DNA from: Gammaproteobacteria bacterium
GTDB lineage: Bacteria; Pseudomonadota; Gammaproteobacteria; S012-40
DNA: 64,000 bases
Direction: 5' to 3'
NCBI GenBank assembly: GCA_029881255.1
Contig: JAOUMY010000004.1
Coordinates: 147,313 to 211,312, forward strand
The first letter of the stretch is position 1; the number at the start of each line of letters is the position of its first letter. Both the position numbers and the translations under genes were made by a program. This document shows, in pieces, positions 1 to 64,000 of the stretch. The notes below the pieces were generated by a model that made no database searches, had not been told where the DNA came from, and saw only the letters and a list, made by a program, of their open reading frames with translations.

Positions 1-3
1 AAC

Positions 4-897
4 ATGAGTTGGTTTGAAAAACTGTTACCTTCACGAATTCGTACCGAAGCGAATCAAAAGAGCACCGTACCAGAAGGTCTGTGGACCAAGTGCGACGGAT
101 GTAGCGCGGTATTGTTTAAGGCTGAACTGGAGCGCAATCTCGACGTTTGTCCCAAGTGCGATCACCACATGCGCATCGGCGCCCGTCGTCGCTTGACAAT
201 GTTTCTCGACGAAAACGGTCGTGAAGAAATTGCGCCCAATCTTGAGCCAGTGGATTTGCTTAAGTTCAAGGATAGCAAGAAGTACAAGGACCGGATTGTT
301 CAGGCACAAAAGTCTACCGGTGAGAAAGATGCCCTAATCGCCATGCGTGGTGCGGTTAAAGGGGTGCCCGTTGTCGCAGCCGCATTTGAATTCAAATTTA
401 TGGGCGGTTCCATGGGATCCGTAGTCGGCGAGAGATTTGTGCGTGCCGCCAACGTCAGTTTGGAAAAACGAATTCCTTTTATTTGTTTTTCTGCCAGTGG
501 CGGCGCACGTATGCAGGAAGCTTTATTCTCCCTAATGCAAATGGGCAAAACCAGCGCAGCGCTCGCAAAACTGAGCGAGAAGGGAATACCTTATATCTCT
601 GTCTTGACCGATCCAACTATGGGTGGTGTTTCCGCAAGTTTCGCTACGCTGGGCGATCTCAATATCGCAGAGCCTAAGGCCTTGATAGGTTTTGCGGGCC
701 CAAGGGTAATTGAGCAAACAGTACGTGAAACCCTGCCCGAAGGGTTTCAACGCAGTGAATTTCTACTCGAAAAGGGTGCAATCGATATGATTGTCGACAG
801 GCGAGATATGCGCGATAAGCTCTCCAGTATGTTGGCAATGCTTAGCGAGCATCTAAAAAAGCCCGCGAAACAAGAAGCAACTACTACGGTCGCGTGA
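4..897 (+). CDS. accD: Acetyl-CoA carboxylase carboxyltransferase subunit beta
   Basis: This is the beta subunit of the cytoplasmic carboxyltransferase that moves CO2 from carboxybiotin to acetyl-CoA, making malonyl-CoA for fatty-acid synthesis. The 297-residue product has the N-terminal zinc ribbon (CDGC near residue 30 and CPKCDHH about 20 residues later). The crotonase-like core follows, with [10 protein letters not shown] and [13 protein letters not shown]. Length matches the family. folC starts 4 bases after the stop, so the two are probably co-transcribed, as in E. coli accD-folC-dedD-cvpA-purF. The upstream promoter lies outside the window. Confidence 0.98.
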
Positions 898-901
898 TTT
901 C

Positions 902-2173
902 ATGCGCTTCTCATCGCTGGATGAGTGGTTGACTTGGCAGGAGTCGCTCCATCCCAAGAACATAGATCTTGGTTTGGAGCGCCTTCAGGTAGTTGCACAA
1001 AAACTATTCACACGTGAAGACTTCAAAACGATAATCACTGTCGCTGGCACCAATGGCAAGGGGTCGGTGTGCGCCATGTTGTCAGCCATATACCACAGTG
1101 CTGGTTTCCGTGCCGGTTGGTATTCATCTCCCCATTTATTGCGCTATAACGAACGCATTCGCATTGGCGATGTGGAAATCAGCGACCAACGCTTGTGTGA
1201 GGCATTCGAAAAAGTCGATCAGGCGCGCGGTGATATAACTCTGACCTATTTTGAATTCGGTACTTTGGCGGCGCTGGAAATTTTTCGCGATGCAAACCTT
1301 GATGTTGTTGTGCTCGAAGTAGGATTGGGCGGACGCCTAGATGCTGTGAATATACTCGATGCCGATGTGGCGGTGTTGACTACGGTCGATCTTGACCACC
1401 AGGATTGGTTGGGACCAGACAGGGAAAGTATCGCGAGGGAAAAGTTGGGTATCGGTCGCGAGAATCATCCCTTGGTTTGCGGTGATTTGGATCCTCCGTG
1501 CGCAGTAAGCGAATATTGCCTGGCGCATCATATTCCTTTGTATCGCATACGCCATGAATTCGCATTCTTCCTGCACGAAGAGCACTGGCATTGGCAAAGC
1601 GCGGATGAGAGGATTAGTGCATTGCCCAAACCAGTGTTGAACGGAGTCCATCAATACACCAATGCCGCTGTCGTGCTCATGGTGACTCGTTTGTTAAAGC
1701 AGCAACTACCCTTGAGTAATGCAGAAATTCGCAATGGCCTGTTGTCAGCAGTCTTACCCGGACGTTTGCAAATGGTGAAATTCCAGAACCGAATGTTCAT
1801 GCTCGATGTAGCCCATAACCCTCAGGCCGCGCGCGCTTTGGCGTCGGCGATAGAGAATGAGGGACTCGGTACGCCTATGCAGGCTGTGGTAGGCATGTTG
1901 CGCGATAAAGATGCCCTTGAGACTTTAAAACCGATGTTACCAAGAATAGAGTTGTGGCATGTGGCTGGTATAGCAGTAGCAAGAGGTGGAAGTGGAGAGC
2001 ATTTGAAGGAAACCTTAATGTCACTCGGTGTCAAACAAGACAACATTCATGTTTACTCCAATGTTAGGGATGCAATTCATGGCAGTATGCTAAATAATAT
2101 TGCTGAACAGCTGACAGTTGTTTTTGGATCTTTCTACACAGTCTCTGATGCACTGCAATATCTATCGGATTAA
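902..2173 (+). CDS. folC: Bifunctional folylpolyglutamate / dihydrofolate synthase
   Basis: Mur-ligase-type ATPase that joins dihydropteroate to glutamate and extends the polyglutamate tail of folates in the cytoplasm. The P-loop TVAGTNGKGS near residue 50 is the family signature. YSSPHL and EVGLGGRLDAVN, typical of FolC, follow, and a C-terminal Mur-ligase domain contains MLDVAHNPQAARAL. The 423-residue length is normal. It sits between accD (4-base gap) and the SPOR gene (2-base gap), consistent with one transcript. Confidence 0.97.
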   Translation: MRFSSLDEWLTWQESLHPKNIDLGLERLQVVAQKLFTREDFKTIITVAGTNGKGSVCAMLSAIYHSAGFRAGWYSSPHLLRYNERIRIGDVEISDQRLCEAFEKVDQARGDITLTYFEFGTLAALEIFRDANLDVVVLEVGLGGRLDAVNILDADVAVLTTVDLDHQDWLGPDRESIAREKLGIGRENHPLVCGDLDPPCAVSEYCLAHHIPLYRIRHEFAFFLHEEHWHWQSADERISALPKPVLNGVHQYTNAAVVLMVTRLLKQQLPLSNAEIRNGLLSAVLPGRLQMVKFQNRMFMLDVAHNPQAARALASAIENEGLGTPMQAVVGMLRDKDALETLKPMLPRIELWHVAGIAVARGGSGEHLKETLMSLGVKQDNIHVYSNVRDAIHGSMLNNIAEQLTVVFGSFYTVSDALQYLSD

Positions 2174-2175
2174 CT

Positions 2176-2778
2176 ATGGATAATATTTCCTTCGTACAGA
2201 GAATACTCGGCGCAATCATTTTGCTTTCCCTGGCAATCATCTTTGTTCCTATGATTCTGGAACAGGAAAACGACATTAATGAGAATATCCGAGGCACAAA
2301 CATCCCTTCCATGCCGGACAATGTGGCTACGGTTGTTTTTCAACTGGATAATGAAGGCGTATTTCGCTCACTAAAAGAGCAGGTAAAGGAAGGCAAGCCG
2401 GTGTCAATTCGCGAGGCCCTGGAAAATGAACACCGAGTGCTACCGGCTCAAGATAATAATGCGCAGAAAACGAATGCAACTGAGGAGGCAACGAATAAGC
2501 CTCGCATTCAAGAGAGCACTGTTGTTACCGAGGGTGCCGCGATGACCTGGATGGTACAGCTGGGTAGTTTTAGTAGCGAAAAAAATGCGCTCGAATTACG
2601 CGATCGGCTTCGTAAGGCGGACTATCCTGCCTACTTGCGTGAACGAAAAAATGAAGCAGGAAAAACGATTTGGCAGGTGCGTGTAGGGCCTGAATTGAGC
2701 GCCAAAAAGGCAGTTGAATTAAAGCAACGGCTCGAATCGACAACGGGTCTGGAATCGTTGGTGGTACGACATCCGTAA
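2176..2778 (+). CDS. dedD: SPOR-domain inner-membrane protein (DedD-like)
   Basis: Probable division-associated peptidoglycan-binding protein. The 200-residue product has one N-terminal membrane span (about residues 11-30, LGAIILLSLAIIFVPMIL), a low-complexity linker rich in N, A, T and E, and a C-terminal SPOR domain (about residues 125-200, starting MVQLGSFSSEKNA and containing IWQVRVGPE). SPOR domains bind denuded glycan strands at the septum. Position between folC and cvpA matches E. coli dedD, which supports the name; the linker itself is not conserved. Confidence 0.9.
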   Translation: MDNISFVQRILGAIILLSLAIIFVPMILEQENDINENIRGTNIPSMPDNVATVVFQLDNEGVFRSLKEQVKEGKPVSIREALENEHRVLPAQDNNAQKTNATEEATNKPRIQESTVVTEGAAMTWMVQLGSFSSEKNALELRDRLRKADYPAYLRERKNEAGKTIWQVRVGPELSAKKAVELKQRLESTTGLESLVVRHP

Positions 2779-2881
2779 AACTTCACCCCATAGTTTGTCT
2801 TTTGCTACAATGCGCCTTGCCCAGAATCAGCCCGGAAGGTGTTGTGGCTTATTTATCTATTAAATCAAAGGCATACCTTGT

Positions 2882-3373
2882 ATGAATGCGCTCGATCTAG
2901 CGATTCTGGGGATCTTGCTACTGTCGGCCCTAATCAGTTTTGTGCGTGGATTTACCAAAGAAGTCTTTTCCCTTGCGGCATGGGTGTTGGCTATCTGGGT
3001 GGCAGTTACCTATACAGGTCTGGGAACGCTTTTTCTTGAATCGTATATTTCCCATCCCTCACTGCGTGTTGGCGTCGCTTTCATTGTTTTATTCCTTGTG
3101 ACTTTAATTCTGGCCACGCTTTTGAATGTCTTGTTGAGCAGTTTGGTCAAAAAAACCGGGCTAAGTGGCACGGATCGCATGGTAGGTTTGATTTTTGGTG
3201 TGGCCCGCGGAGCGGTCATTGTCTCAGTATTAGTGCTACTGGCGGGAATTACTGAACTACCAAAGGAAAGATGGTGGCAGGAATCCCGTTTACTTAGTCA
3301 TTTTGAACAAATGGCATCCTGGCTGCGCGAATATCTTCCACCTGATGCCGCAGCTGGAATCGTTTATAACTAA
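2882..3373 (+). CDS. cvpA: CvpA family inner-membrane protein
   Basis: Integral membrane protein of 163 residues with four predicted spans, beginning MNALDLAILGILLLSAL and containing the family's FVRGFTKEVFSLAAWVLA and the later DRMVGLIFGVARG. CvpA was named for colicin V production and is linked to envelope-stress tolerance; its molecular activity is not established. It is separated from the SPOR gene by about 100 bases and from purF by 15 bases, the same order as in E. coli. Confidence 0.93.
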   Translation: MNALDLAILGILLLSALISFVRGFTKEVFSLAAWVLAIWVAVTYTGLGTLFLESYISHPSLRVGVAFIVLFLVTLILATLLNVLLSSLVKKTGLSGTDRMVGLIFGVARGAVIVSVLVLLAGITELPKERWWQESRLLSHFEQMASWLREYLPPDAAAGIVYN

Positions 3374-3388
3374 CACCGGAGAATACGT

Positions 3389-4903
3389 ATGTGCGGAGTT
3401 GCCGGCATAGTCGCCAAACGTGACGTGAATCAATCGTTATATGACGCATTGACCGTCTTGCAACACAGAGGTCAAGACGCGGCCGGTATCGTTACCTGCG
3501 ATATGGGGCGACTACATCTGCGTAAGGATAATGGTCTTGTGCGGGACGTATTTGCCGCAAGACACATGATCAAACTAACCGGCTATATGGGCATTGGTCA
3601 CGTGCGCTACCCTACGGCAGGTTCTTCGTCCACTTCGGAAGCGCAACCGTTTTATGTGAATTCTCCTTACGGTATTACTTTGGCGCACAACGGTAATCTC
3701 ACCAATACCCATCAGCTGATGGAAGATCTATATCGGGAAGATTTACGCCATATCAATACGGACTCGGATTCAGAGGTCCTGCTCAATGTATTTGCTCATG
3801 AATTGCAGGCTTTAGGTAAACTGAAAATCACTGCAGACGATATTTTTGACGCAGTAAAAGGTGTGCATCGACGATGCCGTGGCGCCTATGCCGTTGTGGC
3901 CATGATCACCGGCTATGGCATCGTCGGATTTCGTGACCCCTTTGGTATTCGACCTATGGTATATGGTAAGCGTGAAACTCCTGAAGGCACAGAATACATG
4001 GTTGCCTCGGAAAGCGTAGCACTGGATTCTCAGGATTTTGAATTGATCGCAGATCTTGCGCCGGGCGAGGCGGTGTTTTTTGGCAAAGACGGCACATTGG
4101 CGAAACGGCAATGTGCGGAAAAAACGCAGTATTCTCCCTGTATTTTTGAGTACGTGTATTTCGCTCGTCCTGATTCGATTATCGATGGGATTTCTGTGTA
4201 TAAGGCGCGTTTGCGCATGGGAGAATATCTGGCGCGCAAGATAGAAAAAGCGAATCTTCATGAAGACATTGATGTCGTTATTCCTATACCCGATACCAGT
4301 CGAACTACAGCCCTGCAGTTGGCGAATTCTCTGGGCATTAAATACCGGGAAGGTTTTATCAAGAATCGTTATATTGGCCGCACGTTCATCATGCCCGGAC
4401 AAAAACAGCGCAAAAAATCCGTTCGGCAAAAATTGAATGCGATAGATCTGGAGTTTCGCGGCAAGAATGTACTGTTAGTCGACGATTCCATCGTGCGCGG
4501 AACAACATCAGGCCAAATTATACAAATGGCGAGAGAGGCCGGCGCGAACAAGGTGTTTTTTGCCTCAGCTGCGCCTCCGGTGCGATTTCCGAACGTATAC
4601 GGAATAGACATGCCGACTAAGGAAGAGCTGATAGGGCATAACCGCGACGATGCGCAAATCGCCCAGGCGATAGGTGCAGACTGGTTGGTGTATCAGAATC
4701 TGGAAGATCTGGTCGCCGCCGTAATACACGAGAAAAGTTCAGGCGTGCAAGGCTTTGATGCGTCCTGTTTTGACGGGGTATATGTGACAGGTGATATCAC
4801 CGAAGCCTATTTAAATGATCTGGAACAACGTCGAAACGATGCCGCCAAAGAAACACGAAACCTTATTGAGCGTGAGGTTATGGAGTTGTACAACAATCGC
4901 TAA
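3389..4903 (+). CDS. purF: Amidophosphoribosyltransferase
   Basis: First committed enzyme of purine synthesis: transfers ammonia from glutamine to PRPP, giving phosphoribosylamine. The start MCGVAGIV supplies Cys2, the N-terminal nucleophile of the glutaminase domain after Met removal. HRGQDAAGI and RYPTAGSSS follow. The PRPP-binding motif [14 protein letters not shown] lies in the C-terminal phosphoribosyltransferase domain. Length is 504 residues, as in E. coli. It lies 15 bases after cvpA and is probably the last gene of the accD operon, since a 152-base gap follows. Confidence 0.98.
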
Positions 4904-5055
4904 TGGGTAAGTTAGGTAGTAGGGACTCGATTAAGTATTTGGTTTGTCGGCCTAATTTAAATGCTTAACATCCTTACTTCTTTAAGCTGTTTCTACAGTT
5001 TGCATACTATGCTGCCGACTATATACCCGGTTGGACTTTTCTAACGGGACAGGAT

Positions 5056-5514
5056 GTGAGTGGAAGGGTTTCGGAAAAAGTCATCGCCAGAGCTAAAGCC
5101 GTTCAAATACTGAAGAAAATTCCGTGTTTCAATGGCCTTCTGGAAGATGAATATTTTAAAGTGCTGGGCATGTGCACCAGTGCTGCTGCGCGTGATGGCG
5201 ACGTGCTTTTTAAACAGGGCGACCCTGGAAAAAGTATGTTTATACTACTGTCTGGTGAGATGCAGATCAAAGTAGATGGCGTTGGCGTCGTACACACCAT
5301 GCGTGCCGGCGAAGTCGTCGGAGAGATCAGTCTGGTAAAACACGTCAAACGCACAGCAACGGTAATGGCAGCGCAGGACTGTGTGTTGTTACAGTTATAT
5401 GCAGAAATTTTTCATGAAGTCATCAAAAAACAGCCACGTATCGGTTATGTAATTATGCGCAACGTGGCCAGAATTCTTGCCGACAGATTGGTGCAAACCA
5501 ATAAATCCCGTTAA
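5056..5514 (+). CDS. Stand-alone cyclic-nucleotide-binding domain protein
   Basis: A 152-residue protein made almost entirely of one CRP-type cNMP-binding beta-barrel (about residues 20-140). Visible landmarks are FKQGDPGKSMFILLSGEM and the phosphate-binding cassette VGEISLVKHVKRTATV, which keeps the Glu and Arg that contact the nucleotide. There is no helix-turn-helix, so it is not a CRP-like regulator; it may be a cAMP or c-di-GMP sensor acting through a partner. The GTG start is preceded by GGACAGGAT. Its stop overlaps the end of the opposing rhombosortase gene by 4 bases. Confidence 0.85.
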   Translation: MSGRVSEKVIARAKAVQILKKIPCFNGLLEDEYFKVLGMCTSAAARDGDVLFKQGDPGKSMFILLSGEMQIKVDGVGVVHTMRAGEVVGEISLVKHVKRTATVMAAQDCVLLQLYAEIFHEVIKKQPRIGYVIMRNVARILADRLVQTNKSR

Positions 5515-6122
5515 GTTGTCTTTCTCAAATACTGTTTCGCATATACACCCAACATATAGATTCCCCCTGCAACACCTCCATAAAAATGGGCGTCCACTAA
5601 TACAGGGCCACCAGCACTTTCCTCGGAGCCTGGGAGTGGCCCCTGAATTTGTTCATACAGCAATTTTCCAATAATAAATATTAAAAACAGGATGGCTTCT
5701 TTGCGACGCGGCTTGAGATCTGCAATGCCACCTGCGATGAAAAGTCCGTGGAGCACGCCAGATAGCCCAACATAGCTGTGTAATGTCGGTTGTGTGAAAT
5801 ACAAAACAATACTGATAAACATACCAGAAAAGAAAATCAATATCGCCCAATGCGTAGCCGAAATGAGGCTACCAAAGAAATAGAATATAAAAATCAAACC
5901 CGCCAAGTTCATCCACAAATGCCCCCAGGTCAGGTGCATAAAGTGTCCGCTCAACATGTGCCAATACTCTCCTTCAGCAATCAACTCGCGTTCATAAGGC
6001 AACAGTTCAACAAGTGATTGCTCGAATAGGGTATTGATTAATACCACTAGCGAGACTAGGCCTAGCAAAATCAATTGGGGTAAGGGAATTTTTTCTGCAA
6101 AGAGATTCATGGCTAGACGCAA
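5511..6122 (-). CDS. rrtA: Rhombosortase (rhomboid-family intramembrane protease)
   Basis: Polytopic membrane protein of 203 residues with about six predicted spans. It carries the rhomboid-type serine motif GLSGVLHG (GxSGxxHG is the rhombosortase form) and a C-terminal catalytic histidine in DAHFYGG. An early HLTWGHLWMN segment matches the conserved His/Asn region of span 2. Rhombosortases are thought to process proteins bearing a C-terminal GlyGly-CTERM signal. No protein in this window ends in that signal, so substrates must lie elsewhere. Translation could also start 12 bases downstream at MNLF. A general rhomboid is the alternative call. Confidence 0.78.
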   Translation of the reverse strand: MRLAMNLFAEKIPLPQLILLGLVSLVVLINTLFEQSLVELLPYERELIAEGEYWHMLSGHFMHLTWGHLWMNLAGLIFIFYFFGSLISATHWAILIFFSGMFISIVLYFTQPTLHSYVGLSGVLHGLFIAGGIADLKPRRKEAILFLIFIIGKLLYEQIQGPLPGSEESAGGPVLVDAHFYGGVAGGIYMLGVYAKQYLRKTT

Positions 6123-6387
6123 TTCATCGCACTAATTCACGGAATCGTAGTTTAGCGCCGATATGAGCAAACCGCTATACGACAGGTGCTCGTTAAGGGG
6201 AAAACTTGTTTCGTCGTGTAGTTAAGCCACAATTGACATTCGGGTAGCCGAGCAGCTAAAGTGTCCTGGTGTCTCTCGAACGCCACTTATCCGCAGAAAG
6301 GGCTGAGCCCAACGAGAATTCGCTTTATTACAATTCATCAAATACGATTTTTTCCCGTCGGGCGGATACGGACAGAAGGAGAATCGT

Positions 6388-7914
6388 ATGTCTAAAGAAC
6401 ATTCCGGCTTGTCGGCCGAGACGAGTCTGTATTGTGTACCTGAACCGACTGAAGCACTACGTAATAGCAATCAGGAAAAGGCGGTAAGTCTGCTTAATAG
6501 GTATTTTGCGGGTGATGCCGGCGCGATCGCACAATTTAGACGTCATCACCCCTTAGCAAGTAACACTGATTTCAAACCTGAGTTGATAGATGCGCGTATG
6601 TTGGTTTCCAGTGAACCGATGCGTATTAAGAAACTTTCTTTGGAAAAACTCAGGAAAGACGCCAAGAAATTACTCAGACAGGTAAAGTCGTCTTCTCCGG
6701 AAGTTTTGAAACGAATCATGCAGTACCATACTAAATCGCCTGAGCAATACAAGCTTGCCGATGCTCAATTGGTGATTGCAAAAGAAAATGGTCTGGCAAG
6801 TTGGGCAAAACTAAAAGCTCACATAGAGCAGGTGGACAGGGCATTAGAATTCCTCGGCAATAATGTATTTCGACCGGATGAGAAACTCAAAACCTTGCAC
6901 ATTCGATGTGGTACCGATATACAAGAGTCGCTTAAGCAATGCGGTTTTGTTGGGGACTATCTTGAAATCAGCAATCCGTTTCCGCAGGGTCCAGTGCCGC
7001 ACTATGAACCATTAGAATATTTTGTCTCTACGCGTACAGAATTTATCCGTAACAATTATCAAAACGATTTACCAAGCGATATTGCTAAGGAAAGAATTGA
7101 AAACACTGAACAGGAGATTTTGCACGTTGAGCGCACCCTTCATAACCTGACAAAGAATTATCAACGCATAGTACTGTGGTTTGAACATGATCCCTTTGAT
7201 CAATTGTGCAAAGCCTATGTATTCGCGCATTTGTCGAATCTGGATCTATTTGACATTACCATTGAGTGTATTCAAATTGATCGCTTCCCTGGCGTTAAAA
7301 AATTCATCGGCATTGGGCAACTGACGCAGACGCCGGAAGTGTTGCTTGCCTTGTGGCCTCGGCGGGTCGAGGTAACAGCGGCGATGCTAGCCTATGGCGC
7401 GCGCGTGTGGCAAGGTTTTGTTGCCAGTGACCCGATAACCTTATGGCAACTAACGGAGGAGCCACAAGTTCCGCTTCCGCACTTGCAGGCTGCCGTAAGA
7501 CGCATGCTTATGGAGCTACCCTGGAGGGGAAATGGTCTCGGTCTAACCGAGCACCTCGTCCTTACGATTCTTGCCGAGCATGGGCCATTGAGACCAGGTG
7601 CCATATTTAATCTATTGATGTCAGAGTTAGAGCCATTGCCATATCTTGGAGACATTATGTTGCTTACCGGGATACGTCCACTTTGGCAATGCAAGAATGC
7701 CGCGATAGAAATAGTCGACCGCTATCCGGATGACAATCCAATGCGGCGGATGCGGTTGTCACTAACAGAATTCGGGAAAAAGCTGCTTAGTGGAGAATCG
7801 AATTGGCTGATGATCAATGAAAACTATGTCAGACATCTTGGTGGCGTGGTAATTCGTCAAGGTTATAGAAATTGGTATTGGTCTGGAGAGCATCAACAGC
7901 CAGTACTTAAATAG
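6388..7914 (+). CDS. DUF1835 domain-containing protein
   Basis: 508-residue cytoplasmic protein of unknown function. Residues about 70-150 form a helical module containing LADAQLVIAKENGLASWAKLKAH, recognisable from the N-termini of several ankyrin-repeat and DUF1835 proteins. The DUF1835 region starts with LHIRCGTDIQESLK and continues with the diagnostic DYLEISNPFPQGPVPH; later VLWFEHDPFDQLC is also typical. The C-terminal third resembles DUF3658-type extensions. RBS AGAAGGAG sits just before the ATG. It converges on pstB with a 14-base gap. The biochemical role of the family is not known to me. Confidence 0.8.
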   Translation: MSKEHSGLSAETSLYCVPEPTEALRNSNQEKAVSLLNRYFAGDAGAIAQFRRHHPLASNTDFKPELIDARMLVSSEPMRIKKLSLEKLRKDAKKLLRQVKSSSPEVLKRIMQYHTKSPEQYKLADAQLVIAKENGLASWAKLKAHIEQVDRALEFLGNNVFRPDEKLKTLHIRCGTDIQESLKQCGFVGDYLEISNPFPQGPVPHYEPLEYFVSTRTEFIRNNYQNDLPSDIAKERIENTEQEILHVERTLHNLTKNYQRIVLWFEHDPFDQLCKAYVFAHLSNLDLFDITIECIQIDRFPGVKKFIGIGQLTQTPEVLLALWPRRVEVTAAMLAYGARVWQGFVASDPITLWQLTEEPQVPLPHLQAAVRRMLMELPWRGNGLGLTEHLVLTILAEHGPLRPGAIFNLLMSELEPLPYLGDIMLLTGIRPLWQCKNAAIEIVDRYPDDNPMRRMRLSLTEFGKKLLSGESNWLMINENYVRHLGGVVIRQGYRNWYWSGEHQQPVLK

Positions 7915-7928
7915 AATAGGAAATGATG

Positions 7929-8750
7929 TCAATTTGCGCTTTGTATATATCGACGTGTTAGCGGAAGTGCAGATGAAGAGAAAATATGTTGGCTGCTGTT
8001 ATGTTCCAGCACAATGCCATGATCGTGATCTTGCCAGAAAACCGTAGTTGTATCAGCTATGCGTTTGGCTTGGGAAAGATTGTGCGTGACGACAATGAAG
8101 GTGTGACGACTGCGCTGATCGATTAATAAATCCTCAATTTTACGTGTTGATATCGGATCGAGCGCACTACAGGGCTCATCCAATAGGACCAGCTCTGGTT
8201 CAAGTGCCAGTGTTCTCGCTATTAGCAGTCGCTGTTGCTGTCCGCCAGAAAGCGCTAGCGCGGGCAGATGCAGCCGAGATTTTACTTCGTTCCATAACCC
8301 GGTGAGTTTCAGAAAATGCTCTATTCGATCGGCTATTTCCTGTCGGTTACGTATGCCATGGGCTTTCAAAGGAATAGTGAAGTTTTTTTCTATAGAAAAA
8401 GGGAAAGGTTGCGGCGTTTGGAACACGAAGCCTATCTGTCTTCGTAACATCGTCAAATCGGCGTCCAAAGTTAATATATTTTTTCCTTTATAATTTATTT
8501 TTCCTTCAGATGAACAGCCATGTAGATGTTGGTTGATTCGATTGATAGACATGAGAAAACTGGTTTTTCCACATCCTGATGGGCCAACGATGGCGTGAAT
8601 TTTGTTGAAATCAAAAGATAGCGAGATATCTTTAAATGCATATTGCTGATGGAACTTGGTGCTGAGATTTTCACATTCGAGAATAGTGGGTTTGGACAGT
8701 GTTTCCGTCAAATCAGTCGTAGAGATATTCGTATTAAGGTCTGGTTTCAT
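7929..8750 (-). CDS. pstB: Phosphate ABC transporter ATP-binding protein
   Basis: Cytoplasmic ATPase of the high-affinity phosphate importer. The 273-residue protein shows Walker A GPSGCGKTS, the Q-loop FVFQTPQPFPFSI (the PQPFP form is typical of PstB), signature LSGGQQQR and Walker B LVLLDEPCSALDP, with the switch histidine in VVTHNL. The ATG overlaps the pstA stop by 4 bases, indicating translational coupling. It is the last gene of a pstS-pstC-pstA-pstB operon; no phoU follows, because the next gene is convergent. Confidence 0.95.
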   Translation of the reverse strand: MKPDLNTNISTTDLTETLSKPTILECENLSTKFHQQYAFKDISLSFDFNKIHAIVGPSGCGKTSFLMSINRINQHLHGCSSEGKINYKGKNILTLDADLTMLRRQIGFVFQTPQPFPFSIEKNFTIPLKAHGIRNRQEIADRIEHFLKLTGLWNEVKSRLHLPALALSGGQQQRLLIARTLALEPELVLLDEPCSALDPISTRKIEDLLIDQRSRHTFIVVTHNLSQAKRIADTTTVFWQDHDHGIVLEHNSSQHIFSSSALPLTRRYIQSAN

Positions 8751-9610
8751 ACTTTTATGCGTTCCTGATTAGATTTTTGATTTCCCATCCACAGGGCACT
8801 ACTATTTATAAAAAGTAAAAGTAGTAGAAGTGTTAACGCTGATGCATAACTGTTTTGATTACCACCCGGTACGTTCATAGATAAATCCAGTATGTGTACC
8901 GACAAACTGCGCCCCGAGTCGCTAAGAGTTGATGGCATGCGATCGACGTATCCTGCGGTATATACCAAGGCCGCTGTCTCTGATAAGGCCCGGGACAGGG
9001 CCAAAATAATACTGCCAATCAATCCGCGGGATATAGATGGCAACAAAACAAAAAAATAGATTTGCCATTGATGCATACCGCAAGCTCGCGCACTTTGGAA
9101 ATGAGCTATGGGAATTTCTTTCAAGCGATCTTCGAAAAGACGCGCTAACAAGGGCAGAATCATACACGCCAAAGTTAATCCGCCGGAAAGTAAGCTAAAC
9201 CCCAGTTTGCAGAGGATGACGAAAAAAGCATATCCAAACAAACCATAGACAATCGAAGGAATGCTAGCCAACAAGTCGAGTGAAGCGCGTAGAAAAGATA
9301 TGCCTCGGGAGTGAGTGGCTGGTATTTCACTGAGATTAATGGCAATGGCCAACGCGACAGGTGTCGCGGTTATCAAACTGACACAAATAATGAGCATGGT
9401 CGAAATTAATATAGAAGAAATGCCACCTTGTAAACCAGCGTTTGCTGGCGCTTGTGTAAACCAATTCCATGAAAGCCTGGGCAGGCCGTTAATGGTGATT
9501 TCCCAAACTATTTGGCCATAGAGTAATGCGAGCAAAGTGATAGAAAAAATGCATGTGCCAAGAATGACTTTCTCAGAGGGATTCACGGGTTCTGCTCCTG
9601 AAGCAAGCAA
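8747..9610 (-). CDS. pstA: Phosphate ABC transporter permease PstA
   Basis: Inner-membrane permease subunit of 287 residues with about six spans. The region LPSISRGLIGSIILALSRALSETAAL is the permease loop that contacts PstB. The frame overlaps the pstC end by 38 bases; a GTG eight codons downstream (VNPSEKV) would shorten the overlap to 14 bases and is an equally good start. It pairs with PstC to form the phosphate channel. Confidence 0.93.
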   Translation of the reverse strand: MLASGAEPVNPSEKVILGTCIFSITLLALLYGQIVWEITINGLPRLSWNWFTQAPANAGLQGGISSILISTMLIICVSLITATPVALAIAINLSEIPATHSRGISFLRASLDLLASIPSIVYGLFGYAFFVILCKLGFSLLSGGLTLACMILPLLARLFEDRLKEIPIAHFQSARACGMHQWQIYFFVLLPSISRGLIGSIILALSRALSETAALVYTAGYVDRMPSTLSDSGRSLSVHILDLSMNVPGGNQNSYASALTLLLLLLFINSSALWMGNQKSNQERIKV

Positions 9611-10469
9611 TATTTTCAGGGATTGATCGTTGCCTGGAGGTCTTCAACAGTATTGCGACTAGCCCTAATAGTAACAGACCGCTGGTGAACAAAGCAGAGC
9701 GATGATCACCTGTGGCATAGGCCATTTCCAAGGCCGCATTGGTGCTCAACGTACGAACTGGATCGAAAAGGCTTGTTGGATATTGAATTATATTACCGCA
9801 GACCATGAGTACTGCCATGGTTTCTCCGATTGCTCTTGCCGTTTGCAAGAACATCGCTGAACTTAACGATGGTAGTGAAGATGGGATTAAAACTTGAATC
9901 ACTGTCTGCATTTTCGTTAAACCAAGGGATCTACCGGCTAAATAGAAATGTTCCAGTGTTTGGCGGAACGCCATCATACACATCAGTACCAGACCGGGAA
10001 TTAGCATTGTTGCTAGAACAATACTGCCGGCCGCGAGACTAGTGCCGGGGGATTTGATTTTTAGTAGTGCTGGAACGACGAATATCATTCCCCAAAGGCC
10101 AAACACCACGGACGGAATTCCGCTTAATAACTCAAGTAGACGCGTAACCAGGTGTTGATATACGCCATGAATGTAAAATACAACAAAAATAGAAGAGGCA
10201 AGACTTAGTGGAATGGCGATGAACATAGCGCCAAGAGTAATCACCAATGTGCCCGTCAACATAGGCGCCAGGTTGTACTCCGCTTCAAGCGGAAACCACC
10301 CGCTGGCAGTGAAAAAATGAAAAAGGCCATAGTGTGCAACGCTTGGCCAAGCCTCGATCAAAAGGACTATGACAATGATTGCGATTATCGTAGTAGCAAT
10401 TAGTCCACCTAGTAATTGCGATAGGCGAAAAAACTTGTCAGACAGATGGTACAAAATGAAATTCCTCAA
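9573..10469 (-). CDS. pstC: Phosphate ABC transporter permease PstC
   Basis: Inner-membrane permease of 298 residues. The N-terminal span (LGGLIATTIIAIIVIVLLIEAWP) and a GLWGMIFVVPAL segment are typical, and VLIPSSLPSLSSAMFLQTARAIGETMAVLMV forms the PstB-contacting loop. The frame overlaps the pstS end by 32 bases, so the true start may be slightly downstream and translation is likely coupled to pstS. It works with PstA and the PstS receptor. Confidence 0.93.
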   Translation of the reverse strand: MRNFILYHLSDKFFRLSQLLGGLIATTIIAIIVIVLLIEAWPSVAHYGLFHFFTASGWFPLEAEYNLAPMLTGTLVITLGAMFIAIPLSLASSIFVVFYIHGVYQHLVTRLLELLSGIPSVVFGLWGMIFVVPALLKIKSPGTSLAAGSIVLATMLIPGLVLMCMMAFRQTLEHFYLAGRSLGLTKMQTVIQVLIPSSLPSLSSAMFLQTARAIGETMAVLMVCGNIIQYPTSLFDPVRTLSTNAALEMAYATGDHRSALFTSGLLLLGLVAILLKTSRQRSIPENIACFRSRTRESL

Positions 10470-11265
10470 TCAGACGTTTACCTTGCACACTACTACAAAA
10501 CTCTAAGAATTGTTTTACTGCGGTCGACGGTGAGGGAGAGGCGATAAGATTGAGTTTTCTAACTATTGGAAATTTGCCATTGGCAACATTTTCGGTACTG
10601 GGAATGACACCATCAATCTGTATGGTTTTAATCGGGCTTCCGTTTTTGATATGTGACTCAGCAGTACTGCTGGAAACATAGGCGATGGCATTGGGATTAT
10701 TTACGACGAGCTTAACCGCCTGCTCATTGTCTCCAATGATAGAATCAGGTCGCAATTCGCTGTTTTTAAGTCCAAGGTAGTGTAAGAACACTTCCAGTGT
10801 AGATCGTCCTTCAGCTTTGCTGATGACAGTAATATCACCACTGAATGTAGTCAGGCCGGACCAATCGAGAATCTGTTTTTGATAAATTGCTATTATGGTG
10901 TTCTTGTTTAATGAGGTCAGAGGATTGTTTTTGTGAACAATCATGGTGACGCCATCTTGCGCAATGGTATGGGCGCGGTATGTATCAGTATCTTCCAGAT
11001 GCCGAGAAACCATGCCAATATCTGCTAGTTTCAATTGAACATCGTTAATTCCTCGTGATGATCCGCCGGTTTGTACATCAATGCGAAAATTTGGATGATC
11101 TTGTTCAAACGTCTTTGCCATCACCGATATCATCGGCGCAAGCGTACTCGACCCGCTGATGACAATTTTTTCTCTTGGTGGGGAGGCGTCGAGCGCAGAT
11201 TCACTCTGACAAGCCCCTATCAACAGCCCATACATAAAAACAAAAAATGTCGCTATTCGAGACAT
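10438..11265 (-). CDS. pstS: Phosphate-binding lipoprotein of the Pst transporter
   Basis: Periplasmic phosphate receptor of 275 residues. The N-terminus is a lipoprotein signal ending in LLIGAC, so the mature protein is probably membrane-anchored rather than free as in E. coli. Family landmarks are ISGSSTLAPMI and VQTGGSSRGI, which line the phosphate site, and SKAEGRSTLEVFLHYL. It heads the pstSCAB operon. I found no convincing Pho box in the roughly 140 bases upstream, so PhoB control is assumed from the family and not shown here. Confidence 0.92.
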   Translation of the reverse strand: MSRIATFFVFMYGLLIGACQSESALDASPPREKIVISGSSTLAPMISVMAKTFEQDHPNFRIDVQTGGSSRGINDVQLKLADIGMVSRHLEDTDTYRAHTIAQDGVTMIVHKNNPLTSLNKNTIIAIYQKQILDWSGLTTFSGDITVISKAEGRSTLEVFLHYLGLKNSELRPDSIIGDNEQAVKLVVNNPNAIAYVSSSTAESHIKNGSPIKTIQIDGVIPSTENVANGKFPIVRKLNLIASPSPSTAVKQFLEFCSSVQGKRLIEEFHFVPSV

Positions 11266-11542
11266 ATGTTACCCCCGGTCGCCAAGTTATTAATCAGATG
11301 TAAAATCAATAATTTTGTTACAATAAGTTCCCGTTTTCTTCGTACTGGGAAGTGCGGGTCAAATAGTTGACACGGCAATTCCGAGTCATCAGATAATAAT
11401 CAATGGCATGCTAGCCGTACGGCAGGCCAATAGGCTGCGTAGGAAAAACAGGTTGAACACGAAACATGCTAACCGTGCCACACGTGGTTTCGGGGTAATT
11501 TCACGACTTGGATTTAAAACAAACCCTTTGGGGAATGAGACT

Positions 11543-13003
11543 ATGGATCGAAAGCATCGCCATTTTTCACATCCCAGATCCTTCTTCGAACTCATCATCG
11601 CCGGTTTTTCATTGGTAGCACTTCCACTGATAGTGGCATTGGTTACCGGCGCCTTTTATGTTGACCGGCTGACTAATCAAAGTCAGGAGGCAGTGTACCG
11701 GGCAGTACAGGCGACTCAGATGAGCCGCAGCCTGGTGGAACAGGTTTCGACGATGGAGCGCTATACGCGTCAATATCTGGTGTTGAAAGATAAACAACTG
11801 TTAAACCTTTACGCTGAACGGCATCAAGTTTATGCAGAAACGTCAGTAAAATTGACGCCTTTATTTCTTGATGACTCATTGAAACAGCGGCTCAATATGT
11901 TGAACGATATGGAAAGGCGTCTATACGACCGATTTATGGGCGATGAGCGGGAGCAATTTGATGATAATGACTCAATTGCCTTGACTGAGTTAGCTCAGAT
12001 TCTATTACGCGACAGTAATCTTTTGATCGATAGCGAAATGGCCATCATGCATGATATGTCAGAGCAGGCCAGACGAATTATTTATTGGGAACTATTGGCC
12101 GTTGTTCCCGGCGCGGTAATATTTATCATAGTGTTCGTTATCTTATTGTCTCGTCCGGTTCGCCAGATAGATGCTGCGATAAGACGCCTGGGGGCAGGGG
12201 AGTTCGATACCGAAATTGCAGTAAAGGGCCCGAGAGATATTGAATATTTAGGTGAGCGACTCGAGTGGTTGCGTCTGCGTCTCAAATATTTGGAAGAAAA
12301 AAAGGTCAAATTTCTGCATTACGTTTCTCACGAGCTTAAAACCCCACTCACTTCAATTCGAGAAAGCGCAGAACTGTTGTCAGAAGGCGTCATTGGCCCA
12401 CTGACCAACCATCAGCAGGAAGTCACCGGGATACTGAAGAAAAGTAGCGTCAATCTTCAGAAAATGATTGAGAAGCTTCTGAATTTTAACCTACCAGGTC
12501 AGGCGTCACTGACCTCGGGTTCGTCTGAAGTGCATATGGCAAAACTGGTAGAAACCGTGGTGGCGGATCATAAAGCTGTCGTCATGACCAAACAGTTAAA
12601 GCTGGAAACTCGTTGTAGCGAGGTTTCTATTCATGGTGACGAAGAACAATTGCGAGCCGTTCTGGATAATTTATTGTCAAACGCAATCAAATACACTCCG
12701 GACGGTGGAGCCATCAATCTGGAAATGGGGTCCAGGGGGAATAATTTGATACTGGACGTAAGGGACACCGGTCCAGGCATCAAGGCAGAAGAACGAGAAA
12801 AGGTCTTTGAGGCCTTTTATAGAGGAGATAGCGCTGGTAAGGGGCTGATTCGCGGTAGCGGCCTGGGGCTTTCCATAGTTAGAGAATTTGTGGAAAACCA
12901 CAATGGTTCAATAGAGGTGGTAGGTGAAGAAGGCCACGGCGCGCATTTCAGAGTGGTGTTGCCAATGAAGGTGGAAGAAGAGGAGTTAGCATGGGCCGTG
13001 TAG
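11543..13003 (+). CDS. glrK: Sensor histidine kinase, GlrK/QseE type
   Basis: Membrane histidine kinase of 486 residues. The chosen ATG (MDRKHRHF) has GGGGAATGAGA just upstream; an open frame extends back to 11408 but that region looks non-coding. Spans lie at about residues 16-40 and 177-198 and bracket a helical periplasmic domain. HAMP follows, then HisKA with phosphoacceptor His263 in YVSHELKTPLTS, then an HATPase domain (DNLLSNAIKY, DTGPGI, GSGLGLSIV). The downstream lipoprotein and sigma54 regulator match the enterobacterial glrK-qseG-glrR operon, where the system responds to envelope stress. Confidence 0.92.
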   Translation: MDRKHRHFSHPRSFFELIIAGFSLVALPLIVALVTGAFYVDRLTNQSQEAVYRAVQATQMSRSLVEQVSTMERYTRQYLVLKDKQLLNLYAERHQVYAETSVKLTPLFLDDSLKQRLNMLNDMERRLYDRFMGDEREQFDDNDSIALTELAQILLRDSNLLIDSEMAIMHDMSEQARRIIYWELLAVVPGAVIFIIVFVILLSRPVRQIDAAIRRLGAGEFDTEIAVKGPRDIEYLGERLEWLRLRLKYLEEKKVKFLHYVSHELKTPLTSIRESAELLSEGVIGPLTNHQQEVTGILKKSSVNLQKMIEKLLNFNLPGQASLTSGSSEVHMAKLVETVVADHKAVVMTKQLKLETRCSEVSIHGDEEQLRAVLDNLLSNAIKYTPDGGAINLEMGSRGNNLILDVRDTGPGIKAEEREKVFEAFYRGDSAGKGLIRGSGLGLSIVREFVENHNGSIEVVGEEGHGAHFRVVLPMKVEEEELAWAV

Positions 13004-13584
13004 TTGGTGCATTGATTGTGGTTTGTTTCTTGCTGAGTAGTTGTAGCGCGTTAAACTGGGTCAAGGACGGGGCCCAACGTGACTCCACCAGCAAGGAACT
13101 GGATATCCCGGAACAGAAGGAACAAGAGGATATCGCATTAGGCAGTGAAGCAATGACTGCGCAGGAGTTACTAGCGCTTTACGAAGGCTTGTATAAAGCG
13201 CCGAGTAAGGAAATTAAGCAACACAGGGAACTGGCCAAAGAACAGTTTCGGGAGCATGAGACCCTGGATAAGGGTATCGAATATGTGCTTATTCTCATTT
13301 TATCCGGGAGAACCGAAGATTTGGCCGAAGCCCGTTCTGTTGTCAAATCACTACAGAAGTCCAAAAGCGTAAAGCCGGGAGACGGCTATATCGCGTTGGT
13401 TGAGCTTCTGGGGCAGATCACCTTACATCGCGTACATGCGGCTGAGAGAATCGGTAGATTGGAAAAGCGGCTGGAGAAGCGTGAGTCTGAGCTGGAAACG
13501 ATTAAAGAACAGTTGAATGCGTTGAAATCTATCGACAAAAATATTCACGAACGAGAAGTAGGTACTATACATGATGGAAGATAA
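12991..13584 (+). CDS. qseG: QseG-like lipoprotein of the glrK-glrR operon
   Basis: 197-residue lipoprotein with signal peptide and lipobox LLSSC (Cys near residue 18), then a mostly helical, charged body with a predicted coiled coil over residues 150-185 (RIGRLEKRLEKRESELETIK). In E. coli QseG is an outer-membrane lipoprotein that contacts the QseE/GlrK kinase. The sequence is poorly conserved, so the assignment rests on position: it overlaps the kinase stop by 13 bases and the glrR start by 14 bases. RBS GAGGAG precedes the ATG. Confidence 0.78.
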   Translation: MGRVVGALIVVCFLLSSCSALNWVKDGAQRDSTSKELDIPEQKEQEDIALGSEAMTAQELLALYEGLYKAPSKEIKQHRELAKEQFREHETLDKGIEYVLILILSGRTEDLAEARSVVKSLQKSKSVKPGDGYIALVELLGQITLHRVHAAERIGRLEKRLEKRESELETIKEQLNALKSIDKNIHEREVGTIHDGR

Positions 13585-15010
13585 TCGCTTGAAAAACAAG
13601 ACGATTTTAATTGTGGACGATGAAGAGGATATTTTACGCCTACTGTCCATGCGTTTAGAGGCATCGGGATACGATGTCGTTGCTGCAGAAAGTGGTGAAC
13701 AGGCCCTGGTTCAGGTGTCGTTGAAGCGTCCCGCTGTGGTGATTACCGATCTGCGCATGGAAGGTATGGACGGAATGGCGCTGTTCAACGCCATCCATAA
13801 GGTAAATTCTGCTTTGCCGGTAATTATACTCACCGCACACGGAACCATACCCGATGCCATCGAAGCGACCAAGCAAGGCGTGTTTAGCTATTTAACCAAA
13901 CCTTTCGATAGCAAACAGCTACTGACTCAAATCGAAAAAGCCCTGAGTATCAGTTCAAATACCCACGCCGATGACGATTACGAAGACAACCCCAGTGAAT
14001 GGCGTTCTGAAGTCATCTCCCGTAGCCCTGTTATGGAGGAACTGCTGAGTCAGGCAGCCTTAGTGGCAAAAGGGGACGCCAGTGTCTTTATACATGGCGA
14101 GAGCGGTACGGGTAAGGAATTGTTGGCCAAGGCAATACACAAGGCCAGCTCACGACGGGATCACCCGTTTATTGCTGTAAATTGCGCAGCAATACCAGAA
14201 CATTTGCTGGAGTCTGAACTATTTGGTCACACTAAAGGTGCATTTACCGGGGCGGCCAGCAGTTATGAAGGACTTTTTCAGGCAGCTCACAAAGGCTCAA
14301 TTTTTCTGGACGAAATCGGTGATATGCCTTTGACCTTACAAGTCAAACTACTAAGGGTTCTACAGGAGCGTCAGGTAAGGCCGGTTGGTTCGACTAAGAG
14401 TGTCGATGTGGATGTCCGTATTATTTCGGCAACACACTGTGATATTGACAAAGAAATGAACCTGGGGAATTTTCGCGAGGATTTATATTACCGTTTGAAC
14501 GTGGTCAACCTGGAATTACCGCGGTTAACCGACAGAAGGCAGGATATTCCGTTATTGGCCAATCACTTTCTCGAAGATTTGGTAAAACGTCAGAAGAAGA
14601 AGGTAAAGGCTTTCGCACCTGAGGCAATGGAAATGCTCATGACGGCTCCCTGGCCGGGAAATATTCGCCAATTAAAGAATGTGGTTGAACAAAGTTTTGC
14701 GCTGTGTACAACGCCTATCATTCCGGCAAGGCTGGTGCTGAAGGCTTTACGTGGAAAGTCAGGCGAGATTATGCCTCTTACTGAGGCCAAGAGGCGGTTT
14801 GAGCATGATTATCTGTTGAAACTTTTGCAGTTGACCAGTGGCAACGTCAGTCAAGCGGCGCGTTTAGCCAATCGCAATCGCACCGAGTTTTATAAGCTTT
14901 TACATAGACATCATCTGAATCCTGCGGAGTTCAAGCTAGCACGTTCTCGTACTGTTCAAGAAACAGAAAAAACAGAACCATCTCAAAAGCCGCAAGTAGC
15001 GCTAGTCTAA
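13571..15010 (+). CDS. glrR: Sigma54-dependent response regulator, GlrR/QseF type
   Basis: 479-residue activator with an N-terminal receiver (phosphoacceptor Asp60 in VVITDLRM), a central AAA+ domain (Walker A GESGTGKE, the sigma54-contact loop GAFTGA, Walker B IFLDEIGD) and a C-terminal Fis-type helix-turn-helix (NVSQAARLANRNRTEFYKLL). It should activate sigma54 promoters after phosphorylation by the adjacent kinase. In E. coli the regulon includes glmY and rpoE. The C-terminal tail is rich in E, K and P. Possible target sequences just downstream are listed separately. Confidence 0.94.
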   Translation: MMEDNRLKNKTILIVDDEEDILRLLSMRLEASGYDVVAAESGEQALVQVSLKRPAVVITDLRMEGMDGMALFNAIHKVNSALPVIILTAHGTIPDAIEATKQGVFSYLTKPFDSKQLLTQIEKALSISSNTHADDDYEDNPSEWRSEVISRSPVMEELLSQAALVAKGDASVFIHGESGTGKELLAKAIHKASSRRDHPFIAVNCAAIPEHLLESELFGHTKGAFTGAASSYEGLFQAAHKGSIFLDEIGDMPLTLQVKLLRVLQERQVRPVGSTKSVDVDVRIISATHCDIDKEMNLGNFREDLYYRLNVVNLELPRLTDRRQDIPLLANHFLEDLVKRQKKKVKAFAPEAMEMLMTAPWPGNIRQLKNVVEQSFALCTTPIIPARLVLKALRGKSGEIMPLTEAKRRFEHDYLLKLLQLTSGNVSQAARLANRNRTEFYKLLHRHHLNPAEFKLARSRTVQETEKTEPSQKPQVALV

Positions 15011-15014
15011 TAGA

Positions 15015-15057
15015 GTCGTGGCGTAGAGCATGTGCGACATGTATCTTCGCCACGACA
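15015..15057. repeat. Inverted repeat downstream of glrR, overlapping a GlrR-like half-site pair
   Basis: Nine-base arms GTCGTGGCG (15015-15023) and CGCCACGAC (15048-15056) form a perfect stem, with a smaller CATGT/ACATG hairpin nested in the loop. No T-run follows directly, so it is a poor intrinsic terminator. The right half also reads TGTA-N10-GACA (15040-15057), one mismatch from the reported E. coli GlrR site TGTC-N10-GACA. Either a stem or a binding site would explain it. Confidence 0.4.
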
Positions 15058-15141
15058 TCTCAAGCCTTTTTACCTGTAGTGATTCAGTCTATCTTTGTTG
15101 TGATCCATGTATCTGCTTGTATTAATAGGAAATAATAAAGT

Positions 15142-15157
15142 TGGTCTGGTTTTTGTA
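15142..15157 (+). promoter_or_regulatory. Weak sigma54-like promoter candidate
   Basis: TGGTCTGGTTTTTGTA keeps TGG and TTG at the right spacing for a -24/-12 element, but GT replaces the usual GC and the CAC of the -24 box is absent. It lies about 85 bases after the GlrR-like half-site pair and upstream of the small ORF at 15454. Speculative. Confidence 0.22.
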
Positions 15158-15453
15158 ATAAATAAACTAGCATCATTAGGAATCGGTGATGCGAAGGCCT
15201 TTGACAATTCATTATTCAAGGATTGAAGTTTTTAGAGGCGTTATTCCCCGGACTTTCGAGGAATGGGAGGTGCCAAGGACGGTCTCCCGAAGGCTTCCCA
15301 AAATTGGGACTAAAGGTCTGACGATTTGTGACGAAAGTTTACATAGTCGCTGAACGAATTTGAACACATGGGTTGAGCAGGGACGTCACTCACGAGATAG
15401 CGATCGAAAGATCATGGACACAGTTTAATAGTATTCGGTTTGGAGCAGTTGAG

Positions 15454-15531
15454 ATGAAAGTTCTTGTAGGTACTGTCATTATCGGTGTAACGATGTTCTA
15501 TGTAGCCAGTTACGCCTCTATTATTGGTTAA
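15454..15531 (+). CDS. Putative 25-residue membrane miniprotein
   Basis: Short ORF encoding 25 residues, beginning MKVLVGTVIIGVTMFYVASY and ending in a small polar tail; nearly the whole chain is one hydrophobic span. GGAG lies 8 bases upstream of the ATG, an ideal spacing, and a strong terminator follows 44 bases after the stop. No homologue is known to me. Located after the sigma54 regulator glrR, so it might belong to that regulon, but this is inference. Confidence 0.5.
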   Translation: MKVLVGTVIIGVTMFYVASYASIIG

Positions 15532-15574
15532 TTACGATTTTCGCACTACGTTTCTCTGTTATACTCCTCAGAAC

Positions 15575-15600
15575 GCCCCTTTTTAAGGGGCTTTTTTTTT
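15575..15600 (+). terminator. Intrinsic terminator
   Basis: Stem GCCCCTT/AAGGGGC with a TTT loop (15575-15591), followed directly by nine Ts. It closes a transcript entering from 15011-15531, which contains only the 25-residue ORF. Confidence 0.88.
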
Positions 15601-15641
15601 GCCAAAATACGTACATGTTTTTATTGAGTTTAGGAAGACGT

Positions 15642-15992
15642 ATGTCATTTACTATCTATCATAATCCGCGTTGCAGCAAATCGCGTGAAACTTTGCAATT
15701 GCTACGTGATAAAGAAGTCGAGCCAACAATAATCGAATATTTAGTGGCCCCGCCAACAGTGGAAGAGCTGCGACACATTGTTTCACTCCTGGGTATCAAG
15801 CCTCGCGCATTGTTGCGGACAGGAGAAGATGAATATAAAGAAGCGGGTCTGGATGATATGAGCTTGAGTGATGAGGTCATTCTGGAAAAAATGGTCGTAT
15901 ATCCCAGGGTTATTGAAAGGCCCATCGTTATTAAAGACGGCAAGCAAGCCGTAATTGGTCGGCCTCCCAAGCTGGTAGCGTCGTTACTGTAA
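15642..15992 (+). CDS. ArsC-family (glutaredoxin-dependent type) arsenate reductase-like protein
   Basis: 116-residue thioredoxin-fold protein. The start at MSFTIYHN is favoured over an earlier ATG at 15615 because AGGAAG lies just upstream. The N-terminal HNPRCSKSRETL holds the catalytic cysteine of the ArsC family, and the C-terminal YPRVIERPIVIKDGKQAVIGRPP is characteristic of the YfgD-like branch. Those proteins are often outside ars operons and their physiological substrate is uncertain. No arsB or arsR is nearby, so an arsenic role is not supported by context. Confidence 0.88.
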   Translation: MSFTIYHNPRCSKSRETLQLLRDKEVEPTIIEYLVAPPTVEELRHIVSLLGIKPRALLRTGEDEYKEAGLDDMSLSDEVILEKMVVYPRVIERPIVIKDGKQAVIGRPPKLVASLL

Positions 15993-16006
15993 ACTAGTCT
16001 CTATTT

Positions 16007-17899
16007 CTAATTACAGGGATAGTGGCAGATGGGATTTAGCGCATTACCGAGAACACGTGTCGTATTCTGGTCAATGACGGCTTCGGAGTTTTCTGATACC
16101 CAGATACCGTAACCTATGCTATCAGTTATTTCACTATTTTGAATTTTTACATAGGATTGAACCGTGCTGTTTGAGCGCTCAGGTTCTACAGTGATATTTG
16201 CCGCATTGTTCACAGATTGGATTCCTATGTAGTCAGACATTTCACCACCGTATTTCACAACGACATTGTCCAACAAATTTTTTCGGTCATCAGAATTGCG
16301 AAATCTAATACCAGACCAAGCTTGCGGAAAAGATATTCCGTCACCGTAGTTTTCTATTCGTGTAAAGGTAATCGGATTATTTGATGAGCCTTTCGCTTGA
16401 AGTTGTGAGCTTTGACCACGAACGAGAAACAATTTCCTTGGCGCAATCTCAATAGTTACGCCCGCATCAATTGTAGCTCGACCTTCAATTCTAATATCGC
16501 TCATAGATCGATACCTGATGTTAGCTGCAGTCCAATGATCTAATGTCTGGTCTGATTGCAAAACACTGGGCGTAATCAGTATGTGGTCATTGCCATTTCC
16601 TTCAAGATTTGACGTGAGCGATACCGTGTTTGCTTTGGAAAGCGGTAAAATCATAGCCCCTTTTGCGTTGCCGAAAATTCGGTTATTTTCAAAATTGAGC
16701 AAATTACCTTTGCTTTCTAAAATAATTCCGTAGCCATCTGAAAAACTAAACTCTGAATTAGAAACTTTTAGCATGGTTATACTGTCAACATTGGAGCCAA
16801 GAACGTGTAAACCTGTGGTATTTACGACTTCTTTATACGAATTTAGGATCTGTTTCCCACCATATTCGAGCCGTACATAGTCAAGTTGATTGGACTCTGA
16901 AGAACTGCCATCAATCGTTACACCTCGCCATCCGCCAGGGGTGCTGGTGGCTGATGTTAATACGATAGGTTGGTTTTTATTTCCGCGCGCGCTAAAAGAT
17001 GCCCGTTCTCCTAAGACAGCTAATCCCGCGCCATCATCAAAGCGCACGGTTACACCAGGTTCTATCGTTAAGTTTGTATATACTTTAATCAGCTCATTCA
17101 CAAAATAGGAAGTGCCCTGGTGTTTGGGCCAGTAGGCAAATTGCGACGTGACTCGTATATCAGGATCGCCCAACTTATCACCTGTGACCACAATATAATC
17201 ATAGAAGTTGTTCTTCATTTGATTAGATGTTTCAACAAGGTTGAGTTTTGCGGCATCGACTGACAGTGGCGCATCACGCCCTTCATGAATCAGGTTATTC
17301 CGAAATTCGGTTATAAAACTGTGCTTTCCGATGTATACGCCGAGACCGCCGCTGTACTCAATCCGATTATTGCTCAGCGATACAAAGGGCTGAACCTGCA
17401 TGTCTTCCATGTCTGCCGGACCTGAAACCACAACTGAGGTGGAAACGCCAGCAGGTGCATCAAATGGCTTTCCACCAGCGTACTGGATTATGGCATTACG
17501 AATAAAGCTACTTCCAGTACCCTGGTGATGGAAACGTATACCTTGCCAGTAACCCGCCTGATCAATCATCCCAGTAAATTTGATGGGATTGTTCGGTTCA
17601 CCACTGGCAAATAAGTCACCACCATTCAAAGTAAGTGCGGCGTCAGCATCGAATTTAATTACGGTATTGGGGGCAATATTTAACGAACCGCCGGCAGCGA
17701 CATATAAATGGTTGCGTATTCGATAACAACCTGAGCTTAGAATGACAGGGCTGGTAATATTATTTTTTGGGGCTTCAATTTCCTGCAGGGTGTCACATTT
17801 AACAGTTGTGTCTCCCACCGGTCCAGTTGGCGGTTGACCACCCCCACAACTGGCTAGCGAAAAAAGAGCGAGCGAAAATAACGTGACTCTTACGTACAA
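16007..17899 (-). CDS. Large lipoprotein with right-handed beta-helix repeats
   Basis: 630-residue secreted lipoprotein: signal peptide with lipobox LFSLASC and a glycine-rich linker, then repeated strands typical of parallel beta-helices. Recurrent motifs such as GGSLNIAPNTVIKFDADAAL, YTNLTIEPGVTVRFDDGAGL and GRATIDAGVTIEIAPRKL mark at least three homologous blocks of about 170-210 residues, each with a partner YXXGGK/E strand (IIQYAGGKPF, RLEYGGKQIL, VVKYGGEMSD). Such folds commonly bind or cleave polysaccharide, but I see no catalytic signature. The C-terminal CHYPC could form a disulfide. Monocistronic; function unknown. Confidence 0.82.
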   Translation of the reverse strand: MYVRVTLFSLALFSLASCGGGQPPTGPVGDTTVKCDTLQEIEAPKNNITSPVILSSGCYRIRNHLYVAAGGSLNIAPNTVIKFDADAALTLNGGDLFASGEPNNPIKFTGMIDQAGYWQGIRFHHQGTGSSFIRNAIIQYAGGKPFDAPAGVSTSVVVSGPADMEDMQVQPFVSLSNNRIEYSGGLGVYIGKHSFITEFRNNLIHEGRDAPLSVDAAKLNLVETSNQMKNNFYDYIVVTGDKLGDPDIRVTSQFAYWPKHQGTSYFVNELIKVYTNLTIEPGVTVRFDDGAGLAVLGERASFSARGNKNQPIVLTSATSTPGGWRGVTIDGSSSESNQLDYVRLEYGGKQILNSYKEVVNTTGLHVLGSNVDSITMLKVSNSEFSFSDGYGIILESKGNLLNFENNRIFGNAKGAMILPLSKANTVSLTSNLEGNGNDHILITPSVLQSDQTLDHWTAANIRYRSMSDIRIEGRATIDAGVTIEIAPRKLFLVRGQSSQLQAKGSSNNPITFTRIENYGDGISFPQAWSGIRFRNSDDRKNLLDNVVVKYGGEMSDYIGIQSVNNAANITVEPERSNSTVQSYVKIQNSEITDSIGYGIWVSENSEAVIDQNTTRVLGNALNPICHYPCN

Positions 17900-18123
17900 G
17901 ATATTACCCCTTATTTCCTGTCCCCATGCTGCCTTGACTTTGTGTAAGGCGGTCTTTATTTTTCAGATGTTTATAGTGTAATGGCGTTAAATAAAACTTA
18001 ATTGTAGTGATTGGCTTATAGACACCATACATGCGAATACTTGCTTTCTCAGTTATTGTGCCATTGTTCGGCGTTCATGGGGAAGGGTTCTCCCGATTAT
18101 TAGCTAAATGAGATTTTTAGAAT

Positions 18124-18528
18124 ATGTCAAATTCCCAACAATCGTCACCCGCTGCGCATCTGCTGAGTGACAATTCCGAACACGTATATAGTGATGAGGA
18201 ACTGGACGCGATCGAGCAGTTGGACGCTGCATTGGCCTTGCGTATTGATCGTATGCAGTTCTTGGCCAAACAAGCGCGCGTCGTGCAAGACTGCGATGAA
18301 CCAATTCATATCGAAGATGTAAGTCTGGCGATTGAAGAGGCGAGAAAGATATTGCAACAGGATGGTGGCGATCTTGAACTAGTGGGGATTTATGACAGAA
18401 CCGTCAGAGTAAGGCTGAAAGGAGCGTGTGTTGGTTGTCCAAATGCAGCCTTGGATTTGAAAAATGTCGTAGAACGGCTAATAAGGGCGCATGCACCGGG
18501 TGTCCAGCGTATCGAAAATGTATTTTAA
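18124..18528 (+). CDS. NifU C-terminal-domain protein (Fe-S scaffold type)
   Basis: 134-residue protein. The C-terminal 75 residues are a NifU-like (Nfu) domain with the cluster-binding pair in GACVGCPNAAL (CxxC), preceded by LQQDGGDLELVGIYDRTVRVRLKG. The N-terminal 50 residues are acidic and not recognised. Nfu domains carry 4Fe-4S or 2Fe-2S clusters to target enzymes. No other isc or suf gene is in the window. Its stop overlaps the end of the opposing gpmI by 4 bases. Confidence 0.88.
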   Translation: MSNSQQSSPAAHLLSDNSEHVYSDEELDAIEQLDAALALRIDRMQFLAKQARVVQDCDEPIHIEDVSLAIEEARKILQQDGGDLELVGIYDRTVRVRLKGACVGCPNAALDLKNVVERLIRAHAPGVQRIENVF

Positions 18529-20078
18529 GCGGCGTTTATCTTTCCTGATACGAAATGTGAAAGCAGGCTGCTTCTCATTTGCGGTGGCACAGACAGGCCC
18601 ATCAACTCAAGAATAGTCGCGGCAATTTGGCTTAACCCTCCTTCCTGATTGATTTCATGTACATCTGAATCAATGATAACGCAAGGTACTGGAAAGGTCG
18701 TATGCTGCGTATGTGGCAGACCCGTCACTGGATCTAGCAATAATTCGCAATTACCGTGATCGGCGGTAAGTACGACGCTATAACCACATTCCTTTGCTAC
18801 CTCCACGACCCGGTAAACTTCTGTATCCAGTGTTTCCACTGCCTGGATCACAGCATTACGGTTGGCAGTATGACCAACCATATCACCATTGGCGAAATTA
18901 CATACAATGAAGCCGAATTCGCCTTCCTGAACGGCGTTAATTACCGTATCTGCCAATGCGGCGGCGCTCATTTCCGGCGCCATGTCATATGTCTCCACAG
19001 CAGGCGAATTTATCATGATGCGTTGTTCCAGTGGATACGGTTGTTCTCTGCCACCGTTGAGGAAAAAAGTGACATGTGCGTATTTTTCGGTTTCTGCACA
19101 GTGAAGCTGCGCAACGCCAATGTTGCTGAGCGTTTCGGCCAGGGTGACACGAGGTGCTTCCGGCGTGAAGGCAATGGGTAAGGGTAGTTGCGGATCGTAT
19201 TCAGTGAGACAGGTGAGTTCTACCGGTTGGTATTCACCTCGGTCAAATGGCAGAAACTCTTTACCGGCCAACATATAGGTTAATTGTCTCGCGCGATCAT
19301 TGCGGAAATTGAAAAAAATCACTCCATCACCCGGCTGTATGCATTGGCCGCCGGTAATTACCGTAGGTACGATGAATTCGTCACTTTGGCCCATTTCATA
19401 TGCTTGTACTATTGCCAGTTGTGCTGCGCAGGCAGGCATACCCTGACCATGAATCATTGCTTCCCACACCTTGATAGTGCGTTCCCAGCGTTTGTCCCTA
19501 TCCATGGCGAAAAAGCGACCACTGACGGTACTGACGTATCCTCCAACTGCTTCAAGTTTGGGTTGTATCTGTTCTAAGAATTTCATGGCACTATTTGGCG
19601 CGGTATCACGACCATCGGTAATCATATGTAGCGAGGGAATTACATTTTCATCTCCACACATATCGATCAAGGCTTTCAGGTGATTTACATGGCTATGTAC
19701 ACCGCCGTCGGAACACAGGCCAATTAGATGGACAGGTCGCCCTCTCGTCCGGCTACGGGCCATGGCTGTGCGTAATGCTGCATTGCGTCGAAAACTGCCA
19801 TCACGTATCGCATCGTCGATACGAACCAGGTCTTGGCGCTGAATAGACCCACTACCAATGGTTAGGTGTCCAACTTCCGAATTACCCATCTGTCCTTCGG
19901 GCAACCCGACGGCGTTTCCACAGGCTTTAATTGGAGTCATGGGATAGTGGGTAAAAAGTTCGTCTAGGTGTGGGGTGTTGGCTAAGGCAATGCCATTGTT
20001 TTCCGTTTCTGGATTTAATCCAAAACCGTCCATTATGATGAGTAATACGGGTTTGCGTAGTTTTTTGTGTGTGTCCAT
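18525..20078 (-). CDS. gpmI: 2,3-bisphosphoglycerate-independent phosphoglycerate mutase
   Basis: Mn-dependent glycolytic and gluconeogenic mutase interconverting 3- and 2-phosphoglycerate. The 517-residue reading starts at MDTHKK; an upstream in-frame ATG would add 20 unlike residues. LLIIMDGFGLNPE supplies metal ligands, GNSEVGHLTIGSG holds the phosphorylated serine, and VVLTADHGNCE holds metal-binding Asp and His. ppsA lies about 100 bases upstream on the same strand, so two enzymes of lower gluconeogenesis are adjacent. Confidence 0.97.
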   Translation of the reverse strand: MDTHKKLRKPVLLIIMDGFGLNPETENNGIALANTPHLDELFTHYPMTPIKACGNAVGLPEGQMGNSEVGHLTIGSGSIQRQDLVRIDDAIRDGSFRRNAALRTAMARSRTRGRPVHLIGLCSDGGVHSHVNHLKALIDMCGDENVIPSLHMITDGRDTAPNSAMKFLEQIQPKLEAVGGYVSTVSGRFFAMDRDKRWERTIKVWEAMIHGQGMPACAAQLAIVQAYEMGQSDEFIVPTVITGGQCIQPGDGVIFFNFRNDRARQLTYMLAGKEFLPFDRGEYQPVELTCLTEYDPQLPLPIAFTPEAPRVTLAETLSNIGVAQLHCAETEKYAHVTFFLNGGREQPYPLEQRIMINSPAVETYDMAPEMSAAALADTVINAVQEGEFGFIVCNFANGDMVGHTANRNAVIQAVETLDTEVYRVVEVAKECGYSVVLTADHGNCELLLDPVTGLPHTQHTTFPVPCVIIDSDVHEINQEGGLSQIAATILELMGLSVPPQMRSSLLSHFVSGKINAA

Positions 20079-20184
20079 ATGCGTCCGTTGGAAGGCGTGT
20101 AGTGTTTTATCGGCACGAATCTGGCGGTTTGAATACAAGCGCCATACCAGGCGGTAAGGGGGAGGGGAAAATGTGAAGTGATTG

Positions 20185-22569
20185 TTACTTTTCCGCCTCG
20201 ATGACAGTTTGTCGCATGCGCAAAACTGCGTCAGGATTAAGTGAAATTGAGTCTATTTCCTGCTCTACCAGCCAGCGGGTGATTTCAGGATAATCAGACG
20301 GCGCCTGACCACAGATTCCAACATATTTTTCATGTTGTTTGCATGCCTTTATCGCCATTTCCATTAGACTCAGTACAGCCGGATTTCGTTCATCAAAACC
20401 TGCAACAATTCCGGAGTCTCGATCGACACCGAGAGTTAATTGTGTAAGATCATTAGATCCGATAGAAAAGCCATCGAAATGTTGTAGAAATTCGTCGGCT
20501 AAAAGCGCGTTTGAGGGGATTTCACACATTAAATAAATTTTTAAATCGTTTGTGCCGCGTTGCAGGCCATGTTCTGCCAATAGCGCCAGGACGGTTATAC
20601 CTTCTTCAACAGTGCGTACAAAAGGTACCATCAGGGCGACATTGTCCAACCCCATATCATCGCGCACGCGTCGCAAGGCCTCGCATTCCAGGGCGAAACA
20701 GTCAGCAAATTCTTTCGACGGATAACGCGCTGCACCACGCAAACCTATCATTGGATTTTCTTCGATAGGCTCAAAAAGCTCACCACCTATCATTGAGGCA
20801 TATTCATTGGATTTGAAATCGCTCAAACGAACAATAACGGGTTTCGGATAAAAGGCGGCGGCGATCATGCCAACGCCTTCCATTAAACGATCGATATAAA
20901 ACGAAACCTTATCTGCGTACCCCGCCGTTATGTGATCAACGCGTGTTTGTAATTCAGTCGGTAACGATTTGTATTCGAGTAGCGCTTTGGGATGAATTTG
21001 AATGGTGTTGTTTATGATGAATTCCAGGCGCGCCAAACCAACACCAGCGACCGGTAGACGGGAAGTTACGAAGGCATATTCCGGATTACCCAGGTTGACC
21101 ATGATATTGGTGCGCGTTTGCCGATCAGAACGTAAATCCTGGCGTTCAATTTCATATTCGAGTATGCCCGCGTAGATATATGCGGTATCTCCCTCGGCGC
21201 AGGATATCGTTACTGCGTCACTGTCTTCCAGTTTAAGCGTTGCATCGCCGCATCCGACGACGGCGGGTATGCCAAGTTCACGCGCAACAATAGCCGCGTG
21301 ACACGTTCTACCTCCTCGATTGGTGACTATGCCTGCTGCCTTTTTCATTACTGGTTCCCAGTCAGGATCCGTAATGTCAGTCACAAGAATTTCGCCCGGC
21401 TGCAAAGTGTGCATGTCTTCCGCATCAAAAATGACGCGGACGCTTCCACTGGCAATACCGGTTCCTACGGATTTCCCTGTGCACAACACATCACTTTTTT
21501 CTTTGAGTCGGTATATCTTCAACTGATTTTGGTCAGCCTGGGCCTGAACGGTTTCGGGCCTTGCCTGTACAATGAAAAGCTCACCGCTTTCACCGTCTTT
21601 GGCCCATTCGATATCCATAGGCATATCCCGGCCAGCAAGCGCAGAATAATGTTTCTCAATAGAGGTTCCGTATAAAGCGAGTTGTAAAACGTCATTGTCT
21701 GTTATCGCAAAGCGTTCACGGTCTTCCTTGCTGACCTCGACGTTACGTGTGGAACGCCCGGCAAGCGGGTCGCGGCTATAGACCATCTTGATGGCTTTAT
21801 CGCCCAATTGGCGTTTGAGTATTGATCGGTGGTGGGTTTCCAACGTGGGTTTAAATACATAGTATTCATCTGGATTGACAACACCTTTGACGACATTTTC
21901 GCCAAGTCCGTAGGCTGCCGTGATAAATACGACGTCGCGAAACCCGGACTCCGTGTCCAAAGTAAACATGACGCCCGATGCACCGCTGTCAGAACGCACC
22001 ATTTTTTGTACCCCGACAGATAGCGCAATGTCGAGATGATTGAATCCCTGGTGTATACGGTAGGAAATGGCTCGATTGGTAAACAAAGAGGCGAATACCT
22101 GTCGGCAGGTATTGATCAGATTAAAACTGCCGCGAATGTTCAGATAGGTTTCCTGTTGTCCCGCGAAGGATGCATTTGGTAAATCCTCTGCCGTAGCAGA
22201 GGAGCGTACGGCTACATCAGGGTTAGGGCCATACTCTTCTTCAAGCCGGTGATAGGCGTCGCGAATTTCAGTTGCAAGATCATCAGGCATATCGCCTAAA
22301 GTGATCCAATGTCGTATTTGGGCACCGACTGACGCGAGTGACTCTACATCGTCGGGCTTGAGTTCGGAGAGTAACGAGGATATACGCTTATGCAGGTTGT
22401 TATAGGTGAGATAGTGGCGAAAGGCTTCTGCCGTAGTTGCAAAACCATTAGGTACACGAATGCCTAACGGGGTGAGAGCACCATACATCTCTCCCAGGGA
22501 GGCATTCTTGCCGCCAACGATAGCAACATCCTTATTTGAGATTTCTGAGAAGAATTTGATATAGGCCAT
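20185..22569 (-). CDS. ppsA: Phosphoenolpyruvate synthase
   Basis: Converts pyruvate and ATP to phosphoenolpyruvate, AMP and phosphate. The 794-residue protein has the N-terminal ATP-grasp domain (GGKNASLGEM, VAVRSSATAEDLPNASFAGQ), the swivelling phosphohistidine domain (GGRTCHAAIVARELGIPAVVG) and a C-terminal TIM barrel with FSIGSNDLTQLTLGVDRDS and the catalytic cysteine in GICGQAPSD. Length matches E. coli PpsA. No ppsR/ydiA regulator is present in the window. A pyruvate carboxylase further right would provide a second route from pyruvate to gluconeogenesis. Confidence 0.97.
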   Translation of the reverse strand: MAYIKFFSEISNKDVAIVGGKNASLGEMYGALTPLGIRVPNGFATTAEAFRHYLTYNNLHKRISSLLSELKPDDVESLASVGAQIRHWITLGDMPDDLATEIRDAYHRLEEEYGPNPDVAVRSSATAEDLPNASFAGQQETYLNIRGSFNLINTCRQVFASLFTNRAISYRIHQGFNHLDIALSVGVQKMVRSDSGASGVMFTLDTESGFRDVVFITAAYGLGENVVKGVVNPDEYYVFKPTLETHHRSILKRQLGDKAIKMVYSRDPLAGRSTRNVEVSKEDRERFAITDNDVLQLALYGTSIEKHYSALAGRDMPMDIEWAKDGESGELFIVQARPETVQAQADQNQLKIYRLKEKSDVLCTGKSVGTGIASGSVRVIFDAEDMHTLQPGEILVTDITDPDWEPVMKKAAGIVTNRGGRTCHAAIVARELGIPAVVGCGDATLKLEDSDAVTISCAEGDTAYIYAGILEYEIERQDLRSDRQTRTNIMVNLGNPEYAFVTSRLPVAGVGLARLEFIINNTIQIHPKALLEYKSLPTELQTRVDHITAGYADKVSFYIDRLMEGVGMIAAAFYPKPVIVRLSDFKSNEYASMIGGELFEPIEENPMIGLRGAARYPSKEFADCFALECEALRRVRDDMGLDNVALMVPFVRTVEEGITVLALLAEHGLQRGTNDLKIYLMCEIPSNALLADEFLQHFDGFSIGSNDLTQLTLGVDRDSGIVAGFDERNPAVLSLMEMAIKACKQHEKYVGICGQAPSDYPEITRWLVEQEIDSISLNPDAVLRMRQTVIEAEK

Positions 22570-22658
22570 GGCTTTGCCTCAGGGTTTGGCTCCGAAAAAT
22601 TCGGAGCGAATATAAGGCAAATATTATCGGATGGGCTGCAAATAAGAAAGTGCGGGTC

Positions 22659-23732
22659 TCAGTCCTGAGAGATGATGGCCTTGGAAACCGGTGTTTGCGG
22701 CGCTATGGAATAACAATCCCGTCCCTTGTGTTTGCTTTCATACAGCGCTTTGTCAGCGCGTTCTAAGAGTTCTTCAATTACCATGGGTTCGTTGGGGTAA
22801 CTGACTGCGACGCCGATACTGCTCGTCGTCTGGAAATATTGATCCAGTTTGCTGCTAAGGAAGCGCTGGCCTCTCACGGTTTCGAGTAATTTGTTCGCCA
22901 GAGTTTTTGCACCCTCGTAGTCAGTTTGCGGTGCGCAAATGACAAATTCATCACCACCAAAACGTCCAACGATATCGATCTTGCGGCAATGCTGTTTCAG
23001 GATGGAAGTAAAATCATGAATCATTTTGTCTCCCATTAGGTGACCATGTTGATCATTAAATTTCTTGAAATGATCAAGATCGAGAAACAGCAGAGACAAG
23101 GGCTGGTTATTGCGAATACTGCGGTCCATCTCGGCCGTGAGCTTCTGCATAAAGGCGCGTTTATTGTACAGACCGGTGAGTGGGTCGTAGGTAGCCTGTT
23201 TATGTAGCTCCTGAAGTAGCCTTGCCTTCTCGACAGCCTGCACTGCTTCGGCAGCAAAGATGCTAAGTATCAGCATTTCGTGTTGCTCAAAAGGCTCATT
23301 GGTCTTTCTGTAAACTGAAATGCTGCCAATGGCGCTTTCACGGGTCTTCATAGGTACACAGATAATCGAACGTATACCCTCCAATTGCGCCAGCTCGGCA
23401 TTTTTGCAGGCGGGTTCGATGGAAATTTCGGGCGAGTAAAACGGTTTGCCGGTTTGAACGACTCGTCCAGTAATACCTTCTCCAATACGGATGGGTGGTT
23501 GGGATAGAAAGCCTTCGGTGACACCAAAACCTTTTACGATTTCTATGTTGCCCGAGTCCATATCAAAGATTCGTATCGTTGCCGCCTCGGCGTGGGTGAG
23601 GGCGACGGCGGTTTTTACGATATGTTCGAAGACATCGTCCAGGCCATCGAAGACGATCATGCGCTCGGATAGCATAAATATTCGGTTTAGTACCTGGCTA
23701 TCGTGCATAGTCATTGGCCTCAAAGCTTCCAC
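22659..23732 (-). CDS. GAF-GGDEF diguanylate cyclase
   Basis: 357-residue cytoplasmic protein with an N-terminal GAF sensor domain (about residues 25-175) and a C-terminal GGDEF domain. The active-site motif GRFGGDEF is intact, and RKID lies exactly five residues before GGDEF, matching the RxxD product-inhibition site. It should therefore make c-di-GMP with feedback control. No EAL domain is present. A start six codons later (MTMHDSQ) is possible. The gene stands alone between ppsA and htpG; the ligand of the GAF domain is unknown. Confidence 0.92.
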   Translation of the reverse strand: MEALRPMTMHDSQVLNRIFMLSERMIVFDGLDDVFEHIVKTAVALTHAEAATIRIFDMDSGNIEIVKGFGVTEGFLSQPPIRIGEGITGRVVQTGKPFYSPEISIEPACKNAELAQLEGIRSIICVPMKTRESAIGSISVYRKTNEPFEQHEMLILSIFAAEAVQAVEKARLLQELHKQATYDPLTGLYNKRAFMQKLTAEMDRSIRNNQPLSLLFLDLDHFKKFNDQHGHLMGDKMIHDFTSILKQHCRKIDIVGRFGGDEFVICAPQTDYEGAKTLANKLLETVRGQRFLSSKLDQYFQTTSSIGVAVSYPNEPMVIEELLERADKALYESKHKGRDCYSIAPQTPVSKAIISQD

Positions 23733-23908
23733 GAAAAAATTGTCCCTATCCTATGAAGGAAAAATGAAAAGTGGATTAAACGTCAGAACGATCGGGTGGC
23801 TCGAAGCAAAGGTAGATATCTTCTATAATGCCGCTACTTGGTATTGAATTTATGCTTTATGTCCCCACATTCGGGGCTAAGTAATTGTAAACATTAAGAG
23901 GAATAGGC

Positions 23909-25792
23909 GTGACTAGCGTGGAAACAAACAAAGAAACCCTCCAATTTGAAACCGAAGTCAATCAGCTACTGCAGTTGATGATCCATTCGCTTTACTCAAA
24001 TAAAGAAATATTCTTGAGAGAGCTTATCTCAAATGCCTCTGACGCCTGCGACAAGCTGCGCTTTGAGGCCCTGGGTGACGATGCCTTATTTGAAAGCGAT
24101 AGCGAACTCAGGATTGACGTGAGCTTTGACAAGGAAGCCAATACAGTCACTATCCGTGACAATGGGATTGGAATGAGTCGCGAAGAGGTGATCGAAAATA
24201 TTGGCACCATCGCCCGCTCAGGTACCAAGAAGTTTATGGAATCGCTTACTGGAGACAAAGCGCGTGATGCTCAGCTTATAGGCCAGTTCGGTGTTGGTTT
24301 TTATTCATCATTTATCGTCGCTGACAGCGTTACACTGGAGACGCGACGTGGTGGGCTGGGCGCTGAGCATGGAGTACGTTGGGAATCTAAAGGCGATGGG
24401 CAGTATACCCTGGAGAATGTCGAGCGCGAGGAACGTGGTACCACTATCACATTACATCTAAAGGAAGAGGAAAAGGAATTCGCCGAATCCTACCGTCTGC
24501 GTCATATTATTCGACAGTATTCAGATCATATTTCCATTCCTATCATGATGGCGAAGGAAGGTGAGGATGAAGCGGGTGAGGAACGTGTTAATCAGGCCGC
24601 CGCTCTCTGGACACGCGCCAAGAAAGACATCAGCGACGACGAATACAATGAATTTTACAAACACATTTCCCATGATTTTGAGGACCCGATCGCCCATATA
24701 CATAGCCGTGTAGAGGGTACTCAATCCTATGTGTCGTTGTTCTATATCCCCAAGCGCGCGCCGTTCGATCTTTGGGATCGTGACCGCCGCCAGGGCGTGA
24801 AGCTGTACGTCAAGCGCGTATTTATCATGGATGACGCCGAGCACTTGATGCCTGACTATCTACGTTTTGTGCGCGGTATAGTCGACTCAGACGATCTGCC
24901 GTTGAATGTCTCACGTGAGATATTGCAGAAGAATAAACAAATTGATTCGATGCGTTCCGGTTCTGTTAAAAAGGTTTTGGGTTTGCTCGAAGGCGTTGCC
25001 AAGAATGAGGCAGAAAAATACACCACGATTTGGCAGCAGTTTGGCAATGTTCTGAAGGAAGGTCCTGGCGAAGACTACGCCAATAAAGAAAAGATCGCCG
25101 GTCTTTTGCGTTTTGCATCTACTCACAATAATGACAATACGCAGAATGTTTCGCTTGCAGACTATATTTCGCGTATGAAGCCGGATCAAAAGAAGATTTT
25201 CTACGTGACGGCGGAAAGTTTCGCCGCCGCGAAAAATAGTCCCCATCTGGAGGTCTTTCGCAAGAACGGTATAGAGGTTTTGCTCTTGTCTGATCGTGTA
25301 GACGAGTGGTTGATGAGCCATCTGACAGAATTCGATGGCAAGTCCTTTCAGTCCGTCTCTAAGGGTGACCTAGACCTGGACGAACTGGGCGATAAGGAAG
25401 AAAAGGCAAAGCGCGAACAAGAGGCTGAAGCAGCTAAAGACCTGCTTGGACGTATGAAGGAAGCGCTTGAAGATAAGGTCAAAGAGGTGAGGGTGACGCA
25501 CCGTCTGACCGATTCTCCTTCCTGTCTGGTCGTCGATGAGGACGAGATGGCTGCTAATCTTCAACGCATGCTCAAGGCAGCGGGGCAGGCCATACCGGAT
25601 TCCAAGCCTATACTCGAAATCAACCCGAGCCATCCTCTGGTCAAGCGACTGGATTCAGTCTCGAATAAGGAAGATTTTGCAAATTGGTCGACATTGTTGT
25701 TTGAACAAGCCACGCTTGCTGAGGGCGGACAACTTGATGATCCTGCCAGTTTCGTGAGTCGACTGAACAATATACTCGTTCAGATGTCCTGA
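23909..25792 (+). CDS. htpG: Hsp90-family chaperone HtpG
   Basis: 627-residue ATP-dependent chaperone. GHKL ATP-binding motifs are visible: [26 protein letters not shown] and [16 protein letters not shown]. The middle domain ([12 protein letters not shown]) and C-terminal dimerisation domain follow. It uses a GTG start with AAGAGGAAT upstream. GTAAACATT lies 14 bases before the start. A hairpin after the stop may terminate it. Confidence 0.97.
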
Positions 25793-25799
25793 TAGATAT

Positions 25800-25826
25800 C
25801 CCCGCCCGTGTTGTAAGCGGGCGGGG
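25800..25826 (+). terminator. GC-rich hairpin after htpG
   Basis: Perfect nine-base stem CCCCGCCCG/CGGGCGGGG with a nine-base loop, beginning 7 bases after the htpG stop. The following TTAATA is a weak U-tract, so termination is probable but may be inefficient. Confidence 0.7.
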
Positions 25827-25965
25827 TTAATACAGTAACAATAATAATGGATTACCCTTCTGGTTCTTGTGTGGGTAGATGTGGAAAGCCGAAGAATATA
25901 AGTATTCGGTACAAATCGGAGTAGCTCGGCAAACGCCTGTTCCGAGGATTTGGGGTGATTTATTA

Positions 25966-27627
25966 ATGAATATAAAGCACATGATGAGCTGTCTGGTGGT
26001 CGTCGTCAGTCTGTTATCGGCTTGTGATGATCAACCTGGCAAAGTAGATAAGCCTGATGAGGAGCCGAACCTCAATCCCAGCAATTTCCTAGCATACAAA
26101 ATCACCAGACGACTCAGCGCTGACAATACTGCGACGGTAGAATTGAAGGCACGAAGTCTGGATAACATCGAAAAGTCAGTAGACGTTGAAACCAGCGCAG
26201 ATGGTAGCATACGGGTGTTCCCCAATGGGTTTCAAGTCGGACAGTACAGTAGCGAAAATTATCGCATCAGCAACTATCATACTCATAAAATTGTTTACAC
26301 CAATGAGGGGAAGCTCTATTTGCTCCCGGTTCACCAGGTGACTCAACCTGTTGCACGCCAACTATCCTCTGAGAACGATGGATACAATATATGTCTGGAA
26401 GATAACCGTAGAGCTAATGACTATGCAGATCCAGATAATTCGCGAATGGTGTATAAAAAAGTATTCACTAGTGAAGATCGCATCAATTGTGCGTCGAAAT
26501 CGGGCGCGTGGTTTATGGTTAACATCAGCGATAATGATAGCGTCACGCCCAAGAGTTTGCCAAACAGTCTAGATTTTATCGTTACCGCAATTCATGACCC
26601 GGCCAGCGGAAGCCTGAGTGGATGGCTAGTGGTCGAGAATGGCGCCCTGAGTCGATATGACATCGACTTTTCGTCTTCCTCACAAGTCGTGTTGAGTGGT
26701 AGTCCCGTTACTGTAGGCTCGCGTGTCCGGTTGCTGACAAGAACTCATGCGAAACATTTCATCCTCAACGTGGATGAACAAATTTTAATATACGATGCCA
26801 TTACTAACACTATCGTCGGAAGCAAAACCGCATTTAAAGCGCCAGCAGGCGGACGCATCGGTCGATTTGTAACATCCGATGGTGAACAACTATTTTTTAC
26901 GGTCGATCTAGCCTTTGATGATCAAAATCAGGCCACTCAATCAGATTTGTATGCGCTAGATATGACGGATGGTAATGTAACAAAGCTACATTCTGAGAAT
27001 GCAGGTATTGGAAAGATCCTGGTAGCCAAGAATTATCTGATTTTTGGTTATGAGGTTTCGCCATCTTGGTATTACGGACTCAGATTGAAGAAAATTGTCA
27101 AAACAGGTGGTGTAGCGGTAGAGGTAGTTAGGCCCGAAAACGCAAATGCCATTTACGATATGTATGCCCATGGGGATTATTTTTACGTCAACTACGTTAG
27201 CAATGATAGACATTTCACCCTTTATCGTATTGAGGAGAGGGAAACCCAATCATCGGCTATCAACCATCATCGTCTCGTTGGGGTGGTTTTTAGTAACGAA
27301 TTGAATCCCGCGCGTTTCTTTCTGGATCCACAGTATTTCGTTGTCGTACAAAATGATATTGATACCGGCACGAAAAATCTACATGTGATAGAAGCTAACA
27401 CCGGAGCCATGAAAGTAATTGGAGCGTTACCGCAAGATACGAACCTGGATAGAAGTTTTGATTTTATTGAAACCTTAGGCCATACCCACGTGTTGTTGGG
27501 CATATTTAACAATAGTGGTATTAAAGATCTTTTCTATTTTGATGCTACAAAGGACGGTTCTTTACAGCGTTTGACGCAAGGGGCGGGAAGTAATCAAAGC
27601 GCTATTTATTACAAACCTGGCTTGTAA
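25966..27627 (+). CDS. Hypothetical lipoprotein, probably beta-propeller-like
   Basis: 553-residue protein starting at MNIKHMMSC, with GGGGTGA upstream; an open frame from 25879 adds an unlikely leader. The lipoprotein signal ends LLSAC (Cys near residue 20). The body alternates short beta-strands with DxxxG turns (FVTSDGEQLFFTVDLAFDD, LYALDMTDGNVTKLHSEN), resembling repeated propeller blades, but I do not recognise a family. There are no catalytic motifs. It is monocistronic, bounded by hairpins at 25800 and 27655. Probably an envelope lipoprotein; function unknown. Confidence 0.78.
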   Translation: MNIKHMMSCLVVVVSLLSACDDQPGKVDKPDEEPNLNPSNFLAYKITRRLSADNTATVELKARSLDNIEKSVDVETSADGSIRVFPNGFQVGQYSSENYRISNYHTHKIVYTNEGKLYLLPVHQVTQPVARQLSSENDGYNICLEDNRRANDYADPDNSRMVYKKVFTSEDRINCASKSGAWFMVNISDNDSVTPKSLPNSLDFIVTAIHDPASGSLSGWLVVENGALSRYDIDFSSSSQVVLSGSPVTVGSRVRLLTRTHAKHFILNVDEQILIYDAITNTIVGSKTAFKAPAGGRIGRFVTSDGEQLFFTVDLAFDDQNQATQSDLYALDMTDGNVTKLHSENAGIGKILVAKNYLIFGYEVSPSWYYGLRLKKIVKTGGVAVEVVRPENANAIYDMYAHGDYFYVNYVSNDRHFTLYRIEERETQSSAINHHRLVGVVFSNELNPARFFLDPQYFVVVQNDIDTGTKNLHVIEANTGAMKVIGALPQDTNLDRSFDFIETLGHTHVLLGIFNNSGIKDLFYFDATKDGSLQRLTQGAGSNQSAIYYKPGL

Positions 27628-27654
27628 CTCGCTTCATAGGTAGGACACGAAAAA

Positions 27655-27691
27655 CGGGCGCATGAATCAAATGATCAATGCGCCCGCTCGG
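27655..27691. terminator. Bidirectional terminator between the lipoprotein and small ORF
   Basis: Nine-base stem CGGGCGCAT/ATGCGCCCG (27655-27663 with 27678-27686). On the minus strand it is followed by TTTTT, and on the plus strand by CTCGGTTTT. It can end both the lipoprotein transcript and the small minus-strand transcript that stops at 27719. Confidence 0.85.
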
Positions 27692-27718
27692 TTTTAGCTA
27701 GCTAGCTATTTCCGGTCG

Positions 27719-27799
27719 TTAAACTGTCGACAATGGCAGTATAACGAAAAGTAACAGTGTCAAAGCCAAAAAGATGATAGGAACACCTGCATTACCCAC
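27719..27799 (-). CDS. Putative 26-residue membrane miniprotein (small ORF A)
   Basis: Minus-strand ORF with GTG start preceded at close spacing by GAGGAGGAG, a near-perfect Shine-Dalgarno. The product begins MGNAGVPIIFLALTLLLFVI and ends LPLSTV: one hydrophobic span with almost no soluble part. An upstream in-frame GTG near 27887, itself preceded by GAGGAGGAG, would add about 29 arginine-rich residues, so the real N-terminus is uncertain. It ends 33 bases before a T-run terminator. It is not clearly homologous to small ORFs B and C. Confidence 0.55.
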   Translation of the reverse strand: MGNAGVPIIFLALTLLLFVILPLSTV

Positions 27800-28137
27800 T
27801 GTTAACTCCTCCTCTGGTAATGTGCAACGCCTGACTCCCAGACGTCTGCGTTTAGAGAATCTCAACCTATGTTTGTAAACAAACACGGCGACACTCTCCT
27901 CCTCTCGAACCATACATATAGTGTCTGATCCAACGGTTCAATACCATAACTAATGTTTTGTCTAACATCAAGTAATAATTCGGAGTTTTCGTGTTTGTCC
28001 ATGAGGATTTGTTTTCTAGGTAGGACTATATTACCTGAGTAAAGCAAAAAGGATTTATAGATGGGAATTGTAAAGCTGACAAGAAAAAAGCCGGGAGAGG
28101 GATCCCGGCTTTTTTGCATCACGTAACTTGTACTGGC
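27800..28137. other. Interval between small ORFs A and B
   Basis: The minus strand carries a possible leader or extended N-terminus for small ORF A, with a second GAGGAGGAG, and a terminator-like hairpin at 28084. A 46-codon open frame starting MDKHENSELLLD has no ribosome-binding site and is probably not translated. Nothing else is recognisable. Confidence 0.4.
28084..28115. terminator. Bidirectional intrinsic terminator after small ORF B
   Basis: Thirteen-base stem: six As plus GCCGGGA pair with TCCCGGC plus six Ts (28084-28096 with 28103-28115), giving U-tracts on both strands. It lies 22 bases after the stop of the minus-strand ORF at 28138-28242, strong evidence that this tiny ORF is a transcription unit. 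Confidence 0.9.
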
Positions 28138-28242
28138 TTAGGCCATTGCCATGCCTATCATCGTAAGCGCAGTTATAACTACAACGAGATATAAAACTAC
28201 GATTGGATCATCAGACATGATATCGCTTCTTTGTTTTGCCAT
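28138..28242 (-). CDS. Putative 34-residue single-span membrane protein (small ORF B)
   Basis: Minus-strand ORF with GGAGAGG upstream of an ATG. The product starts MAKQRSDIMSDD, followed by a hydrophobic span VVLYLVVVITALTMIG and a short MAMA end. It aligns without gaps from residue 8 with small ORF C (shared IM, D, YL, VV, L, M, G and M positions), so the two are paralogues. A strong terminator follows at 28084. A possible promoter (TTGGGC, 18 bases, TATACA) reads toward it from 28394-28365. Family unknown to me; N-in topology is suggested by the charged N-terminus. Confidence 0.65.
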   Translation of the reverse strand: MAKQRSDIMSDDPIVVLYLVVVITALTMIGMAMA

Positions 28243-28364
28243 GGTGGTATACCTCTCCTTTACTGTTCAAAGCTGCATAAATTATGTCGTCCAAAATCAG
28301 GGACTCATTAACCATAGCAGCAAAAAAACATGAACAACAGAGAGAAGGCCATGAAAAATATATA

Positions 28365-28394
28365 TGTATAAATAAAGCGGAATTTATGGCCCAA
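28365..28394 (-). promoter_or_regulatory. Candidate sigma70 promoter for small ORF B
   Basis: Minus strand: TTGGGC (28394-28389), an 18-base spacer, then TATACA (28370-28365). Plausible boxes in AT-rich DNA, but there is no experimental support. Confidence 0.3.
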
Positions 28395-28520
28395 AAAGTC
28401 CCAACTAATTAAATGGGTTAAAGCGGGAAATAAAAGCAGATTCTTAATAAGAATTACTGAGTGAAATGTCGTTATTAAAATGGAAATAAATAGAAGAGCA
28501 GAGATTGGAAGAATGAAAGA

Positions 28521-28533
28521 GGGCGTTAGCCCC
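28521..28533 (-). terminator. Terminator-like hairpin after small ORF C
   Basis: On the minus strand GGGC-TAAC-GCCC is followed by TCTTTCATTC, 25 bases after the stop of the 34-residue ORF. The stem is short and the U-tract interrupted, so it is weaker than the hairpins after ORFs A and B. Confidence 0.5.
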
Positions 28534-28557
28534 CTTCCAAAGGTATACCAAGACTTG

Positions 28558-28662
28558 TTAGCCGCCCATGCTCACGCCAAGCATGCCAAGCAAAAATACT
28601 ACGACAGCAAGATAAGCCAGATACAGACCGTCGTGCTTCATGATGTGATCATCTTTATTCAT
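28558..28662 (-). CDS. Putative 34-residue single-span membrane protein (small ORF C)
   Basis: Minus-strand ORF with AGAGGGGG upstream of the ATG. The product starts MNKDDHIMKHDG, continues with the span LYLAYLAVVVFLLGMLG and ends VSMGG. It is a clear paralogue of small ORF B 316 bases away: same length, same charged N-terminus containing IM and D, and the shared pattern YLxVVxxxxLxMxGxxM. It lies divergent from the orphan OmpR-type regulator at 29126. A TTGCAT / TATGGT pair (28749-28720) may be its promoter. Confidence 0.65.
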   Translation of the reverse strand: MNKDDHIMKHDGLYLAYLAVVVFLLGMLGVSMGG

Positions 28663-29125
28663 CGGAATTCCCCCTCTAGAATTTCGTTACTTACGTGATG
28701 CTGCCTTTCGGCGGATAAAACCATACCAAATCACTAATATTTAATGCAAGCTTTTTTTATACGAAAACTAAATAGATAAGTAAAACAATAGGATATTGGA
28801 TGTTTGTATCGAGTGTCGTTGGGGTAGTATGAATATTGATCAAAAATCAGGCAAAAAACTGTTATGTAATTTTGTTTCACAACATGTTTTCTCATCGACA
28901 ACAATTCTTGAGTCTAGGGTTAAGTGAGGGTTCTTTTTCTACTGGAAAATATGCTAAGTTTCTGGCGGTGTATAAATTATTGTCTGAGGTGGTTTGGAGG
29001 GTTGCATTTAAAAGATTCTATTCTATGCTCACCAGGTAAACATTTGTAAAATGTGTAAACATTGTGACTAGGACGGAATAAGATATGCCGTTACAAAGGA
29101 TGAACTGAGGTCAAGAGGATAGACT
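28663..29125. other. Divergent interval between small ORF C and the OmpR-type regulator
   Basis: 463 AT-rich bases. It contains the possible promoter of small ORF C near 28720-28749 and tandem GTAAACATT repeats at 29036-29063 ahead of the regulator. An open frame at 28836-29039 lacks a ribosome-binding site and looks spurious. Confidence 0.5.
29036..29064. promoter_or_regulatory. Tandem direct repeats upstream of the OmpR-type regulator
   Basis: GTAAACATT occurs at 29036-29044 and 29055-29063, with the related GTAAAATGT between them at 29046-29054, giving three units at about 10-base spacing. OmpR-family proteins typically bind tandem repeats at one helical turn, so this is a candidate autoregulatory site 62 bases before the gene. 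Confidence 0.4.
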
Positions 29126-29875
29126 GTGCGAATTGCCGTTTTGGAAGACGATGAACATCTGGGTCAATTGATGCAACTTTGGATGGAAGCAGCTGGACAC
29201 AATGCCCACCTGTTTACGACCGGCCAAGAATTTATGGGGGCGGTAAAGCGAGACACATACGACCTGTTTATGCTTGACTGGATGCTACCTGATACCTCCG
29301 GTGATAAAGTCCTAGAATGGATACGTGAGCATATCGGTTGGCAAGTCCCTGTCCTTTTTGTTACCCAGAATGATTCCCAGGAAGATATCGTGAAGGCGCT
29401 AGAAAAAGGCGCTGACGACTATATGGTCAAGCCGGTTCAGCCGATGGAGATGCTTGCTAGGTTGACGGCGTTAGGGCGGCGTGTGAAGCAGGAAGTGCAG
29501 GAAGAAACGGTTATAGACCGTTCTCCCTATCAGCTCGATCTCAACACGCACACATTTTCCTGCAGGGGTGAGGTTATTCCTCTCACCCAGAAGGAGTTTG
29601 ATTTGGCCTTGTTTATGTTCCAAAACGTCGGTCGCATTCTTTCCCGAGCACATATTCTAGATTCCGTATGGGGAAGGAATCCAGAGATTAATACGAGAAC
29701 AGTGGATATCCACATATCACGTCTGCGAAAGAAACTGGAATTGAGCGCGGAAAACGGTTGGAAGCTTAGTGGAATATATAACCATGGTTACCGCTTGGAA
29801 CGAGCGTATTCGGGGGCTGACAAGTCAAGTAGTGCTGAGCCTGTTTCTGCGGTTACCAGTTCTGGTCGAGAATAA
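29126..29875 (+). CDS. OmpR/PhoB-family response regulator (orphan)
   Basis: 249-residue two-domain regulator. The receiver has the acidic pair EDDE, phosphoacceptor Asp51 in LFMLDWMLPD and Lys in DDYMVKPV. A winged helix-turn-helix follows, with PLTQKEFDLALFMFQN, RTVDIHISRLRKKLE and GYRLE. The C-terminal 25 residues are a serine-rich tail. The GTG start has AAGAGGAT upstream. No histidine kinase is adjacent, so its partner is unknown. Its 3' end overlaps the convergent YcgN-family gene by 23 bases. Divergent small membrane-protein genes are possible targets. Confidence 0.92.
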   Translation: MRIAVLEDDEHLGQLMQLWMEAAGHNAHLFTTGQEFMGAVKRDTYDLFMLDWMLPDTSGDKVLEWIREHIGWQVPVLFVTQNDSQEDIVKALEKGADDYMVKPVQPMEMLARLTALGRRVKQEVQEETVIDRSPYQLDLNTHTFSCRGEVIPLTQKEFDLALFMFQNVGRILSRAHILDSVWGRNPEINTRTVDIHISRLRKKLELSAENGWKLSGIYNHGYRLERAYSGADKSSSAEPVSAVTSSGRE

Positions 29876-30293
29876 AGTTTTCGATATCATCCGGGTGCAC
29901 GTCGTATTCTGAGATTACTTTTTCGCGGATACTGTGCCCGTTGGTTTCTACACTCAATGGTGATCCACTAATAAGGGGGTGCCAGTCAGGCAGCGGAACA
30001 CCGTCCCGAATGAGTAAATAGGCGCAAGTACTAGGTAGCCAGTTTATTTCTCTCACGAGTTTTGGCGTCAATGTAAGACAATCAGGAACAAGCTCTGAGC
30101 GTCGGGTATAGCACTGACATTGACTATGTTCCAACGCGAAATATTTGCAAACAATATTCGTACTGTACAGTGCTCCATCGTCAATATCTTCCAGGCGCAA
30201 GGTACAACACTTGCCGCAGCGATCGCAAAGCGACTCCCATTCCTCAGAAGTAAACGACTCGAGAGACTTGTTTTCCCAGAATTTATTTGACAT
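29853..30293 (-). CDS. YcgN/UPF0260-family cysteine-cluster protein
   Basis: 146-residue protein starting at MSNKFWEN; an upstream in-frame start adds 13 hydrophobic residues and is less likely. The family signature is present: WESLCDRCGKCCTLRLED, CKYFALEHSQCQCYTRR, PDCLTL and LPSTCAYLLI. The clustered cysteines suggest metal or Fe-S binding, though the activity is not established. E. coli YcgN has similar length. Confidence 0.9.
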   Translation of the reverse strand: MSNKFWENKSLESFTSEEWESLCDRCGKCCTLRLEDIDDGALYSTNIVCKYFALEHSQCQCYTRRSELVPDCLTLTPKLVREINWLPSTCAYLLIRDGVPLPDWHPLISGSPLSVETNGHSIREKVISEYDVHPDDIENFILDQNW

Positions 30294-30450
30294 CGGTTTT
30301 ATTAAAGGGATACAGATTGAAATACCGGCCACATGATAGAGGAAACGAACACTTCACTCAAGTTAGAAGGAAGTACATTACAAAAAATTGTTTTTAAATC
30401 TCAATGCTGGTTTTTAGCTCGTCTATAGTATTTCAACTAATCAAAATTAG

Positions 30451-30476
30451 GAGACCAAGAATTTATCTGTGGTCTC
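30451..30476 (-). terminator. Hairpin at the end of the surface-protein operon
   Basis: GAGACCA/TGGTCTC stem of seven bases overlapping the stop codon of the 1033-residue gene; on the minus strand it is followed by CTAATTTTG. A modest terminator for the four-gene operon. Confidence 0.5.
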
Positions 30477-33400
30477 GTTTCGAGTGCTCGTTTTCATGAT
30501 GTTTTTTCTTATTCTTCTTTTTTCCTTCATGCTTTTTGTCATGCTCAACTACAATATCAGCTGACTTAGAGGATTGATTGCCGAATTTGTCTGTAGCCGT
30601 GGCTTCGATAGTGTAAATACGTTTTTCATGGCCATGGCGTAGCTTTTCGGCGCGTACCCAAACTTCCCATTTGCCATTAGATTCAACAATTTTCCAATCT
30701 TCGATTTCGAATTTGTGTCGATGACGATGGGTATCTTCACTAGTAATATTGATTTCCATGTGTGGGGTAGCATCAACAAGGTCGTTGAGATTGGTAACGT
30801 CGGCAACGTGCACTAGGCGATGTCGAGGAGGCCATAACACATCATCGTGCTGGATAATGTCAAATTGTGGTGCCGTCGTGTCGACGACAGTAACCTTTTG
30901 TACGAGTGAGATGCTATTTCCATTTGCATCAACTGCCTGCCAGGTCACCAGCGTTTCGCCTATAGGAAAAGAAACCGGTGCATTGTTCGATATCGTGGTA
31001 CTAAATACGTCGACGGCATTAGCACTGCCCAATTCGACAGTAGTCAGTATACCGGTAGCTTCAACGACGATATTTGCTGGAATGACAAGTTGAGGTGGCT
31101 TAGTGTCCACAACCGTAACAGTTTGCACATGAGTCGCGATATTTCCATTACTGTCTTTAGCTGTCCAGGTAACGAGAGTTTTACCCAGCGGAAATGCTAT
31201 AGGCGCGTCATTGCTGACCGTCGTTTCAAATATATCCGTGGCGTGCGCTGTACCAAGGTCCACAACGGATTCCTTGGCTGTGGCTTCAGTCACGACATCC
31301 ATCGGTGTTGCCACAAAAGTGGGCGGTACGCGGTCCACTACGGTTATCTTAATACTGTCCGTGGCAGTGTTCCCACTTTGGTCGCTTACCGTTGCGATTA
31401 CTGATGTTGTACCAAGCGGATATGTAGATAGAGCTGGCGCGTAACTCAGTGTCAATTGGCCACATTGGCAACTATCGGCGACTGACACGGGTGTAATTAT
31501 ATGTGCTGTTCCGTCTCTAGACGTTGCTTCAAGCACGAGATCCGAGCCAAGTTCCAACGTTGGTGCTGTTGTGTCTACAATACGTAAAGTTTGCGTAGCA
31601 GTACTCTGGTTGTTACTAGTATCCTGTGCCCTCCAAGTGATAGCGTGGTCTCCAAGGGCATAGCTGCCTACCGCATCACTTTCAACATAATCGAGAAAGA
31701 AATCATCAACTACTGGCGTAGGTATTGATACGCTGGTAAGTGTACCTTTTGCCTCGAATACTAATTCATTGAGTTGACCAAAAACTGGAGCAATTCGATC
31801 GAGCACAGTCACGGTTTTGACCGCTGTGCTGGTATTACTTGCGCTGTCAGTTGCTGAGATTGTTAATTCGGTTGTTCCCAGTGGGAAAATATTGAGATTT
31901 GGAGAGATACTTACGGTAGAGCCTCCACAGTTGTCTGACGAACTTGCCGAATAGGTATACAACGCACCCGCGGAACTGTTTGCTTCGAGCACAATATCTT
32001 GCGCACTAATGAAAGGTGCCGTGTTATCAAATATGTCTATTTGAATCTGATCTGTCGCCGTAGCGTTTCCATCATCAGTCACTAATAGTTCAACACTATA
32101 TTGCCCTACCGATAAATCAGTGTTAACAGATGCACCCTGATAATTAAGCCCATCTATAGACCAGCGATGATCGACAATATAGCCGTCCAGATCATAAGAC
32201 GCTGATCCGTTGAACGTAAGGTTGGTCATTTCCCCGGTACAAGCGGTAGCGTAGTCATTTCCAGCAATGGCAACTGGTGCAATATTTGGAATTGGGTCTC
32301 GAAGTCGGGCAAAAACATTGACAATGTTGTTTGCGCCTAGATTCGGAGCACCAGAGGCAAAAACCCCGATCTGACCATTACCGCTAATATCAGTGGAAAA
32401 TGACACCGTACTATCGATTTGTGTACCAGCACTATTACGAGTGAGAATTTCGAAGTTCTTGGTAATCCTGTCGTAGACCAATAGATCATAGCCAGAGTTG
32501 GCGTCAGTCGTTAAATTGCTGGCACGACTGATAAAGCTGATGAATCGGCCATTATCACTAATTCTTGCGTTCAAACTTAAACTGTCGGCTATAGTGCCAT
32601 TTTTTTGGGTTATTAGCTGGGTTTTGTTCTGATTTCTATCGCGTAGAAAAATATGGAATCCTGAGCTGTTATAACTTACGTCAAGGTTTTCTGCTAATGA
32701 GTGAAATGCCACAAAACGACCGTCTGCACTTATACTAGGTGATGAACTCTTTTTGTCACCCAGTTGTCCATAATTGTTTATTGAAACGAGTTCTGTTTTA
32801 CCTGTTACATGGTCATACAGAAATATATCGTATTGATCGTTCGTGTCGGGTGTTGTGACGAGATTGTTTGCTCTGGATGAAAAAGCGACGTATCGGCCAT
32901 CGGCGCTTATGGCTGGGGTTAACGATTCACCATTTGCAGGCCCGCTAATTCCCTTTGAGACTAGAAAAGTTTTTTGAGTGCTTATCTGATGCAGATAGAC
33001 GTTTGCGCCACTATATGCCGAATCACTAGTCATATTTCCAGAGGCAGATACAAAAGCTACCCAATTACCATCTCCCGATATCGCAGGTTGATCACTATAG
33101 CCTTCAGGACTTGCGCCACCAGCAGGTCGACTTATCCAGATAGTTTGATTGGTATTCAGGTCTTTCAAGAAAACACTGGTATAGCTACCTACGTTGTCGG
33201 AAGTAAGATTTTTTGCATAAGATGTAAAAACGACGCGCTGTCCTGAATTTGAAATATCGGCTTGATAATTGTATCCGGTTGCAATGCTTCCAGCGTTTGT
33301 AGAACTGACTAGCGTACTTGTGCCTGTGTTCAAATCTTTACGAATAATTTGCTGGAAACTGCTTAATGATCCCACTATGTCATTCGCAACAGATTCAAAA

Positions 33401-33564
33401 ACTATGTATCTTCCGTCAAAGTTTGAGCGAGGTGAGTTGCTAACGTTTGTTGCAGGTGTTCCCGCCAATGTCGTGCTTACCGCACTGGTAGTTGCTGAAA
33501 ATGCAGAAGAGCTTGCAATACTTAATATGAGCAGTGTCCCTGTTTTTCTAAATAGATGACACAT
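30463..33564 (-). CDS. Large secreted protein: seven-bladed propeller, PKD and HYR domains
   Basis: 1033-residue exported protein with a signal peptide ending near AFSA. Residues about 40-420 contain seven repeats of the form PxISxDGRxVAFxSxxxNL (for example AISADGRYVAFSSRANNL, SISADGRFVAFHSLAENL), implying a TolB/WD40-like seven-bladed propeller. A PKD-like domain follows (FNGSASYDLDGYIVDHRWS). Five HYR-like repeats of about 75 residues come next, each ending in a VxTVTVVD-type strand. A final WPPRHRLVHV domain and a tail of about 25 residues dominated by Lys, His and Glu end the protein. Probably a surface or matrix adhesin. It is the last gene of the operon, 2 bases after the small secreted protein gene. 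Confidence 0.85.
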   Translation of the reverse strand: MCHLFRKTGTLLILSIASSSAFSATTSAVSTTLAGTPATNVSNSPRSNFDGRYIVFESVANDIVGSLSSFQQIIRKDLNTGTSTLVSSTNAGSIATGYNYQADISNSGQRVVFTSYAKNLTSDNVGSYTSVFLKDLNTNQTIWISRPAGGASPEGYSDQPAISGDGNWVAFVSASGNMTSDSAYSGANVYLHQISTQKTFLVSKGISGPANGESLTPAISADGRYVAFSSRANNLVTTPDTNDQYDIFLYDHVTGKTELVSINNYGQLGDKKSSSPSISADGRFVAFHSLAENLDVSYNSSGFHIFLRDRNQNKTQLITQKNGTIADSLSLNARISDNGRFISFISRASNLTTDANSGYDLLVYDRITKNFEILTRNSAGTQIDSTVSFSTDISGNGQIGVFASGAPNLGANNIVNVFARLRDPIPNIAPVAIAGNDYATACTGEMTNLTFNGSASYDLDGYIVDHRWSIDGLNYQGASVNTDLSVGQYSVELLVTDDGNATATDQIQIDIFDNTAPFISAQDIVLEANSSAGALYTYSASSSDNCGGSTVSISPNLNIFPLGTTELTISATDSASNTSTAVKTVTVLDRIAPVFGQLNELVFEAKGTLTSVSIPTPVVDDFFLDYVESDAVGSYALGDHAITWRAQDTSNNQSTATQTLRIVDTTAPTLELGSDLVLEATSRDGTAHIITPVSVADSCQCGQLTLSYAPALSTYPLGTTSVIATVSDQSGNTATDSIKITVVDRVPPTFVATPMDVVTEATAKESVVDLGTAHATDIFETTVSNDAPIAFPLGKTLVTWTAKDSNGNIATHVQTVTVVDTKPPQLVIPANIVVEATGILTTVELGSANAVDVFSTTISNNAPVSFPIGETLVTWQAVDANGNSISLVQKVTVVDTTAPQFDIIQHDDVLWPPRHRLVHVADVTNLNDLVDATPHMEINITSEDTHRHRHKFEIEDWKIVESNGKWEVWVRAEKLRHGHEKRIYTIEATATDKFGNQSSKSADIVVEHDKKHEGKKKNKKKHHENEHSKRDHR

Positions 33565-33566
33565 TT

Positions 33567-33968
33567 TTACACCCCTTCACTATTGCTGATGACAGGGGTT
33601 TGGAACGGTTGGTCGTTTTGATGTATAGCTTCCATAAAGAAGAACAGCGGAGTGTCCTGGAGGAAATACTGGGGGGACAGGTTGGAAATGCCCGTCCAAA
33701 GTATTGTGGTGAATCCTTTTACCTGTAAGTGGCTAATATAGAATGTTGACCTGGACTTGCTGTTTGAAAACTCTATTCCTTCGGGAAAGAATTGTATCTC
33801 CCTTAGGTTGTGAGCACTGTTATTTCGAATGGTAAATTCAACGTAAACCTGAGTTTTCCCGCCGATGGAATCAACACCGACGATACGATGGTTTAACAAT
33901 AGCGGCTCGTCGGCGTAGGCCACAGACCCAATTGAAAACAGAAAAAGCGCAAGCGCCAGTCGTTTCAT
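33567..33968 (-). CDS. Small secreted protein in the surface operon
   Basis: 133-residue protein with a clear signal peptide (MKRLALALFLFSIGSVAYA). The mature part is beta-rich (VYVEFTIRNNSAHNLREIQF), suggestive of an immunoglobulin-like sandwich. No family is recognised. It lies between the FecR gene (89-base gap) and the large propeller/HYR gene (2-base gap), so it may be an accessory or chaperone for that protein; this is inference from position only. Confidence 0.75.
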   Translation of the reverse strand: MKRLALALFLFSIGSVAYADEPLLLNHRIVGVDSIGGKTQVYVEFTIRNNSAHNLREIQFFPEGIEFSNSKSRSTFYISHLQVKGFTTILWTGISNLSPQYFLQDTPLFFFMEAIHQNDQPFQTPVISNSEGV

Positions 33969-34057
33969 TCTTACCTCACAGAAACAGACAAATTAATTTA
34001 TTATTTTAGGGGTGTGAGGCGTCCCTGCCTTCTATTGTTCGTTTTTGACTAAGAAAA

Positions 34058-35749
34058 TTAAGGTGTAACCAACTCCGCTGCGGCGACGCCATTGAACTCT
34101 TGAGTTACTCTATTTGGGCCAAAACCTTCATAGTCGGTTCTTGCAAAGTAACTTACCAGTGCCGCCATTGGTGCACGCGATGTAGACAATCCCCCAGCAA
34201 ACGAGCCTGTGGCGCTTCCACTGTTAATGGGGTTTGAATACACTGGATGGTTTAGTGATCGTATATCGCTTAATTCACCACCAAATTTTCCATCACTCGT
34301 GATAGCCATGTTGCGATAAGCAAGTTCCCAAGTGTTTGTGTTTGGGTTCTCAGGTTCAAGATCAGCCATGCTGACATTCGCAACGAAGTCTGCTGTCGAG
34401 CTAGAAAAGTTTACCGCAAACGTTGAATTAACAGTGTTTAAGGTGCCGATGTTGCCCATGTTGTCAGTTGGGTTAGTTCCACCGACTATCTTGTAGCTGC
34501 CACTAGCCGTCTTATCAAACACGATGCTGTCCTCGAATACATTACTGGCAATCCAGTGAATGCTATTCTTGTCTTCTAGCGTTGATGATGTAGTGTTGTT
34601 TACAGCGACATTCATTGCAGTCCAGCGTCCCCAGCTAATTTCACCGCCACTTGTGCTGCCTCGTTCCACTGAAACGATATTGGCATCTCGCACGAATTGG
34701 CTAACACTACCAGAAGTGCTAGTTATCTGAAAAGAATCCAACTCGCCATTTGTGGTGCTGGTCACGTTATCGGCCAATTCATGACTCACATTCGGACTTT
34801 GTCCAAATCCGGCCATTGCAATAGTGCGATTCAACACAATTGGTGATTCAGTGACAGTTGATGAGTTAACAGAGTCAACAGCGTTAACAGAGTTAACAGA
34901 GTTAACTGTATCAGTCGTTGTCTCGGAGTTTGAGTCAGCGCTCATATCTACACTCAGTAGATTAGCTTGTAGAGACGTGACGGTATTTTCAACACTAGTA
35001 GACGCCACAGTAGTGTCCGTTGTTGTCGAGGAAACTGTCTGGGCATTACTAATCAGCGTTTCGCTAGTTGAAGCGAGAGGTGCTGCACTGTCGGTGGCAC
35101 CTTGGTTGGCGAACAGTATGTCGCCAGGAGCGGCATCCAGAAGAACAGGCGTAGAGAAATTGTCCTGCACATAGCCAAAATCACCAGGATTTATCTCTAC
35201 CACTCCGGTGTCGTTTGATAATGCAACGCCGCCAGTTAATACACTTATATATAAACCATCAGCCTGGCTGCAGTTGGTATCACATAAACGAGCTGAGTAA
35301 TCGGTCCCACGTATCCCGATAGTGGCGATAGGTGTTTCGACCCTGTACGCAGGCTTGTTTGCTTCGCCGATGGCGCCAGTTACAGAACGGAAACCGCCTT
35401 TTAGCAAAGTAAAAAAGCTTTTATCTGTGCCTACATCCTGGTTGTAAACAAATTCTTCGATTTTGAATTCTGAGTCCGGACGTACAGCGATCAAACCGCC
35501 ATCAGCCATTCTCACTTGAAGCTGACCTTTGGCGCCAGTACGTAAAATATCTCCGGGTTCGAGATCCATTCCAGATTTGGCTTTTTGTTCGCCATGCGCC
35601 GCCGACAATACGGTTGCGTCGCCAATGAGGAAAATTATTTTTCCTGCCTCGGCATAGGCAATCATAGGAGCCAACACAAACATCAACACCAGTATGATGC
35701 GAGGCATCAGTCCTGGCTTTTCTCTCTTGTAACGCTTATTGGTAGCCAT
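34058..35749 (-). CDS. FecR-domain secreted protein
   Basis: 563-residue exported protein with signal peptide (cleavage after MIAYAEA). A FecR domain spans about residues 35-200: GDATVLSAAHGEQ, DLEPGDILRTGAKGQLQVRMADG and ETPIATIGIRGTDYSARLC. The rest is serine- and threonine-rich and contains a short tandem repeat encoding VNS/VNA/VDS units. The C-terminal 250 residues are beta-rich (ending EFNGVAAAELVTP) and resemble beta-barrel lipoprotein folds. There is no FecI sigma factor or anti-sigma membrane helix, so this is not a FecIR regulator. It follows the TPR-barrel gene by 9 bases. Confidence 0.85.
   Translation of the reverse strand: MATNKRYKREKPGLMPRIILVLMFVLAPMIAYAEAGKIIFLIGDATVLSAAHGEQKAKSGMDLEPGDILRTGAKGQLQVRMADGGLIAVRPDSEFKIEEFVYNQDVGTDKSFFTLLKGGFRSVTGAIGEANKPAYRVETPIATIGIRGTDYSARLCDTNCSQADGLYISVLTGGVALSNDTGVVEINPGDFGYVQDNFSTPVLLDAAPGDILFANQGATDSAAPLASTSETLISNAQTVSSTTTDTTVASTSVENTVTSLQANLLSVDMSADSNSETTTDTVNSVNSVNAVDSVNSSTVTESPIVLNRTIAMAGFGQSPNVSHELADNVTSTTNGELDSFQITSTSGSVSQFVRDANIVSVERGSTSGGEISWGRWTAMNVAVNNTTSSTLEDKNSIHWIASNVFEDSIVFDKTASGSYKIVGGTNPTDNMGNIGTLNTVNSTFAVNFSSSTADFVANVSMADLEPENPNTNTWELAYRNMAITSDGKFGGELSDIRSLNHPVYSNPINSGSATGSFAGGLSTSRAPMAALVSYFARTDYEGFGPNRVTQEFNGVAAAELVTP
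34863..34907. repeat. Five-copy 9-base tandem repeat inside the FecR-domain gene
   Basis: Five contiguous units related to GAGTTAACA (three match or nearly match, one reads GAGTCAACA, one GCGTTAACA). On the minus strand they encode a run of V-N-S triplets. The unit length keeps the reading frame, so copy-number change would lengthen or shorten a linker. Confidence 0.85.
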
Positions 35750-35758
35750 AACTACCCC

Positions 35759-37150
35759 CTATAACACTTGGGTTTGAATGGAAACGGAGACCTTGAGTTT
35801 TTCATACTCATAAAGGTCCACAGTGGATTTTGTTTTTATTAGAGATAGTTCAGGGCTGATAGTCCATTTTTTAGAGTAATTTATTGTGAAACCGGCGGAA
35901 ACTCGCGCTAGTGCGTCTACTCTTTCTGCACCAAAGCTCAAAGCGTTTCCGACGTCATTTTGATAGTTGCTGTATTTGATAGAGCCGTTTAAATACATTT
36001 TTGCGTTCTTGGCGACATAACTGTTCACATTTGCATCCATGTTGACAAAAACGTTGCCAAAAAGTGAGTCGTTGTTGGTTGGAACGTGTCGACCACCAGA
36101 TAGACTCACGCTTAGCGTATTGAGTCCATTTCTAAATGTGCTTCGTGCGCCTGCAACGCCGAAGTAGCCTTCCTGTACTTCATACAGTTTGGGATACATA
36201 GACAGACCCGCATAGCCAAATATAGCTGCTGCAAAGGTTTCTGAAAAATTTATCTGTTGATCACTCACTAGTAATGCCGTTGCGACTTTGATGTTTTTGT
36301 TTTCGGCGTCATTAGCACTATTGTTTGTGTTCTGGTTCGCACTCTTGCGCATTTGTACAATTTGGACTGTGGCTAAATTATTTGAAAAAAATCTTGATCC
36401 TGAATAGGATAGCCCTCCTTTAAGCGCTCCAGACGCATTGTCAGCAAACTTTGCGCTCGAAAATTGGCTGTAGGCCAGGCTGGCACTGCTGAATAGCTTT
36501 ACTTGTTTTTTCCAATCAATAGCAAAATACGACTGACCGTTATATACAAAGAAATCAGAAGGAGACTGTCTCGATTGCGGGTTTAGAGTATAGAAACCAT
36601 CATGAAATTTAACTTCCCGTTCAGCCGTGCCGCTGTTGGCATTTGAATCGTTTCCGACAGTTAAGCCTGCCAATAGATCGAATTCGAAGGAAAAAGGGCT
36701 TAATTTGATCGCTATTTCTGCCTGGTATTGATCGATTATTTGCATAATGGCTGCCGGCGGATTCAATGCCCGCGCACGTTCAAACATTGCTTGAGCTTGG
36801 GGGAGATCATTTCCATCAAAGTAGGCGCGTGCCAAGTCTAGAATTATGGTGCCTGAACGAGGAGAAAGCGCAGATGCGCGTTCCAGGGCAAATATCGCGA
36901 TACTGGGATTTCCTGTCTGAAGTGCAGATAACCCGTATAGATAGTCATATTCCACGATACCTTCCAACTGTCCAGCGTATTCGTCCAAAAGAGTGAAAGC
37001 ATTTTCAGACTGTCCTCCGCGTAGCAAGGTCTCCGCTTCCTGAAGCACGGCCTCGTGTACGTCTGATGGAGGTTCTGAACTAGCATAGACGTCAATTCCT
37101 ATGCTCAAGCTCAGGAAGAAAATCATCATATTTTTAAAACTATTTGACAT
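35759..37150 (-). CDS. TPR-containing outer-membrane beta-barrel protein
   Basis: 463-residue exported protein. After a signal peptide (cleaved near VYA) come several tetratricopeptide repeats (about residues 30-150, e.g. AIFALERASALSPRSGTIILDLARAYFDG). A C-terminal barrel of alternating strands follows, ending SVSIQTQVL. This TPR-plus-barrel layout resembles surface lipoprotein assembly modifier (Slam) proteins, but a specific family assignment would need a profile search. It is the first gene of the four-gene operon and could export or anchor the downstream products. Confidence 0.75.
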   Translation of the reverse strand: MSNSFKNMMIFFLSLSIGIDVYASSEPPSDVHEAVLQEAETLLRGGQSENAFTLLDEYAGQLEGIVEYDYLYGLSALQTGNPSIAIFALERASALSPRSGTIILDLARAYFDGNDLPQAQAMFERARALNPPAAIMQIIDQYQAEIAIKLSPFSFEFDLLAGLTVGNDSNANSGTAEREVKFHDGFYTLNPQSRQSPSDFFVYNGQSYFAIDWKKQVKLFSSASLAYSQFSSAKFADNASGALKGGLSYSGSRFFSNNLATVQIVQMRKSANQNTNNSANDAENKNIKVATALLVSDQQINFSETFAAAIFGYAGLSMYPKLYEVQEGYFGVAGARSTFRNGLNTLSVSLSGGRHVPTNNDSLFGNVFVNMDANVNSYVAKNAKMYLNGSIKYSNYQNDVGNALSFGAERVDALARVSAGFTINYSKKWTISPELSLIKTKSTVDLYEYEKLKVSVSIQTQVL

Positions 37151-37424
37151 TAGAGTAGCTTAGGCAGCCTTTGCTATGCTTTCAGGTACTCCTATATCGA
37201 CAGTAAGTTTAAGAAAACAAAGGCATCATTGCTGCGCAATTGGTCACAAAACACGGAAGTAGTTCTTAAACGTACAGACGCGAGGCATGGAAACCTGTCT
37301 ATTCAGTGTAAACACTTTATGAATATCACGCTAAGTTAATGTTTTGTTACCGATTAGCTCAAGATAAAGAAGCAGTGCGTCGATAGTTTCATGAACGGAA
37401 ATCCTGATTTCGTTACGGCACAGA

Positions 37425-38636
37425 ATGAGCGGAAAATCAAAAACTATATACATCGCACTCCCAATTATTGCGACTTTGGTTGCAGCCTATGGTGTGTCCA
37501 GCTTTTCTAACCATATGGTTTCTATGTTTATAGTGATGGGTATGGGTGGAGTCTGGTTGATCACCGGGCTTTTTAGTCTTTTGTTGCAAAGTCTTGCTGA
37601 AAATGATGGAGAACAGGTATCAAGTGACGAGAATTCACTTTCTACAGACTTGGATAACGTTCACCGCGAATTAGAAACACTGGTGGCTAAGGAGACCAAT
37701 AGTATTTCGTCTGATCTGTCGCGAATAAGGGAGCTAATGAATGAAGCAATTCGTGATTTGCAAACGAGTTTTACCGGTCTTAATAGTGAATCTCACCAAC
37801 AGGTAAATATGTTGCGCTCCTTGTTGCATTCCATGAAGGAAAGCGATGAATCATCTTCATCGGAATTAAAGTTCCATAAGTTTTCAAGGGTAATACAGTC
37901 GACACTGGATAATTTTGTGTCCGAACTAGTAGGCACGAGTCGAGACAGCATGGAAATCATGAGTGTCGTTAGCGATCTAGCGACGCAAATGAACAATGTA
38001 AAAGAGTTGTTAAAGGATATTCAAAAAATTGCTGAGCAGACGAATCTATTGGCATTAAATGCGGCAATAGAAGCAGCTCGTGCTGGTGAAGCTGGGCGAG
38101 GATTTGCAGTTGTGGCCGATGAAGTTAGAAATCTCTCAACGAATTCCAATGATTTTAGTGAACAAATAGGTGAGGTAATGAAAACAGCGACGCACAATCT
38201 GGAAAAAGCGCAAAGTGTCGTCAGCAAAATCGCTTCGAAAGATGTTACATTCGCAATAGAATCCAAACAGCACATTGATGTAATGATTGAAGATATGGTA
38301 GCTCTGAATGGATCGATAGAAAAAAACCTGCAAGAAGTTTCTGGTATCTCAAATAGCATTGGAGAACAAGTTAATGTTGCAGTTAGGGCACTGCAGTTTG
38401 AAGACATTGTTAGGCAGTTAACCGAGCATAGTTCCGGTCGACTACTGCGGATGAAGGAGCTGACAATTGAGGCCTCCGAAATTTTGGGAGACAAAACCGA
38501 GCTGTTCGACGAGTTGCAATTAAGAGCAAAAGCCCTATTGGGAGAAATAGACAAGTTTAGCTTGTCCAGAGATAGCGACAAATTTAATCCAGTAATGCAG
38601 AAGTCAATGGGGCAGGGAGACGTCGACTTATTTTAG
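37425..38636 (+). CDS. Methyl-accepting chemotaxis-like protein without periplasmic domain
   Basis: 403-residue protein with two adjacent N-terminal spans (about residues 7-27 and 32-55) joined by only a few residues, so there is no external sensor domain. The cytoplasmic part has the conserved signalling tip [20 protein letters not shown] at about residues 203-222, followed by [17 protein letters not shown]-terminal [14 protein letters not shown] motif is common in this receptor subgroup. No cheA or cheW is near. It precedes the STAS gene by 145 bases. It may report a cytoplasmic or membrane signal. Confidence 0.9.
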
Positions 38637-38781
38637 GGAAAATGAATTGGGATGAAAGAAAAAAAATTACTATTTCGACCCAATAATCTCAACATATATT
38701 AGATTTAGCAGTTGTATGTAGATAGAAGCAATTCTAAGTTGTATACGGGTGTATAACAGAAACATAGAACAGGAGAATGAA

Positions 38782-39078
38782 ATGCCAGTAAGTAGCAAGG
38801 AAAACGGCGGTAGCGTCAACATAGTAGTTACCGGGAGATTTGACTTTAATGATCACTCTAATTTTAGAGAGTCATATAGAAATTTCGCACCTAGTGCACG
38901 ATATAATATCGACATGAGCGGAACTGAATACATGGACAGTTCCGCGCTCGGTATGCTGTTGCTATTAAGAGAGCATGCCGGTGGTGATAGCGCTTCAATA
39001 ACGATTAGCGGGTGCAAGCCAGAGATTCATAAAATTCTCAGTATTGCCAATTTTCAGAAATTGTTCGAAATTCGCTAA
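38782..39078 (+). CDS. STAS-domain anti-anti-sigma-type protein (HsbA/CrsA-like)
   Basis: 98-residue single STAS domain. The start MPVSSKEN has AGGAGAATGA upstream; an earlier frame start is less likely. The phosphorylatable-serine loop is YMDSSALGMLLLL, preceded by YNIDMSGTEY. In partner-switching systems an unphosphorylated STAS protein binds an anti-sigma factor or other target and is controlled by a kinase and a phosphatase. The next gene encodes both activities, 21 bases away, as in Pseudomonas HsbA/HsbR and Shewanella CrsA/CrsR. Confidence 0.9.
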   Translation: MPVSSKENGGSVNIVVTGRFDFNDHSNFRESYRNFAPSARYNIDMSGTEYMDSSALGMLLLLREHAGGDSASITISGCKPEIHKILSIANFQKLFEIR

Positions 39079-39099
39079 AAGGCCGTTGCGAGCTAAGGG

Positions 39100-40791
39100 A
39101 TGAAAATACTGGTAGTCGACGATGACGCTACTAACCGTCTCGTTCTGAAAGGTATTCTTCAGAAGGAGCAGCATGAAATAGTAATGGCTGAAAACGGCAT
39201 GGAAGCGATAGAGGCTTTTCGTTATGAACGGCCGGATTTGATTCTCATGGATGTTATGATGCCGATCATGGATGGGTATATCGCTACTCGAAAAATAAAG
39301 GAAGAGTCCAAAGAGCATTTTGTCCCTATAATTTTTCTAACCGCCATGGGTGGAGACGACGCATTGGTCAACTGTCTCGAACATGGCGGTGATGACTATC
39401 TTGCGAAACCCATAAACCGTACCGTGTTAGTCGCAAAGATAAAGGCGATGAACCGAATACGGCTGCTTAACGAAACCGTTCATCAACAACGTCATGAGCT
39501 TGCCTTATATAAGGAACGGATCATCCGTGAACAGGAGGTTGCAGAGAGAATTTTTGCCAACATCATGGGTAGGGGAGATGATGATGTATCGATTATTAAT
39601 ACATATCGAAAATCAGCCGAATCCTTTAATGGTGATATCGTATTGACATCTAGAAATCCGGGGCAAGGGGTAAATATTCTCGTAGGCGACTTTACTGGAC
39701 ATGGATTGGCTGCGGCGATTGGTGCTATACCTGTAGCAGAAATTTTCTATACTATGAGTGCAAAAGGGTGGGAAGCTTCGCAGATTGTCAGCGAGATCAA
39801 CCGTAAAATCACAACATTTTTACCAAAAGGGCGTTTCCTGGCTGCGGCTATTTTGCAAATAGATTCTTCTGCCAAACGAATAACCATTTGGAACGGAGGA
39901 ATGCCTGACATACTGGTTATCGACAATAAGAATCACAAAATAAAACAAACATATCCATCAAAACATTTGCCTCTCGGGGTATTAACGCCGGCAAATTTTG
40001 ACAGCTCGGTCGAGTACGCTTCAGTGAAGAATAGTGACAGATTGCTGGTCTATAGTGATGGCGTGACAGAGTCAGAAAATAGAAATGGCATTATGTTTGG
40101 TATTGATCGGCTTTACCAGGCAATTGAAAATGCAGATGGTGAAGGATTTATAATTCAAAATATAGTAGACGAACACGAAAAATTTAGAAATGGTGAAAGT
40201 CATACAGACGATGTCACTCTAGTAGAGGTTGACTGTGATATCGGAAAACTTTTTCATGGACAGGATAAACAACCAAAGCAGAAAGAAGAAAGTGTAGACA
40301 ATAAGAATTGTGAACTGGAATTTCTATTCAAAGATGAAACTTTACGTTTTTTCGATCCTATTCCCATGTTGCTTGATACAGTGACTGCAGTAACGGGAAA
40401 GATATCTGGGTCCGAATATTTATTCGTACTTTTTTCGGAAATGTATAACAATGCCTTGGAGCATGGTATTTTGCAGCTGTCTTCCGATACAAAAACTGAC
40501 GAAGAAAGCTTTAGTCAGTACTACAATGACCGCAAAGAAAGACTGCAGGCACTGACTGAAGGATGGATAAAAGTCAGGGTTCAGGTTGAATATACGGGCA
40601 AGTCAGGAAGCCTGCTAATTACTGTGACTGACTCCGGGAAAGGCTATATAAAACATGAAATAAGTGCAGGAAATGAATCAGGGATTGAAGTTCGCGGCCG
40701 CGGCTTAACACTACTGAAATCATTGGCTGCAGAGGTTTTGGTAAATGAGGAAGGAAACGAAATAACCACTGTTTATAAATGGCAGGACTAG
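39100..40791 (+). CDS. Receiver-PP2C phosphatase-serine kinase protein (HsbR/CrsR-like)
   Basis: 563 residues in three domains. An N-terminal receiver has phosphoacceptor Asp51 (ILMDVMMP). A central SpoIIE-type PP2C phosphatase has metal ligands in VGDFTGHG (Asp197), YSDGVTES (Asp320) and HTDDVTLVEV (Asp370-371). A C-terminal GHKL kinase has the N-box EMYNNALEHG (Asn450-451), the G1 box VTDSGKGY and the G2 box RGRGLTLLKSL. All catalytic residues appear intact. It should phosphorylate and dephosphorylate the upstream STAS protein under receiver control. A phosphodonor could be the hybrid kinase five kilobases downstream. Confidence 0.92.
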   Translation: MKILVVDDDATNRLVLKGILQKEQHEIVMAENGMEAIEAFRYERPDLILMDVMMPIMDGYIATRKIKEESKEHFVPIIFLTAMGGDDALVNCLEHGGDDYLAKPINRTVLVAKIKAMNRIRLLNETVHQQRHELALYKERIIREQEVAERIFANIMGRGDDDVSIINTYRKSAESFNGDIVLTSRNPGQGVNILVGDFTGHGLAAAIGAIPVAEIFYTMSAKGWEASQIVSEINRKITTFLPKGRFLAAAILQIDSSAKRITIWNGGMPDILVIDNKNHKIKQTYPSKHLPLGVLTPANFDSSVEYASVKNSDRLLVYSDGVTESENRNGIMFGIDRLYQAIENADGEGFIIQNIVDEHEKFRNGESHTDDVTLVEVDCDIGKLFHGQDKQPKQKEESVDNKNCELEFLFKDETLRFFDPIPMLLDTVTAVTGKISGSEYLFVLFSEMYNNALEHGILQLSSDTKTDEESFSQYYNDRKERLQALTEGWIKVRVQVEYTGKSGSLLITVTDSGKGYIKHEISAGNESGIEVRGRGLTLLKSLAAEVLVNEEGNEITTVYKWQD

Positions 40792-40912
40792 TGTATAGTA
40801 TTGAAAAATTGCAGGTTATTAGTTGACTATTTGTATAGGAATTTGATTGGCATCTGAGTTTTGTCTGGGTTCTCAGATAGCTTGCCAATGTCCGCAGGAT
40901 TCGGGGATATAG

Positions 40913-41563
40913 ATGAAAGTTGCAGTCGCAGATGATCATGTGCTGGTTCGAGACGGGATCACTCATACCCTAAAAACGGTTTGGCAGGGCGTCGAGGTAC
41001 TCGAGGCGGATGATGGTGTTCAACTGATGGAATTGCTCAGCAAACATAAGGATATGGATATTATTCTTATGGACTTATTTATGCCTGACACAGATGGATT
41101 TCAGCTTTTAGAAAACATCAGCAGGATATTGCCAGAGGTGCCTGTTGTTGTCCTGTCGGCGTCTGAAAGTTCAAATCATATGCGTCGCGCAATTGATATT
41201 GGCGCCAGCGGATACGTCCCAAAATCTTTGTCCAAAGATATCATGATAAGTGCACTTCAACTTGTGTTGTCAGGGGGAGTGTACATTCCACCGGCGAGTT
41301 TGTTGGCAAACGACAAGCCATCGCCCGGTTTTCCTGGACTCAATTCCGAAGTCAGCAAGGAAATGCCTAACTTGACTGGTCGACAGTATGATGTTCTCAA
41401 ATTGCTAATAACCGGTTTAACCAACAAAGAAATAGCCAAGACCTTGGGCTTGTCGGAATACACTGTCAAAATTCATGTGACAGCTATATTTAAAGCACTA
41501 AATGTGTCGAATCGTACTCAGGCAGTAATCGAAGCAAAAAAGATGGGTATAAGAGAAGATTAA
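40913..41563 (+). CDS. NarL/LuxR-family response regulator
   Basis: 216-residue regulator with receiver domain (ADDHVLVRDGI, phosphoacceptor Asp54 in IILMDLFMPD) and a C-terminal LuxR helix-turn-helix (LTGRQYDVLKLLITGLTNKEIAKTLGLSEYTVKIH). The linker is unusually proline-rich. It follows the phosphatase-kinase gene by about 120 bases and precedes the binding-protein gene by about 100, so it is probably a second output of the same signalling island. Confidence 0.93.
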   Translation: MKVAVADDHVLVRDGITHTLKTVWQGVEVLEADDGVQLMELLSKHKDMDIILMDLFMPDTDGFQLLENISRILPEVPVVVLSASESSNHMRRAIDIGASGYVPKSLSKDIMISALQLVLSGGVYIPPASLLANDKPSPGFPGLNSEVSKEMPNLTGRQYDVLKLLITGLTNKEIAKTLGLSEYTVKIHVTAIFKALNVSNRTQAVIEAKKMGIRED

Positions 41564-41665
41564 ATACAGGTTTTGCCTGAGGCGGGTAGATACAGATGAA
41601 CAAGGTTTAACGCACACGCTATCAGTGTGTCAATTCATCGGATGGTATCCTGACAGTGCCTAAAG

Positions 41666-42646
41666 TTGAATATTAAAATGAGAATAGGCGCCTACTTTTC
41701 CTCATTCATTGAATTCACGATAACTTACTATCGTCACTCCCTGTTGTTCTGCACATTGTTTGCTATCTTTACGTTACCTTGCATCGCTTCAGATAAAAAT
41801 AAACGTCTGCTTCTCGTTTACGACAATAACGCTTTATATGCAAAGAGTCTCGAGTTTTTTGAACAGAATGGAACATTCAAGGGATTTGAGGTATACAAAA
41901 TCTATTATGATAATTTCTCGCCTTCGTTGTATAAGTTAGATTCTGAAACGCGAATACTGACAATTGGTACCGATGCGACATTAAAAGTCGCTTCTTTGTC
42001 TTCCGCGGATAGCAACATATTGGCGCTGTTTGTTACTCGTTCAACATATGGCTTTGTTAAGAAAAAATACCCAAACTTATATTTAGACGCAATAACACTT
42101 GATCAACCTATCGAGCGTGTTGTCGATTTTGCGATACGTAGTCTGAATTCACCTGGCGAACTGGGATTCTTGCTTGGTCCATCATCCATTCATTTGCGTC
42201 AAGCAATAGAGGCTGTCCTCGAACAGAAAAATGTAAAAGCGTACTTTAGCGTAATAAAGGATGAGTCCAACTCGGCTCAGGAACTTAAAAAATTCCTTGT
42301 GCAAAAAGTCCCCGTCGTAGCGATTCCCGATTCAGTAGCATATTCTCCAAGAAATGCAAAATGGCTTTTGTATATGGCATATCAACAACGTGTCCCAGTG
42401 GTGGGGTTTTCACCTGCGTTCATTCGTGCAGGGGCAATATCGGCAATCTATTCGACTCCAGAGCAGATATTGCTGCAAGCCGCTGATATTTTTACGAACA
42501 ATATTCGCTTATCTTCGGATAAACAAGGGCAAAGCTATGATCCAAAAGAATTCTCAGTTGAATACAATGACGCTATTTACAAGAGTTTGAAAATTAGAAA
42601 GCCAGACGAAGGCTCCTTATTAGATATAATGAGGGGCAAAAAGTGA
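41666..42646 (+). CDS. Periplasmic ABC-type substrate-binding protein (sensor-associated)
   Basis: 326-residue exported protein of the ABC_sub_bind type, with two alpha/beta lobes (KRLLLVYDNNALYAKSLEFF, PGELGFLLGPSSIHLRQAIE, VPVVGFSPAFIRAGAISAIY). The signal sequence around residues 24-43 ends IASDKNK, and the start codon is uncertain. No permease or ATPase gene is nearby. The last codons overlap the hybrid kinase start by 4 bases, so it probably serves as the ligand-binding partner of that kinase rather than in transport. Confidence 0.85.
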   Translation: MNIKMRIGAYFSSFIEFTITYYRHSLLFCTLFAIFTLPCIASDKNKRLLLVYDNNALYAKSLEFFEQNGTFKGFEVYKIYYDNFSPSLYKLDSETRILTIGTDATLKVASLSSADSNILALFVTRSTYGFVKKKYPNLYLDAITLDQPIERVVDFAIRSLNSPGELGFLLGPSSIHLRQAIEAVLEQKNVKAYFSVIKDESNSAQELKKFLVQKVPVVAIPDSVAYSPRNAKWLLYMAYQQRVPVVGFSPAFIRAGAISAIYSTPEQILLQAADIFTNNIRLSSDKQGQSYDPKEFSVEYNDAIYKSLKIRKPDEGSLLDIMRGKK

Positions 42647-45363
42647 TGTTCGGGTGGGCTAGGGATTTAGGAATACAAAACCGATTGCTGATTTTGGCAA
42701 TCACGCCAATTGTAACTATAACCTTTATATTAGGCTATTACATCACCTCCAGTCGGATTGACGATATGAATAATGTTTTGCATGACCGCGGAAAGGCGCT
42801 TGCACAACATCTTTCTTCCTCTGTTGAATTTGGTTTGTTTGTAGACAATAGAGCGATGCTGGACAATATTGCCAGACATTGGCTCCAGGAGCCGGATGTT
42901 ACTCGTATCGTCATCAATAACGCAGCTTCAGAAACCGTAGTTGACGTTTCCAATGAAAAATCCAACTCAAATGCAATTGAAGAGGAAAATATATTGGTTT
43001 TTAAAAAAACGGTTATTGAAAGTGTGTTGGAGGCGTCTGACGTTGATATGCCTATGATTGGTGGAAGTGGCGATAGTCGGCGACCAAAGATCGTAGGTAG
43101 TGTACACGTAGAAATAAGTATGGAATCAACTCGACAAAGGGAACGCACTGTGTTGTTGAACTCGTTGTTGATAATGTTTTCAGGAATGTTAATGAGTGCA
43201 ATTTTTGCACTACGCATCGGTGGTACTGTAGCAAATCCGATCATTAAGCTTACTCGCGCAGTTAAGAATCTTCAAAAAGGTGTTTTCGATATACGTGTAG
43301 AGGGCCACTATGGAGGAGAGCTTGGTACCTTGGCGGCCGGATTCAATGAAATGGCTCAGACCCTACAGGACTCTCAGGTTGGTCTACAGTCTGAGGTTGC
43401 CACCGCGACGTCAGAACTGCGCACGATAGTTTCCGAGCTTGAGGAGAAGAACTCCGAGTTGGACGAGGCTAGAAGGCAGGCAGTTTCCGCTGGCCAGGCA
43501 AAGCTAGAGTTTCTTGCAAAAATGAGTCATGAAATTCGTACACCTGTTAACGCAGTAATTGGATTTACGCGATTGCTTGAACAGTCTAAGGATGAGGAAG
43601 AAAGAAAAGAATATATTCGTATGGCGAGACAAGCGAGCAAGCAATTGTTAAGCATTATTGATGATATTCTCAATATTTCAAAAATTGAGTATGGAACATT
43701 GGTGTTGGAAGACAAGCCTTTCAATCTGAGAGGTTTGGTTGAAGATGTCGTGTTAATGCATAGTCGTACCGCATATGAGAAAGGGCTAGAGCTTGTACTG
43801 GATATACATTCTGCGGTGGAACTCGGCGTTTTTGGTGATTCAACAAGAGTTAGTCAGGTTTTGTCTAACCTTATCAGTAATGCAATTAAATTTACGGAGG
43901 AAGGGACTGTCTCGGTCAGGGTCGAAGATGTTGAGCAAAGTGAAAATGAGAGAATTTTCCGTTTCTCAGTGACTGATACAGGAATAGGAATCAGCCAGAT
44001 TGAACAGGAGCGACTGTTTAAGACCTTTGCGCAAGTGGATACCAGTATCACTCGTCGGTTTGGTGGTACGGGGCTTGGGCTCGCTATTGCCAAACGTCTG
44101 GTCGAGCAAATGAATGGCGAAATAGGAATAGAAAGCGAAAAAGGGAAAGGTGCATCGTTTTGGTTTACCTTACCGTTACAAAGACAGGCACAGAACATCA
44201 AAGATCTGATGGGTGATTTTGTTAGAGATAAGCGCGTTTTAATCATCGAAGAGAATCCGATTTCGCGCCGTGCGCTTAGGAATATATTTGTTAGAGCACG
44301 CGCGGAAGTTTTTGCTTTTGGCGGTCTTGACGCTGCATCAACGGTGCTTACCAGTTCTCAGGCGCTTGATCTGATAATAATGGCTTTCTCATACAATAAG
44401 ACGAATGAGGACTATGTAAACCAAGAGGTATCGGAATTACGACAGAGTTATGTCGGGCCAACCTTACTGTTATTTGGGCGTGACGATATAGATGTCGGTA
44501 AAGTTATCAGTAAAGACAAGTTGATTGATGTGATTTCGAAACCAGCGCGTACTGCCGTAATGGTGAGTTCTATCTTGCAGTTATTTGGCGCCGGACATCA
44601 TCCTGTTAGTTCGTTTGAGGAAAATCCCGAATCTTTAGCCAGTCGTCGCGGTGTATTTAAGGGCAAGCGCATTCTGGTAGCAGAGGATAATAGCTTTAAC
44701 AAATTGCTCATATGCAAGTTGCTTAACCAGATGGGAATACAGACGCTTGAATCGACAAATGGACGAGAGGCGATTGAGAGCTTTCTACAGAATGATGTCG
44801 ACATGATTCTTATGGATATCCATATGCCACTAATGGATGGTTTGGAGGCAACACGACAGATCCGAAGTTTGGGTGGAAGCGGCGCTTCAATTCCTATTAT
44901 CGCCTTGACCGCTGATGTGTTTATAAAAGATCGAAAAAATTTGAAATTTGCTGGTTTGGACGGATACTTGCTCAAACCTATCTCCGAAGCAAAGCTATTA
45001 GACGTGTTGGACAGCTGGTTACTGCATAATGAGCGCAAGGAGAGCGCGCAGGAACACAAATCAGAGCAAACAGCAATTCCAGTCGGCGATATCGTCAAGG
45101 TTCCCCCAGAGTTGCAAGATAGGCTTGCGCAGGAACTTCGCTCTAACCTTGAAGAAATCGCACAGCTTCTGAAATTAGAGGATTCGGAAAAGGCCTTTGA
45201 ATCTGCCCACCGTTTGTTGGGCTCCATCGGATACTTCGGTTTAGCGGAGTTGCTCCAGCAGGCACGTGATTTGGAAACGTCGATAAAAAGCCAAGAATTT
45301 AAATTGGCCGCTGAGAATTTCGAAGAATTAAAATCTGGTATCGAGGCATTTCTGAAAAACTGA
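42643..45363 (+). CDS. BarA-like hybrid sensor kinase with two receivers and an HPt domain
   Basis: 906-residue membrane kinase. A short cytoplasmic tail, a span (about residues 13-32), a periplasmic domain resembling the BarA sensor, a second span and HAMP lead to HisKA with His296 (KMSHEIRTPVNAV) and an HATPase domain (SNLISNAIKFTEEG, DTGIGI, GTGLGLAIAKRL). The first receiver lacks its phosphoacceptor aspartate (LIIMAFSYN). The second is intact with Asp725 (MILMDIHMP). The C-terminal HPt domain carries His856 (SAHRLLGSIG). It is translationally coupled to the binding-protein gene. Its HPt could phosphorylate either response regulator upstream. Confidence 0.92.
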   Translation: MMFGWARDLGIQNRLLILAITPIVTITFILGYYITSSRIDDMNNVLHDRGKALAQHLSSSVEFGLFVDNRAMLDNIARHWLQEPDVTRIVINNAASETVVDVSNEKSNSNAIEEENILVFKKTVIESVLEASDVDMPMIGGSGDSRRPKIVGSVHVEISMESTRQRERTVLLNSLLIMFSGMLMSAIFALRIGGTVANPIIKLTRAVKNLQKGVFDIRVEGHYGGELGTLAAGFNEMAQTLQDSQVGLQSEVATATSELRTIVSELEEKNSELDEARRQAVSAGQAKLEFLAKMSHEIRTPVNAVIGFTRLLEQSKDEEERKEYIRMARQASKQLLSIIDDILNISKIEYGTLVLEDKPFNLRGLVEDVVLMHSRTAYEKGLELVLDIHSAVELGVFGDSTRVSQVLSNLISNAIKFTEEGTVSVRVEDVEQSENERIFRFSVTDTGIGISQIEQERLFKTFAQVDTSITRRFGGTGLGLAIAKRLVEQMNGEIGIESEKGKGASFWFTLPLQRQAQNIKDLMGDFVRDKRVLIIEENPISRRALRNIFVRARAEVFAFGGLDAASTVLTSSQALDLIIMAFSYNKTNEDYVNQEVSELRQSYVGPTLLLFGRDDIDVGKVISKDKLIDVISKPARTAVMVSSILQLFGAGHHPVSSFEENPESLASRRGVFKGKRILVAEDNSFNKLLICKLLNQMGIQTLESTNGREAIESFLQNDVDMILMDIHMPLMDGLEATRQIRSLGGSGASIPIIALTADVFIKDRKNLKFAGLDGYLLKPISEAKLLDVLDSWLLHNERKESAQEHKSEQTAIPVGDIVKVPPELQDRLAQELRSNLEEIAQLLKLEDSEKAFESAHRLLGSIGYFGLAELLQQARDLETSIKSQEFKLAAENFEELKSGIEAFLKN

Positions 45364-45365
45364 AG

Positions 45366-45396
45366 CCGCAACAAGCCCAAACTGAGCCTGTTGCGG
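45366..45396. terminator. Hairpin between the converging hybrid kinase and rne genes
   Basis: CCGCAACA/TGTTGCGG eight-base stem located 2 bases after the kinase stop and 7 bases after the rne stop. On the minus strand GGCTTCAGTTTTTC follows, a delayed U-tract. Likely a shared terminator. Confidence 0.6.
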
Positions 45397-45403
45397 AATA
45401 ATG

Positions 45404-47485
45404 CTATTGATTTTCTATGGTAGTGATTTCAGCTGGTGAGCTTTTTTCTGCTACCGAACTTGGCTTTTCATTGTTATTGCTCGAACCTTTGGACATTTCC
45501 ACTACATTTCCCGGACTGCCATTGGGCTTAGTTTTTTTTTGATCCGTTTCCTGGGTTCTGTTTTGACGGGTTTTCTCGTCATCTGGTGTAGGTTTCTGTC
45601 CTTGAGTATCACGTTTGTTGCGATTGCCACTATGACGGCGTCTGTTGCGACGACCACCACTGCTGTTGTTTCCGCCACGACGCTGACTATTGCCACCTCG
45701 TTCTGCAGGTTGTCCACCCTGCGGTCTATTACCACGGTTGTTGCGACGTTTTCCTTGTTTGCTATCAGATTTGTTGTCTCGAGAGTCTGCGCTATCTTTT
45801 TCACCACCAAAAAGAGCACTAATGAAACGTCCAATCAGGCCCTTGCTCTTGGCTTCCGCTGCTGGCGGCTTTGGTGTTGCAGGTTGAATGCTCTTGACGA
45901 CTGGTTCACTTCGAGTCTGTGTACGTTCAGCTTGTTTGCTTTCCATCAAGGGTGTTTCTTTTTCCTTGATCAACTCGTAAGACGCGCTCTTAATCTCCTG
46001 ATTTGAATCCACCTCAGAGATGCGAATGCGTTCAATATCGTAGTGAGGAGACTCTAGCGCAGGTGTTGGCACTAAGAGTACTGATACCTGCTGTCTTGCT
46101 TCGATGTCACTGATGTGAGGCCGTTTTTCATTGAGAAGATACGTAGCGATATCCAGAGGTAACTTGGCCAGGATTTTCGCGGTGTTTTCCTTCATGGCAT
46201 CTTCTTCAATGATGCGCAAAATCGACAAGGCCAGCGATTCCACGCTGCGTATTTTGCCTTGTCCAGTGCATCTTGGGCAGGTGATCTGACTGTGCTCGCC
46301 CAAAGACGGACGAACTCTTTGTCGAGACATTTCCAATAAACCAAAGCGAGAGATTCGTCCTACCTGTACACGTGCACGGTCCATGCTGAGCGCTTCACGT
46401 AGTCGATTTTCGACCTCACGTTGATTTTTGACCGGTGTCATATCGATAAAGTCGATAACGATAAGCCCACCGAGATCACGTAAACGAAGCTGGCGAGCAA
46501 TTTCATCAGCCGCTTCCAGGTTGGTGTTCAAGGCAGTTTCTTCGATGTCTCCACCTTTGGTGGCCCTGGCGGAGTTGATATCGATAGAGAGTAAGGCCTC
46601 GGTATGATCGATGACCAGTGAACCACCAGAGGGCAGTTGCACTTCTCGCCTAAAAGCTGTTTCTATCTGGCTTTCGATCTGATAACGGGTAAAAAGCGGT
46701 ATAGGATCATCATAAAGCTGAATCTTCGAGAGATTATGAGGCATTACCTGAGCCATAAACTCTTTGGCTTGTTCAAATGTAGGTTTATGATCGATCAGAA
46801 TTTCGCTGATGTCTTTGCGCAGATAGTCGCGAATCGCGCGAATTATGATATTGCTTTCCTGATAAATCAGAAAAGGAGCGGAACGTTCTTGCGCGGCTTT
46901 TTCAATTGCAGACCAAAGTTGTAGCAGATAATCTAAATCCCATTGCAACTCTTCCGGACTTTTGCCAACGCCGGCCGTACGTACGATAAGCCCCATGTTC
47001 TCGGGTATTTCAAGCTGCGACATGGATTCACGAATCTCATTGCGGTCAGCACCTTCAATACGTCTTGAAACGCCACCGGCACGAGGATTATTTGGCATTA
47101 GTACCAGGTAGCGACCCGCCAGACTGATAAATGTGGTGAGTGCAGCGCCTTTATTGCCACGCTCTTCCTTATCAACTTGAATGACAAGCTCCTGACCTTC
47201 TTCAAGCACTTCCTTAATATTTGGGCGTGAGCCGCCTTCTAAGGGAGTTTTGAAATAGTGTCTGGAGACTTCTTTGAGTGGCAAAAAACCGTGACGTTCA
47301 GCACCGTAGTCGACGAAAGCCGCTTCAAGACTGGGCTCAATGCGAGTAATCCGTCCTTTGTATATATTCGACTTTTTTTGTTCGCGAGTGGTAGTTTCGA
47401 TATCCAGGTCGTAGAGTTTTTGGCCATCTACAAGGGCCACGCGCAACTCTTCTTTTTGAGTTGCGTTAAACAGCATTCTCTTCAT
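45404..47485 (-). CDS. rne: Ribonuclease E
   Basis: Endoribonuclease for mRNA decay and rRNA/tRNA processing at the inner membrane. Of 693 residues, the first 510 or so form the catalytic half: S1 domain ([21 protein letters not shown]), the catalytic site [15 protein letters not shown] and VIDFIDM, and the zinc link CPRCTGQGK. The C-terminal 180 residues are basic and low-complexity, rich in R, N, G and Q, and correspond to the RNA-binding scaffold. It is much shorter than E. coli RNase E (1061 residues), so the degradosome scaffold is reduced. The first residues [17 protein letters not shown] are typical. rluC is divergent. Confidence 0.96.
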
Positions 47486-47950
47486 ATAACTTTCTCATTG
47501 CTCTAGTACTTAAACGCAGAGCGAGAGATGCTACGACAACCGGTGTTTTGGTAGCGATGTTATACCTTTTTTACTTCGCCACTGGTCTCCACTTCGGAGT
47601 ACCAACACTGTGTTGTTCTGCATCCCCATTGTCACCCGCTTGGAGGGGGGTGTTATGTTTTTTCGTTTGCTGCGGTTAAGTAACGTTTCAACCGGTTGGC
47701 CTTCCCCTTAAGGGGAACACCGTAAATATTTTTACGCCCTCTTTCGTAGAGGTGTGAAATCGTATTCCAAATTTTTCTGTTACAATGTGGGCCTTTACGG
47801 CCTTCGCCTGCGCGAGGTTTACGCATTGGCAGACTTGGCGTCAGTCCCCCTATATACGTTTTTTTCAGCCAATACACAAGCATAGACTCGAAAATTTTAG
47901 CGTAATCGCAAAAATACCACTCTATCGTTTACTAACATATTGAATAGCCG
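47486..47950. other. 465-base divergent leader between rne and rluC
   Basis: Long non-coding region. On the minus strand it would form the 5' leader of rne, which in E. coli is an autoregulatory structure of similar length. Two neighbouring perfect palindromes are present, CAACCGGTTG (47689-47698) and TTCCCCTTAAGGGGAA (47702-47717), and CACCC/GGGTG arms lie near 47634-47653. No ORF with a credible start was seen. Confidence 0.6.
47702..47717. repeat. Perfect 16-base palindrome in the rne leader
   Basis: TTCCCCTTAAGGGGAA reads identically on both strands, so an RNA from either strand would form a tight stem with a TTAA loop. A hairpin of the rne leader or a dimeric protein site are equally possible. 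Confidence 0.7.
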
Positions 47951-48910
47951 ATGAATAAATCCACCAAACCAGACACATTCAGTGTTCGAATAGTATCTAT
48001 CGACGACCAGCATCAGGGACAGAGAATTGATAATTTTCTGACTACCCTGTTAAAAGGCGTTCCCAAAACTTATATATACCGCATACTCCGTAAGGGTGAA
48101 GTGCGTGTCAACAAAGGGCGGGTAAAGCCTGAGTATCGACTCAATACTGGTGATCAGGTAAGAATTCCCCCGGTCAGGACCAGCGCTGCAAATACTGGCC
48201 CGTCTCCAGACAATCCGGTATTGCGTCGACTTGAGAACAGTATTTTATATGAAGATGGCGATGTTATTGTCTTGAATAAGCCTGCTGGAATTGCGGTACA
48301 TGGTGGCAGTGGTGTGGATTTCGGGGTGATCGAGGGTATGCGTGTTCTTTTTCCTAAAGCCAAGCGACTGGAGCTTGTACACAGATTAGACCGTGATACA
48401 TCAGGGTGTCTGCTATTGGCGAAAAAGGCCAGTATTTTGAAGTCACTTCATGAGCAAATTCGAAGTGGGGCCATGAAAAAACACTATCAGGCCTTGGTGG
48501 TAGGTCGTTTGGAAAGAGCTATCGACAAAGTCGACGTGCCGTTAAAGAAATTTGTCGCGAAAAACGGTGAGCGCTTTGTCAAAGTGGATCGTGAAGGAAA
48601 ATCGGCGACGACGCTGGTGAAAGTGGAAAGGCTATTTCACCATGCAAGCCTGCTTTCACTTGAATTGCTAACCGGACGGACCCACCAAATAAGGGTACAC
48701 TGTGCCCATATTGGTCACCCCATCATTGGTGACGAAAAATACGGAGACGAGCAGTACAATCAGCAAAGTCGCACGAAAGGAATCAAAAGACTTTGTCTTC
48801 ACGCGCGACGGCTTCAATTTTCAATTCCGGGAAAAGATAAGGTTATCGACATCGTCGCCCCATTGGACAATGCTTTTCAAGCGGCTATTGCCACACTGGA
48901 GAAAGAGTGA
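47951..48910 (+). CDS. rluC: 23S rRNA pseudouridine synthase (RluC type)
   Basis: 319-residue enzyme that isomerises uridines in 23S rRNA (955, 2504 and 2580 in E. coli). An N-terminal S4 RNA-binding domain (QGQRIDNFLTTLLKGVPKTYIYRIL) is followed by the catalytic domain with the aspartate motif LVHRLDRDTSGCLLLAKK and LLTGRTHQIRVH. It is divergent from rne as in many gammaproteobacteria. It overlaps the next gene by 4 bases. Confidence 0.96.
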   Translation: MNKSTKPDTFSVRIVSIDDQHQGQRIDNFLTTLLKGVPKTYIYRILRKGEVRVNKGRVKPEYRLNTGDQVRIPPVRTSAANTGPSPDNPVLRRLENSILYEDGDVIVLNKPAGIAVHGGSGVDFGVIEGMRVLFPKAKRLELVHRLDRDTSGCLLLAKKASILKSLHEQIRSGAMKKHYQALVVGRLERAIDKVDVPLKKFVAKNGERFVKVDREGKSATTLVKVERLFHHASLLSLELLTGRTHQIRVHCAHIGHPIIGDEKYGDEQYNQQSRTKGIKRLCLHARRLQFSIPGKDKVIDIVAPLDNAFQAAIATLEKE

Positions 48911-49569
48911 ATTTGCCTTACAAAATGTTGGTGTTTGATTGGGATGGTACCTTGATGGATTCCCAGGCGGAAATTGTCTACTGCTTCCAGTCTGCAGCAA
49001 AGGATTTGAAACTCGCGGTTCCGCCAACCGAGGAGATACATAAAATCATCGGGATCGGTATGCAATTCGCTGTAAGAGCCATTTTTCCAGGCGTTCAAAG
49101 TGACGAGGGGATAAACGCTATCATCGAACGCTATCGACATTACTACTTTCATCCGGAAAAGGTTCAGTCGGAACTGTTTGAGGGTATTTACGACATGCTG
49201 ATTGACCTAGAGAGCCAGGGATATCTGTTGGGGGTGGCAACCAGTAAAGGCAGGCGGGGACTGGATGAGTCGCTTGAACGAACGAGACTAAACAAGGTTT
49301 TTCATGTTACGCGATGTATCGATGAGGCACAGTCGAAACCGCATCCGCAAATGTTGCTGGATGCTATCGATATGCTTGGTGTAGAGCGTGACGAAGCGTT
49401 GATGATAGGCGATACGGAATTTGATTTGCAAATGGCAAACAATGCCGGTGTGCATGGTTTAGGTGTAAAATGCGGCGCACATCCGGAGGAACGACTGCGT
49501 GATTGTAAGCCTGTTGATATACTGGAGCATACCCGTGAAGTATCGGATTGGTTGCTGCGTAAAGGATAG
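48907..49569 (+). CDS. HAD-superfamily hydrolase (phosphoglycolate phosphatase-like)
   Basis: 220-residue phosphatase with the nucleophile motif VFDWDGTLMDSQ (two aspartates), TSKGRRGLDE and the metal-binding MIGDTEFDLQMANNAGVHGLGV. The cap domain is of the small helical type. It overlaps rluC by 4 bases and is 3 bases from sppA; the same HAD gene stands between rluC and sppA in Pseudomonas. Substrate unknown. Confidence 0.92.
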   Translation: MNLPYKMLVFDWDGTLMDSQAEIVYCFQSAAKDLKLAVPPTEEIHKIIGIGMQFAVRAIFPGVQSDEGINAIIERYRHYYFHPEKVQSELFEGIYDMLIDLESQGYLLGVATSKGRRGLDESLERTRLNKVFHVTRCIDEAQSKPHPQMLLDAIDMLGVERDEALMIGDTEFDLQMANNAGVHGLGVKCGAHPEERLRDCKPVDILEHTREVSDWLLRKG

Positions 49570-49572
49570 AGT

Positions 49573-50697
49573 ATGAATGATAAAAAAGATGATCAAACGC
49601 AAATTGATGGCGACGATTCCAATGTGGATAAAAATTCGATGAAACAGGAAGATACCCCTGTTGCCAGCGATAGCCTTGAATCAGCGGATCCCTGGACGCG
49701 GGAGTCCTCACCTGAGGTAAAGGCAACAACATCATCTAACGTTGATGAACTCTCGGCGGAAGGCGAGAGATCAAACAACTGGCAACAAGATTTGATCAAT
49801 AGACTGGCATTTGCCTCGTTAAACGAGCAAAGACGGAATCGTCGCTGGGGCGTTTTTTTCAAGTCGTTGTTGTTTGTATATCTGTTTAGTTTGTTATTTC
49901 TCTTTTCTCCGTCAGAGACCGGTGAAATTAACCTGGCCCCGCATACTGCAGTGATAGAGATTAAAGGGGTGATCAGCGACGATCAATTTGCCAGTGCGGA
50001 CAATATTGTTAGCGGTCTTCGCGCGGCATTTAAAAACAAAAATTCACATGGCGTGATTTTGCGCATAAATAGTCCTGGTGGTAGTCCGGTCCAATCCGGC
50101 TACGTGTATGACGAAATTGTCAGACTGCGCAAAGAATATCCGAATAAGCCGCTCTATGCGGTCGTTACGGATATGGCGGCATCGGGAGCTTATTACATCG
50201 CGGCGGCCGCCGATGAAATCTATGCAGACAAAGCCAGCATGGTGGGGTCTATTGGCGTGATTACCGGTGGATACGGTTTCGTAGAGGCCATGAAAAAGCT
50301 CGGCATTGAGAGACGTGTGCTCACTGCGGGAGAAAACAAGGCATTCCTCGATCCGTTCTCACCATTGCAAAAAAGTCATAAAGACCATATGGAAAAAATG
50401 CTTGCCAATGTCCATGAGCAATTCATCACCGCGGTCAAAAAAGGGAGAGGCGAACGCATCAAGGATGACTCAAGAATATTCAGTGGGCTCATCTGGTCTG
50501 GCGAACAATCAATTGATTTGGGTTTGATCGACGGTTTGGGAAGTACCAGTCAGGTCGCGAGAGAAATTATTGGGGAAGAAAAAATCGTGGATTATACGGT
50601 AAGACCCAGTTATATCGATCGTTTTGCTGAGCGTATCGGCGTGACGGTATCACAAATGCTTTACTCTGTTTTGAACAAGGGTTTTGAGCTTAACTAA
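49573..50697 (+). CDS. sppA: Signal peptide peptidase SppA (short form)
   Basis: 374-residue inner-membrane serine protease that degrades cleaved signal peptides. An acidic, low-complexity cytoplasmic N-terminus (about 90 residues) precedes a single span (FFKSLLFVYLFSLLFLF). The catalytic domain includes LRINSPGGSP, the nucleophile in VTDMAASGAYYIAAAADEI and SMVGSIGVITGGYG; a lysine downstream (GENKAFLDPF) is the probable base. Length fits the single-domain SppA class. Hairpin at 50705. Confidence 0.93.
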   Translation: MNDKKDDQTQIDGDDSNVDKNSMKQEDTPVASDSLESADPWTRESSPEVKATTSSNVDELSAEGERSNNWQQDLINRLAFASLNEQRRNRRWGVFFKSLLFVYLFSLLFLFSPSETGEINLAPHTAVIEIKGVISDDQFASADNIVSGLRAAFKNKNSHGVILRINSPGGSPVQSGYVYDEIVRLRKEYPNKPLYAVVTDMAASGAYYIAAAADEIYADKASMVGSIGVITGGYGFVEAMKKLGIERRVLTAGENKAFLDPFSPLQKSHKDHMEKMLANVHEQFITAVKKGRGERIKDDSRIFSGLIWSGEQSIDLGLIDGLGSTSQVAREIIGEEKIVDYTVRPSYIDRFAERIGVTVSQMLYSVLNKGFELN

Positions 50698-50704
50698 ACA
50701 GGTC

Positions 50705-50734
50705 GCGCAGAGGAGACCTAAGCATCCTCTGCGC
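50705..50734. repeat. Inverted repeat after sppA
   Basis: Perfect ten-base arms GCGCAGAGGA (50705-50714) and TCCTCTGCGC (50725-50734), 7 bases after the sppA stop. AAAATG follows on the plus strand, with no T-run on either strand, so it probably protects or attenuates the transcript rather than acting as a full intrinsic terminator. Confidence 0.75.
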
Positions 50735-50924
50735 AAAATGTCATAATGTGTTGGCGACAGATCGCCCACACGCAATTCACTGCATGTCAATTGTGAACTG
50801 ACAAGTTCACTGCTTTTGTCTTTCAACGCTTGCTTGAATTCTATTAATTCCTTTCCGTATTTGGGCTGGCGAAATATAGTCGTTTTCATCAATTGAAAAT
50901 TCTTATCGAGATAAGCAACGATCG

Positions 50925-50940
50925 TGTGGCCCAGGCCACA
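50925..50940. promoter_or_regulatory. Palindrome upstream of the DsrC-like gene
   Basis: TGTGGCC-CA-GGCCACA: seven-base arms with a two-base centre, about 140 bases before the DsrC-like start. The symmetry suits a dimeric regulator, but I do not recognise the site. Confidence 0.35.
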
Positions 50941-51078
50941 AATCAGGCATGTGTTTCGACTATGCTTTAGAAAATAACTGCTACACTTAAATTTAGTAGG
51001 CAGTTAAACGAATAATATTGGATTTGAACAAATCATATTTTTAATCAATGATGTTTTGTAGTGACAAAGGAAACCTTT

Positions 51079-51441
51079 ATGCAAAACAGAGATTATGAAG
51101 TTGTAAAGCCAGGGTTTATTTTTAATACTAATCCCGACTTCCCTCATGCGCCACCCGATTGGGATCGCGATCAAGCGATAGAAGTGGCGAGGAATCTTGC
51201 ATTGGAGATGAGCGAGGGGCATTGGGAAATTGTGCGTGCACTGCAGGAATTCTACGCTAGTCATGAGCGAATTCGGGTTAGAGAGCTACTAGATGCTCTG
51301 GATGAGCGTTTTCATTTCAAGGGAGGCGCTCGTTATTTGCTGCAAATGTTCCCTGGCGGTCCGTTGAATCAAGGTTGCCAAATTGCCGGGCTTACCGCGC
51401 CTTTGGGCAATGTGGACAAGGCGTACGGAACGGTGCGTTAA
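51079..51441 (+). CDS. DsrC/TusE-family sulfur-relay-like protein lacking the terminal cysteine
   Basis: 120-residue protein starting at MQNRDYEV, with AAAGGAAA upstream (a GTG at 51061 is possible). The family core is clear: PDFPHAPPDWDRDQAIEVARN, LREFY-like LQEFYASHERIRVRELL, YLLQMFPGGPLNQGCQIAGL. DsrC has two reactive cysteines near its C-terminus, 11 residues apart. Here the first is kept (Cys100), but the second position is Asn111, and the chain continues nine residues beyond it. It may be a structural or regulatory paralogue that cannot form the cysteine trisulfide or disulfide of DsrC. No dsrAB or tusBCD neighbours. Confidence 0.86.
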   Translation: MQNRDYEVVKPGFIFNTNPDFPHAPPDWDRDQAIEVARNLALEMSEGHWEIVRALQEFYASHERIRVRELLDALDERFHFKGGARYLLQMFPGGPLNQGCQIAGLTAPLGNVDKAYGTVR

Positions 51442-51454
51442 AGACAGGAATGTT

Positions 51455-52834
51455 TCAACATTCGGTTATGCTAACCGCTAGGCCGCCAAGAGAGGTCTCT
51501 TTGAATTTGTGAGACATTTCCAAACCGGTTTGTTTCATGGCTGCTATGCAATTGTCGAGTGACACAAAGTGACGTCCATCACTATGCAATGCCAGGGAAG
51601 CTGCAGTATAAGCCTTTACTGCACCAAAACCATTGCGCTCAATACAGGGGATCTGCACTAATCCCTGTACGGGGTCGCAAGTCATTCCAAGATGATGTTC
51701 AAGCGCAATTTCTGCCGCGTTTTCTATTTGCTCTGGGTTGCCACCTCGAATAGCGCACAAGCCTGCGGCGGCCATTGCTGCTGCAGAGCCAATCTCTCCC
51801 TGACATCCAACTTCGGCTCCAGATATAGAGCTTCGGTGTTTGATAATGCCACCGATTGCAGCGGCAGTAAGAAGAAATTCGTGAATTTGTCTTTGTTGGA
51901 TATGATGGTGTTTGAGTTCGTAATACAAAATTGCAGGAATTACCCCAGCTGCACCATTTGTCGGTGCGGTTACCACAGTATTGCCTGCGGCATTTTCTTC
52001 ATTTACTGCCATGGCATAGGCGCATAGCCAGTCAGCGTTTTCCGCTTGTTTAGGTGAGGATAGCAACTGTTCATGAAGTCGCGCGGCGCGTCGTTCTAAA
52101 TTGAGGCCACCTGGTAAGTTCTCTCGATGGCGTAAACCATTTAACATGCAGGTGTGCATGGTATTCCAAATGCGATCAAGCCCACGCGAAACCGTGTCCG
52201 AATTTAATCGGGCGAGTTCATTTTCCCATTTCATTTGGGCAATGGTTTTTCCGCTGTCTTTTGCCATTTTCAACATGCTGTTCGCTGAATCAAAGCCAAA
52301 TGGAGAGAGCGGTTCGGTATGATAGCTAAGCGGTGCCTGGATATTGTCAATTTCCTCCAGGGTTTTAATGAAACCGCCACCAATGGAAAAATAGGTCTGG
52401 CTAATCAGCGTTTTCTCCTCTGCAGACAATAATTCAAATATCAAACCATTAGGATGTTGGGGGAGTGTCGGCCCAGTATCAAATATAATTTGGCTTTGGG
52501 GCTCAAAATGTATTGAATGTGTTTTTGAAAGCGAAACAGAGGTATGTTGAGCAAGTGTATCGTATATATCCTGAATGTTTTGTCCTGCCAGCGTCTCAGG
52601 CAAGTAACCATGTACGCCGAATATTATCGCTTTATCACTGCCATGGCCTTTGCCTGTATAGGCAAGCGATCCTTTTAGGGTACAGCGCAGTGATAATGAT
52701 TCCGTCTGTGGTAAGTGATCGACGGCAAGCTTACATTGTGTAATGAATGCGGCAGCGGCATTCATGGGGCCCATAGTATGTGAGCTTGAAGGGCCTATTC
52801 CCGGTTTGAATAATTCCAATACGCTGATGAACAC
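51455..52834 (-). CDS. sdaA: L-serine dehydratase (L-serine ammonia-lyase)
   Basis: Deaminates L-serine to pyruvate using a 4Fe-4S cluster. The 459-residue single-chain enzyme has the N-terminal SVLELFKPGIGPSSSHTMGPM, the alpha-domain VTAPTNGAAGVIPAIL and the cluster cysteines in GCQGEIGSAAAMAA and GMTCDPVQGLVQIPCIERN. The size fits E. coli SdaA (454 residues). It converges on the DsrC-like gene with a 13-base gap. Its product, pyruvate, could feed the pyruvate carboxylase genes nearby. Confidence 0.95.
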   Translation of the reverse strand: MFISVLELFKPGIGPSSSHTMGPMNAAAAFITQCKLAVDHLPQTESLSLRCTLKGSLAYTGKGHGSDKAIIFGVHGYLPETLAGQNIQDIYDTLAQHTSVSLSKTHSIHFEPQSQIIFDTGPTLPQHPNGLIFELLSAEEKTLISQTYFSIGGGFIKTLEEIDNIQAPLSYHTEPLSPFGFDSANSMLKMAKDSGKTIAQMKWENELARLNSDTVSRGLDRIWNTMHTCMLNGLRHRENLPGGLNLERRAARLHEQLLSSPKQAENADWLCAYAMAVNEENAAGNTVVTAPTNGAAGVIPAILYYELKHHHIQQRQIHEFLLTAAAIGGIIKHRSSISGAEVGCQGEIGSAAAMAAAGLCAIRGGNPEQIENAAEIALEHHLGMTCDPVQGLVQIPCIERNGFGAVKAYTAASLALHSDGRHFVSLDNCIAAMKQTGLEMSHKFKETSLGGLAVSITEC

Positions 52835-53064
52835 TGAGTGATTCCTGCAGGATTGTGATCGTAGTTTTTATACCTAATCATACATACTGTCGCAATGATT
52901 AAATTTGTTTCAGTACAGAACTCTAAAGCCGACCATGCTATGAATTGATGAACTATCCTGGTGAGGCAATCAGTTCCGAATTAGTACAGCGACGTTGGCG
53001 GCTGGGTTTCCTAAAAAGAGACACTAAACGGCGAGTGTGACGGGGGAAATGCAAACCCGATATT

Positions 53065-53637
53065 CTATTCAGAACTGATTTTTGCGACGCACAATTGTGT
53101 TTTAAGCTGAAAACCGCCAAACATGGATTTGTTTACTTCGAGTTCGCGAGCATAACTGATGCCCTGGACTTTCTGGTGCGTACGCGTTTCACGTTTTATG
53201 AGTTTTGGAATCGTCTCGCGCCACAATGAGGCAAATATATCTTGGCTACTTTGTGTCTGGGTCAGATTTCTTTTTATAAATTGGCAACGCTCCTCTGGAT
53301 ATTTTGGTAAGGAGACGCTTGCCTGTAACCATATGGCCACGCCGTGTTGACCGATAGTTTCAGTTCTAAGCTTCTTTACCTGGCTGATTTCAGCTCGCAG
53401 CTGTTGGGTAAAGTTTAATTCGTTAGACTTTCTCTGATAAACAAATTGAGCCACCTTGGCCTGGTCGCTAAGCATTGCATTAGCAGCTGCCGTGGCAAGT
53501 TCACGGTTGATAGCGGTACCACCTTTGGTCTCGCTATAGCCAAACCCGGTAATAGATTGAGCAGTTACGGGTAGGCTTAACGTTATAGTTAGCAGGATTA
53601 GAAATGCTGTAAAGTAGGTGCGACAGGACAGTTTCAT
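53065..53637 (-). CDS. Hypothetical secreted protein
   Basis: 190-residue protein with a signal peptide (hydrophobic residues 10-25, cleavage after PVTAQ). The mature part begins ITGFGYSETKGGTAINRELATAAANAMLSDQAKVAQFVY, an alternation of alanine-rich helix and strand that resembles the LPP20/flagellar-assembly T-like fold, but I cannot confirm this. Two cysteines (near residues 117 and 184) might form a disulfide. Monocistronic between sdaA and maf. Function unknown. Confidence 0.72.
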   Translation of the reverse strand: MKLSCRTYFTAFLILLTITLSLPVTAQSITGFGYSETKGGTAINRELATAAANAMLSDQAKVAQFVYQRKSNELNFTQQLRAEISQVKKLRTETIGQHGVAIWLQASVSLPKYPEERCQFIKRNLTQTQSSQDIFASLWRETIPKLIKRETRTHQKVQGISYARELEVNKSMFGGFQLKTQLCVAKISSE

Positions 53638-53774
53638 GGTAGTTGCTCTCTGAGTTTAATCGCCATGCGCTTATTGTGTTCTTTTTGACAATTAAGTTTA
53701 TCAGTGATTCAGGTTCGTGTGCGAAAAATGCCAGATAAAAAAAGGGAGGGGGGGAACAGCTTTTAGAGCGGCGT

Positions 53775-54356
53775 TTACAAAACGGCTACATTGAAATTTC
53801 CTAAAATTCGCGTCAAGTGTATTAAAGGCAGACCAATCAGCGCAGTAGGATCATCGCTATGAATGGCGCTGGTGAGAGCTATGCCATAGGCTTCGGATTT
53901 GAAAGATCCTGCACAATTTAGAGCGGGTTCTCTGTTTAGGTAATTATCGATCTGTGACGAAGTCAATGTCCTAAAAGACACCCGTGTGGGAAAGAGTCCA
54001 AATTCAAAATGTTTGGTTTCGTCATCGAAAACACATAACCCAGTTTCAAACACGACGTCTTGTCCGGAAATGAGCGTCAATTGGCGCCTGGCATTTTCGA
54101 TACTTCCCGGCTTACCCAAAATCTGACCATTGCACACCGCGACCTGGTCTCCTGCAATAATCAGCGCACCCGGAAACTGGTTGGCGACGGCCCTGGCCTT
54201 TGCAATGGACAGGCGTTCCACCAGTTGTTGTGGTGTTTCATCTTCTTTCGGTGTTTCATCGATATCTGGCGAACAGCATTCGAATTCAAGATGTAGTCGC
54301 TGGAGTAATTCTCGCCGATAAGGAGAAGAAGAACCCAGGACCAATCTTCGCGCCAT
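53775..54356 (-). CDS. Maf-family nucleoside triphosphate pyrophosphatase (YceF type)
   Basis: 193-residue enzyme that hydrolyses non-canonical or modified nucleotides (7-methyl-GTP in the YceF branch). The start at MARRLVLG is preferred over a TTG five codons upstream. Motifs are LGSSSPYRRELL (the Maf signature), IAGDQVAVCNGQILGKPG and the conserved TSAIHSDDPTALIGLP. It directly follows the oadA-type gene. Its place ahead of yceD-rpmF-plsX matches the E. coli yceF-yceD-rpmF order with two genes inserted. Confidence 0.9.
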   Translation of the reverse strand: MARRLVLGSSSPYRRELLQRLHLEFECCSPDIDETPKEDETPQQLVERLSIAKARAVANQFPGALIIAGDQVAVCNGQILGKPGSIENARRQLTLISGQDVVFETGLCVFDDETKHFEFGLFPTRVSFRTLTSSQIDNYLNREPALNCAGSFKSEAYGIALTSAIHSDDPTALIGLPLIHLTRILGNFNVAVL

Positions 54357-54357
54357 T

Positions 54358-56196
54358 CTATTCGATCTCAATCAATGTTTCGTCAGGATTTACTGCATCG
54401 CCCTTTGCTATATGGATGGCTTTGACCTTTCCATTTATCGGCGCCTGGACTTCGGTTTCCATTTTCATAGCTTCGGTAATAAACAGCGGGTCTCCCGCTT
54501 TGACTGAATCACCGACCGCTACCATGACATCTACAATAGTGCCCGGCATGGAAGTTGTGACGTCACCAGGTGAGCTGGCGCGGCGACGGGAACTGCCCGG
54601 AGCATTCAATGTTGTGGTTATACCAGTAGCTGCGCCAGCGATACCGCCGGTCTGAATCTCAGACAGGGTTTCCACCAGGATTTCCTCGGGCACGCCATCA
54701 ACCCGCATGTAAAATGGGCGCTGTGCCTGGTACTTATGACCGGCACCAGTCATCTTGATGTTATATGTTTCTCCATGCATGGTGACATTAAATTCTGTCG
54801 GTGCGAGGCCGCAAACGGCGACGTTTTCAGACTCAGGTGGTTCTAGCGCCTCAGGCTTTAAAGTGCCTGCTTTCCGTTGTTCTAAATAGTCACGCGCGAG
54901 GTCTGGAAACATGGCATAGGTAAGAACGTCTTCCTCGGTCTTTGCAAGTGCTCCAATATCTTGGCGCAATTTGTCCATCTCAGCAGGAATTAAATCTGCA
55001 GGCCTACAGTCAACGACTTTTTCCTTGCCAACAGCCTGTTCCTGGATCAGCTTATTGACCGGCGCAGGGGCCTTACCGTACTTGCCCAATAAATATAATT
55101 TCACTTCGTTTGTGATGTTTTTGTAACGCTCACCGGTCAACACATTCATGACCGCTTGCGTGCCTACTATTTGTGAAGTCGGCGTTACCAAAGGCGGATA
55201 ACCGAGATCTTCCCGTACGCGCGGAATTTCTTCCAATACGTCATTGATGAGTCTGAGTTCGCCTTGTTCCTTTAATTGATTAGTCAGATTGGAAATCATT
55301 CCACCAGGCACTTGATTGACTTGCACACGGGTATCTAGTCCGGTGAACTCGCTTTCAAACTGATGGTATTTTTTGCGCACTTCTCGGAAATAAAAACCAA
55401 TCTCCTGAAGTAGTTCGAGGTTAAGACCGGTATCGTATGGTGTATCGCGAAATGCGGCTACCTGGCTTTCCGTGGCGGGATGGCTGGCGCCTCCAGAGAA
55501 AGACGAAATCGCCGTGTCGATGTGAGTTGCGCCACATTCAACGGCTTTGTATTGGCAGATTGAAGCCAAACCAGAAGTCGCATGCGAGTGTATCTGCAAT
55601 GGTACGTTCACCGTTTTCTTTAATGCTGTAACCAGTTCTTCTGTCGCATGTGGCGTTAACAATCCTGCCATATCTTTAATAGCGATACTGTCACAACCCA
55701 GATTGACCATTTCTTTTGCTAATGAGACGAAGGCCTCATTAGTGTGCACAGGGCTGGTCGTGTATGAGATTGCCCCTTGCGCATGTTTGCCAGCAGCTTT
55801 AACCGCCTTTATGGCAGTGGAAAGATTGCGTATATCATTGAGCGCATCGAATATGCGAAACACATCCACGCCATTATCGGCAGATTTCTTGACAAAGTTT
55901 TCAACGACATCATCGGCATAGTGACGATAGCCAAGCAGGTTTTGTCCTCGCAATAACATCTGTATGCGTGTATTAGGTAAAGCCTTACGCAAATCACGCA
56001 AACGATCCCAGGGGTCCTCTCTGAGGAATCTTACGCAGGCATCGAAAGTGGCACCACCCCACGCTTCCAATGACCAGAACCCCACTTGATCAAGCTTCTT
56101 GCAGATTGGAATCATATCTTCCGTACGCATGCGTGTGGCAAGTAACGACTGATGGGCATCACGTAATATGGTTTCCGTAATTTGTACTTTTGACAT
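54358..56196 (-). CDS. Pyruvate carboxylase subunit B / oxaloacetate decarboxylase alpha-type protein
   Basis: 612-residue carboxyltransferase with a TIM-barrel N-terminal domain (RDAHQSLLATRMRTEDM, LLRGQNLLGYRHYADDVVE, IKDMAGLLTPHATEELV), a conserved-carboxylase domain and a C-terminal biotinyl domain with the biotinylation lysine in TEAMKMETEVQAP. There is no sodium-pump OadB or OadG gene here. Instead the biotin carboxylase subunit lies 17 bases upstream, which points to two-subunit anaplerotic pyruvate carboxylase (PycB role) rather than oxaloacetate decarboxylase. Assignment by context is strong but not certain. Confidence 0.88.
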   Translation of the reverse strand: MSKVQITETILRDAHQSLLATRMRTEDMIPICKKLDQVGFWSLEAWGGATFDACVRFLREDPWDRLRDLRKALPNTRIQMLLRGQNLLGYRHYADDVVENFVKKSADNGVDVFRIFDALNDIRNLSTAIKAVKAAGKHAQGAISYTTSPVHTNEAFVSLAKEMVNLGCDSIAIKDMAGLLTPHATEELVTALKKTVNVPLQIHSHATSGLASICQYKAVECGATHIDTAISSFSGGASHPATESQVAAFRDTPYDTGLNLELLQEIGFYFREVRKKYHQFESEFTGLDTRVQVNQVPGGMISNLTNQLKEQGELRLINDVLEEIPRVREDLGYPPLVTPTSQIVGTQAVMNVLTGERYKNITNEVKLYLLGKYGKAPAPVNKLIQEQAVGKEKVVDCRPADLIPAEMDKLRQDIGALAKTEEDVLTYAMFPDLARDYLEQRKAGTLKPEALEPPESENVAVCGLAPTEFNVTMHGETYNIKMTGAGHKYQAQRPFYMRVDGVPEEILVETLSEIQTGGIAGAATGITTTLNAPGSSRRRASSPGDVTTSMPGTIVDVMVAVGDSVKAGDPLFITEAMKMETEVQAPINGKVKAIHIAKGDAVNPDETLIEIE

Positions 56197-56213
56197 GTGG
56201 GATCGTCTCCTGA

Positions 56214-57632
56214 CTAAAGCCGGTGGTGTGCAGCGATTGCTGCCGCAATCACAGCTGCCAATTCGCGAGGTGGTCGACGCGTCGAGTAATCATTTAATTC
56301 GGGATGAGACTCCACGAAACCGGTATCGATCACGCCTTTTTTGAATTCCTCGGTTTTGAGTATCTGTAACTGGTAGGGAATCGTTGTTTTGATTCCGTGT
56401 ACACTAATATCTTGCAAAGCACGTTCTGCACGGCGCAATACTTCCTCCCATGTGAGTGCCCAAACCGTGAGTTTTACGCACATGGAATCGTAATAGGGCG
56501 GTATGGTATAGCCGCTATAAATAGCGCTATCCGTGCGTATACCGGGTCCACCCGGAGCGAAGTAACGCGTTACGCGTCCGAAACTGGGGAGAAAATCATT
56601 TTTTGGGTCTTCCGCATTGATGCGAAACTCAATCGCAAATCCGCGACGGGTTATTTGCTCCTGGGTGTAGCCAAGTTTCTCGCCATTGGCGATGCGTATT
56701 TGTTGTTGGACGATATCAACGCCGGTGATTTCTTCGGTGACACAATGCTCGACTTGCAGTCGAGTGTTCATTTCCATGAAGTAGAAATTTTCGTTTTTGT
56801 CTAACAGAAATTCGACTGTACCAGCATTCTCGTAACCGACTGTCTTCGCAGCGGTGACTGCATAATTGCCGAGCATTTCCCGTTGTTCATCGCTCAACTG
56901 TGGGGAAGGAGCGATCTCGACCAACTTCTGATGACGACGCTGTACAGAACAGTCCCGCTCGAATAAGTGGATAGCATTGCCATGAGAATCGGCCAGCACC
57001 TGCACTTCAATGTGCTTGGGGTTCACAATACACTTTTCCATAAATACATTGGCACTGCCGAAAGCCTTGGTTGCTTCGGAAATGACCCTGTCATAGTTCT
57101 TTTTCAATTCGCTTTCATTTTCGCAGCGACGAATACCTCTGCCACCGCCACCAGAGGTCGCTTTAAGCATCACCGGGTAACCGATTTTTTTGGCCAGCTT
57201 GATTGCCTGATCCAGATTGTCCAGATTGTCTTCTGAGCCAGGCGTTACCGGAACACCAGCAGCGATCATGGCTTTACGCGCCTCGGTTTTGTCCCCCATG
57301 CGGTGTATGACTTCGGCGCTAGGGCCGATGAATTTAATGCCTCTTTTCTTGCAGGCGGCTGATAAATCTGGGTTTTCTGATAGAAATCCATATCCCGGGT
57401 GGAGTGCGTCACAGCCAGTGGCGACGGCTAGATTGACAATACGGTGAACATTTAAGTATCCGGAGATAGAGTCCGGTCCGATGTTATAGGCTTCATCGGC
57501 CTTTTTAACGTGCAAAGCGTGGCGGTCGGGCTCTGCGTATATAGCAACAGACTTGATACCCATCTCAGCGCAAGCGCGCACGATTCGTACGGCAATTTCG
57601 CCACGATTGGCGATAAGGATCTTCTTGATCAA
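56214..57632 (-). CDS. Pyruvate carboxylase subunit A (biotin carboxylase)
   Basis: ATP-grasp enzyme that carboxylates biotin. I chose the TTG at 57632 (LIKKILIANRGEIAVRI) because AAGGA lies six bases upstream and the 472-residue product matches the usual family size; an ATG 11 codons upstream also exists. Motifs are SGGGGRGIRRCEN, EKCIVNPKHIEVQVLADSHG, FERDCSVQRRHQK and MEMNTRLQVEHCVTE. It forms an operon with the biotinyl-carboxyltransferase gene downstream and is divergent from yceD. Confidence 0.92.
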   Translation of the reverse strand: MIKKILIANRGEIAVRIVRACAEMGIKSVAIYAEPDRHALHVKKADEAYNIGPDSISGYLNVHRIVNLAVATGCDALHPGYGFLSENPDLSAACKKRGIKFIGPSAEVIHRMGDKTEARKAMIAAGVPVTPGSEDNLDNLDQAIKLAKKIGYPVMLKATSGGGGRGIRRCENESELKKNYDRVISEATKAFGSANVFMEKCIVNPKHIEVQVLADSHGNAIHLFERDCSVQRRHQKLVEIAPSPQLSDEQREMLGNYAVTAAKTVGYENAGTVEFLLDKNENFYFMEMNTRLQVEHCVTEEITGVDIVQQQIRIANGEKLGYTQEQITRRGFAIEFRINAEDPKNDFLPSFGRVTRYFAPGGPGIRTDSAIYSGYTIPPYYDSMCVKLTVWALTWEEVLRRAERALQDISVHGIKTTIPYQLQILKTEEFKKGVIDTGFVESHPELNDYSTRRPPRELAAVIAAAIAAHHRL

Positions 57633-57857
57633 AGTGTTGTCCTTACAAGTGGATATGGGCTCCATACTAGCAAATCTGAGGCCGTTTACATTTTGTAACT
57701 CTTGGCCTTGAGAGGTGCTAAGTTATTGGGATTTCTATAGAATCATGTCTTTGATGTCAAGATTTGCATGTGATTTGAGACGATTCAGCAAAAAAATGCT
57801 AAAAATCAAACAGTTTTTTTGACAGAAGCCAACTTGCAGACTATTATTGCCGCCCAA

Positions 57858-58373
57858 ATGTCGCGACGTTTGCCTATAATGATTGATCCACTGAAGTATG
57901 CGCAAAATGCTATGCGTATCAGTGGATTATTGCGCGTTGCGGAATTTGATCGTATCACTGACAAGCTGGCCAATCGGGAAGGCGAGCTCGCGGTTGAGTT
58001 GTCTTTCGACCGTATTCAGGGCAAACCGGTCGTGGAAGGCAAGGTCAGCGGAAAACTGGTTTTAATCTGCCAGCGTTGTATGCAAGCCATGGAATTTGAG
58101 GTAAACGGGGATTTACGGCTAGGGCTAATTCGCGACGAAGCCGAGATCGACGGGTTATTGTCGGGTTTTGAGCCGTTGGTTGTTGAACCAGAGCCGATGA
58201 AGGTGAAGGATATCATTGAGGACGAATTGTTGTTGATGATACCGATGATACCCATGCACGAACAAACACAATGCGAACCTGCTTTGGCAGTAGAGCAGGC
58301 AGTGTTCGTAGAGAATAAGCCGGTTCGAAGTGTTAATCCCTTCGCTGAGCTTGAGAAGTTAAAGACACATTAG
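57858..58373 (+). CDS. yceD: YceD/DUF177 family protein
   Basis: 171-residue protein linked to 23S rRNA accumulation. The start at MSRRLPIMIDPLKYAQN is favoured over an upstream TTG; a second ATG seven codons later is possible. Family features are the CQRCMQAMEFEV cysteine pair and the acidic EDELLLMIPMIPMHEQ. It is followed by rpmF after 29 bases, the conserved yceD-rpmF pairing. Divergent from pycA. Confidence 0.92.
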   Translation: MSRRLPIMIDPLKYAQNAMRISGLLRVAEFDRITDKLANREGELAVELSFDRIQGKPVVEGKVSGKLVLICQRCMQAMEFEVNGDLRLGLIRDEAEIDGLLSGFEPLVVEPEPMKVKDIIEDELLLMIPMIPMHEQTQCEPALAVEQAVFVENKPVRSVNPFAELEKLKTH

Positions 58374-58402
58374 ATTTTCGAAATTAACTTGAGGTAAAAA
58401 AC

Positions 58403-58600
58403 ATGGCTGTACAGCAAAATCGTAAAACCCGCTCTAAGCGTGGTATGCGTCGTGCGCATGATGGTCTAAAGCCGGCGGCGTACTCTATTGACTCCAAAAC
58501 TGGCGAATCTCATTTGCGTCACCATATGTCTGCCGACGGCTTCTATCGTGGTCGCCAGATCGTCAAGCCTAAGCAAGAAGTATTTGTAGACGAAAATTAA
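58403..58600 (+). CDS. rpmF: 50S ribosomal protein L32
   Basis: 65-residue basic ribosomal protein with the standard start [20 protein letters not shown] and a [21 protein letters not shown] block. It lacks the four zinc-binding cysteines found in some bacterial L32 proteins. Ribosome-binding sequence GAGGTAAAAAAC precedes the ATG. Co-transcribed with yceD and plsX. Confidence 0.97.
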
Positions 58601-58611
58601 AGGATAATTCC

Positions 58612-59634
58612 TTGAGTCTACGTATAGCACTTGATGCAATGGGGGGTGACCACGGCGCCCCCGTTGTAGTTGCGGCTGCTGTAGAATTGCTGAAAAGGCA
58701 TCGAAACGTTCACTTGATTCTCGTTGGTGATCAAAGCACGATCAGAAAAGAATTGAGTAATTTGGGTGCCAAAGAGTCTGACAGCTTATCTATTCACCAC
58801 TGTACCCAAGTAGTCGCAATGGATGAATTACCATCTGTTGCGCTGCGGTCTAAAAAAGACTCCTCTATGCGTGTTGCTATCGACCTTGTAAAGAAGGGCG
58901 AGGCGCAGGCGTGCGTGAGTGCAGGAAATACTGGCGCATTGATGGCGACGGCTCGATTTGTGCTAAAAATGCTGCCCGGGATAGACCGGCCGGCAATTTG
59001 TACGGCTTTACCCACCATGCGTGGTCATTGTCATATGCTGGATTTGGGGGCCAATATCGATTCCGGTCCAGAAGCGCTGTTTCAGTTTGGATTGATGGGT
59101 TCTATTCTTGCCTCTGCTGTTGATGGTATCGATAGGCCGACAGTCGGTCTGTTGAACATCGGTGAAGAGGAAATAAAGGGCAGCGAATACATAAAAGAAG
59201 CTGCAAAGCTTTTGGAACAAAGCGATATCAACTATTATGGTTTTGTTGAAGGCGATGACATCTATAAAGGTACTGTTGATGTCGTCGTAAGTGATGGTTT
59301 CGTTGGAAATGTGGCGCTTAAAACAAGCGAAGGCATCGCGAGAATGGTTAAGCAGTTTTTGAAAGAAGCCTTCACCAGTAGCCTACGTGGCAAACTATCT
59401 GCCGTTGTAGCAAAGCCGGTTTTGAGGGCTTTCGGAAACAGAATTGACCCGGGTCGTTATAATGGCGCGAGCCTGGTAGGTCTACAAGGCATTGTTGTGA
59501 AGAGTCACGGCAATACTGATGCAAAGGCCTTTGCTAACGCAATCGACGTAGCAATAAAAGAAGTAGATAAAGATGTGCCTCAACGTATTGCAAAGGAACT
59601 GGAATCCATGGTTGTTGAAAGGCAAGCAGTTTGA
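58612..59634 (+). CDS. plsX: Phosphate acyltransferase PlsX
   Basis: 340-residue enzyme making acyl-phosphate from acyl-ACP for phospholipid synthesis. Start is TTG (11 bases after rpmF, with AAAGGATAA upstream); the first residues [15 protein letters not shown] are the family signature. Later motifs are [22 protein letters not shown] and [20 protein letters not shown]. It overlaps fabH by 4 bases. Confidence 0.97.
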
Positions 59635-60599
59635 TCTATTCACGAATCATAGGCAGTGGCAGTTATTTACCGGAAAAAACCTTAACAAATTACGATCTAG
59701 AAAAACTGGTTGATACCAACCATGATTGGATTGTTGAGCGAACCGGTATAGTAGAAAGACATATTGCCGAAGCAAACGAAACAACCGCTGATCTCGGGAC
59801 CAAGGCTGCGCAACTGGCCTTGCAATCGGCCGGGGTTAGTAATAACGATATTGATCTCATTATCGTTGCCACTACTACACCAGATAGAATTTTCCCAAGT
59901 ACCGCTTGCCTGATTCAGGAGCGGCTCGATATTCACGGTTGCGCCGCGTTCGATGTGCAAGCCGTGTGTACAGGGTTTGTGTATGCACTGAGCGTGGCGG
60001 ACAAGTTTATTAAAACGGGCTCAGCACGTTGCGCATTGGTTATTGGTGCGGAAACTCTGTCTAAGATCGTGGACTGGACCGATCGCGGCACCTGTGTTTT
60101 GTTTGGTGATGGCGCAGGCGCGGTGGTTTTGAGTGCGAGCAGTGAACCAGGGATTTTGTCTACACATCTCCATGCGGATGGCCAGTATAAAGAGTTGTTG
60201 ACTACAACTGGCGGCATTTCCGAAAGTCCAAAATCACTGGGTGCAGAACAGGCATTAGTGACTATGAAAGGAAATGAGGTTTTTAAGATGGCAGTCAATA
60301 CATTGGGTGCTATTGTTGATGAAACTCTCGAATATAACAATCTCAAAAAGTCCGATATAGATTGGCTGGTGCCGCACCAGGCCAATATACGAATCATAAC
60401 GGCGACTGCAAAAAAGCTGCGCATGCCTATGGAGCGCGTGGTGACGACTGTTGACAAGCATGGTAATACCTCAGCCGCTTCTATTCCTCTGGCTTTGGAC
60501 TGCGCCATTAGAGACGGTCGTATCAAGAAGGGTGAAATGCTACTCATGGAAGCTTTTGGTGGCGGTTTTACCTGGGGTTCTGTTTTAGCTAAGTACTAA
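59631..60599 (+). CDS. fabH: 3-oxoacyl-ACP synthase III
   Basis: 322-residue condensing enzyme that joins acetyl-CoA to malonyl-ACP to start fatty-acid synthesis. It uses a TTG start that overlaps the plsX stop by 4 bases (coupled translation). The Cys-His-Asn triad is visible: [24 protein letters not shown] and [17 protein letters not shown]-type C-terminal motif [11 protein letters not shown]. Confidence 0.97.
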
Positions 60600-60611
60600 G
60601 AGGAAATTCCT

Positions 60612-61538
60612 ATGTCTCAGGCTTTTGTATTTCCAGGCCAGGGTTCGCAATCTGTGGGCATGATGAAGGCTTTCGCAGACGAGCAGCCTGTCATCAAGGA
60701 AACGTTTGAAGAGGCGTCAGATATTCTGGGCTTCGATCTCTGGAGCCTCACGCAAAACGGTCCCGAAGAAAAGCTTAATCAAACCGATAATACACAGCCT
60801 GCCATGCTGACGGCAGGGGTTGCGAGCTGGCGTGCTTTCAAACAGGCCGGGGGGGCAGACCCTGTATTTATGGCCGGCCACAGTCTCGGCGAATATACGG
60901 CCCTGGTTTGCGCAGGCGCTATGTCCTTCGCACAAGCGTTACCATTGGTCGTAAAACGTGGCCAATTTATGCAGGAAGCAGTGCCCGCTGGAACCGGCGC
61001 GATGGCAGCTATCTTGGGTCTGGACGACGAAATTGTACAAACGGTTTGTGATGCAGTGTCACAAGGCGAAGTTTTACAGCCGGTCAATTACAATAGTCCA
61101 GGACAAGTCGTTGTCGCTGGAACGCGCGGCGCGGTCGAGCGTGCAGTTACTGCAGCGACGGAGAAAGGCGCGAAACGCGCTATTATTTTACCTGTCAGCG
61201 TTCCGTCGCATTGCGATCTTATGGCACCTGCAGCAGATCGCCTGTTTGCAGAGCTAGGCAAAATAGATATCAATAGTCCCGCAATTAGCGTAATTCATAA
61301 TGCTGACGTGGCATCGTATTCGGATGTGGAAAAAATCAAAGATGCCTTGCGTAGACAGTTATATTCTCCCGTTCGTTGGGTGGAAACCATACAATTACTC
61401 GCAAAACAAGGCGTGACTGAAATAGTAGAATGTGGTCCTGGTAAAGTACTTGCGGGATTAAATAAACGGATAGATCGTCAAATGGCGGCAATTCCCTTGA
61501 TTGATCAAGGCTCGTTAGATAAATGCTTGGGAAACTAA
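60612..61538 (+). CDS. fabD: Malonyl-CoA:ACP transacylase
   Basis: 308-residue acyltransferase loading malonyl groups onto acyl carrier protein. FPGQGSQSVGM at the N-terminus, the nucleophile elbow GHSLGEYTAL and the catalytic His in VPSHCDLM are all present. RBS AGAGGAAA precedes the ATG. It lies 12 bases after fabH and 12 bases before fabG. Confidence 0.97.
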   Translation: MSQAFVFPGQGSQSVGMMKAFADEQPVIKETFEEASDILGFDLWSLTQNGPEEKLNQTDNTQPAMLTAGVASWRAFKQAGGADPVFMAGHSLGEYTALVCAGAMSFAQALPLVVKRGQFMQEAVPAGTGAMAAILGLDDEIVQTVCDAVSQGEVLQPVNYNSPGQVVVAGTRGAVERAVTAATEKGAKRAIILPVSVPSHCDLMAPAADRLFAELGKIDINSPAISVIHNADVASYSDVEKIKDALRRQLYSPVRWVETIQLLAKQGVTEIVECGPGKVLAGLNKRIDRQMAAIPLIDQGSLDKCLGN

Positions 61539-61550
61539 AAGGAGACGCGA

Positions 61551-62294
61551 ATGTCACTCGATAATCAGATTGCAGTAGTAACAGGCGCAAGTCGGGGAAT
61601 TGGTAAAGCCATTGCGCTGACACTGGGACAGCAAGGCGCGTTTGTTATTGGTACAGCGACCAGCGACAGCGGCGCTGAAGCTATTAGTGCTTATATGAAC
61701 GAAGCAGGAATTAATGGCGTTGGAAAAAAATTGGATGTATCGGATGACGATGCAGTTAACCAATTTATAAAAGATATTACCGCGGAAAAAGGGGCGCCAA
61801 CAATTTTAGTTAATAATGCTGGGATAACAAAAGACAATCTCAGCATGCGCATGTCGATGGATGAATGGAATTCGGTAATTAATACAAATCTGACTTCTGT
61901 GTTTCGTATGTCTAAGGCATGTCTGAAAGGCATGATGAAGGCGCGTACCGGACGCATAATCAGCATCGCTTCTGTTGTTGGTGCAATGGGTAACGCAGGC
62001 CAAACAAATTATGCGGCTGCCAAAGCGGGCATTATGGGATTTAGTAAGTCTTTGGCACGTGAAGTGGCTGCGCGTAACATTAGTGTGAACGTGATTGCGC
62101 CGGGTTTTATCGAAACCGATATGACCAAGGCTTTGCCTGAAGATCAACGCGACACATTAATGACACAGATACCCATGAAGCGATTGGGTCAAGTTGAAGA
62201 CATTGCTGCAACTGTTGCCTTTTTAGCATCAGCTGGTGCGGGATATATCACTGGTGAAACCATACACGTAAATGGTGGCATGTATATGGCATAA
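61551..62294 (+). CDS. fabG: 3-oxoacyl-ACP reductase
   Basis: 247-residue short-chain dehydrogenase that reduces 3-oxoacyl-ACP with NADPH. Cofactor motif TGASRGIGKAI, active-site serine in IISIASVVGAMGNAG, and the YxxxK pair in TNYAAAKAGIMGFSK. RBS AAGGAGACG. A 243-base gap to acpP follows. Confidence 0.97.
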   Translation: MSLDNQIAVVTGASRGIGKAIALTLGQQGAFVIGTATSDSGAEAISAYMNEAGINGVGKKLDVSDDDAVNQFIKDITAEKGAPTILVNNAGITKDNLSMRMSMDEWNSVINTNLTSVFRMSKACLKGMMKARTGRIISIASVVGAMGNAGQTNYAAAKAGIMGFSKSLAREVAARNISVNVIAPGFIETDMTKALPEDQRDTLMTQIPMKRLGQVEDIAATVAFLASAGAGYITGETIHVNGGMYMA

Positions 62295-62313
62295 ACCGAT
62301 ACTTTAAAATTTA

Positions 62314-62418
62314 CCGCCAAAAATTTGTTATCACTGTAAAAATGGCGGCCAGATTTTGAAGTTTTGCAAGTTGGAATTTGATAAAAGACTTTGCAAAATT
62401 GGAATGTTGTCATAGAGT
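62314..62418 (+). promoter_or_regulatory. Possible acpP promoter region with hairpin and tandem repeats
   Basis: CCGCCA/TGGCGG arms (62314-62319 and 62343-62348) form a stem in the long fabG-acpP gap. After them come near-identical direct repeats TTTGCAAGTTGGAAT (62363-62377) and TTTGCAAAATTGGAAT (62390-62405). TTGCAA (62391-62396), a 16-base spacer and TAGAGT (62413-62418) could be the -35 and -10 boxes. acpP often has its own promoter in gammaproteobacteria, which fits. Confidence 0.4.
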
Positions 62419-62537
62419 GACACAAAATGGATTTTAGGAGAGGCGTAGTAGGGCAAAATTTACTGGTACTGCCAGATAGATTTCACTACAATACGCCCAA
62501 CTTTGTTGCAAATAACCTACTGGAGGAATTGTTTATC

Positions 62538-62774
62538 ATGAGCAGCGTCGAAGAACGAGTTAAAAAGATCGTCGTTGAGCAGCTTGGTGTTAAGGAAGAG
62601 GAAGTCACTAATGAAGCATCTTTCGTTGACGATCTCGGTGCCGACTCTCTGGACACTGTAGAATTGGTAATGGCTCTGGAAGAAGAATTTGAATGCGAAA
62701 TTCCTGATGAAGAAGCCGAAAAGATTGGCACAGTTCAACAGGCTGTCGACTACATCAATGCAAATATCGGTTAA
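62538..62774 (+). CDS. acpP: Acyl carrier protein
   Basis: 78-residue carrier for growing acyl chains. The start at [10 protein letters not shown] is chosen because GGAGGAATTG lies upstream; the open frame to 62427 is leader. The phosphopantetheine attachment serine lies in [13 protein letters not shown]. Strongly acidic, typical size. Confidence 0.98.
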
Positions 62775-62875
62775 CAACCTTTTATTCTGCTAACCAATGT
62801 TTGATATAAAGGCCGTTCCTTTGCAGGATACGGCCTTTTCTATTCAATGAACATTCATTAGTTGAGGAAAATGTT

Positions 62876-64000
62876 TTGCGCGGAGATAGAAGAATCGTCA
62901 TTACAGGTTTAGGTACGGTTTCCCCTTTGGGTCTAAACGTAAAAGACAACTGGGATGCGGTGCTTGCAGGTAAAAGTGGTATCAGGCCTCTCGAACACTT
63001 TGATGTATCTGATTTTGCTACCCGCTTTGGTGGTTCGGTTTGGGGCTTCAATGTCGAAGACTATATACCGAAAAAAGACGCCAAAAAGATGGATCCATTT
63101 ATTCATTACGGTATCGCAGCGGCATCAGAGGCAATCAAGGATTCGGGACTGGAAGTTACCGATGCAAATGCTGAACGCATAGGTGTTGCAATTGGTTCAG
63201 GTATCGGTGGACTTGGTGGCATCGAAAACGGTTACGCTGCCTGGTTGAAAGGTGGACCTCGCAAAATTTCGCCTTTCTTTGTACCCAGCAATATTATCAA
63301 TATGATTTCTGGCAATCTATCCATTATGTACGGATTGAAGGGTCCTAATATTGCGATCGTAACTGCCTGTACTACAGGTACGCACAGTATCGGTGAGGCC
63401 GCACGAATTATTGCTTATGGCGATGCCGATGTGATGGTTGCTGGTGGCGCCGAAATGGCGACCAGTATTACTGGTCTCGGTGGTTTTGCTGCAGCACGAG
63501 CTTTATCTTCACGTAACGATGATCCGCAAACGGCCAGTCGTCCGTGGGACGTCGACCGTGATGGCTTCGTATTGAGTGATGGTGCAGGTGTCGTCGTTCT
63601 TGAAGAATACGAGCACGCGAAAAAACGTGGTGCGAATATTTATGCGGAAGTCATCGGATATGGTCGCAGTGGTGATGCTTATCACATGACGTCGCCATCA
63701 GAAGGCGGTGACGGTGCACGTCGTTGTATGGAAAACGCATTAAACGATGCACGTATCAATGGCGTAGATGTGCAATATATCAATGCCCACGGTACCTCAA
63801 CTCCAGCTGGAGATAGGGCAGAAACTATGGCGGTCAAATCACAGTTTGGTGATTATGCTTATAAGCTCGCTGTGAGCTCGACTAAGTCGATGACCGGACA
63901 CATGCTTGGTGCTGCCGGTGGTATAGAGGCGATCTTCACCGCGCTGGCAATACGTGACCAGGTAGCTCCACCGACGATCAATATATTTAATCAGGACCCT
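62876..64000 (+). CDS. fabF: 3-oxoacyl-ACP synthase II, truncated by the window end
   Basis: The first 375 codons of the elongation condensing enzyme; about 37 residues are cut off by the window edge. It uses a TTG start ([19 protein letters not shown]) with GAGGA eight bases upstream; an ATG two bases earlier is out of frame. The catalytic Cys is in [14 protein letters not shown], with His in [11 protein letters not shown] and [17 protein letters not shown]. It completes the plsX-fabHDG-acpP-fabF block. Confidence 0.96.

Follow-up and report, generated by a model that had tools for sequence, protein, structure and literature searches.

Some short bacterial RNAs both encode a peptide and base-pair, SgrS being an example. 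VcdRP, a dual-function RNA, likewise encodes 29 aa and base-pairs (PMC8672173). Pairing between two mRNAs is known in bacteria from few cases. In Listeria monocytogenes, the 3′UTR of hly pairs with the 5′UTR of prsA2 in a stabilizing interaction (PMC7821165), and the two ends of one mRNA can also pair, as in icaR and in hbs, where the pairing covers 14 nt (PMC7821165). The leaders of mRNAs for small hydrophobic peptides can face a short antisense match, as in zorO-orzO, shoB-ohsC and tisB-istR, the match of OrzO to zorO being 18 nt long (PMC3919570). Our literature search, which covered few subscription papers and is hence weak evidence for an absence, did not turn up a reciprocal pair of coding mRNAs, nor any mRNA-mRNA pairing described as kept by compensatory change across genera.

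The locus reported here, composed of the small genes A and B, shares one feature with each of these systems. As in hly-prsA2, the 3′UTR of one mRNA is complementary to the 5′UTR of another; that pairing is one-way and joins unrelated genes, whereas A and B are tandem paralogs, belong to another phylum and match in both directions. As in zorO-orzO, shoB-ohsC and tisB-istR, an mRNA for a small hydrophobic peptide is matched in its leader by a short antisense sequence, which in those systems lies in a separate noncoding RNA and here in the 3′UTR of a paralogous mRNA. Pairing of a 3′ with a 5′ end recalls icaR and hbs, but these pair within the mRNA of a single gene, while here A-A and B-B matches are weak and A-B matches strong. 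Finally, A and B resemble SgrS and VcdRP in being short RNAs that encode a peptide and could base-pair, and differ from both in that the partner is the mRNA of a sister peptide and the match is reciprocal. What appears to be new is this reciprocity between coding mRNAs, one-way UTR pairing between mRNAs being already known. The evidence for A and B comes from sequence alone and can be tested directly on two genes of about 220 nt.

The window, that is, the whole stretch of 64,000 nt that we analyzed, carries A and B together with a third small gene, C (Table 1). The pair A and B recurs in tandem in 8 of the 13 genomes of the window's order, with peptides of 31-37 residues; C is found in the same eight, and the order C-A-B is identical in all of them. 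Among orthologs, pN/pS amounts to 0.46 in A, 0.36 in B and 0.35 in C, the true frame has higher substitution scores than the other frames, and there is no in-frame stop. Judged by this conservation, A, B and C are real conserved genes, and by these ratios they are under purifying selection. A and B align with 12 identical residues (36%), and their direct similarity is weak (E about 0.4, pairwise). However, the A query retrieves a B-type relative (G002:C171:1333, E=2.6e-4) and the B query A-type relatives (E=0.012 and 0.044), and the paralogy is thus supported by intermediates linking the two types. AlphaFold2 predicts for A a single confident helix at residues 13-33. At curated cut-offs, Pfam, NCBIfam and PDB give no match to A or B. 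A broader profile recovered relatives, about 28-41 residues long, from 22 of the 369 genomes of the class; the divergent ones reach several families outside the order, and some genomes hold three or four unlinked copies. A, B and their relatives make up a hitherto undescribed peptide family that spans several families of the class. Extra C-like copies were also seen elsewhere in G002, G004, G008 and G011.

These results bear out most of an initial annotation of this DNA, which had described A and B, with exactly these coordinates and translations, as a paralogous pair of 34-residue single-span peptides with good ribosome-binding sites (RBS; present at both genes), under selection and of no described family. 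Of the outcomes it had named as contrary, two could be checked from sequence, lack of conservation and frameshifts or stops in relatives, and neither occurred.

Table 1. Features of the A-B-C cluster, in window coordinates
Feature	Position	Strand	Description
Gene A	28138..28242	-	34-aa single-span membrane peptide, K-R-T/S-D-DD type, MAKQRSDIMSDDPIVVLYLVVVITALTMIGMAMA
Gene B	28558..28662	-	34-aa single-span membrane peptide, HIMKHD type, MNKDDHIMKHDGLYLAYLAVVVFLLGMLGVSMGG
Gene C	27719..27799	-	26-aa membrane peptide, GTG start, VGNAGVPIIFLALTLLLFVILPLSTV; linked to A and B in 8/8 genomes
B 5′ leader element	28691..28701	-	GCATCACGTAA, complementary to the A 3′UTR
A 3′UTR element	28116..28126	-	TTACGTGATGC, predicted to pair with the B leader
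A 5′ leader element	28245..28254	-	AGGTATACCA, at the Shine-Dalgarno/ATG spacer, complementary to the B 3′UTR
B 3′UTR element	28541..28550	-	TGGTATACCT, predicted to pair with the A leader
Promoter of B	28720..28749	-	TTGCAT, 18 nt, TATGGT; predicted start near 28713; conserved in orthologs
Tentative promoter of A	28311..28337	-	TTGTTC, 15 nt, TATGGT; weaker than ortholog promoters
Terminator hairpin of A	28084..28115	-	13 perfect bp, 22 nt past the stop, followed by a T run
Terminator-like hairpin of B	28515..28537	-	about 20 nt past the stop; read from the sequence
Terminator hairpin of C	27655..27686	-	from cross-genome flank comparison and inverted-repeat search

Both A and B appear to be separate transcription units, as had been claimed, with their own promoters, conserved in orthologs, and a hairpin at a similar distance after each stop. 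The promoters are supported by the comparison of orthologs, those of B reading mostly TTGCA, 18 nt, TATG[GT]T or similar across the eight genomes, although a simple consensus scanner found no promoter and no terminator for A or B. From the predicted promoter and terminator positions, the two mRNAs would each measure roughly 215-230 nt.

Within these predicted mRNAs, each 3′UTR has a complement in the leader of the partner: that of B matches the 5′ leader of A, and that of A matches the leader of B. Both helices are perfect in the window and measure 10 bp for the B 3′UTR with the A leader (p=0.012) and 11 bp for the A 3′UTR with the B leader (p=0.003). An unbiased inverted-repeat search of the region returned four pairs only, namely two terminators and the two A-B helices. 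By our own estimate, about 1 and 0.3 inverted repeats of 10 and 11 bp are expected by chance in 1.5 kb; the window repeats alone are thus near chance, and the claim rests on the comparison across eight genomes. The initial annotation had taken the difference between the two flanks as a sign of selection on the peptide. This remark, if understood to mean that only the peptide is selected, did not hold, as the flanks contain conserved promoters and elements complementary between A and B; its reading of A and B as paralogous single-span peptides under selection stood, and it had missed gene C and the UTR complementarity.

Within every genome, each 3′UTR was scored for pairing with each leader, dinucleotide shuffles serving as the reference. 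With tests devised after the pattern had been noticed, pairing exceeds the shuffles (p<=0.035) in 14 of 22 A-B combinations versus 2 of 68 other combinations. At least one A-B direction is kept in all eight genomes, and both are kept in four (the window, G002, G004 and G007). In G001, G006 and G008 the sole match is that of the B 3′UTR to the A leader, which reaches 33 positions with two mismatches; in G011 it is that of the A 3′UTR to the B leader, so that 4 of the 16 directions show no pairing. When partners are permuted between genomes in all 40,320 ways, the observed sum for the B 3′UTR with the A leader is attained once, by the true matching, and that for the A 3′UTR with the B leader 29 times. 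The mean predicted two-RNA folding energy is -28.7 kcal/mol within genomes versus -14.2 between genomes, and A-A and B-B combinations give -5 to -16. The elements themselves are unrelated in sequence between genera or groups while their complementarity is kept (TGGTATACCT, GCCAGGTAAAC, AAGTACTGTT, TTACGTGATGC and AGATTGCGCTTTT), and between the window and G004 a one-base deletion affects both partners (GCAT-CACGTAA / TTACGTG-ATGC). In G004, moreover, each of the linked A copies has both elements, with a G-U pair in one of the copies, and the unlinked third copy has neither. Outside the A-B pair, the motif TTTACCTGGCAA occurs only within long reading frames (G001, G006, G007 and G008) and nowhere else in G001; the motif of these four genomes is not a dispersed repeat. 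A tandem duplication produces direct, not inverted, similarity. Since the pairing is genome-specific and duplication would give direct similarity, the complementarity goes beyond shared ancestry, and its maintenance by covariation is well supported by these comparisons. Every leader element falls downstream of the predicted transcription start, and the 3′ elements are placed after the stop codon and ahead of the terminator hairpin. Neither combinations involving gene C nor distant paralogs in family f81 gave consistent pairing.

In the mechanism that we propose, each mRNA would have its own promoter and terminator and encode one of the sister single-span membrane peptides, and its stretch from the stop codon to the terminator would base-pair with the 5′ leader of the partner. 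Since each 3′UTR matches the other's leader, the two mRNAs could join head to tail in a 1:1 complex. That the A and B RNAs pair inside the cell is, given the covariation, very likely. Such pairing would couple the expression of both peptides, and we favor, with some reserve, a reciprocal coupling that most likely takes the form of mutual repression. Repression would proceed by blocking of the ribosome standby or binding region and exposure of the duplex to RNase III, the more abundant message prevailing; for this particular outcome we see about an even chance. More broadly, each paralog mRNA may serve as the regulatory RNA of the other, forming an RNA-only comparator or toggle that selects or balances the sister peptides and is kept by compensatory change across genera, a reading to which we lean only slightly. 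All 13 genomes of the order encode Hfq, and the window's genome has two Hfq-family genes (G000:C9:174201-174386 and G000:C11:116380-116559), the second quite divergent. Short stand-alone membrane-peptide genes, which usually go unannotated, may more generally double as regulatory RNAs.

Pairing could instead stabilize, each mRNA shielding its partner against decay at the 5′ end, such that the peptides are made together in a 1:1 ratio. This is how hly, the best-known natural analogue, acts, its 3′UTR protecting prsA2 mRNA from RNase J1 (PMC7821165), and the position of the elements fits, because the distance from leader element to start codon is 22-57 nt in 12 of 13 cases, the element lying upstream, and many elements begin no more than about 15 nt from the predicted 5′ end. 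Modeling of RBS access detected no consistent change upon pairing, as protection of the 5′ end would allow; by itself the modeling therefore favors neither repression nor stabilization. Separate promoters and terminators would, however, be an odd route to equal expression, and in the window, there alone, the A element overlaps the RBS region. Because of these separate signals, and because the window helix spans the Shine-Dalgarno-to-start region of A, repression is somewhat likelier, and we regard mutual stabilization as rather doubtful. A type I toxin-antitoxin-like device, in which the peptides would be membrane toxins and each mRNA the antisense antitoxin of its partner, would also account for small hydrophobic peptides encoded in tandem by mRNAs that an antisense sequence matches, over 9-33 nt, comparable to the match between OrzO and zorO (PMC3919570). 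Orthologs are nevertheless kept across genera under purifying selection, relatives elsewhere occur without an antisense partner, and no separate antitoxin RNA was identified, all of which makes such a device improbable, although an antitoxin RNA outside Rfam, which has no match in the window, may exist.

Mutual repression, stabilization and the toxin-antitoxin reading all place the elements in RNA; they could otherwise be DNA inverted repeats, for instance of an invertible segment carrying the A promoter, which the arms in the B 3′UTR and the A leader do flank. This is very unlikely: one orientation is found in all eight genomes, which gives no support to inversion, all four arms fall within predicted UTRs, and the other two arms enclose both ORFs; moreover, the pairing tolerates a G-U pair, and where A is duplicated within the cluster, both copies retain both elements. 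Lastly, size, single span and stand-alone genes would suit small accessory subunits of cytochrome bd like CydX or CydH, the UTR matches then being incidental. The peptides have no PDB match and the UTRs covary; moreover, CydA was found in none of the 13 genomes, by a search that matched 10 of 14 control genomes, and cytochrome bd subunits are therefore excluded for this order, which leaves this explanation with hardly any probability. The initial annotation had suggested more generally that the peptides could be regulators or small subunits of a membrane complex, and subunits of another complex are possible. Judging by their size, single helix and paralogy, A and B probably serve an inner-membrane complex as accessory subunits, either as alternatives or as partners, and their mRNAs, in the reading that we favor, would repress each other.

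The cluster lies near htpG in most genomes and adjoins mnmA in G001, and this variation of the neighbor indicates that it forms its own unit. A function read from the neighbors was rejected on the same ground, the switch between htpG and mnmA leaving no operon link; at the htpG loci of named genomes, examined in an HtpG scan, the peptide genes are absent. In the window, a gene beside the cluster (30463-33564, minus strand) encodes a large protein of 1033 aa that looks secreted and contains repeated HYR-like stretches. A palindrome, CCCATAA-N6-TATGG (L035, L036, L039 and L041), immediately precedes the -35 of gene A; it is nearly unique in each genome and looks like a dedicated operator. A regulon defined by this palindrome was considered and rejected, as essentially only the A promoter has it and two extra matches are chance-like. 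In family f81 (L162, L169 and L170), the leader of a peptide relative contains a hairpin with a conserved loop, TTACTCA, on a stem that varies (GGAATT/AATTCC, GGTATT/AATACC). In families f71 and f144 (L127-L130), a peptide relative lies upstream of a birA-like gene, which is followed by a pantothenate-kinase-like gene.
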